Source: Anaerolineae bacterium
Lineage (GTDB): Bacteria; Chloroflexota; Anaerolineae; Aggregatilineales; Phototrophicaceae
Direction of reading: 5' to 3'
DNA length: 32,041 nucleotides
Assembly: GCA_013360465.1 (NCBI GenBank)
Contig: JABWBO010000042.1
Location: 1 to 32,041, forward strand
Shown here: positions 1 to 32,041 of the stretch, one piece after another
Layout of the letters: every line of letters begins with the position of its first letter
Numbering within the stretch: position 1 is the stretch's first letter
Notes under the pieces: model-generated
Databases searched by the model: none
What the model was told of the DNA's origin: nothing
What the model saw: only the letters and a program-made list of their open reading frames with translations
Made by a program: the position numbers and the translations under genes

Positions 1-2174
1 GGACGCCGGTCCCGCGCGCGGGCTTCTTCCGCCGTCCAGCCTTCCAGCACCGCCTGACGGCTCAGGCGCACCTTGCCATCGGCGGGCGCGTCAGTGACCA
101 TGACCATGATCTCGTCGCCCAGCGCCACTTCTTCATCCGGCGTCGCGATGCGGCGGTCGGCAAGCTGCGAGATGTGTACCAGCCCCTCGCGTCCCGGCAT
201 ATATTCGACGAACGCGCCGTAAGGTTCGATGCGCGTCACCTTGCCGGTGTAGATGCGCCCTACCTCCGCCTCTTCGGTCATGCCGCGAATTTCATTGATC
301 GCCTGCTCGACCGTGCGACCGTCCACGCCCGCCACGAAGATCGTGCCGTCTTCCTGGATGTCGATTTTGACGCCGATGCGCTCCTGAATGCCGCGAACGG
401 TCTTGCCGCCTGGTCCGATGACCGCCCCGATCTTCTCCGGGCTGATCTTGATCGATTCCATGCGCGGCGCGTACGGGCTGAGCGACTTACGCGGCTCAGG
501 GATGGTTTGCAGGATCAGGTCGAGGATGGTCAGACGGGCGTCTTTCGCCTGCGCGAGCGCCTGCGTCATGACAGCGTCGGTGACGCCTTCGATCTTGATG
601 TCCATTTGCAGCGCCGTGATGCCGTTGGCTGTGCCAGCGACCTTGAAATCCATATCGCCGATGTGATCTTCGAGACCCTGGATGTCGGTCAGCACGGCGA
701 CGCGCTCACCCTCCTTGATCAAGCCCATCGCGATGCCCGCGACCGGGCGCTTGATCGGCACGCCGGCGTCCATCAGCGCCAGCGTGCTGCCGCATACCGA
801 CGCCATCGAGGTGCTGCCGTTGCTGCTCAGCACTTCGCTGACCAGGCGGATCGTATACGGGAAGACGTCCTCGCTGGGGATCATCGCCCGCAGCGCCGCT
901 TCTGCCAGCGCACCATGTCCGATTTCGCGGCGTTTTGGTCCGCGCAGGGGCGAGGTCTCGCCGGTGGAGAAGGGCGGGAAATTGTAATGATGCATGTAGC
1001 GCTTGTTCTCTTCAGGACTCAGCGTGTCGAGTTCCTGCGAGTCACGCGGGGTCCCCAGCGTGGCGAAGGTCAGGACCTGTGTCTGCCCGCGCTTGAACAA
1101 GCCCGTGCCATGGACGCGCGGCACCAGCCCGACATCTGCCGCCAGAGGGCGAATCTGGGTGTAGTTGCGTCCATCCGGGCGCACTCCGTCCTCGACGATG
1201 CGGCGGCGGACTTCTTCGGCGATCAGCGAGTCGAAAGCGTCTCCGAACTGGTGTTCGTCGAAGGTTGCATATTCGGCAACGCCCTCTTCTTCGTCCATCG
1301 GCACAGGGCGTTCCCGATATTCGCTGATCAGCTGTTCGCGCAGGGCGTCGAGCGCTTCGTTGCGCCCGCTCCGGTCGGTGGTCGTGGCGATCACCTCGCG
1401 AACCCCCGCCCGCGCTTTCTGCTGCATGGCGTCGTCCCAGCTCTGCACCGGCTTGGTGATGGCGATCTGCGCCTTCGGCTTGCCCAGCCGCGCCTGCATC
1501 TCCAGTTGAAGCTCGATGAGCGGCTGAATCGAGTCGTGCGCCAGACGCAGCGCTCGCAGCATGGTCTCCTCGTCCACCTCGTCGGCGGCGCATTCGACCA
1601 TGTTGATGGCGTCCTTCGTGCCGGACACCCGCAGGTCGAGGCTGCTGTTGACCATCTGCGAAATCGTCGGGTTAACCACCAGCTGCCCGTCCACCAAGCC
1701 GATGCGCACGCCGGCGACCGGTCCGTTCCAGGGGACGTTTGAGATCATCAGGGCGGCGCTGGCGGCGACGATGCCCATCATATCGATCTGGTGTTCCTGA
1801 TCATGGCTGAACGCCGACAGGATGATCTGTACTTCGTTCCGCATACCATCGGGGAACAGCGGGCGCAGCGTGCGATCTACCACGCGCGAATTGAGAATCG
1901 CCTGTTCGGATGGTCTGCCTTCACGGCGGAAGAAGCTGCCGGGGATGCGCCCGGCGGCGTAGAGTTTTTCTTCGTAATCGACGCTCAGCGGGAAGAAGTC
2001 GATGCCGGGGCGGATCGACTTGCTCATCGTCGCCGTGGCGAAGACCAGCGATTCAGCGAACTGCACGGTGATCGCGCCGCCCGCCTGTTCCGCATATCTG
2101 CCCGTCTCGACGACGACTTCCTGACCGTTGACGGATGCGCTGAAGCGGTGGATTTCCCCCATAGAACCGGTCAT
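1..2174 (-). CDS. pnp: Polyribonucleotide nucleotidyltransferase (PNPase), 3' end cut by window edge
   Basis: PNPase degrades mRNA 3'->5' by phosphorolysis, releasing NDPs, in the cytosol. The minus frame stays open for 724 codons to the left edge. Near the N-terminus it reads FFRREGRPSEQAIL, the FFRR-type RNA-binding loop of the first RNase PH domain. MHHYNFPPFSTGE starts at residue 394 and opens the second RNase PH core. LSSNGSTSMASVCGS (about residue 450) is the phosphate-binding site, and acidic LTDIQGLEDHIGDMDF (about 490-505) the metal site. A KH domain with IGPGGKTVRG (about 583) and an S1 domain (GKVTRIEPYGAFVEY... to KVRLSRQAVLEG) follow. Only a short C-terminal tail should be missing. 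Start ATG at 2174 has an AGGGAG about 14 nt upstream; an in-frame ATG lies 12 nt further in. It lies 47 nt after rpsO, the classic rpsO-pnp pairing. Confidence 0.97.
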   Translation of the reverse strand, partial: MTGSMGEIHRFSASVNGQEVVVETGRYAEQAGGAITVQFAESLVFATATMSKSIRPGIDFFPLSVDYEEKLYAAGRIPGSFFRREGRPSEQAILNSRVVDRTLRPLFPDGMRNEVQIILSAFSHDQEHQIDMMGIVAASAALMISNVPWNGPVAGVRIGLVDGQLVVNPTISQMVNSSLDLRVSGTKDAINMVECAADEVDEETMLRALRLAHDSIQPLIELQLEMQARLGKPKAQIAITKPVQSWDDAMQQKARAGVREVIATTTDRSGRNEALDALREQLISEYRERPVPMDEEEGVAEYATFDEHQFGDAFDSLIAEEVRRRIVEDGVRPDGRNYTQIRPLAADVGLVPRVHGTGLFKRGQTQVLTFATLGTPRDSQELDTLSPEENKRYMHHYNFPPFSTGETSPLRGPKRREIGHGALAEAALRAMIPSEDVFPYTIRLVSEVLSSNGSTSMASVCGSTLALMDAGVPIKRPVAGIAMGLIKEGERVAVLTDIQGLEDHIGDMDFKVAGTANGITALQMDIKIEGVTDAVMTQALAQAKDARLTILDLILQTIPEPRKSLSPYAPRMESIKISPEKIGAVIGPGGKTVRGIQERIGVKIDIQEDGTIFVAGVDGRTVEQAINEIRGMTEEAEVGRIYTGKVTRIEPYGAFVEYMPGREGLVHISQLADRRIATPDEEVALGDEIMVMVTDAPADGKVRLSRQAVLEGWTAEEARARDRR

Positions 2175-2221
2175 GATATTGTGTACGACTCCCTATAAAG
2201 GCGATACGCCCAGCACAGGGG

Positions 2222-2491
2222 TTAGCGGCGCAGACCGAGGCGCTGAAGCAGCGCGGTGTAGGATTCAGGATCGGTCTTGCTGAGATAGCGCAGGTGACGG
2301 CGCCGCTGACCCACCAGTTTGAGCAGACCGCGACGCGAGTGTTGGTCTTGCTGGAAGTTCTTGAGATGTTCGGTGAGCTGCTGGATGCGGCGGGTGAGCA
2401 GGGCAACCTGCACCTGCGCCGAGCCGGTATCTCCTTCGTGCAGCCCAAATTCCTGGATGATCTGATCTTTTTCTTGCTTGGTAAGTGCCAT
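2222..2491 (-). CDS. rpsO: 30S ribosomal protein S15
   Basis: An 89-residue protein, the usual S15 length, beginning [15 protein letters not shown]. It contains the hallmark stretches [16 protein letters not shown] and [20 protein letters not shown], which bind the 16S rRNA central domain and nucleate platform assembly. The open frame extends further upstream, but ATG at 2491 matches the family N-terminus and has an AAGGA about 9 nt upstream. It is the first gene of the rpsO-pnp unit and sits behind a recognisable promoter at 2564-2592. In many bacteria S15 represses its own mRNA and PNPase autoregulates the shared transcript; no such structure is demonstrated here. Confidence 0.97.
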
Positions 2492-2563
2492 GAGATGAGT
2501 CCTTCGCTGTCTGGACACCGGATGCATCGGACGGATTGACGCATCGGTCAGGGTAACTTTTTT

Positions 2564-2592
2564 AGTATAGCAGAAGCTATGCTGGTTGCTAA
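2564..2592 (-). promoter_or_regulatory. Putative sigma-70-type promoter of rpsO-pnp
   Basis: On the minus strand TTAGCA (2587-2592) and TATACT (2564-2569) are separated by 17 nt. This is a good -10 with a fair -35, and places the transcript start about 65 nt before the rpsO ATG. No experimental support. Confidence 0.45.
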
Positions 2593-2813
2593 GGATCACT
2601 CCACGCCCGGAAGTTTGTCATGAGTTGCTCACAAAAATGTGCAACATGACCAATCTCTGAGGGAAAGCAAAATGTGTATATTGTACGAAAAAGTGTCGAT
2701 CTTACTTTTTATTTTACGAGACCTCGTGTATAGTGACCAGTGAAAAGCTCGAAAATCTAGCCACTGTGACCAACCAAACCGGCACAGTATCGTCAAGAGG
2801 AGCAGAGAAGCTT

Positions 2814-4097
2814 ATGGTGGTCGCCTATAACCATGCGCAGCGCGCCAAGACCAGTGTCTATGCCGACGCCCTGGAGCAGTACAATCGCGCTGTCAATTAT
2901 TTGAACATTGATGATGCCCTGGTTGATTTTATGCGTTTCCCCCGTCGGGAATTCACCGTCAATTTCCCGGTTCGGCGTGATAACGGCACGGTGGAAATGT
3001 TCACCGGCTATCGCGTTCACCACAGCACCGTGCTGGGTCCCTCCAAGGGAGGCATCCGCTACAGCCTCGCCGTCGATCTCGACGAAGTGCGGGCGCTGGC
3101 GATGTGGATGACCTGGAAGTGCGCGCTGGTTGGGCTGCCCTATGGCGGTGCCAAGGGCGGCGTCGTGGTTGATCCGAAGAAGATGTCACAGGGCGAGCTG
3201 GAACGGCTGACGCGCCGCTATGCCGCCGAACTGATCCCGCTCATCTCTCCGCACGCCGACATCCCCGCACCTGATATGGGCACCAACGGGCAGACGATGG
3301 CGTGGTTCATGGATACCTACAGCATGACCGTCGGCTACTCCGTCCCGGCGATTGTCACCGGCAAGCCGGTCATCATCGGCGGCAGCCAGGGGCGCGTCGA
3401 AGCGACCGGGCGCGGCACGATTGTGGTCATGATCGAGGCGCTTAAGGGGCGCAGTTGGTGGAAATCGGTCCCCGGCGAGACCCGTCTGATCGTCCAGGGC
3501 TTCGGTAATGTCGGCGCGAATGCCGCCGAATATGCCCAGACGCTCGGCTTCAAGATCGTCGGCGTAAGCGATGTGAGCGGCGGCGTCTATAATGCGGACG
3601 GGCTGGATATCCACAGTCTGCGCGACCATGTCGACCGTCATGGAACCCTGGAAGGCGGCGACTTCGGCGAATCGGTCAGCAATGAGGAGCTGCTGGCGCT
3701 GCCCTGTGATGTGCTGATCCCGGCGGCGATGGAAGGGCAGATCACCCGCCACAACGCGCATCTGGTCAAAGCGAAGATGATCGTCGAAGGCGCGAACGGT
3801 CCGACGACGCCGGAAGCCGATGACATCCTCAACGACATGGGCGTCTTCGTCGTGCCCGACATCCTGGCGAATGCCGGCGGCGTGGTCGTCAGCTACTTCG
3901 AATGGGTGCAGGACCTTCAGTCGTTCTTCTGGGATACCGAAGAGGTCTTCCGTCAGCTTCAGCGCAAGATGGCGCAGTCCTATTACGCCACCGAGACCAC
4001 CGCCGATAAGCATAAGGTTCCGATGCGCATCGCCGCGCAAATCCTGGCGATCCGGCGCGTCGCCGACGCTCTGAAGACGCGCGGGTTCTATCCCTAG
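2814..4097 (+). CDS. gdhA: Glu/Leu/Phe/Val-type dehydrogenase, probably glutamate dehydrogenase
   Basis: Catalyses reversible oxidative deamination of glutamate to 2-oxoglutarate and ammonia with NAD(P). The product from this start is 427 residues, close to the usual hexameric enzyme. Substrate-site motifs are VLGPSKGGIRY (Lys78) and MWMTWKCALVGLPYGGAKGGV (Lys102 and catalytic Lys114). A Rossmann fold follows with VQGFGNVGANAAEY, then IVEGANGPTTPEAD. The frame is also open from a GTG at 2733 (454 residues), but no ribosome-binding site precedes that codon. AAGAGGAG lies 11 nt before the ATG at 2814, so 2814 is preferred. Cofactor preference and glutamate-versus-leucine specificity cannot be settled by eye. 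The upstream gap (2600-2813) is AT-rich for this window and holds an imperfect inverted repeat at 2624-2645. Confidence 0.93.
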   Translation: MVVAYNHAQRAKTSVYADALEQYNRAVNYLNIDDALVDFMRFPRREFTVNFPVRRDNGTVEMFTGYRVHHSTVLGPSKGGIRYSLAVDLDEVRALAMWMTWKCALVGLPYGGAKGGVVVDPKKMSQGELERLTRRYAAELIPLISPHADIPAPDMGTNGQTMAWFMDTYSMTVGYSVPAIVTGKPVIIGGSQGRVEATGRGTIVVMIEALKGRSWWKSVPGETRLIVQGFGNVGANAAEYAQTLGFKIVGVSDVSGGVYNADGLDIHSLRDHVDRHGTLEGGDFGESVSNEELLALPCDVLIPAAMEGQITRHNAHLVKAKMIVEGANGPTTPEADDILNDMGVFVVPDILANAGGVVVSYFEWVQDLQSFFWDTEEVFRQLQRKMAQSYYATETTADKHKVPMRIAAQILAIRRVADALKTRGFYP

Positions 4098-4134
4098 ACT
4101 TCATCCTTCAGACTTTCCTCGGTTCCACAGCCTT

Positions 4135-4186
4135 CTCACCCCCACACCTGCTGGTTTCACCGACGGGTGTAGGGGTGAGGTCTTTT
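4135..4186 (+). terminator. Rho-independent terminator after glutamate dehydrogenase
   Basis: A 14-bp stem with one mismatch: CTCACCCCCACACC (4135-4148) pairs with GGTGTAGGGGTGAG (4166-4179), followed by GT and a CTTTT run. It is 38 nt past the stop and ahead of the next gene on the same strand. The CTCACCCC/GGGGTGAG arms resemble the dispersed repeats at 26475-26710, so it may have come from that repeat family. Confidence 0.75.
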
Positions 4187-4254
4187 CGTGGTAGGATTCG
4201 CTGAGTACGACCTCGCTGCATGACCGCATGATATGGAAAGAACGATAGACGCCG

Positions 4255-6342
4255 ATGGCATGGATGAAACGCATCAATGATATGTTCAGCGCGCCGGTTG
4301 GAAGCCCCTTCGACGGCGCGCTTGCCGAAGCCCGGCGCGTCCGCTGCGGTGGAGATGCCGCCGGGGCGCTGGAACGCATCCAGTATGCCGAGAATCTGGC
4401 GAGCTATGGCGAACAAACCACCGATGTCGCCTTCGAGCGTGGGCGCATCCTGATCGATCTGCGCCGCCTCGACGAAGCGCAGGACGTATTCGACCGGATG
4501 CAGCGCGGAGCATCGGGCGGGCGCGCCAAGGCGCTGGCGCAGATCGGCTTGGGCGAACTGGCGGCAGCCCGGGGCGACCAGGATGCGGCGCGCACGGCGT
4601 TTGAGGCGGCGGTCAGCCTGACGCGCGGCGGCAGTTCCATCGGCTTCAGCGATGTTGCGGCGCTCTCGCGCGGGCTGCTGGCGGATGCCGCGTTGCGTGA
4701 TGGCGGGGGACGCTATGCCGATCACCTGCTGCGCGAGGCGCTGTCCATGCTGCCGATCGAGGCGGATCGCGGGCTGCGCGGCTGGCTGACCGGTTTGCAG
4801 GGAGAAGCGGCGCTGGAGAACGGACAGATCGCCCAGGGGATGACCCTGCTGGATCAGGCGATGGCGCTGAGCGTGGCAGCGGGCTGTCGGGTAGACAGCC
4901 GACGCTGGGCGGCGCGAATGGGTGAGCGCGCCCTGGCGGAAGGGCGCGTGGAAGACGCCCATGCCGCCTTCACGCGCGTGCTGAGTCTGTATCCGGCGGA
5001 AGCCGCCGGCGGCGATTTCTGCGATGCGCTGGTGGGCATGAGTCGGGCGGCGCTGGCGCTGCGCGATGCTCAGCAGCACGAAGAGGCGCTGCGTTATGCC
5101 GAGAAGGGGTTGAAGATCGCTGAATCGCTTCAGGACAGCCGCCGAATCGGGCGGGCGCACGGCGTCGTCGGCGAGGCGCTCAAAGCGCTTGGGCGCAGCG
5201 AAGAGGCGCTGCCTCATCTGCGGGCGGTGCTGACTGGCGCTGCCGATGCGCCGCTTTCGGCGCGCCGCGCGCTGGGCGGCGCGCTCTTTGCGGCGGGCGA
5301 ACATGCGGCGGCGCTGACGACTTACGAGGACGCCATCACCCGCGCCGACCATCACGGATCGCCCCTGGAACGCGCCGATCTCCGCCGTGATCTGGGGCTG
5401 GCGCGCTGGCGTCTGCGCGACTACTCCGGGGCGATCCAAGCCTGGACGACTGCCGCGCCGCTTTATGAAGAAGCCAACAGCCTGGCGCAGTCGGCGCGCA
5501 TCTATGTTGATATTGCCAACGCGCGGCGCTGCCTGGGGGCGCGCTCGCGCGCCGTCAAGGACATCGAACATGCGCTGATGCAGCTCAACGCCGTGGAGCG
5601 CGAGGATGTCGAAACGCGCGGCGTGGTGCTGGCGAACGCCGCCATGATCTATGCCGAAGGGGCGGACGCCGAATCGGCAGATTCGTTCTTCAAGGAGGCG
5701 ATTGAACTGGCGGCGTCAGCCGGCGACCGCGCCGCGCAGGCGACCCGCCTGGGCAACTACGGCTGGTTCCTGCTGCTCGTTGGACGCCCGCGTCGGGCGC
5801 AGACCACGTTGGAGCAGGCGCTTGCGATCAGCCAGGAGCTTGGGCTGAAGCTTCAGGAAGCGGTCGAGACGGACAATCTGGGTTTGGTGCATGACGCGCT
5901 GGGCGAATATCCCCGCGCGCTCGACCTGCATCAGCGCGCCGAGACGCTCGCCTCAGAACCGGAATGGACGGCTGTCTTTCGCGTTAACGCTGCCAACACG
6001 CTGACCGCACTGGGGCGCGCCGACGAGGCGCTGTCGCTGGTCGATCAGGCGCTCGCGGCGGGTGGCAGCGACGAAACGCGGATCGCTGCGCTCATCGCTC
6101 AGGCGCGGGCGCGTCTCGCCGCCGGCAGCCTGGAAGGCGTCGATAGTACTCTGGACGACGCCGTCGCCCATGCCCGCAGGCTGGATCACCGCCGTCTGCT
6201 CGCCGAAGCGTTGGCGGAGCGCAGCCGCCTGCAATCCCGCCAGGGGGATCACGAAGCGGCTGGCGCTTCCTGGTCAGAGGCGCAGAAGCTCTATCTGCTG
6301 CTGCACATGCCGCAGGGCAAACTTTCTCCTGATTGGCTCTGA
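4255..6342 (+). CDS. Tetratricopeptide-repeat protein of unknown role
   Basis: A 695-residue soluble protein built almost wholly from degenerate TPR units. Recurrent helical pairs with the A..Y..A/AL spacing include GALERIQYAENLASYGE, EALRYAEKGLKIAESL, SEEALPHLRAVL, PRRAQTTLEQALAISQELGL and PRALDLHQRAETLA. There is no signal peptide, membrane segment or recognisable catalytic domain. TPR arrays normally scaffold protein-protein contacts, so a specific function cannot be assigned. The ATG at 4255 follows GGAAAG at a rather long spacing of about 14 nt; an ATG three codons further in is an alternative. It stands alone, with the gdh terminator upstream and a convergent hydrolase downstream (17 nt between the two stop codons). 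Confidence 0.85.
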   Translation: MAWMKRINDMFSAPVGSPFDGALAEARRVRCGGDAAGALERIQYAENLASYGEQTTDVAFERGRILIDLRRLDEAQDVFDRMQRGASGGRAKALAQIGLGELAAARGDQDAARTAFEAAVSLTRGGSSIGFSDVAALSRGLLADAALRDGGGRYADHLLREALSMLPIEADRGLRGWLTGLQGEAALENGQIAQGMTLLDQAMALSVAAGCRVDSRRWAARMGERALAEGRVEDAHAAFTRVLSLYPAEAAGGDFCDALVGMSRAALALRDAQQHEEALRYAEKGLKIAESLQDSRRIGRAHGVVGEALKALGRSEEALPHLRAVLTGAADAPLSARRALGGALFAAGEHAAALTTYEDAITRADHHGSPLERADLRRDLGLARWRLRDYSGAIQAWTTAAPLYEEANSLAQSARIYVDIANARRCLGARSRAVKDIEHALMQLNAVEREDVETRGVVLANAAMIYAEGADAESADSFFKEAIELAASAGDRAAQATRLGNYGWFLLLVGRPRRAQTTLEQALAISQELGLKLQEAVETDNLGLVHDALGEYPRALDLHQRAETLASEPEWTAVFRVNAANTLTALGRADEALSLVDQALAAGGSDETRIAALIAQARARLAAGSLEGVDSTLDDAVAHARRLDHRRLLAEALAERSRLQSRQGDHEAAGASWSEAQKLYLLLHMPQGKLSPDWL

Positions 6343-6359
6343 CCAGCGCGGTCCTTTGC

Positions 6360-8159
6360 TCAGCGCGGGATGATCGGTAGGACGACATGCGACGCCGCTC
6401 CCTGGCTGCGCGAGACCTGAAGGGTCGTCATGCCCGCCGCCGGGATGCGGGCGAAGGTGTCTTTGTCCGCGCCGGCGACCGCTATCCGAAGGCGGTGCCC
6501 CTGCCGGACCAGCGCCGAGATCGGCTGCAAGCCGATGACCAGTTCGACCGTCTCGCCGCGCGGCATCGGGGCGGCGTCGGATCGCCGGCAGGAGTGATAC
6601 GGCATACCGGTCGCATAGGGTGGCGGCGTGTCGGAAAGCCTGCGGTGAATGCCGCGCAGCTGCCCCTCCGTCAGATAGCGCACCACACCGCGCTCATCGA
6701 CATCCTCCAGGTAGACGAAGAACGCGCCGTCCTCCTCGCTGGATGCGACGAACAGCGTCACGACGGGCCAGCCGGTGATCTCGATGTCTGTTTTCAGAGC
6801 CTCAGAAGTGTAGGTCAGCAGACGGCGATCTGCCCGCGCGCGGTCGGGGTAGTGCAGCGGGCGCGCCATCTGGGTATGCCAGCGGTTGGTCGTGCCGGTG
6901 GTCGCCTCGAAATCGACAGTGTAGGCGTCGGCGGCGTGCGCTTCTCCCGGCATCTCAGGAGATAAGGCGCGCCCTGCCTGAAAGTACCAGCGCTGGGCGA
7001 GTGCGCCGGTGGGCGGAAAGACCGCCGTCGTCTTCCAGCCGCCTTCTCCCAGCGTCGTATAGTGCAGCACTCTGCCGGTCGGCGGCTGATCCTTGACGAG
7101 CGTCTGCTCGAAGAATGACGCCATCGCCGCCCACTGCTGCGCCTGAGTGGGGTCCGGCGGTGCGCCGGCTTTCTCAAACGGGCTGCCGTGACGGGTCATT
7201 TCGTGCTTCCACGCGCCGATCACGATGATCTGCGGCACGTCGAAGGTGTTGAAGTTGCGCAGGGCTGCTTCGGCAGCGGCGCCGTCGAGCCAGCTTCCCC
7301 AGGTGAACATCGGCACGCCGCTGCCCTGGATGGCGTCATGATGGCTGAAGATGCTGAAGTCATCGAGCGTGACGCCGGTCTCGCCAAAGGGATCGTCCCG
7401 ATAGGTGACGCGCGACATCGCCGCGAAAACGTTCGTGTTCTCCTGATGATCGCGCAGCGCCTGCGCCAGCGTTTCGCGCGCCTGGCGGTCGGCGTCTACC
7501 GGGCGCACGCCTCTGGTGATCAGCCGCGCGGCGAGCGGGAACAGGCTGGACGGTTTGCCGCTGTCCAGCCGGGCGTTGCTCTCGCTCCAGGCTTTGATGA
7601 AGGCTTCGTTAAAGATGCCGCCGGGCAGGGCGACATCGGCGTACACGTCGTACTCGATCTCCTGCGGGATCACGCCTCGGATGCCGGGGACGCCGCTGGC
7701 GATCAGGCGCTGCGCTGAAGCCCCTTCATACGAGATTCCGTAAGCGCCGATCCTGCCGTTACACCAGCGCTGCGCCAGCACCCAGGCGGCGACTTCGCCG
7801 TAGTCAGCGATCTCTTCCGCCGACCAGGGGCAGCGGCTGACCCCGGTCGAAGCGCCCGTCCCTCGCGCATCGACGACCACCAGTCCGAAGCCGCGCGCGA
7901 TGAAATCGTCCGGCGCAGCCGCGCGCGGTCCGATCAGCGCCTTCTTCGGCGGATTCGGCATGCGCAGGTCCAGACTGCGCCAGTAGCGCGCCATGATCAT
8001 CAGCGCAGGGATGCGCTCGCCCGCCGGCAGGTCGAGGGGCAGCATGATATCGACAGCGATCTGTATCCCGTCGCGCATGGTCAGGTACTGCGAGTGCGAC
8101 CGCACGCCCTTGTAGCGGGGCTGCGGCGGGTCGGCGAACAGCGCTTGCAGAGTCGACAT
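6360..8159 (-). CDS. CocE/NonD-family (X-Pro dipeptidyl-peptidase S15-like) hydrolase
   Basis: A 599-residue alpha/beta-hydrolase of the cocaine-esterase/S15 group, which cleaves esters, acylated amides or Xaa-Pro peptides. The N-terminus has YLTMRDGIQIAVDIMLP; VVVDARGTGASTG follows near 94-106; GAYGISYEGASAQ (nucleophile Ser143, GxSxxG) is the nucleophile elbow. A C-terminal jelly-roll region resembles the family's substrate-lid/binding domain (DIEITGWPVVTLFVASSEEDG, then HRLRIAVAG). No signal peptide is seen, so it is probably cytosolic. ATG at 8159 has an AGGAAG 6 nt upstream. It lies 35 nt downstream of the padR gene on the same strand, so it is the likely target and co-transcribed partner of that regulator. 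Substrate unknown. Confidence 0.88.
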   Translation of the reverse strand: MSTLQALFADPPQPRYKGVRSHSQYLTMRDGIQIAVDIMLPLDLPAGERIPALMIMARYWRSLDLRMPNPPKKALIGPRAAAPDDFIARGFGLVVVDARGTGASTGVSRCPWSAEEIADYGEVAAWVLAQRWCNGRIGAYGISYEGASAQRLIASGVPGIRGVIPQEIEYDVYADVALPGGIFNEAFIKAWSESNARLDSGKPSSLFPLAARLITRGVRPVDADRQARETLAQALRDHQENTNVFAAMSRVTYRDDPFGETGVTLDDFSIFSHHDAIQGSGVPMFTWGSWLDGAAAEAALRNFNTFDVPQIIVIGAWKHEMTRHGSPFEKAGAPPDPTQAQQWAAMASFFEQTLVKDQPPTGRVLHYTTLGEGGWKTTAVFPPTGALAQRWYFQAGRALSPEMPGEAHAADAYTVDFEATTGTTNRWHTQMARPLHYPDRARADRRLLTYTSEALKTDIEITGWPVVTLFVASSEEDGAFFVYLEDVDERGVVRYLTEGQLRGIHRRLSDTPPPYATGMPYHSCRRSDAAPMPRGETVELVIGLQPISALVRQGHRLRIAVAGADKDTFARIPAAGMTTLQVSRSQGAASHVVLPIIPR

Positions 8160-8194
8160 GGATTCTTCCTGTGAATATGGACGGGAATGGCGAT

Positions 8195-8746
8195 TCAGAA
8201 TTCGGCTTCGATGCGCTGGATCGTCTCGTCCAGCCAGCGGATGGCGGCTTCTTCGGTGAGTTCGCCGGCGCGGCGGGTGGCGTCCCACATCAGCGCGTCG
8301 CGCCGCAGTTCGGGATGCTCGGCGAGGCTGGCGGCGATCACGCCGGGGATCACGTCGCGAAACAGCATCAGCTGCTCCTGGCGGAGCGCCCGCTGCAAAC
8401 GCAGCTGCGTCAGGACGGTAGTTTTGTCGATCTGCGCCGAATAGAACAGCCGAAGCAGAAACGTTTCCTTGCTCGGCGAGATATCCGTCTGCGGCTGCGC
8501 TAGCCACGCCCTCAGGTCGGCGCGCCCGGCATCGGTGATCTGATAGACGCGGCGGTCTGGGCGGTCGTCCTGCGGCTCGATCTGCGAGATCAGCAGTCCT
8601 TCTTTTTCCAGCGCATCCAGCGTGCGATAAATCTGACTGGGCTGCGCGTACCAGAAGTGCTTCGCCGAGGTATCGACGAACTGCTTGAGCTGATAGCCGG
8701 TCAGCGGTCGATAGTTCAGCGCGCCGAGCAGGACGTATTTGAGCAA
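8195..8746 (-). CDS. PadR-family transcriptional regulator
   Basis: A 183-residue protein with the PadR winged-helix domain at the N-terminus: LLGALNYRPLTGYQLKQFVD, then WYAQPSQIYRTLDALEKEGLL and the wing RPDRRVYQITDAGRADLRAWL. A C-terminal helical effector/dimerisation region (about 95-183) resembles the Vir_act_alpha_C-type domain. The start is TTG at 8746, supported by GAGGA about 7 nt upstream and by the family's usual N-terminus; no ATG or GTG fits better. PadR proteins are typically autorepressors released by a small phenolic or drug-like ligand. A strong promoter overlapping a perfect palindrome immediately upstream (8782-8810) fits self-control and control of the hydrolase behind it. 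Confidence 0.93.
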   Translation of the reverse strand: MLKYVLLGALNYRPLTGYQLKQFVDTSAKHFWYAQPSQIYRTLDALEKEGLLISQIEPQDDRPDRRVYQITDAGRADLRAWLAQPQTDISPSKETFLLRLFYSAQIDKTTVLTQLRLQRALRQEQLMLFRDVIPGVIAASLAEHPELRRDALMWDATRRAGELTEEAAIRWLDETIQRIEAEF

Positions 8747-8781
8747 CAGAATTCCTCACACTATCAGCACATACTCCATAA

Positions 8782-8810
8782 ATCATATTCCATTAATGGA
8801 ATAATGTCAA
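8782..8810 (-). promoter_or_regulatory. padR promoter with palindromic operator in the spacer
   Basis: On the minus strand a perfect TTGACA (8805-8810) and TATGAT (8782-8787) are exactly 17 nt apart. The spacer holds most of the perfect 18-bp palindrome TATTCCATTAATGGAATA (8786-8803), which just overlaps the -10. A repressor bound there would block RNA polymerase. The promoter is read directly from sequence; that PadR binds it is inferred from position and symmetry. Confidence 0.8.
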
Positions 8811-8869
8811 GAAGGCGGCGGGCTGGGGTAGAATCGTTGCCGCGTCGTTCAGTCTCTGAGGCATGCCAC

Positions 8870-10099
8870 ATGACATCCTACTGGTTTCTTTCCGCCCCGC
8901 TGTACAGTCACCTGGACTGGGGCGGCTATCTGCCGACCGCTCAGGCGCTTCAGGCGCGTGGACATGATGTGACCTGGGTCAGCGAAAACGCAGCAGCGGG
9001 ACCTGTCACCCAGGCGGGCATCCCGTTCGCGCCGGTGCGCGACATCGGCTGGCTGTGGCCCCCGCCGCCGCTGCCTGAAGCCAGCCAGATGACGCCGAGC
9101 GATGCGGTGATGCTGCGCTACCGCCGCGCGCTGGATACCTGGATGAGCGAGGAACTGGTCGGCGAGGCGGTCATCGCGCTGCTTGAGCTGGTCGATCAGC
9201 TTGGTGCGCCGGAGGTGATCGTGACCGATCCCTTTCTGACGGCGGCAGCGCTGGTCGCCGAGAAGATCGGGGCGAAGCTGGCGGTCTGCGGTTGGGTGGC
9301 GATGCGCGACCTGAACGACGATCTGCTCTTCCCGGTGCAGAAGATGCTCGGCGGCGAAAGCCGGGCGCGTCTGGATGCCCTGTGCGCTCGGTTCGGCGTG
9401 CGCGGGGACTATTTCTCCCAGGGACCGACGCCGTCGATCCTCAGCCCATATCTGCACGTCAGCTACTTCAACGCCGCGTGGTATCAGGCGGACGCGCCGA
9501 ACATGCTGCCGCAGACTCTCTTCGTCGGCGGCACGCCGAAGTCGAGGGGCGAACCGCCGGAGTGGCTGACGGAGATTCCCGAAGACACGCCGCTGGCGCT
9601 GATCACGCTGGGCACGACCTTCACCGGCGATCTCGGCTTTTTCAGCTGGGCGGCGCAGGCTGCGGCGCGCGCCGGGCTGCTGCCCATCGTGGCGCTGGGC
9701 TGGAACCCGGTTGAGAAGGAGGACAAGGCGCGGCTGATCAAAGCGCTGCCGCGCGGGACGCGACTCGTCAATTACGTGCCGTTTGCGCACGTCCTGCCGC
9801 GTGCGCCGATCATCTGCCATCACGGCGGTATGGGGACCACCCACGCTGCGCTCGTTCACGGCGTGCCGCAGATCGTTGTGCCGCATGCCGCCGATCAGCG
9901 GGGGCAGGCGCGCCGGACAGCCCAGGCGAAGGTGGGGCTGAACCTCAGCGCGCACGATGTCAAACAGGGGCTGCTGGGGCAGGCCTTTCCGGCGCTGCTG
10001 GCGGACGAGACGGTGCGCGCGAACGCCCGCGCCTTCGCCGACGATCTGGCGTCGTTAGGCGGCGGGGCGCGAGCAGCCGAGGCGCTGGAGCGCCTGTAA
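8870..10099 (+). CDS. GT1-family (MGT/UGT-like) glycosyltransferase
   Basis: A 409-residue GT-B glycosyltransferase that would transfer a sugar from an NDP-sugar to a small hydrophobic acceptor. The N-terminal acceptor domain starts MTSYWFLSAPLYSHLDW, with GGYLPTAQALQARGHDVTWVS typical of GT1 enzymes. The C-terminal domain has ALITLGTTFTGD and the donor-binding signature HHGGMGTTHAALVHGVPQIVVPHAADQ beginning at His317. The ATG at 8870 follows TGAGG by 8 nt; the frame is open further upstream but crosses the padR promoter. It is divergent from padR, and its own promoter could share the intergenic palindrome. Macrolide-inactivating and natural-product-tailoring enzymes belong to this family; the acceptor here is unknown. 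Confidence 0.9.
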   Translation: MTSYWFLSAPLYSHLDWGGYLPTAQALQARGHDVTWVSENAAAGPVTQAGIPFAPVRDIGWLWPPPPLPEASQMTPSDAVMLRYRRALDTWMSEELVGEAVIALLELVDQLGAPEVIVTDPFLTAAALVAEKIGAKLAVCGWVAMRDLNDDLLFPVQKMLGGESRARLDALCARFGVRGDYFSQGPTPSILSPYLHVSYFNAAWYQADAPNMLPQTLFVGGTPKSRGEPPEWLTEIPEDTPLALITLGTTFTGDLGFFSWAAQAAARAGLLPIVALGWNPVEKEDKARLIKALPRGTRLVNYVPFAHVLPRAPIICHHGGMGTTHAALVHGVPQIVVPHAADQRGQARRTAQAKVGLNLSAHDVKQGLLGQAFPALLADETVRANARAFADDLASLGGGARAAEALERL

Positions 10100-10110
10100 G
10101 TCCGGTACGG

Positions 10111-10887
10111 CTAGGCTTTCGTACCCCTGAGGATCATGTGAGTATGATCGAAGATGGCGTCAGGCGTGCCGGCGCAGCGGATGTTCATCCATCGCGCTGC
10201 TCCCTCAGGCGCCTGGATCATCATCACGTGCAGTTTTTCGATCACGTCGGGCGTGCAGCCCTGGCGTTCTGCCCATTCCAGCATCGGCGCATCGCGCTTG
10301 ACGAGCAGCGTCTCGCCGACGGTCAGCCCGGCGTCGAGAAAAGTCCCCTGCCACTCGTAGACCGGCAGGGCGCGAACGTGCGACGGGTCGCGCAGCGTCT
10401 CGAAAGCTTCGATGTAGGCGGCGTCCTGCTTATCTTCCGGGAGCGCCTGATCCTGGACGACCAGCGTGCCGCCTGGCTTCAGGGTCCGTGCGCACTCCTG
10501 GACGAAGCGGAAGATGTCCGGGAAGTGATGCGCTGCGATCCGGCAGGTGATGAGATCGAACGTTTCGGGGCGGAAGGGCAGGTTTTCGGCGTCTGCCGGC
10601 ACGTAATCGACGTTGGTCAGTCCTTTGCCGGTGATGAAGCGCTGCGCCGCTTCCAGCATGACCGGCGCATAATCAGAGGCGATCATGCGGGCGACGTGCG
10701 GGGCGAGTTTGAGTGCGGTGTGACCGCCGCCGGTGGCGATATCCAGCGCGACCCAGCCCGGCTGCGGCTCAGCGAGGCGGACAATTTCGTCGAGATCGCC
10801 GCCGTCCTTGTGGGCATTGCTGAAGACGTAGCCCTGGGCATACTGGCTGAAGCGTTCGCGGCTGTGAGACTTCGGATCAATGCTCAT
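10111..10887 (-). CDS. Class I SAM-dependent methyltransferase
   Basis: A 258-residue methyltransferase of the UbiE/methyltransferase-11 kind. Motif I is VALDIATGGGHTALKLAP, followed by the acidic ASDYAP, the PADAENLPFRPETFDLITCRIAAHHF block, and LKPGGTLVVQDQ as the post-motif strand. The C-terminal half (WQGTFLDAGLTVGE...) forms the acceptor pocket; the substrate is unknown. ATG at 10887 was chosen because MSIDPKSHSRERFSQYAQGYVFS resembles the family start; GGAG elements lie 3 and 9 nt upstream. Its start overlaps the end of the DUF5615 gene by 11 nt, so translation is likely coupled to the toxin-antitoxin-like pair. It converges with the glycosyltransferase, 11 nt apart. Confidence 0.9.
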   Translation of the reverse strand: MSIDPKSHSRERFSQYAQGYVFSNAHKDGGDLDEIVRLAEPQPGWVALDIATGGGHTALKLAPHVARMIASDYAPVMLEAAQRFITGKGLTNVDYVPADAENLPFRPETFDLITCRIAAHHFPDIFRFVQECARTLKPGGTLVVQDQALPEDKQDAAYIEAFETLRDPSHVRALPVYEWQGTFLDAGLTVGETLLVKRDAPMLEWAERQGCTPDVIEKLHVMMIQAPEGAARWMNIRCAGTPDAIFDHTHMILRGTKA

Positions 10888-11272
10888 GGTCTCCGACTCC
10901 AATGTCTGTATCGTGGGTACTACCCTGTCGGATGCGATATCCCTTTGCCGCCACAATCACCAGCCGCCGACGCAGTCCATCGCGACAGTGATTCTCGAGG
11001 GCTTGCTTAAGGACGGCTTCGACCTTAACTTCTTGTTCAGGCACATCGCGCAGCACAATGATGCTGGCATAGTCCGCTGGTGGATATGTGACGATGTTCG
11101 AAAAGTCCAGATCGACAGAGAGCAGCACAGTATCCAACTGCTGAGCAAGCGCGATCACTTTCTCATCGGCTGCGGCACCAGGAAGATGGGCAAGACTGCG
11201 TTCCACGTCATAGCCCCACGCGCGTAACGACTCAAGGAAACGACGCGGCGTCGACGCATCCAGCAGGATCAT
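10877..11272 (-). CDS. DUF5615 PIN-like protein (putative toxin)
   Basis: A 131-residue protein with the DUF5615/Mut7-C-like PIN fold: N-terminal MILLDASTPRRFLESLRAWGYDV with the conserved early Asp, central DEKVIALAQQLDTVLLSVDLDFSNI with a second acidic cluster, and late LVIVAAKGYRIR. Such proteins sit next to DUF433 genes and are regarded as toxin-like nucleases, though few have been tested. ATG at 11272 overlaps the DUF433 stop by 4 nt (ATGA). The C-terminal tail after about residue 118 (THDTDIGVGDHEH) is long and acidic/histidine-rich for the family, and its last codons overlap the methyltransferase start. Confidence 0.85.
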   Translation of the reverse strand: MILLDASTPRRFLESLRAWGYDVERSLAHLPGAAADEKVIALAQQLDTVLLSVDLDFSNIVTYPPADYASIIVLRDVPEQEVKVEAVLKQALENHCRDGLRRRLVIVAAKGYRIRQGSTHDTDIGVGDHEH

Positions 11273-11508
11273 GGTACTGCGACGAAGTCATCCATTTCGA
11301 CGAGATGAGAGGCGTACCTGAGACATGCTAAAACGTCTTCACGCGCCAATTCGGGGTAATATTGATCGGAGGTGATTTCGTCGATGCTCTTCCCTGCGGC
11401 GAGCAGTCGCAGCACGTAGAATACAGGAACTCTCGTTCCTGCAATGCGTGGTTTGCCGTGCAACACGTCGTTGGAAGCGACGATTCGTTCGCTAAGCCGA
11501 ATATCCAT
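11269..11508 (-). CDS. DUF433 protein (putative antitoxin)
   Basis: A 79-residue DUF433 protein: DVLHGKPRIAGTRVPVFYVLRLLAAGKSIDEI is the diagnostic winged-helix-like segment, followed by YPELAREDVLACLRYASHLVE. DUF433 proteins are small DNA-binding antitoxin-like partners of DUF5615 PIN proteins. ATG at 11508 has GAGG 4 nt upstream. It is the first gene of a three-gene minus-strand unit (DUF433, DUF5615, methyltransferase) and is divergent from queG across about 50 nt. A TACAAT (11537-11542) on the minus strand could be its -10; no convincing -35 is seen. Confidence 0.88.
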   Translation of the reverse strand: MDIRLSERIVASNDVLHGKPRIAGTRVPVFYVLRLLAAGKSIDEITSDQYYPELAREDVLACLRYASHLVEMDDFVAVP

Positions 11509-11558
11509 AGGACCTCGCCTAAGTTCGTCCCATACTATTGTACAGGGTTTCTCTGCCT

Positions 11559-12692
11559 ATGGCGCACGGACCAGTCCATTCAGCGCAGGTGAAGCGGCGC
11601 GCCCGCGAACTGGGGTTCAACCTGGTGGGCATTGCGCGGGCGGAGCCTTCGCCGACCCTGGACGCCTACGAACGGTGGATCGCCGCCGGAATGCATGGCA
11701 GCATGGGCTACCTGGCGCGCCCCGACCGGCTTGCCCGCCGGCGCGACCTCGGCGTCATCCTGCCCGACGCGCGCTCCCTGGTGATCGTCGGTCTGGATTA
11801 CAGCGCGGCGATCCCGCAGGCGCACCTGAACGATCCCCTGCGCGGGCGCATCGCCAGCTATGCCTGGGGATTAGACTACCACGATGTGATGGGTGAGCGT
11901 CTGGAATTGCTCACGGCGTGGCTGAGCGAATCGGCGGGCGGAGCGGCGCGCCTCTACGTAGACACCGGGGCAATCCTGGAACGCAGCCATGCGCAGCAGG
12001 CGGGGCTGGGCTTCATCGGCAAGAACACCATGCTCATTCACCCCCGACGCGGGAGCTTTTTTTTCCTCGGTGAAATCCTGACGACGCTCGCCTTCGACGC
12101 CTACGATTCTCCCGGCAGGGCGACGCTGTGTGGAACCTGCACCCGCTGTCTGAGCGCCTGCCCGACCGACGCTTTCCGTCAGCCGCACGTGCTGGATGCC
12201 CGGCGCTGCATCAGCGCCCTGACCATCGAACACAAAGGCTGGATCGCCCCCGATCTGCGCCCGCTGATGGGCAACTGGGTTTACGGCTGCGACGTGTGTC
12301 AGATCGTCTGTCCCTGGAACCGCTTTGCGTCCGCCGGCGATCCGGCGTTTGCGCCGCCAGATCAGCTGGAGCGCGCTGCGCCGTTCCTTCGCGACCTGTT
12401 GGCGCTGGACGATGATCAATTCGTTTTGCGCTTCGCGGCGTCTCCCATCCTGCGCATCAGGCGCGACCGGCTGGTGCGCAACGCCTGCATCGCCGCCGGC
12501 AATGCTGCCGATCCGGCGCTGCTCACGTCGCTCCTTCCGCGCCTCGAAGACCACAGTCCGCTGGTTCGCGGGCATGCCGCCTGGGCGCTCGGACGGTTCG
12601 CCGATGAACGGGCGGTCACGGCGCTGCGCGACAGGCTTGCAGGGGAAAGCGATGTGCAGGTACTCGCGGAAATCGCCGACGCTCTGACATAA
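11559..12692 (+). CDS. queG: Epoxyqueuosine reductase
   Basis: QueG reduces epoxyqueuosine to queuosine at the tRNA wobble position using cobalamin and two 4Fe-4S clusters. The product is 377 residues. The N-terminus KRRARELGFNLVGIARAEPS and the active-site region LYVDTGAILERSHAQQAGLGFIGKNTMLIHP match the family. Cluster ligands are CGTCTRCLSACP (Cys191, 194, 197, 201) and CDVCQIVCPWN (Cys244, 247, 251). The C-terminal part holds HEAT-like repeats (SPLVRGHAAWALGRF). The ATG at 11559 is preferred over a TTG at 11538, although the ribosome-binding site (AGGG, about 12 nt away) is weak. No other queuosine gene is present in the window. Confidence 0.95.
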   Translation: MAHGPVHSAQVKRRARELGFNLVGIARAEPSPTLDAYERWIAAGMHGSMGYLARPDRLARRRDLGVILPDARSLVIVGLDYSAAIPQAHLNDPLRGRIASYAWGLDYHDVMGERLELLTAWLSESAGGAARLYVDTGAILERSHAQQAGLGFIGKNTMLIHPRRGSFFFLGEILTTLAFDAYDSPGRATLCGTCTRCLSACPTDAFRQPHVLDARRCISALTIEHKGWIAPDLRPLMGNWVYGCDVCQIVCPWNRFASAGDPAFAPPDQLERAAPFLRDLLALDDDQFVLRFAASPILRIRRDRLVRNACIAAGNAADPALLTSLLPRLEDHSPLVRGHAAWALGRFADERAVTALRDRLAGESDVQVLAEIADALT

Positions 12693-12805
12693 GATTTGGC
12701 GTGGCTGCCGCGTCTGAAGTGACGGCGCTATGCGCGGTGCGCCCTGGTGTGCCGCTGCTTGTGCGACCAGTTCGTATCCATCACGAGTGCAAGGGACCAG
12801 AGATT

Positions 12806-13024
12806 ATGGAATCGAAGACGTTCACCGTGCCGAACATCGGCTGCGATGGCTGCGTCCGTACGATTGTTGGCGAACTTTCCGGCAAGGCTGGAGTACTTAA
12901 GGTCGAAGGTGACTCGGCAACCAAGCGCGTCACCGTGCAGTGGCAGTCGCCGATGACCTGGGATGGCATCGTCCAGTCGCTTGAAGCCATCGACTATTCT
13001 CCAGCCCAGCCGCTCATGCCCTGA
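12806..13024 (+). CDS. Heavy-metal-associated (HMA) domain protein, copper-chaperone-like
   Basis: A 72-residue ferredoxin-like HMA domain standing alone. MESKTFTVPNIGCDGCVRTI carries the metal-binding pair as GCDGC (Cys13, Cys16) where classic chaperones have MxCxxC, with the usual KVEGDSATKRVTVQW strand and a C-terminal helix-strand. The Met before the first Cys is replaced by Ile-Gly, so copper preference is uncertain. The frame is open back to 12701, but ATG at 12806 fits the domain and has AAGGG about 11 nt upstream. No metal-transporting ATPase is adjacent. The 113 nt between it and queG hold nothing I recognise. Confidence 0.85.
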   Translation: MESKTFTVPNIGCDGCVRTIVGELSGKAGVLKVEGDSATKRVTVQWQSPMTWDGIVQSLEAIDYSPAQPLMP

Positions 13025-13099
13025 GCCGCCGATCTGCATTAGCCTGGCGTATGGCATAATAGGTGAATCTCGTCCAGAAAATCACCCAGCGCCGGGCTA

Positions 13100-15118
13100 A
13101 TGGCTGAAGATACTGCAACGTCGCCTCTTCCCAACAACACTCAGACCTCTTTTACGCTGCGCGGTTCTGCGCGGTTTGCCGCCGGGGTCCTGTGGTATGC
13201 CCTGTTCGCCGGATGGCTTTTCTACCTGGTCGGCTTCTGGTGGGCAGGGCTGGATCGCGTGCGCTATGCCGTCTGCCAACCCTTCATGCCCGCTCTGACG
13301 GCGGAGTCGCTGCCGCTGTGTGTTGGCGTGACGGTTTTTCCTGAGTTCCTGGCGCAGATCATCTTCGGCACAGCGGCGGTTTTTCTCTTCCTGCGTAAGC
13401 CGAGTGAGTTGATGACCGTCCTGGCGTCCGCTATGCTGCTCATCTTCGGCGCCGGTATCTCTAACCCGACCCTGGCTCTATCGAATTATGCGGAAACCAC
13501 CTGGCTGAGCCGCTTCCTGCTCGGTGCGGGGTTGTGGATGATCACGCTGGTCGTGCTGCTCTTCCCCGATGGACGCTTTCGCCCTCGGTGGATATGGGTG
13601 ATCGGCGCGCTGCACGGTCTGTGGGTGCTGTCGTGGTGGTTCATCCCGCCACTCGACATCGCCCGTCAGATGAGCGTCGCCTCGTACCCCATCCTGGGTG
13701 CGTCACTCCTGCCGGCGGTCGGCGCGATCTGGATCGGCTATCGGCGCTATTATACGCCGACCCAGCAGCAGCAGACCAAATGGGTGGTGGTCGGCGTTGT
13801 GGGGGGGCTGTTGATCTACCTGATCTTCGTCGTCGTGGCGTTGATCGTCCGCGAACCGATGAAGGGGACTTCTGCCGGACTGGTGATCTACACCGTCTCA
13901 GCCTATGGGCGCTGGCTTGGAGCGGTGCTGATGCCGATCACGATCCTGTTTTCCATCGCCCGCTACCGTCTGTGGGATGTCGATCTGGTGATCAGCCGCG
14001 CTTTGGTGGTCGGTGCGGTGACGGGAACGCTGGCAGTTGTGTTTGTCGGCGCAGTCTTCCTGGTGCAGCAGATCGCGCTGCGCCTGACGGGCGGGGAACA
14101 GTCAAACCTGGCGATGGCGATTGCCTCGCTGGCGGTGGCGATGCTCTTCAGTCCAACGCGCGCCTGGCTCAAGACCCATATCGACCGCCGCTTCTCCCTG
14201 CGCAGTCTGCAAGTTGTCCGGCAGGCGGCACGGAGCGGCGCGGAACCTCCGGCGAGACCGTCACTGCCCGGCGTGCGCGATGCTCTCGTGGGGAACCGGT
14301 TCGGTCAGATTGATCTGATGGAACTGATCGGGCGCGGCGGCATGGCGGAAGTCTATCGGGGGCATCATGCGGGCTTGAATCGCGAGGTGGCGGTCAAGGT
14401 GCTGACGCCTGTGCTGTCGAAGGATGAACGGTTCCGCGCGCGTTTTCAGCGCGAAGGGCGCGCCGTCGCCGCGCTCAGCCACCCGAACATCGTTTCCATC
14501 TACGATTCCGGGGAAAATCAGGGCGCATTCTACATCATTATGGAGTACATTCGCGGCGAAAGCCTGTCATCGCTCATCGCCCGCGAAGGGAAGCTTGCGA
14601 TCTCCGAAGGCGTCACCATCCTGCGCGACATCGCCGCCGCGTTGGATCACGCCCACCAGAACGGGATCGTTCACCGCGACGTGAAGCCGCACAACATTAT
14701 GATCGAACGCCGGAGCGACCCGGATACAGGCGTGCCGTCGGTGCGCGCCGTACTTATGGATTTCGGCATCGCTCGACTGGTCGAGGCGCACACATCGCTG
14801 ACCAGCGGATCAGGGGCGCTCGGCACGCTCGACTACATCGCGCCGGAACAAATCCTCGAATCGTCGCGGGTCGATGGTCGGGCGGATGTTTACGCGCTCG
14901 GCATCGTCGCCTATCAGATGTTCACCGGCAGCACGCCTTTCAGCGGAGCCAACCCGGCAGCGACCATCCTGAATCACTTGCAGTCGCCCGCGCCGGACCC
15001 GCGCAGGAAGAACCCGGACCTGCCGCTGCGCCTGGGGCTGACGATACTGCGGGCGCTGGCAAAAGACCCCGACGACCGCCCGCAGACGGCAGGGGAATTC
15101 GCGGCGGGGTTGGAATAG
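13100..15118 (+). CDS. Membrane Ser/Thr protein kinase with sensor-type N-terminal membrane domain
   Basis: A 672-residue protein. About 1-370 is membrane-embedded, with repeated hydrophobic segments and LFPDGRFRPRWIW. It ends in IARYRLWDVDLVISRALVVGAVTG ... SPTRAWLKTHIDRRF, a block usually found in the sensor part of histidine kinases. The cytosolic Hanks-type kinase spans about 397-670: glycine loop IGRGGMAEVY (about 411), catalytic Lys433 (AVKVL), VHRDVKPHNIM (Asp527), DFGIAR (Asp554), GTLDYIAPEQ activation/APE segment, and DVYALGIVAYQMFTG. All key residues are present, so it should be active. No PASTA or other extracellular domain follows. The upstream gap has an extended -10-like TGGCATAAT (13052-13060). 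No dedicated substrate gene is recognisable next to it. Confidence 0.93.
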   Translation: MAEDTATSPLPNNTQTSFTLRGSARFAAGVLWYALFAGWLFYLVGFWWAGLDRVRYAVCQPFMPALTAESLPLCVGVTVFPEFLAQIIFGTAAVFLFLRKPSELMTVLASAMLLIFGAGISNPTLALSNYAETTWLSRFLLGAGLWMITLVVLLFPDGRFRPRWIWVIGALHGLWVLSWWFIPPLDIARQMSVASYPILGASLLPAVGAIWIGYRRYYTPTQQQQTKWVVVGVVGGLLIYLIFVVVALIVREPMKGTSAGLVIYTVSAYGRWLGAVLMPITILFSIARYRLWDVDLVISRALVVGAVTGTLAVVFVGAVFLVQQIALRLTGGEQSNLAMAIASLAVAMLFSPTRAWLKTHIDRRFSLRSLQVVRQAARSGAEPPARPSLPGVRDALVGNRFGQIDLMELIGRGGMAEVYRGHHAGLNREVAVKVLTPVLSKDERFRARFQREGRAVAALSHPNIVSIYDSGENQGAFYIIMEYIRGESLSSLIAREGKLAISEGVTILRDIAAALDHAHQNGIVHRDVKPHNIMIERRSDPDTGVPSVRAVLMDFGIARLVEAHTSLTSGSGALGTLDYIAPEQILESSRVDGRADVYALGIVAYQMFTGSTPFSGANPAATILNHLQSPAPDPRRKNPDLPLRLGLTILRALAKDPDDRPQTAGEFAAGLE

Positions 15119-15193
15119 CGCGGGGCGAGCAGATTGTCCCGGTCGGCAGGCGTGGTAAATGCGACAAACGATGTGTTCCGCTCAGGATCAGTC

Positions 15194-15418
15194 ATGGACT
15201 ATGCCAGCATCATCACCCTTGAGCCGGGCAAGCGCTCCGGCACGCCCTGTATTCGCGGGCTGCGCATCACTGTGTATGATGTGCTGTCGTATCTCGCCGC
15301 TGGCATGATCGTGGACGAGGTGCTGTTCGATTCCCCTTCGTTGACGCGGGGCGACGTTATTGCCTGCCTTAGCTATGCGGCAGAACGCGAGCGCCATACC
15401 CTTGTTGTCAAAGCATGA
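15194..15418 (+). CDS. DUF433 protein (putative antitoxin, second copy)
   Basis: A 74-residue DUF433 protein: GTPCIRGLRITVYDVLSYLAAGMIVDEVLFDSPSLTRGDVIACLSYAAERERHTL. It is clearly of the same family as the copy at 11269-11508 but divergent in sequence. ATG at 15194 follows AGGA by about 7 nt; the frame is open to 15134, but the shorter start fits the family. Its stop overlaps the start of a truncated DUF5615 gene (ATGA), so the pair was once a normal module; here the antitoxin appears to have outlived its partner. Confidence 0.88.
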   Translation: MDYASIITLEPGKRSGTPCIRGLRITVYDVLSYLAAGMIVDEVLFDSPSLTRGDVIACLSYAAERERHTLVVKA

Positions 15419-15585
15419 AGCTCCTACTCGACAACAACCTTTCGTCGAGACTTACCCTGCAACTCGCGAGGTTGTATCCTGAATCTTCACATGTAGAATC
15501 GGCGGCATCTTTCCAAGCCTGGAGCTGTTCCAGGTGTGCGCTGCCGATACAGCGCTGGACCCCGGAATCCTACGACGAGACCTGA
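15415..15585 (+). pseudogene. Truncated DUF5615 PIN-like toxin remnant
   Basis: Starts with the canonical MKLLLDNNLSSRLTLQLARLYPESSHV of DUF5615, overlapping the DUF433 stop by 4 nt. After about residue 28 the similarity is lost: the ORF runs on as 28 unrelated residues (AASFQAWSCSRCALPIQRW...) to a stop at 15585. The family normally continues for another 80 or so residues with a second acidic motif, and neither other frame before the MFS start at 15590 restores it. The toxin therefore looks deleted rather than frameshifted. The call rests on recognition of the N-terminus by eye. Confidence 0.65.
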
Positions 15586-15589
15586 GCGC

Positions 15590-16867
15590 ATGAGCCAGAC
15601 AACCGAATCTTTTGTGCCCGCGCGGCGCGATCCATACTCCGCCCTGCGCATCCGCGACTTTCGCCTGCTCATCCTCGGACGCCTGATCGCTCAGATCGGC
15701 GAAGCGATGGTCAGCGTTGGCGTCGGCTGGGAGCTGTACCGCCGCACCAGCGACCCCCTGGCGCTCGGCTTGGTGGGGCTGGTGCAGGTGATCCCGGTGA
15801 TGCTGCTGGCGCTGCCCGGTGGCTATGCCGTAGATCGCTTCGACCGGCGGCGGATCATCCTGATTTCGCAGGCGTTTCTGGTGGTATGTTCCTTGGCGCT
15901 GCTGATGATCTCGGTCAGTGAGGGATCGCTCACCGTGCTGTACGCCATGCTGGCGCTGATCGGGGCGGCACGCGCCTTCAACAACCCTGCCGAAAGCGCC
16001 TTCACGCCGCTGACCGTGCCGCCCTCGGAATTCATGAACGCCGTCACCTGGAGTACGAGCGTCTGGCAGGTGTCGGCGATTGTCGGTCCGGCGCTGGGCG
16101 GCGTGCTGATCGCGTTGACCGGCGGGGCGGCGGCGGTCTACCTGGTCAATGCCATCGCCGGGCTGGCGCTGATCGGCGCAGTGCTGCTCATTCACGCCCG
16201 GCACACGGAATTTGCTTCGCCCGACGAACCGCCGCTGCAAGCGCTGCGCGGCGGCATCCACTTCCTGCGCGACACGCCGATCATCCTGGCGGCGATCTCG
16301 CTGGACATGTTCGCCGTCCTGTTCGGAGGGGCGGTATTTCTGCTCCCGGTCTTCGCTACCGACATCCTGAAAGTGGACGCCACCGGCTTGGGCATCCTGC
16401 GAGCTGCGCCATCCATCGGCGCCCTGATCATGGCGATGATCGTGGCGCGCCGCCCGCCGTTCCAGAACGCCGGTCGGGCGATGCTGCTGGCGGTAGCCGG
16501 CTTTGGCGCGGCGACCGTCGCCTTCGGGCTGTCCACATCGTTCTGGTTGTCGGTCTTCCTGCTGGCGCTGACCGGCGCGCTGGATAACATCAGCGTGGTC
16601 GTGCGCCACACCCTGATCATGACCTTCACCCCCGATACCATGCGCGGGCGGGTTGCCTCCGTCAATTCGGTGTTCATCGGCACTTCGAACGAGCTGGGCG
16701 GCTTCGAAAGCGGGGCGGCGGCGGCGCTGATAGGACCGGTCGGGGCGGTGGTCTTCGGTGGAATCGGTACGATCCTCACGGTAGCACTGATCGCCCGCCT
16801 GTCGCCGGGGCTGCGCCGCCTGAAGCGCATCGCGCATGGCGCCGAATCTTCCCAAACTGCGCTGTGA
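15590..16867 (+). CDS. MFS transporter (EntS/MFS_3-like exporter)
   Basis: A 425-residue major facilitator with about 12 hydrophobic segments. RDFRLLILGRLIAQIGEAMVSVGVGWELYRRTSDPLALG is the typical first helix-loop of the enterobactin-exporter-like group. GGYAVDRFDRRRIILISQ is the conserved loop 2-3 motif, and TFTPDTMRGRVASVNSVF a conserved loop between helices 10 and 11. A soluble cytoplasmic loop separates the halves. It would act as a drug or metabolite exporter driven by proton exchange; the substrate cannot be read. ATG at 15590 is chosen from the family N-terminus; the ribosome-binding site is weak. A TTGTAT-16 nt-TAGAAT pair (15472-15499) inside the decayed toxin gene could be its promoter. 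Confidence 0.9.
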   Translation: MSQTTESFVPARRDPYSALRIRDFRLLILGRLIAQIGEAMVSVGVGWELYRRTSDPLALGLVGLVQVIPVMLLALPGGYAVDRFDRRRIILISQAFLVVCSLALLMISVSEGSLTVLYAMLALIGAARAFNNPAESAFTPLTVPPSEFMNAVTWSTSVWQVSAIVGPALGGVLIALTGGAAAVYLVNAIAGLALIGAVLLIHARHTEFASPDEPPLQALRGGIHFLRDTPIILAAISLDMFAVLFGGAVFLLPVFATDILKVDATGLGILRAAPSIGALIMAMIVARRPPFQNAGRAMLLAVAGFGAATVAFGLSTSFWLSVFLLALTGALDNISVVVRHTLIMTFTPDTMRGRVASVNSVFIGTSNELGGFESGAAAALIGPVGAVVFGGIGTILTVALIARLSPGLRRLKRIAHGAESSQTAL

Positions 16868-17010
16868 TCTGGGTAACAAAAACGAGCGCAGGCGAGGTTC
16901 AGTCGTGGCGCGACGGCAGGCTGATCAACTTCGCTGCTCCAGAGGCGGAGAACCGTATGAACGGCGCGATTGAGACCTTCATCCACGCCGTTCGGCATCT
17001 TTCCCTCTGA
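16864..17010 (+). CDS. Small hypothetical protein coupled to the MFS gene
   Basis: A 48-codon ORF from GTG (16864) that overlaps the MFS stop by 4 nt (GTGA) and fills almost the whole gap to nrfD. It translates as an initiator Met followed by IWVTKTSAGEVQSWRDGRLI and NFAAPEAENRMNGAIETFIH, ending AVRHLSL. The composition is balanced, and the strand-turn-strand/helix pattern looks protein-like. I recognise no family and see no clear ribosome-binding site, so expression would depend on translational coupling. It could equally be a chance open frame. Confidence 0.4.
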   Translation: MIWVTKTSAGEVQSWRDGRLINFAAPEAENRMNGAIETFIHAVRHLSL

Positions 17011-17013
17011 CGC

Positions 17014-18366
17014 TCACGCCTCGGTTTTCGGGGCGGTATCATCGTCTTCGACCGGGCTTGGCGTTTCTGTCGGAGCGCTGGGCGGCGGCGGATTCAGCGA
17101 TTTGGCGCGCGGATACAGCTTGAGGAAGCGCGCCCCCAGCGAGAAGCCGAGCCAGCTGTATGCCACAATGCCCAGCGCCACACCCCATTCCACCAGCGCC
17201 GGCGTATACGAGTTGACGCCGAAGACATCGCGCACGCCGGGCGACCAGTCGAGGGGGATGACGAAACCGGAGAGCGTCATGTTCCAACGGTTGATCACCA
17301 GCCCGGCGACGATCATCAAGCCGCCCAGGATCAGCACATTGGTGTTGCTGCGCAGACGCCGCCAAAGCATGATGATCGCCGGGACCAGCGCGCCGAACAG
17401 CACTTCACCGAACCAGAAGGTGAAGTTGTAGGGGGTATTCGTCGCCAGGACTTCTACGCCGAGGCGCTGTTCTGGGATGTTGCTGTAGTAGTTCGTCGCT
17501 GCCCAGCTCCAGATCTTCAGATAGAGATAGGCGAGGCAGGCGAAGCCGACGACCTTCGCCATGCCGTTGATCACGTCGGCAGGAGCGAGCTGCATGGCGG
17601 TGAGCTTGCCCGCCACCAGCGTGACCAGCAGAGTCAGCGCTGTGCCGGCAGCCACCGCCGAAAGGATGAACAGCACCGGCGCGCTGGGCGAATACCAGAC
17701 GGGACGCGCCGTCAGGATGCCGTAGGTCGCGCCCAGCGAGGACTGGTGCAGCAGGCTCAGCCCCATGCCCGCCAGCGCCAGGAACGGCGTCAGTCGGTGC
17801 AGGAAGTGCGCCAGCCCGTGCAGGGCGCGGATGTTCTTGAGCGGTGTGCTTTCGATGATGACCGGCAGGACTTCGACCGCCAGCACGGTCGTGTAGAAGA
17901 TCACGCACATGGTGATCTCCCACAGCACGGAGTGGACGTTCCAGTAGATGATGGGATGGTAGAAACGGTCAAACCGCCCGATGTCTACGAACAGGGCGAT
18001 CATCGCCGAGGTATAGCCCAGGAAGCCGACCAGCACCGCCGCCCGCGCTATCGCTTCGTATTTCCTGAACCCGAAAAGGTAGACGGCTGCTGAGAAAGTG
18101 AACGCACCCGCGCCGAGCGCAATGGACGACAGGTCCACCGTGATCCACAGACCCCAGGGCAGTTCGTCCGAGAGGTTGGTGATGCCTAAGCCCTGAGTCA
18201 GCACTTGCAGCGCGCTGTAGACGCCGATGGCGAACGCCGTCGCCAGCAGACCGATCCACAGCCAGTACAGGGTTAGCCGACGGCGGGTGCGCCCCGGCGC
18301 AGTCCCCGCGCTGCCGGTTCGGTTCTGCGGCGTCGGCTGCGCATTCCTGATCATTGTTTGTGCCAT
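17014..18366 (-). CDS. NrfD/HybB-type polytopic membrane subunit (quinol-interacting)
   Basis: A 450-residue integral membrane protein with about ten helices in the NrfD/PsrC/HybB pattern: LTYWLWIGLLATA-like first helix, ELPWGLWITVDLSSIALGAGAFTFSAAVYLF, YHPIIYWNVHSVLWEITMCVIFYTTVLAVEVLP, LSLLHQSSLGATYGI, RWNMTLSGFVIPLDWSPG. NrfD proteins oxidise or reduce quinones and pass electrons to an Fe-S partner, often with a molybdopterin or cytochrome subunit. None of those partners is in the window, so this gene stands alone. A proline-rich charged tail (about 425-450) follows the last helix. The ATG at 18366 has GGGGG about 8 nt upstream. It is divergent from the ccm operon across a 199-nt region holding a CRP-type site. 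Confidence 0.88.
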   Translation of the reverse strand: MAQTMIRNAQPTPQNRTGSAGTAPGRTRRRLTLYWLWIGLLATAFAIGVYSALQVLTQGLGITNLSDELPWGLWITVDLSSIALGAGAFTFSAAVYLFGFRKYEAIARAAVLVGFLGYTSAMIALFVDIGRFDRFYHPIIYWNVHSVLWEITMCVIFYTTVLAVEVLPVIIESTPLKNIRALHGLAHFLHRLTPFLALAGMGLSLLHQSSLGATYGILTARPVWYSPSAPVLFILSAVAAGTALTLLVTLVAGKLTAMQLAPADVINGMAKVVGFACLAYLYLKIWSWAATNYYSNIPEQRLGVEVLATNTPYNFTFWFGEVLFGALVPAIIMLWRRLRSNTNVLILGGLMIVAGLVINRWNMTLSGFVIPLDWSPGVRDVFGVNSYTPALVEWGVALGIVAYSWLGFSLGARFLKLYPRAKSLNPPPPSAPTETPSPVEDDDTAPKTEA

Positions 18367-18447
18367 CAGATCAACCCCCGTGCGCTAGATCATGGATGTT
18401 CACTTTATTGTCGATCATTATTCTCGATCAGACACCCCCCTGGAAAC

Positions 18448-18463
18448 TGTGACACCTATCACA
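18448..18463. promoter_or_regulatory. CRP/FNR-superfamily binding site between nrfD-like gene and ccmE
   Basis: TGTGACACCTATCACA is an exact TGTGA-N6-TCACA, the CRP consensus half-sites. On the minus strand a GAGAAT (18420-18425) would place a start near 18413, putting the site centre near -42, the class II activator position for the nrfD-like gene. For ccmE the geometry is less clear. Two direct TCGATCA copies (18411-18417, 18424-18430) lie on the nrfD side. Binding is not shown. Confidence 0.6.
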
Positions 18464-18565
18464 ATCGAATAGTGCCATATACAAGGTCTTTTTCTGGCGC
18501 GCTGTCGGTAAGCTTAAGGGCGTGACATCTGCAAGGTGCCAAAATAGACTGAATGAGGACTTGCC

Positions 18566-19114
18566 ATGACGGATATTGCTTGGGAAAAATCACGCCAACC
18601 TGCTGCCCCGTCCCGCAGGATCAACGCTGAACGACTGAAGCTGTATGCCGGGTTGGTGCTGATCGCGGCGGTCCTGGTATTCGTCATCGTCAACGGTACG
18701 GTCAACAACGCGCGCTATTTCATCAGCATTAGCACGCTGCTCGAAGATCCCACATATATAGGCAAGACGGTGCGCGTCTCTGGCGCAGTGGTCGGCAGCA
18801 GCATCGCCTACGATGCCGAGAACCTGATCATCGACTTCACCGTCGCCGATTTCGATGAAAGCACGACCGATCTGGTCAGCGCGCTGCATGAAGCCGTCGT
18901 CAATCCGAATTCGGCGCGCATTCAGGTACACGTCGAAAACATGGTCAAGCCCGACCTGCTGATCGACGAAGCACAGGCGATCATGACCGGGACGCTGGAC
19001 GCCGACGGCACGTTCTACGCCACCGAGGTGCTGCTCAAGTGCCCCAGTCGCTATGAAGAGGCGGTTCCTGAACAGGCGGTCGTCTCCGACGAATTCAACG
19101 CTGCTCATCCGTAA
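18566..19114 (+). CDS. ccmE: Cytochrome c maturation protein CcmE, CxxxY-type heme chaperone
   Basis: CcmE carries heme covalently on the outer face of the membrane and delivers it to CcmF. The 182-residue product has an N-terminal basic stretch, one membrane anchor (LYAGLVLIAAVLVFVIVNG, about 26-44), then the OB-fold beta barrel (YIGKTVRVSGAVVGSSIAYD, LIIDFTVADF, IQVHVENMVKPDLLIDEAQAIMTGTL). The heme-attachment region reads LLKCPSRYEE: Cys159 and Tyr163, a CxxxY motif in place of the usual HxxxY. This is the rarer variant known from some archaea and sulfate reducers. ATG at 18566 has GAGGA about 7 nt upstream. It is the first gene of the ccm operon. Confidence 0.93.
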   Translation: MTDIAWEKSRQPAAPSRRINAERLKLYAGLVLIAAVLVFVIVNGTVNNARYFISISTLLEDPTYIGKTVRVSGAVVGSSIAYDAENLIIDFTVADFDESTTDLVSALHEAVVNPNSARIQVHVENMVKPDLLIDEAQAIMTGTLDADGTFYATEVLLKCPSRYEEAVPEQAVVSDEFNAAHP

Positions 19115-19155
19115 CCATCGTCCGAGAACGGGATAAGAGATCCTGAAGGCTGATC

Positions 19156-21297
19156 ATGCTTGCTGAAATCGGAGTATTCACCACCGCCTTTGCGCTCCTC
19201 ACCGCCCTTTACGCCGTCGGCGCGGCGCTGTGGGGCGAGCGCAGGGCGCACGCCGGCGGGCGTGAGGCTTTTACCGTCAGCGCGCGTAACGCGGTCATCC
19301 TGACCTTCCTCCTGCTCCTTGCGGGCAGCGGATCGCTGCTGGCGGCGCTCTATACCGAAGAATACCAGATCGCCTACGTCTGGTCGGTGACGAACCCACA
19401 GATGCCCATGTTCTACCGTCTGACGGCGCTTTGGGGGTCACAGGCGGGGTCGCTCCTCTTCTGGACGCTGCTGATGAGCGCTTTCAGCGCCGCCGCCGTG
19501 ACGCTCAACTGGCGTTCGCATCGTCGGTTGATGCCATATGCCATCATCTATATGATGGCGGCGGTCGCCTTCTTTGCGGCGCTGGTGCTGTTCGTCGAGA
19601 ATCCGTTTGACCGCTGGTGGATCCTGCCAGATGCCTCCGCCGACTTGCAGGTCGTCAAGGCGGCGCTCATCCCGGCGGGTGCGGAAGCGCCGAGCGCGGC
19701 GCGGCTGGCGGAGACTGCCAGCGGCTTGAACCCCATGCTGCGCCACTTCGGCATGGCAATTCACCCGCCGATGCTCTATTTGGGCTTCGTCGGCTTCGTC
19801 ATCCCGTTCGCCTTTGCCATGAGCGCCCTGGCATCCGGCGACCTTTCGAGCAGCTGGATCAAAGCCTCGCGGCGCTGGGCGCTGATCGCCTGGCTGTTCC
19901 TCAGTCTCGGCTTGATCCTGGGCGGGCGCTGGGCGTATGACGTGCTGGGCTGGGGCGGCTACTGGGGCTGGGACCCGGTGGAAAACGCGGCGTTCCTGCC
20001 CTGGCTGGTCGGGACCGCCTTCCTGCACAGCATCATGATCCAGGAAAAGCGCGGGATGCTCAAAACCTGGAACATGTTCCTGGTCATCTTCACCTTCTCC
20101 GCCGTCATCTTCGGGACGTTCGCCACCCGCAGCGGTTTGGTGGACAGCGTCCACAGCTTCGCCCGCAGCGAGATCGGCTTCCCGATGTTCGGCTTCTGGT
20201 TCCTGCTGACCCTGTCGGCGGTCGCGCTGATCCTATGGCGGCGGTCGCGCGGCGAACTGCGCGACGAACGTCACTTCGGCGGCATCCTCAGCCGCGAATC
20301 GCTGTTCGTCCTGAACAACTTCGTCTTCGTCGCGCTGACCATCGCCATCTTCTGGGGCAGCTTTGGCGCGCCCATCATCAGCGAACTGGTGATGAACACC
20401 AACATCACCCTCGGCGCGGAGTACTTCAAGAGCGTGACGCCGCCGCTGTTCATCCTGATGTACATCCTCATGGGCGTCGCGCCGCTTTCGGCGTGGGGCG
20501 TCGCCTCGATGCCCCGGTTGGGTCGGGCGCTGCTTCTGCCGGTGCTGCTGACCCTGGCGACTCTGGCGCTGTTCGTCGCCGACGGCACGACGCATCTCGG
20601 CGCGCTGTTCGGCTACGGCATTGTGCTGCTGGCGGGTTGGGTCGCGCTGATCGAAACCGTGCGCGGCGTCCTGGCGCGGCAGAAGGCGCACCGCGAGCCG
20701 GTCTACGTCTCGCTGCTGTCACTTTTCGCGCGCAATCCGCGCCGCTACGGCGGCTACCTGATCCACCTGGGCATCACGGTGATCGGTATCGGCGTGATCG
20801 GCAGCACCCTCTTTCAGCAGGAGACACAGCAGACTCTCTCCGTCGGTGAAAGCCTGAGCATTGATGGCTACAGCCTGCGTTTCGACGAACTGCTGGCAGG
20901 ACAGATCTCCGACGATGGTCGTCTGATGGATATCGCTTTGGTGACGGTGCTGCGGGACGGCGTGGAGATCGCTCGCCTGCGCCCGCGCCGCGACTTCTTC
21001 CCCCAGACCGAGGGCATGAACACCATGACCATCGCCGGGGCACACAGCACGCTGGAAAACGACTTCTACGTGCTGCTGGTGGAATGGGAGCCGATCAATC
21101 AGAACTCGGCGACCTTCAAAGTTTACATCAACCCCCTGATCAACCTGGTCTGGTGGGGCAGCATCCTGCTGATCTTCGGCACGCTCGCCGCCGGTTGGAA
21201 GCATGAGGTTCTGCCGGCGCGGCTGCGTCAGGAGATGCGCGCAGAAGAGGGCGCAGCCGCACCGACCGGTCGGCTGGCGCGGAAAGGGGCACAGTGA
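19156..21297 (+). CDS. ccmF: Cytochrome c heme lyase subunit CcmF
   Basis: CcmF, with CcmH, attaches heme from holo-CcmE to apocytochrome CxxCH motifs on the outer membrane face. The product is 713 residues with about 15 membrane helices, the usual size being about 650-700. The family's signature features are present: LWGSQAGSLLFWTLLMS, HPPMLYLGFVGFVIPFAFAMSAL, and the WWD domain GGYWGWDPVENAAFLPWL (about 264-281) with TAFLHSIMIQEKRGMLKTWN. A late periplasmic domain (ETQQTLSVGESLSIDGYSLRF...) precedes the last helix LINLVWWGSILLIFGTL. ATG at 19156 has GAAGG about 8 nt upstream. Its stop overlaps the ccmH start. Confidence 0.95.
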   Translation: MLAEIGVFTTAFALLTALYAVGAALWGERRAHAGGREAFTVSARNAVILTFLLLLAGSGSLLAALYTEEYQIAYVWSVTNPQMPMFYRLTALWGSQAGSLLFWTLLMSAFSAAAVTLNWRSHRRLMPYAIIYMMAAVAFFAALVLFVENPFDRWWILPDASADLQVVKAALIPAGAEAPSAARLAETASGLNPMLRHFGMAIHPPMLYLGFVGFVIPFAFAMSALASGDLSSSWIKASRRWALIAWLFLSLGLILGGRWAYDVLGWGGYWGWDPVENAAFLPWLVGTAFLHSIMIQEKRGMLKTWNMFLVIFTFSAVIFGTFATRSGLVDSVHSFARSEIGFPMFGFWFLLTLSAVALILWRRSRGELRDERHFGGILSRESLFVLNNFVFVALTIAIFWGSFGAPIISELVMNTNITLGAEYFKSVTPPLFILMYILMGVAPLSAWGVASMPRLGRALLLPVLLTLATLALFVADGTTHLGALFGYGIVLLAGWVALIETVRGVLARQKAHREPVYVSLLSLFARNPRRYGGYLIHLGITVIGIGVIGSTLFQQETQQTLSVGESLSIDGYSLRFDELLAGQISDDGRLMDIALVTVLRDGVEIARLRPRRDFFPQTEGMNTMTIAGAHSTLENDFYVLLVEWEPINQNSATFKVYINPLINLVWWGSILLIFGTLAAGWKHEVLPARLRQEMRAEEGAAAPTGRLARKGAQ

Positions 21298-21830
21298 TGA
21301 AGAGGATGCCCATGCGCCTGGCTGCGGCTGTCGGGCTGATCGTGCTGTTCTTCGTGCTGCAAGGGCTGGCGGCGCGGGTCGTCGTCGCCCAGGACGCCGA
21401 GACGCCGGCGACGCCCGTCGTCACCGATGACCAGGTTAACGCCGTCGCCAAGACCCTGTACTGCCCGGTGTGCGAGAACATCACGCTGGACACCTGTGGG
21501 ACGGCGGCTTGCGCCGACTGGCGCTATGAGATCCGCCTCCAGCTGGAGTCCGGGCGCACGATAGAGGCGATCCGCGAAGACTTCGTCCGTCGCTTTGGCG
21601 ACCGGGTCGTCGGTACGCCGCTCGATCCCGTCCTGCGGGCGCTTTCGCTGGCGCTGCCTTATGCGGCGGCAGTGTTGGGGCTGGCGGCGGCGGTGTTCGT
21701 CGTGATCCGGCTGACACGCCGGATGGACAGGTCGGCGATGCGCCCTGCGGCGGGGACCGTCGCAGAAGGCGCGCCGCGCGCCGACTACGCCGATCAGCTT
21801 GAACGCGATTTGGCAGGAGATCGTCCATGA
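21297..21830 (+). CDS. ccmH: Cytochrome c maturation thiol protein CcmH (CycL)
   Basis: CcmH reduces or holds the apocytochrome thiols before heme ligation. The product is 177 residues: an N-terminal signal/anchor helix (about 10-30), a periplasmic domain, and a C-terminal helix YAAAVLGLAAAVFVVIRLTRR. The LRCxxC family motif appears as LYCPVCENITLDTCGTAAC, giving four cysteines (56, 59, 67, 72), followed by EIRLQLESGRTIEAIREDFVRRFGDRVV. The extra two cysteines are absent from proteobacterial CcmH but fit what I recall of Chloroflexota homologues. ATG at 21297 overlaps the ccmF TGA (TGATG) with AAAGGGG 8 nt upstream; a GTG one codon earlier is possible. Confidence 0.92.
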   Translation: MKRMPMRLAAAVGLIVLFFVLQGLAARVVVAQDAETPATPVVTDDQVNAVAKTLYCPVCENITLDTCGTAACADWRYEIRLQLESGRTIEAIREDFVRRFGDRVVGTPLDPVLRALSLALPYAAAVLGLAAAVFVVIRLTRRMDRSAMRPAAGTVAEGAPRADYADQLERDLAGDRP

Positions 21831-22435
21831 CTACGTTAGAAGTTCAGCAGCGAGATCTCGCACTGGGTCAGCAGGACGCGCCGCAAGCGACGGCAGATGC
21901 GCCAACCGCCGCAGGACGCCGCTTTGGGGTGGGGTCGATTGTCCTGCTGATCGGCGTGATCGCCGCCGCGGCGACCTTCGCCCTTGCGCTGGCGCGGCAG
22001 GGACAAACACAGCCGACACAGGGCATCGCCCCGGATTTTGCGCTGGAGACTTTTTCCGGCGAGACGGTGCGCCTCGGTGATCTGCGCGGCAAGGTGGTGG
22101 TCATCAACTTCTGGGCGTCGTGGTGCGGACCGTGCCGCGACGAAGCGCCGCACCTTCAGCAGGCGTGGGAACGCTATCAAAACAGCGGCGATGTCGTCTT
22201 CATGGGCGTGGCGTATGCCGACAACGGACCGCGCTCCATCGCCTATCTGGAAGAGTTCGGCATCACCTATCTGAACGGACCCGATCTGGGCACGCGCATC
22301 AGCGAAGCCTATCACATTCAAGGCGTCCCAGAGACGTTCATCGTAGGGCGCGACGGCGAGATCGAGCAGTTCATTTACGCCGGCGTGAGCGCCGACAGCC
22401 TCAGCCGGATCATCGACCGCGCGCTGGCAGGGTAG
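21827..22435 (+). CDS. ccmG: TlpA/CcmG-type membrane-anchored thioredoxin
   Basis: A 202-residue periplasmic-facing thiol reductase: a disordered N-terminus (1-33), one anchor helix (about 37-56), then a thioredoxin domain with APDFALETFSGETVRLGDLRGKVVVINFWASWCGPCRDEAPHL (redox pair Cys100/Cys103) and cis-Pro loop GVPETFIVGRDG. CcmG/TlpA proteins keep CcmH and apocytochrome cysteines reduced. The ATGA overlap with ccmH indicates tight coupling. Assignment to CcmG rather than a generic TlpA rests on the operon. Confidence 0.92.
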   Translation: MTTLEVQQRDLALGQQDAPQATADAPTAAGRRFGVGSIVLLIGVIAAAATFALALARQGQTQPTQGIAPDFALETFSGETVRLGDLRGKVVVINFWASWCGPCRDEAPHLQQAWERYQNSGDVVFMGVAYADNGPRSIAYLEEFGITYLNGPDLGTRISEAYHIQGVPETFIVGRDGEIEQFIYAGVSADSLSRIIDRALAG

Positions 22436-22445
22436 GAGGACAGTG

Positions 22446-22742
22446 ATGAGTACTTCGGGTCTTATCCTCGCTCTGGTGGTATTGGTGGTCGGCGCAGCCT
22501 GGCTGATGCTGCCGTTGTGGCAGGAGCGCCGGGCGACGAACCTCGCCGCCGCTGACCGTCAGAAGGCGCGGGAAATTCTGATCACGCACTATGAGCGCAT
22601 CCTGGCGTCCATGCGCGATCTGGATGAGGACTTTCTCGTCGGCAAAATACCGGAAGCCGCCTACCGTCAGGAACGTGCGGCATGGGCAGCAGAAGGCACG
22701 GCGATATTGCAGGCAATCGAAAAGGGAAAGACAAACTCATGA
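22446..22742 (+). CDS. CcmI-like N-terminal membrane/coiled-coil protein
   Basis: A 98-residue protein with one N-terminal membrane helix (LILALVVLVVGAAWLMLPLW) followed by a charged helical region ADRQKAREILITHYERILASMRDLDEDFLVGKIPEAAYRQERAAWAAEG. This resembles the membrane and heptad part of CcmI, without its TPR domain. In this place CcmI would assist CcmF-CcmH or apocytochrome delivery; the role here is inferred from position and shape. ATG at 22446 is supported by AGGAGGA starting inside the ccmG stop; a GTG one codon upstream is also open. It overlaps ccmC by 4 nt. Confidence 0.75.
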   Translation: MSTSGLILALVVLVVGAAWLMLPLWQERRATNLAAADRQKAREILITHYERILASMRDLDEDFLVGKIPEAAYRQERAAWAAEGTAILQAIEKGKTNS

Positions 22743-23503
22743 GCGCAGTTGGAACCATCAAACAGCCGATCGCCGCAGAACGTTCCGGGGTGCGCCCTGA
22801 ACGCGACCGGCTGGCGTTTCTCAAGCTGCTGACCCTGGCGGCGGTCGTGGGCTTGGCGGTTGCTGCTTATCTGGCGCTGGTTTATGCCGGACCGGATGCC
22901 CTGCAGGGCAATGTTCAGCGCGTCTTCTACTTCCACGTCGCGGCGTTCTCGGCGGCATCGGTCGCCTTCTTCATGGGCGTGGTCGGCGGCATCGCCTATC
23001 TGCGCACCCGAGCCGTCAAGTGGGACACGCTGGCGCTGGCGGGAATCGAAGTCGGCTTCGCGCTGTCGCTGATCACGCTGTTCACCGGCATGGTCTGGGC
23101 GCGCCCGATCTGGAATACCTGGTGGACGTGGGACCCGCGTCTGACCAGCGCGGCGATCATGTGTCTGACCTACGCCGCCTATCTGATGCTGCGCAGCGCC
23201 ATCGAAAACCCCGACAAGCGGCGGGCGTTCGCTTCGGTGTACGGCATTTTCGCTTTTGCCACCGTGATCATCACCTACATGATCACGCGCATTCGTCCCG
23301 ACACCATCCACCCGACGGTCATCGGCAGCAGCCCGCAGAACGCTCAGGGCGGCTTCGCCATGACCAGCACGATGACGGCGGCGCTCGCCGTCGGCAGCCT
23401 TGTCTGGTGCTGTCTGATCGCCCCGACGCTGGTCTGGTGGCGCATCCGCCTGGAAAACCTGATCGAACGCGCCGCCGCCCTGCGCGCGGCGCTGGAAAGC
23501 TGA
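22739..23503 (+). CDS. ccmC: Heme exporter / heme-handling protein CcmC
   Basis: CcmC presents heme to CcmE through its WWD domain. The product is 254 residues with six membrane helices: LKLLTLAAVVGLAVAAYLAL, VQRVFYFHVAAFSAASVAFF (conserved His), EVGFALSLITLFTGMVWARP, then WNTWWTWDPRLTSAAIMCL (WWD motif at about 125-133), followed by YGIFAFATVIITYMITRIRPDTIHP with the second conserved His. The frame is open to 22682, but ATG at 22739 overlaps the previous stop (ATGA) and fits the family. CcmA and CcmB, which power heme release in the standard system, are not present in the window. Confidence 0.95.
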   Translation: MSAVGTIKQPIAAERSGVRPERDRLAFLKLLTLAAVVGLAVAAYLALVYAGPDALQGNVQRVFYFHVAAFSAASVAFFMGVVGGIAYLRTRAVKWDTLALAGIEVGFALSLITLFTGMVWARPIWNTWWTWDPRLTSAAIMCLTYAAYLMLRSAIENPDKRRAFASVYGIFAFATVIITYMITRIRPDTIHPTVIGSSPQNAQGGFAMTSTMTAALAVGSLVWCCLIAPTLVWWRIRLENLIERAAALRAALES

Positions 23504-23522
23504 TGTGAGGAAAGAAGAGATC

Positions 23523-23666
23523 ATGCCGGATACCAACGCCTATCTGCTGCTCGGCTTGGCGGTCGTCATCGTCATCGTCGGCGGCTATGTCGGTACGCTT
23601 TTGATGCGCTTCCGCACGGCGAAGCGCGATATCACAACGCTGATTTCTCTCCGCGAGGAGAATTAG
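23523..23666 (+). CDS. CcmD-like small membrane protein
   Basis: A 47-residue protein starting MPDTNAYLLLGLAVVIVIVG and ending with a charged segment (FRTAKRDITTLISLREEN). One membrane helix followed by basic residues, this length, and the position directly after ccmC match CcmD, which helps release holo-CcmE from CcmABC. CcmD proteins are poorly conserved in sequence, so the call rests on size, topology and place. GAGGA lies about 11 nt before the ATG. Its TAG stop is part of the AGGAGG ribosome-binding site of the next gene. Confidence 0.75.
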   Translation: MPDTNAYLLLGLAVVIVIVGGYVGTLLMRFRTAKRDITTLISLREEN

Positions 23667-23680
23667 GAGGTTATAAGAAG

Positions 23681-26437
23681 ATGGTAGTGGGTGATGTTGA
23701 GCGTGTAGCCCTTGACCGGAAGTCGAAGAAGACCTCTGGCAAACAGTGGGTGTACCGCTTCGACCAGATCGAAGACGTGCAGAAGCTCGTCGGGACCAAG
23801 TGGGATAACGTCAAGTCGCTGTTGGGCGGCAAGGGCGCAGGCTTGTTCGACATGACCCGCGCGGGTGTGCCGGTTCCGCCCGGCTTCACCGTCACGACTG
23901 AAGCCTGCAATGAATATCTGGCGGAAGGCGGCAAGTTCCCAGCGGGTATGTGGGAGCAGGCGCTTGATGCCTTGAAGAGCGTCGAGGGCAAAGCCGGCAA
24001 GTCGTTCGGCAATGCTGAAAACCCGCTGCTGGTCTCTGTTCGTTCCGGCGCGAAGTTCTCCATGCCGGGCATGATGGACACCGTCCTCAACCTGGGCATG
24101 AATGATACTATCGCCAACGCGATGTCTGAATTGACCGGCGACAAGCGCTTCGTCTTCGACGCCTACCGCCGCTTGATTCAGATGTTTGGCACTGTCGTCA
24201 TGGGCATTGCCGATGAGCCTTATGAAGACTATCTGACTGAAATCAAGAAAGAGCGCGGAGTCAAGCAGGATGTCGATCTGTCGGCGTCCGACTGGCAGAT
24301 CGTGGTCGCGCGCTTCAAGGAAATCTACAAGACCCATGTCGGCGAAGATTTCCCGCAGGATCCGCTGCGCCAGTTGGCTCTGGCAATCGAAGCGGTCTTC
24401 AAGTCGTGGAATGGCAAGCGCGCGGTTGATTACCGCAACGCCGCCGGCATTCCCCATACCCTGGGCACCGCCGTTAACGTTCAGACGATGGTCTTCGGCA
24501 ATATGGGCAGCACCAGCGGAACCGGTGTCGCCTTCACCCGCAATCCTTCGACGGGCGAGCGCGTGCTGTTCGGCGACTATCTGATGAATGCGCAGGGCGA
24601 GGACGTGGTGGCGGGCATTCGCACGCCGGAACCGATCGCTAAGCTTCAGCGCGAGAACAAGGATGTCTATCAGCAGTTCATCACCATCGCGGCGCAGCTG
24701 GAAAAGCACTACCGCGAGATGCAGGATGTCGAATTCACCATCGAGAACGGTAAGCTGTGGATGCTCCAGACGCGCGACGGCAAGCGCACCGCGCGTTCTG
24801 CCGTTCGCATTGCCGTCGAAATGGCGAATGAGGGCGTGATCTCCAAGCAGGAAGCGGTGATGCGCGTCAAGCCGGAACACGTGCTTCAGCTGCTGCATCC
24901 GCAGTTCGACCAGGACGCCAAAGATCAGGCGTTCAAGGCGGGGCGCATGATCGCCAAGGGCGTGAACGCTTCCCCAGGCGCGGCGGTCGGCATCGCGGCG
25001 TTTGACGCCGACATCGCCGAAAAGTGGGGCAAAGCCGGCAAGGCGGTCATCATGGTTCGTCCGGAAACCAAACCGGACGATGTGCATGGTATGCTGGCGT
25101 CAAAGGGCATCCTGACCAGCCGCGGCGGCGCGACCAGCCATGCGGCGGTGGTCGCCCGGCAGTTCGGCGTCCCGTGCGTCTGCGGCGCGGAAGCATTGGA
25201 CATCAACCTGACGGCGCGCCGCCTGCAGGTCGGCGATGTGGTCATTCGCGAAGGCGATCTGGTCTCCATTGACGGCGGCGCGGGCGAGGTCTTCGTCGGC
25301 GAAATTCCGCGCGTTGAGCCGGATTTCATGCGTGAGACCTATCTGCAAACGCTGCTCAAATGGGCGGATGAATTCCGCCGCCTGGGCATCTATGCCAATG
25401 CCGACTACCCGAACGATGCCAAGCGCGCCCGCAGCTATGGCGCGGAGGGCGTCGGGCTGTGCCGCACCGAGCATATGTTCTTCCAGGAAGAGCGCCTGCC
25501 CATCGTGCAGGCGATGATCCTGAGCGAACCGTACAGCGCAGACGAAGCCCACTACCTCAAGGAGCTTCAGGTCTTCCAGCATGATGATTTCTACGGCATC
25601 TTCAAGGCGATGGACGGACAGCCGGTCATCATCCGCCTGCTCGATCCGCCGCTTCACGAGTTCATGCCCAATCACGAACAGCTCGCCCTGCGCGCGGCGG
25701 GTCTGCGCCTGATCGGTGACCGCCCCAACGAACTCACCCGCATCGAAGAACTGATGACCGCCGTCAAGGGGCTGGAAGAATTCAATCCCATGCTCGGTCT
25801 ACGCGGCGTGCGTCTGGGCATCATCCGCTCGGAAATCAGCCGGATGCAGGTGCGCGCGCTGTTCGATGCGGCGTGTCAGCTGGTTCAGGAAGGCTACACC
25901 GTCCTGCCAGAGGTCATGGTGGCGGTCACCTGCGCAGCCAGCGAAGTCAAGTACATGAAGGATATCATCGATGAGATCGCCGCCGAGGCGATGCAGAAGT
26001 ATGGGGTTGACCTGCACTATAAGGTCGGCACGATGATCGAGCTGCCGCGCGCCGCCATCACCGCCGACAAGATGGCGCAGTTCAGCGAATTCTTCTCATT
26101 CGGCACCAACGACCTGACCCAGACGACCTATGGCATCAGCCGCGACGACGCCGAGGGCAAATTCCTGCTCCAGTATGTTGAAACCGGTTTGCTGGAAGAG
26201 AATCCCTTCCAGGTGCTTGATTCCGAAGGCGTCGGGCATCTGATCAAGCTGGCGGTCGAGAAAGGGCGCAAGGCTAACCCGGACCTCGAGATCGGCATTT
26301 GCGGCGAACACGGCGGCGAGCCGAAGAGCATCGCCTTCTGCCACAGCGCTGGATTGAACTATGTGAGCTGCTCACCCTTCCGCGTCCCGGTGGCGCGTCT
26401 GGCGGCGGCACATGCGGCGCTGAAGGAACAGCAGTAG
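23681..26437 (+). CDS. ppdK: Pyruvate, phosphate dikinase
   Basis: Interconverts pyruvate + ATP + Pi and PEP + AMP + PPi in the cytosol. The product is 918 residues, slightly longer than the usual 870-880 because of about 25 extra N-terminal residues before VYRFDQIED. The ATP-grasp domain begins LLGGKGAGLFDMTRAGVPVPPGFTVTTEAC and includes RSGAKFSMPGMMDTVLNLG. The phosphohistidine domain has LTSRGGATSHAAVVARQFGVPCVCG (His487). The C-terminal TIM barrel has GAEGVGLCRTEHMFF, FFSFGTNDLTQTTYG and GICGEHGGEP (catalytic Cys874). ATG at 23681 has a strong AGGAGG 10 nt upstream, embedded in the ccmD-like stop. Codons lean to AAG/GGC/GAA, as in well-expressed genes. It is 14 nt from the ccm operon, so it may be read through as well as having its own promoter. 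Confidence 0.97.
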   Translation: MVVGDVERVALDRKSKKTSGKQWVYRFDQIEDVQKLVGTKWDNVKSLLGGKGAGLFDMTRAGVPVPPGFTVTTEACNEYLAEGGKFPAGMWEQALDALKSVEGKAGKSFGNAENPLLVSVRSGAKFSMPGMMDTVLNLGMNDTIANAMSELTGDKRFVFDAYRRLIQMFGTVVMGIADEPYEDYLTEIKKERGVKQDVDLSASDWQIVVARFKEIYKTHVGEDFPQDPLRQLALAIEAVFKSWNGKRAVDYRNAAGIPHTLGTAVNVQTMVFGNMGSTSGTGVAFTRNPSTGERVLFGDYLMNAQGEDVVAGIRTPEPIAKLQRENKDVYQQFITIAAQLEKHYREMQDVEFTIENGKLWMLQTRDGKRTARSAVRIAVEMANEGVISKQEAVMRVKPEHVLQLLHPQFDQDAKDQAFKAGRMIAKGVNASPGAAVGIAAFDADIAEKWGKAGKAVIMVRPETKPDDVHGMLASKGILTSRGGATSHAAVVARQFGVPCVCGAEALDINLTARRLQVGDVVIREGDLVSIDGGAGEVFVGEIPRVEPDFMRETYLQTLLKWADEFRRLGIYANADYPNDAKRARSYGAEGVGLCRTEHMFFQEERLPIVQAMILSEPYSADEAHYLKELQVFQHDDFYGIFKAMDGQPVIIRLLDPPLHEFMPNHEQLALRAAGLRLIGDRPNELTRIEELMTAVKGLEEFNPMLGLRGVRLGIIRSEISRMQVRALFDAACQLVQEGYTVLPEVMVAVTCAASEVKYMKDIIDEIAAEAMQKYGVDLHYKVGTMIELPRAAITADKMAQFSEFFSFGTNDLTQTTYGISRDDAEGKFLLQYVETGLLEENPFQVLDSEGVGHLIKLAVEKGRKANPDLEIGICGEHGGEPKSIAFCHSAGLNYVSCSPFRVPVARLAAAHAALKEQQ

Positions 26438-26474
26438 GGCGGTTTCGCTCTAGGACGGTTCTGCAAACGGCTCA

Positions 26475-26536
26475 CCTCACCCCGTTTCGCTGCGCTCAAC
26501 CGCCCCTCTCCAATTGGAGAGGGGCAGGGGGTGAGG
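26475..26536. repeat. Nested stem-loop repeat, copy 1
   Basis: Outer arms CCTCACCCC (26475-26483) and GGGGTGAGG (26528-26536) enclose a perfect inner hairpin CCCCTCTCC-AATT-GGAGAGGGG (26503-26524). First of three related units filling the 362-nt gap between ppdK and tnaA; it could also terminate ppdK transcription. Confidence 0.8.
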
Positions 26537-26554
26537 TTGTCTGCAAAGCCATTG

Positions 26555-26642
26555 GTCCTCACCCCTCGGTCCCCTCTCCGTGCAAGCTTCGCTTGCGTGC
26601 ATGGAGAGGGGAAGCTAAGCGAAGCGCAGCAGGGGTGAGGAC
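26555..26642. repeat. Nested stem-loop repeat, copy 2
   Basis: Outer arms GTCCTCACCCCT (26555-26566) and AGGGGTGAGGAC (26631-26642) are perfectly complementary. Inside, CCCCTCTCC...TGCA (26571-26584) pairs with TGCATGGAGAGGGG (26598-26611). Same layout as copy 1 with a different internal loop and an AGCGAAGCGCAGC insert on the right. Confidence 0.8.
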
Positions 26643-26658
26643 AGCATCGGTCCTCAGA

Positions 26659-26710
26659 CCCTCATCCCTATCCTCTCCTGCACGTGGGAGCGGACAAAGG
26701 GGGGTGGGGG
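26659..26710. repeat. Nested stem-loop repeat, decayed copy 3
   Basis: CCCTCATCCC (26659-26668) faces GGGGTGGGGG (26701-26710), and CCTCTCC faces GGGAGCGG around TGCACGT. Several mismatches, so it looks like an older copy of the two units to its left. Confidence 0.55.
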
Positions 26711-26799
26711 TCTCTTTGTTTCGCCGCCGAAGCCGAAGCAGGGCATAATTGCCCGATAAACGATTATTTACTTCAGACAGATTGGCTTTGAGGACCCCC

Positions 26800-28188
26800 A
26801 TGCACGATTTCCAGCCCAAGACCATCATCGAACCGTTTCGCATCCGCTCCGTCGAGCCGATCCACTTCACCACCTCGGCGCAGCGCGAAGCCGCGCTCCA
26901 AGCCGCCGGCTACAACCCCTTCCTGCTGCGCGCCGACGATGTGCTGATCGACCTGCTGACCGACAGCGGGACCGGGGCGATGTCCTCACGGCAGTGGGCG
27001 GGGATGATCGCCAGTGACGAAAGCTATGCCGGGGCGTCGTCGTTCTATCGCTTCGAGGCGGCGGTCCGCGACATCACCGGCTTCAAGCACGTCATCCCGA
27101 CGCATCAGGGGCGGGCGGCGGAGAACATCCTGTTCACCACCATCGCCAAGCCAGACGATGTCATCCCCAACAACACCCACTTCGATACCACGCGGGCGCA
27201 CGTCGAACACGCCGGGGCGGAGGCGCGCGATCTGGTCATCGCCGAAGGACGGCAGCCGCGTCTGATTCACCCCTTCAAGGGCAACATGGACATCGCCGCG
27301 CTGGAGGCGACCATCGAGCAGGTCGGGCGGGAGCGCATCCCGGCGATCCTGCTGACCGTGACCAACAATTCCGGCGGCGGTCAGCCGGTGAGCATGGCGA
27401 ATGTTCGGGCGGTCAGTGCGGTGGCGCGCCGGCATGGCATTCCGTTCTTCATCGACGCCTGCCGCTTCGCCGAAAATGCCTGGTTCATCAAAACCCGCGA
27501 AGAGGGCTACGCCGACAAGACCCCGCAGGAGATCGCCCAGGAGCTGTTCAGCTATGCTGACGGCTGCACGATGAGCGCCAAGAAGGACGGCATGGCGAAT
27601 ATCGGCGGATTCCTGGCGGTCAACAACGACGAGCTGGCGGCGAAGTGTCGCAATCTGGAAATCCTCACCGAGGGGTTCCCGACCTACGGCGGCATGGCGG
27701 GTTATGATCTAGAGGCGATTGCACAGGGGTTGTATGAAGCGCTCGACGAGCATTATCTGCGCTACCGCATCCGCTCCATCGCCTATCTGGGCGACCGGCT
27801 GACGGCGGCGGGCATCCCGATTGTGCAGCCAACGGGCGGGCACGCCGTCTACCTGGACGCGCGCGAAATGCTGCCGCACATCCCGCCGATGCAGTATCCC
27901 GGCTGGGCGCTGAACAATGCGCTTTACCTGCTGGGTGGAGTGCGCGCCGTCGAGATCGGCACGGTCATGTTTGGCTTGCAGCCGGATGGCACGGAACAGC
28001 CGGCGCGCATGGACCTGGTGCGCCTGGCGTTTCCCCGCCGCACGTATACCCAGAGCCATGTCGATTACCTCGCCGAGGTGATCCTGGAAGTTAACGCCCG
28101 GCGTGAATCGCTGCCCGGCTATCGCATCGTGTGGCAGGCTCCGGTGCTGCGCCATTTCACCATCCGACTTGAACCCCTGGGCGGTTGA
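26800..28188 (+). CDS. tnaA: Tryptophanase (PLP beta-eliminating lyase)
   Basis: Splits tryptophan into indole, pyruvate and ammonia. The product is 462 residues, the family length. Its start EPFRIRSVEPIHFTT and the blocks FLLRADDVLIDLLTDSGTGAM, IPTHQGRAAENI, SNN-type PVSMANVRAV, FIDACRFAENAWFIK and CTMSAKKDGMANIGG (PLP Lys262) are collinear with TnaA and tyrosine phenol-lyase. Residues that separate the two enzymes favour tryptophanase: Asp129 (HFDTT), Val384 and Ile386 (RAVEIG, where phenol-lyase has Met and Arg), and His452 (LRHFT, where phenol-lyase has Phe). ATG at 26800 has GAGGA about 7 nt upstream. No TnaC-like leader peptide or partner permease is seen. An inverted repeat GGGCA-TAAT-TGCCC (26741-26754) lies upstream. 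Confidence 0.92.
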   Translation: MHDFQPKTIIEPFRIRSVEPIHFTTSAQREAALQAAGYNPFLLRADDVLIDLLTDSGTGAMSSRQWAGMIASDESYAGASSFYRFEAAVRDITGFKHVIPTHQGRAAENILFTTIAKPDDVIPNNTHFDTTRAHVEHAGAEARDLVIAEGRQPRLIHPFKGNMDIAALEATIEQVGRERIPAILLTVTNNSGGGQPVSMANVRAVSAVARRHGIPFFIDACRFAENAWFIKTREEGYADKTPQEIAQELFSYADGCTMSAKKDGMANIGGFLAVNNDELAAKCRNLEILTEGFPTYGGMAGYDLEAIAQGLYEALDEHYLRYRIRSIAYLGDRLTAAGIPIVQPTGGHAVYLDAREMLPHIPPMQYPGWALNNALYLLGGVRAVEIGTVMFGLQPDGTEQPARMDLVRLAFPRRTYTQSHVDYLAEVILEVNARRESLPGYRIVWQAPVLRHFTIRLEPLGG

Positions 28189-28193
28189 AACTG

Positions 28194-28202
28194 TGGTATA
28201 CT
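28194..28202 (+). promoter_or_regulatory. Extended -10 promoter for the DEAD-box helicase gene
   Basis: TGGTATACT is a TGn extended -10 with a near-consensus TATACT hexamer, immediately after the tnaA stop. It predicts a 5' leader of about 95 nt before the helicase ATG; long leaders are common on cold-inducible helicase genes. No good -35 is present. Confidence 0.45.
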
Positions 28203-28304
28203 GGTGAACACAGCCCTCACATCAAGCGTTTATCCGTCCAACGTGTCTGCTGTCGCCGCGGCAATCACGCCGCATTTTCGCGTGTCTACCACCATTGAGG
28301 TCCC

Positions 28305-29774
28305 ATGCAATTTTCTGAGTTGAAACTGATCGAGCCTTTGCTGCGCGCTGTGCAGACGGAAGGCTACACCGAGCCGACGCCGATTCAGGCGCAGGCGATT
28401 CCGCATGTGCTGGCAGGCAAAGACCTGATCGGCTGTGCCCAGACTGGCACAGGCAAGACGGCGGCGTTCGCGCTGCCCTTGCTCCAACGCCTTGCACTTC
28501 ACACGAACGACAGGCAGGGGCGCAGGAAGCCGCGCATCCTGGTCCTTTCGCCCACCCGCGAGCTGGCGTCGCAGATCGCCGACAGCTTTAACACTTATGG
28601 ACGCCATACCGGCTTGAAGACCATCGTCATCTACGGCGGGGTGGGGCAAACCCCCCAGGTGCAGGCGCTGCGCAGCGGCGCGGAAATTCTGGTCGCCACG
28701 CCGGGACGCCTGCTCGACTTGATGGGGCAGGGCTATATCCGTCTGAACAGCATCGAGGTTTTCGTGCTGGACGAAGCCGATCGTATGCTGGACATGGGTT
28801 TCTTCCCGGATGTGAAGCGGGTGATCGCCGCCCTGCCCGTCCAGCGTCAGACGCTCATGTTCTCCGCCACCATGCCGGAGCCGATTCAGGCGCTTGCCGA
28901 TGACATCCTGATCGCGCCGGTCAAGGTGGAGGTCACGCCGCCGGCGACGACCGTCGAGAAGATCACCCAGTCCGTCTACTTCGTGGACAAGAAGAACAAG
29001 CGGGCGCTGCTGGAACACCTGCTGGACGACGCCTCGATTCGCCGGGCGCTGGTCTTCACGCGCACCAAGCACGGCGCGAACAAGCTGGCGCAGCAGTTGG
29101 AACACGCCAACATCATGGCGGAAGCCATTCATGGCAACAAATCCCAGTCGGCGCGCGAAAAGGCGCTGTCCAATTTCAAAACGGGCATGACGCGGGTGCT
29201 GGTGGCGACCGACATCGCGGCGCGCGGCATCGACGTGGACGACGTGACTCATGTCATCAACTTTGACCTGCCCTACGAACCGGAAAGCTACGTCCATCGC
29301 ATCGGGCGGACGGCGCGGGCGGGCGCTTCGGGCATCGCCTTCTCCTTCGTGGATGGCGAGGAGTTCAAGCTGCTGCGCGACATCGAGCGGCTCATCCGGG
29401 TGAGCGTCCCCGTCGCCGATGGACACCCCTATGCCCTCTCTCCGGCGCAGTACGCCGCAGCGACCAACGACGGAGCGCATCTGCGCCCGCCGGTGCGTTC
29501 ACCGCGCCCCCAGGGCGGAGCCGGACGCCAGAACGATCAGCGCCGCGCTGCGTCGTCGAACCGACCGGGGAGCGGGCAGCGCTTCGAGGGCAACCGCGCC
29601 AATCACAGCCATTCCCCCGGCGCATCGACCTACAGCGGGAATGCGCAGGGTGCGTCGGGTCGCGGCGCGGCTGCGCCCGCCAACGCCGATTCCTCCACCG
29701 GCTACGGCGAACGCAGCGACAGCCGCCGCCGCCGCCGTCGGCGTGGAAAGCCCTCCGCCGACGCGACGCCCTGA
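28305..29774 (+). CDS. DEAD-box ATP-dependent RNA helicase, RhlE-like
   Basis: Unwinds short RNA duplexes in ribosome assembly or mRNA decay. The product is 489 residues. The first RecA domain has the Q-motif [14 protein letters not shown], Walker A AQTGTGKT (45-52), [23 protein letters not shown] (DEAD 156-159) and SAT (187-189). The second domain has [42 protein letters not shown] and [12 protein letters not shown]. After about residue 375 comes a low-complexity Ser/Gly/Asn/Arg tail ending in a run of arginines ([10 protein letters not shown]), a likely RNA-binding extension. ATG at 28305 has GAGG about 6 nt upstream. With rpsO-pnp in the same window there is a loose RNA-metabolism theme, but the two loci are 26 kb apart. 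Confidence 0.96.
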
Positions 29775-29807
29775 TCCGTCAGAACTCTGGATGACGCGAC
29801 ACATCAC

Positions 29808-29846
29808 CATAAAAACAGCCCCTCGCCCAGAGGGGCTGTTTTTATG
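29808..29846. terminator. Bidirectional rho-independent terminator
   Basis: A perfect 17-bp stem: CATAAAAACAGCCCCTC (29808-29824), loop GCCCA, GAGGGGCTGTTTTTATG (29830-29846). A-run on one side and T-run on the other, so it works on both strands. It separates the helicase gene from the convergent transporter gene, 38 nt from each. Confidence 0.93.
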
Positions 29847-29884
29847 CGGTCTTGATGCCGGCGTCAGGAAGCAGAAAGCCGGCG

Positions 29885-31819
29885 CTATGCCCCCTGTGCT
29901 GCGGTCACGGTGTCTTCCTCCGCCGTCTGCGGCGCATGAATCTGATAGGGTACATGAGTGACGACGACCCGCTCTAACCGACCGAGCGCCAGGTTGAAGA
30001 TGAAGGCGCTGTTCTGGTGCAGCGCCTGCCCCCAGAACGTATCCATGACCAGATGTCCCATGATGACGTGGACGAAGCAGCCGGGGACTTCCCGCTGAAG
30101 CTGCTCGATGTAATCCTTGATCGGCTCGGCAAGCTGACGGAACGGCGACGGAAGGACGACCAGTTCGCCCGTGCCGATGCGCTGCTCCCATTTCTGCTTG
30201 ACCACTTCTGCTTTTTCCGGGCTTACGCCGACATGTACCGCCTGCCAGGGGTGTCCCAGCGAATTGGCGAAATCGACCATGCGCGCCGTCTCTTTGTGTA
30301 CGTCGTCCACCAGGATGAGCGTGCGCACATCACGACGTTCCAGATTGGGGCGCGCTCCCTGAAGGCTGAGGGTGTGCGCGACATCCTTGTAGTGGTAGTG
30401 AATGCGGAAGAAGACGTAGACCAATGCCGGGATGAGGACGACGATGAACCATGCCCCGGAGGTGAACTTCGTCACGGCGAAGATGATCATGACGATACCG
30501 GTGCAGACCGCGCCAATCGCGCTGATGGCGAGATGGGTTCGCCAGTGCGGATCATAGGTCAGGTCGGTCTCCAAGCCCTTGACCACTTCGCCGGGCTTCA
30601 GCCTGCCGACCTTGCGCAGACGGACGACCATGCCGGTCTGCGAGATGGTGAAGCTGAGGAAGACGCCGACGGCGTAGAGCGGGATCAGCTGGGTGGTGGT
30701 CGCGCCCGCCAGGATCACCAGGACCGATGCCGCGCCCGCCAGCACCAGGATGCCCCACGAGAAGACGAGACGCCCACCGCGATAGGTGAGCTGGCGGGGA
30801 AGGAAGCCGTCACCGGCGTGCAGCGCCGCCAGACGGGGAAAGTCGGCGTAGCTGGTGTTCGCCGCCATCAACAAGATTAGCGCCGTGCCTGCCAGCAGCA
30901 GGAAGTAGAAGATGCTGCCGTTGCCATAGATGGCGCGCCCCATCTGCGAGATCACCGTCTCGACGTGGCTGGGCTGCGCCTGAATCTGGTTCGCCAGGAA
31001 GGTGATGCCCAGGAACAGCACGATCAGGATGGTACTCATCCACGCCAGGGTGATGGCGGCGTTGCGACTCTTCGGCTCTTTGAAGGCGGTGATGCCGTTG
31101 GAGATGGCTTCGATGCCGGTCAGCGCCGTGCAGCCGCTCGAAAAGGCGCGCAGGATCAGGAAGAGCGTCAGCGGTTCCGCGACATTGTGATGCAGCGCCT
31201 CGACCCCTTCGACCGGGCTGAGCGTGCCGGTCAGCAGGCGGAAGAAACCGACGCCCAGCGTCACGAAGGTGATCGCCAGGAAGAAATAGGTCGGCACGGC
31301 GAAGATGCTGCCGCTCTCCTTGACGCCGCGCAGGTTGACGACGGTCATCAGGATGATCACGCCGACGGCGATCTCGACGCGGTACGGGTGCAAATCCTGA
31401 AAAGCGGAGGTGATCTGCTCGACGCCGGAGGAGATGCTGACAGCGACCGTCAGAATGTAGTCGGTGAGCAGCGCCGCGCCGGCGATCTGCGCCGGAAGCT
31501 CGCCCAGGTTGTCGCGGGCGACGATGTACGCGCCGCCGCCGTTGGGATAGGCGTGGATGGTCTGCCGATAAGACAGGGTGACGATGATCAGCAGAACGGA
31601 GATGGCGATTGCCAGCGGGATAGAGATGCCAAACAGCGCCGCGCTGCCGCCCGCCAGCGCCAGGATGATCAGCATTTCCTGAGTTGCGTAAGCTGTGGAC
31701 GACAGCGCGTCGGAGGCGAAGACCGCCAAGCCGATGGGTTTGCTGATCGCCTGATGCGGCAGGTCTTTGGTCTCCAGCGGCTTTCCGACGAGAAGATGTC
31801 CGAGTTTGACGCCTTGCAT
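29885..31819 (-). CDS. KimA-like potassium importer / APC-superfamily permease
   Basis: A 644-residue inner-membrane transporter with about 12 helices and a C-terminal cytoplasmic domain. It is collinear by memory with Bacillus KimA (formerly YdaO): LVGKPLETKDLPHQAISKP, ASDALSSTAYATQEMLIIL, YPNGGGAYIVARDNLGE, LLTDYILTVAVSISSGVEQITSAF, AFSSGCTALTGIEAISNGI, LIPLYAVGVFLSFTISQTGM. The tail RTLILVDDVHKETARMVDFANSLGHPWQAVHVGV...HVPYQIH is the universal-stress-protein-like domain. KimA imports K+ with protons and is inhibited by c-di-AMP; general amino-acid transport is the alternative. ATG at 31819 gives the family N-terminus; GAGGA is rather distant (about 13 nt). The frame is open to 31915. It converges with the helicase gene across a terminator. 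Confidence 0.85.
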   Translation of the reverse strand: MQGVKLGHLLVGKPLETKDLPHQAISKPIGLAVFASDALSSTAYATQEMLIILALAGGSAALFGISIPLAIAISVLLIIVTLSYRQTIHAYPNGGGAYIVARDNLGELPAQIAGAALLTDYILTVAVSISSGVEQITSAFQDLHPYRVEIAVGVIILMTVVNLRGVKESGSIFAVPTYFFLAITFVTLGVGFFRLLTGTLSPVEGVEALHHNVAEPLTLFLILRAFSSGCTALTGIEAISNGITAFKEPKSRNAAITLAWMSTILIVLFLGITFLANQIQAQPSHVETVISQMGRAIYGNGSIFYFLLLAGTALILLMAANTSYADFPRLAALHAGDGFLPRQLTYRGGRLVFSWGILVLAGAASVLVILAGATTTQLIPLYAVGVFLSFTISQTGMVVRLRKVGRLKPGEVVKGLETDLTYDPHWRTHLAISAIGAVCTGIVMIIFAVTKFTSGAWFIVVLIPALVYVFFRIHYHYKDVAHTLSLQGARPNLERRDVRTLILVDDVHKETARMVDFANSLGHPWQAVHVGVSPEKAEVVKQKWEQRIGTGELVVLPSPFRQLAEPIKDYIEQLQREVPGCFVHVIMGHLVMDTFWGQALHQNSAFIFNLALGRLERVVVTHVPYQIHAPQTAEEDTVTAAQGA

Positions 31820-31873
31820 GATGGGGTGAGTCCTCGTGTTGATCAACCAGGGCGCCCCAAACACAAATAATAC

Positions 31874-31898
31874 TCCAACAGAACACCGTACTGTTGGA
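31874..31898 (-). other. Hairpin in the leader of the KimA-like gene
   Basis: TCCAACAG and CTGTTGGA form a perfect 8-bp stem around a 9-nt loop. On the minus strand it is followed by a U-rich run (AGTATTATTTGTGTTT), so it resembles an attenuator or terminator about 55 nt before the ATG. A TATATA (31932-31937) upstream on the same strand could be a -10. Function is unproven. Confidence 0.4.
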
Positions 31899-31977
31899 AT
31901 AAAGTTCTGTGCCAAAAGGGCGGGAACGCTCTATATACAATCTCAGTGAATCACGAAAGTTGAGTTTCAGTTCGCCA

Positions 31978-32028
31978 GGGGCTAAAGCGCCCCGGCTAAA
32001 CGCAGAGACTATCCCACTGAAGGGGATA
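31978..32028. repeat. Dispersed two-hairpin repeat at the right edge (perhaps incomplete)
   Basis: Stem 1 GGGGC-taaagc-GCCCC (31978-31993) and stem 2 TATCCC-actgaag-GGGATA (32010-32028), joined by GGCTAAACGCAGAGAC. The pattern 'GGGGCTAAAGC...CCCGGCTAA...ACTGAAGGGG' resembles palindromic dispersed repeats I associate with Chloroflexota and Planctomycetes genomes. It is not coding in either strand that I can support. Confidence 0.5.
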
Positions 32029-32041
32029 AAAGAGCGCCTTT

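Follow-up and report, generated by a model that had tools for sequence, protein, structure and literature searches.

A putative CRP/FNR-type operator between nrfD and ccmE in an Anaerolineae bacterium, its conservation in relatives and a divided electron-transfer operon

The nrfD-ccmE intergenic region

The window, by which we mean the whole stretch of 32,041 nucleotides that was analyzed, contains a divergent arrangement in which genes for cytochrome c maturation face rightward and a gene for an NrfD-family membrane subunit of 450 aa (17014-18366, minus strand, PF03916) faces leftward. On the plus strand lie ccmE (18566-19114, PF03100), ccmF (19156-21297, PF16327), ccmH (21294-21830, PF03918), a gene for a thioredoxin-like protein with an AhpC-TSA/Redoxin match (21827-22435), which is probably ccmG, a name that we give it for its position, and a gene for a CcmC-like haem-handling protein (22682-23503), whose match lies below the NCBIfam cut-off. 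The matches for NrfD, CcmE, CcmF and CcmH agree with the gene names given in an earlier note on this DNA.

The stretch between nrfD (start at 18366, minus strand) and ccmE (start at 18566, plus strand) has a G+C content of 48%, compared with 63% for the window. It harbors, at 18448-18463, the palindrome TGTGACACCTATCACA, which is, as the earlier note had claimed for this divergent promoter region, an exact TGTGA-N6-TCACA; it has two-fold symmetry and a TGA-N6-TCA core, and it is the sole exact match in the window. When up to two mismatches were allowed, the window gave 11 matches versus 8.7 by shuffling, which is the chance level, so that matches of this looser kind are uninformative. We annotate the palindrome, to which no strand is assigned, as a putative CRP/FNR-type site with the conserved core RTGAY-N4-RTCAY. 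A candidate -10 element lies on either side of it: the minus-strand GAGAAT (18420-18425; pattern nAnAAT) starts 22 nt past the site, and TAAGCT (18509-18514, plus strand; pattern TAnnnT), assigned to the ccmE promoter, starts 45 nt past it. Two 13-bp tandem copies, TTATTGTCGATCA and TTATTCTCGATCA (18405-18430, no strand), double the minus-strand element (GACAAT plus GAGAAT). Two other boxes were set aside, namely the plus-strand TAGACT at 18545-18550, which came from a consensus scan, because the conserved -10 element is that at 18509-18514, and the minus-strand AATAAT at 18422-18417, because it overlaps GAGAAT and is not in the conserved register. In genome G006, the intergenic gap is 11 bp shorter than in the window.

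Conservation of the site and of promoter spacing

The nearest named relatives of the window's genome (G000; 5.93 Mb in 256 contigs) are MAGs labelled Anaerolineae bacterium or Chloroflexi bacterium, some of which belong to the Aggregatilineales. From the relatives we fetched the upstream regions of the best 90 of 143 listed ccmE matches; 87 regions from 74 genomes had at least 100 bp of upstream sequence and were usable (L061, L073 and L124 were dropped). With at most one mismatch, the 16-mer was present in 29 of the 87 regions, versus 2 for the reversed pattern and 0.6 for shuffled ones, and with at most two mismatches in 54 (versus 2 and 7.7, respectively). The core TGAY-N4-RTCA was found in 43 of them (versus 1.4 shuffled and 2 reversed), and the same halves separated by N3 or N5 occurred in 2 of 87 each. 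The site upstream of ccmE is conserved in orthologous promoters above chance, and it is highly likely that the palindrome is a genuine binding site for a regulator, of a familiar kind. The arrangement with nrfD directly divergent from ccmE is confined, among the fetched ccmE loci, to G000 and its near twin G006, which ties the site to ccm rather than to nrfD.

Based on the position of the site and the similarity of ccmE, 20 promoters of the window type were picked by eye from the 90; L055 (from G007) was left out for lack of the core, leaving 19 aligned promoters. Within the 16-mer, G4, A5, T12 and C13 are present in all 19, and T3 and A14 in 18. At position 2, G and A occur in a ratio of 9:10, positions 6 (C or T) and 11 (A or G) follow these rules in 18 of 19 promoters each, position 15 is C or T, and the ends are free. 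The nearest relative, G006, has CGTGACACCTATCACA at the site. What is conserved is thus RTGAY-N4-RTCAY only, implying that the perfection of the 16-mer in the window is partly coincidence.

The distances to the -10 elements are conserved as well. A plus-strand TAnnnT starts exactly 45 nt past the site in 13 of the 19 promoters, including that of the window, and a minus-strand nAnAAT exactly 22 nt past it in 8, again including the window; none of 2000 rotations matched either offset (best, 5 and 5). Without G006 the counts are 12 and 7, versus 5 and 4 in the best rotation. It should be noted that the rotation controls cover the choice of offset, and that kinship and the choice of rows are uncorrected: genera g1 and g13 account for 11 of the 13 plus-strand rows (g4 and g6 for the rest), and among the 8 minus-strand rows six are from g1 and the others from g11 and g13. 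The genomes with the minus-strand box have, divergent from ccmE, either a sensor kinase gene (G003, G004, G005, G012, G024 and G059) or nrfD (G000 and G006). The remaining 11 consist of G027, which carries the kinase with an additional site of its own, nine genomes that showed no such gene within 1500 bp, and G067, for which only 178 bp were available. The tblastn search for these genes extended over no more than 1500 bp, with the result that a highly diverged kinase may have escaped it. The presence of the box in genomes with kinase or nrfD at this place ties the minus-strand promoter to divergent electron-transfer genes.

If transcription starts 7 nt past GAGAAT (18425-18420), the center of the site would lie at about -42.5 for the leftward promoter; for the rightward promoter it would lie at about -65.5. 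In E. coli, class II sites are centered at -41.5 and class I sites at -61.5 or -71.5, and FNR is positioned near -64.5 at napF. The earlier note had proposed GAGAAT as the leftward box, with the site near -42 as for class II activation. This proposal is supported by the eight genomes that share the 22-nt offset, all of which carry a divergent nrfD or the linked kinase gene, and the position on the nrfD side is class II-like. Some features count against the reading as a CRP/FNR-type activator site: by the E. coli rule, -65.5 is off the class I phase, -42.5 is one base from -41.5, and the second base of the site, which is G or A in window-type promoters, is looser than in TGTGA.

The divided operon and other occurrences of the site

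In G003, G012, G024, G027 and G059, the operon divergent from ccmE encodes a histidine kinase, a LuxR-type response regulator (Response_reg and GerE domains), multihaem cytochromes c with 8-9 CxxCH motifs each, a 4Fe-4S protein and, as the last gene, NrfD. Some other relatives have the NrfD cluster at another place or without the kinase pair. Our search found a single nrfD per genome in G000 and G006, and the genes from the kinase through the 4Fe-4S protein lie together on another contig (C218 in G000, C70 in G006). The nrfD gene beside ccm, which the earlier note had called an orphan, does stand alone on its contig; however, judging by this gene content, it is a displaced subunit of the kinase-regulator-multihaem cytochrome-FeS-NrfD operon, whose other genes are on C218. 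An assembly chimaera is disfavored, since two MAGs, possibly non-independent, share the split. Next to the 4Fe-4S gene on C218, where nrfD would be expected, lies a gene for a YgjP-like metallopeptidase (L228:2850-3593, PF01863).

The kinase promoter on C218 has a site of its own, CGTGACATGCGTCACC, with CACAAT 22 nt away, and its counterpart on C70 of G006 has CAAAAT (offset counted by eye). On the opposite side of this site, the distance to the start of a ccmE-like TAAGCT is 44 nt in either genome, again by eye. These parts suggest that the whole promoter may have been duplicated in the operon split, which they do not prove, because the regulatory regions on C23 and C218 do not align overall (score of 53.5 versus a shuffled maximum of 73); we therefore rejected the idea that the two regions are duplicates along their entire length.

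The window's genome contains 13 exact TGTGA-N6-TCACA sites, versus 0 for the reversed control pattern, and the sums over 73 genomes of the family are 560 and 83, respectively. Nine of these 13 sites fall outside predicted ORFs; two of the remaining four lie at an ORF's 5' edge. Respiratory neighbors were found for three: the ccm/nrfD locus of the window itself, nosZ with two CRP-family genes, and a cluster in which the exact site is 52 bp from an ArsR-like gene that lies upstream of a multihaem/cytochrome b561 gene. The remaining neighbors are mixed and include genes for an ammonium transporter, serine/threonine kinases, a LacI-type protein, a GH31 protein and an acyl-CoA dehydrogenase. The genome scan proposed in the earlier note, which looked for clustering at respiratory genes, thus answers the question only in part, and we rejected a respiratory regulon defined by the exact 16-mer, as the 13 sites do not cluster cleanly at such genes. 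A -10 box lies 20-22 nt past these sites in 4 of 26 directions, which we judged, without a formal control, not to be clearly above chance.

Four proteins encoded by the window's genome combine a cNMP-binding domain with a Crp-type HTH domain (C85a, C85b, C90 and C199), so that CRP/FNR-family regulators are present. The recognition helix reads R-E-x-x-x-R in C85a, C85b and C199, and P-D-x-x-x-R in C90; the R-E-x-x-x-R residues are presumably TGTGA contacts, as in E. coli CRP. The genes for C85a and C85b (crpA and crpB) are in tandem in a cluster on contig C85 (L018:3924-10953) with a Sec-type nosZ (TIGR04246, 799 bits; PF18764 in relatives), nosD and an ABC ATPase gene. A TGTGAY-type site precedes each of crpB and nosZ at a class II-like distance, and related genomes show this too (four others for crpB, five for nosZ). 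In the case of crpB, a TAnnnT starts exactly 21 nt past the upstream site in the five genomes looked at, which centers the site at -41.5. At nosZ in six genomes, of which the five relatives were inspected by eye, the box starts 20-21 nt past the site and is CACAAT (G000), CATGAT (four) or CATCAT (one). These CRP-linked promoters share, in the same bacteria, the geometry of the window's promoter. In the available text of PMC11879220, clade II nosZ is described in one Chloroflexota MAG.

A second kind of ccmE promoter has the site in another position. In the 26 ccmE promoters that are not of the window type (at most one mismatch), TATAAT starts 6-8 nt past the site in 17, versus 9 in the best of 2000 rotations; here the site overlaps the core promoter, a repressor-like position. 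In genus g17, this overlapping type, TGTGA-N6-TCACAA-like, is kept in 7 of 13 ccmE regions (e.g., L072, L098 and L106). A CRP query against these 13 genomes gave a single match (E = 8.9e-4), and none in the seven with the site. In 21 g17 genomes (6 among the 13), the matches to PF00027 were in frames of 619-792 aa and, in G126, in one of 201 aa, and exact sites are scarce in this genus (0-2 per genome in 28 genomes). In genus g35, which belongs to another family, TACCAT lies 22 nt past the site in the four rows shown, which is activator-like. The window's genome itself has a second ccmE paralogue (C37:26643-27155), outside the window-type promoter set, with TGCGAAGACGATCACA as its site. In addition, g17 loci L287, L294 and L297 share a recurrent TTGTGATAAATTTCACAA 2-48 bp before a gene, which encodes a cytochrome P450 in L297 (PF00067) and looks alike by eye in the other two.

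Interpretation and comparison with known systems

The reading that we favor, with moderate confidence, is that the palindrome is the operator of a bidirectional promoter in a lineage in which an ancestral operon has been split. We infer that a CRP/FNR-family dimer, responding to the signal it senses, would bind here and activate rather than repress transcription in both directions: leftward into nrfD from about -42.5, class II-like, with a start near 18413, and rightward into ccmE and the genes after it from about -65.5, with a start near 18521. The ancestral leftward operon would have comprised the sensor kinase, the LuxR-type response regulator, the multihaem cytochromes c, the 4Fe-4S protein and NrfD. 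With such an operon facing away from ccm across a shared operator, cytochromes c and the apparatus for attaching haem to them would have been switched on together. In the window's lineage the operon is split: nrfD lies next to ccm and the other genes on C218, and the two pieces have the same operator with the same spacing to the -10 element. The earlier note had suggested joint control of a quinol-oxidizing module and cytochrome c assembly by a CRP/FNR-family regulator. A single site at fixed distances from both promoters is consistent with the joint part of this suggestion; the module is only putatively quinol-oxidizing, and the regulator would most likely be a member of the CRP/FNR family.

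Further observations count against the favored reading, namely the repressor-like sites elsewhere, the genus g17, which keeps the site in seven genomes that gave no match to the CRP query, the small share of genomic sites at respiratory genes (3 of 13) and the lack of an overall alignment between the C23 and C218 regions. In another scheme, one type of operator would act in opposite ways at paralogous ccm promoters within one family, as an activator site for two divergent promoters at the window's copy and as a core-overlapping repressor site at others, with a reader outside the CRP family in g17, and the operon split would have duplicated the two-way promoter in full, so that its halves stay in step. 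We regard this combined scheme as unlikely. A similarly low probability is given to the possibility that the LuxR/NarL-type response regulator of the ancestral divergent operon binds the palindrome, as part of an autoregulated two-component system that would also drive ccm. In 7 of the 19 window-type promoters, the kinase gene and ccmE are immediate divergent neighbors, with the regulator gene next to the kinase gene where that stretch was fetched, the kinase/regulator pair keeps the site on C218, and in gamma-proteobacteria ccm is predicted to be under the shared control of FNR and NarP-type regulators (available part of PMC1805755). However, a TGAY-N4-RTCA core with -41.5/-42.5 spacing is what CRP/FNR sites have, and it matches the crpB promoters; moreover, the core is retained in G017, even though the closest NrfD match there shows 25% identity, which means that this genome probably lacks the NrfD module (a comparison confined to NrfD).

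The apparent lack of CRP-family regulators in g17, as judged with the query used, also raised the NADH-sensing repressor Rex as a candidate. The S. aureus operator is TTGTGAAW4TTCACAA, according to the available text of PMC2883068, and PF06971 matches are present in 67 of the 73 genomes of the family (65 of them above the cut-off), among them G000 and all 13 g17 members of this set. The window's site, however, differs from Rex sites in carrying C and A in place of A and T, and its positions in window-type promoters are activator-like. In addition, the rex promoters have a half-site of their own: in 15 of the 20 genomes inspected by eye (L266-L285), TTTCACAA precedes the start of rex by roughly 25-50 bp, which suggests that rex may be autoregulated and is unlike the window's ATCACA/GTCACA. 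We consider Rex improbable as the regulator and set it aside. That the exact 16-mer is a chance match, with only the two promoters conserved, is the least probable of these readings, and we give it very little credence: the outer T and A are indeed unconserved even in the closest relative, but the inner core is present in nearly all of the 19 diverged promoters and is spacing-specific in the 87 regions.

If the favored reading of a two-way, CRP/FNR-type operator is correct, a testable promoter rule, defined by spacing, would be available for the attachment of haem and for multihaem electron transfer in Aggregatilineales-type Chloroflexota. It would also help to predict when respiratory genes are switched on in uncultured members of this group. 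The case further suggests that a gene that looks like an orphan can retain the control of the operon it left.

CRP/FNR control of ccm in Chloroflexota was not found among the matches listed in our literature search; Chloroflexi and ccm go unmentioned in the available part of PMC8510549, and the corresponding part of PMC8139620 gave no site spacing. Within the bacteria studied here, the closest likeness is offered by the crpA-crpB-nosZ promoters (L018, L209-L213), which have TGTGAY-N4-RTCACA sites with class II-like spacing, and which differ from the window in that they serve the denitrification gene nosZ and have regulator genes adjacent. The E. coli-type CRP class II promoters share with the window the TGTGA-N6-TCACA motif and a -10 element 21-22 nt past the 16-mer; however, they are centered at -41.5, whereas the gap on the nrfD side of the window's putative site is 22 nt, which gives -42.5, and the second base in its relatives is G or A. 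Rex operators share the TTGTGA-N6-TCACAA outline, with A/T instead of the window's C/A as inner bases. Control of cytochrome c maturation of the CRP/FNR type is known in kind, as sites for FNR and NarP have been predicted upstream of ccm in gamma-proteobacteria (available part of PMC1805755). That nap/ccm system resembles the window in having a CRP/FNR-family site before cytochrome c maturation genes and in the involvement of a NarL-type two-component system. In contrast to it, the single site of the window would serve two divergent operons, its partner is a multihaem cytochrome/FeS/NrfD module, and the host is an uncultured chloroflexotan.
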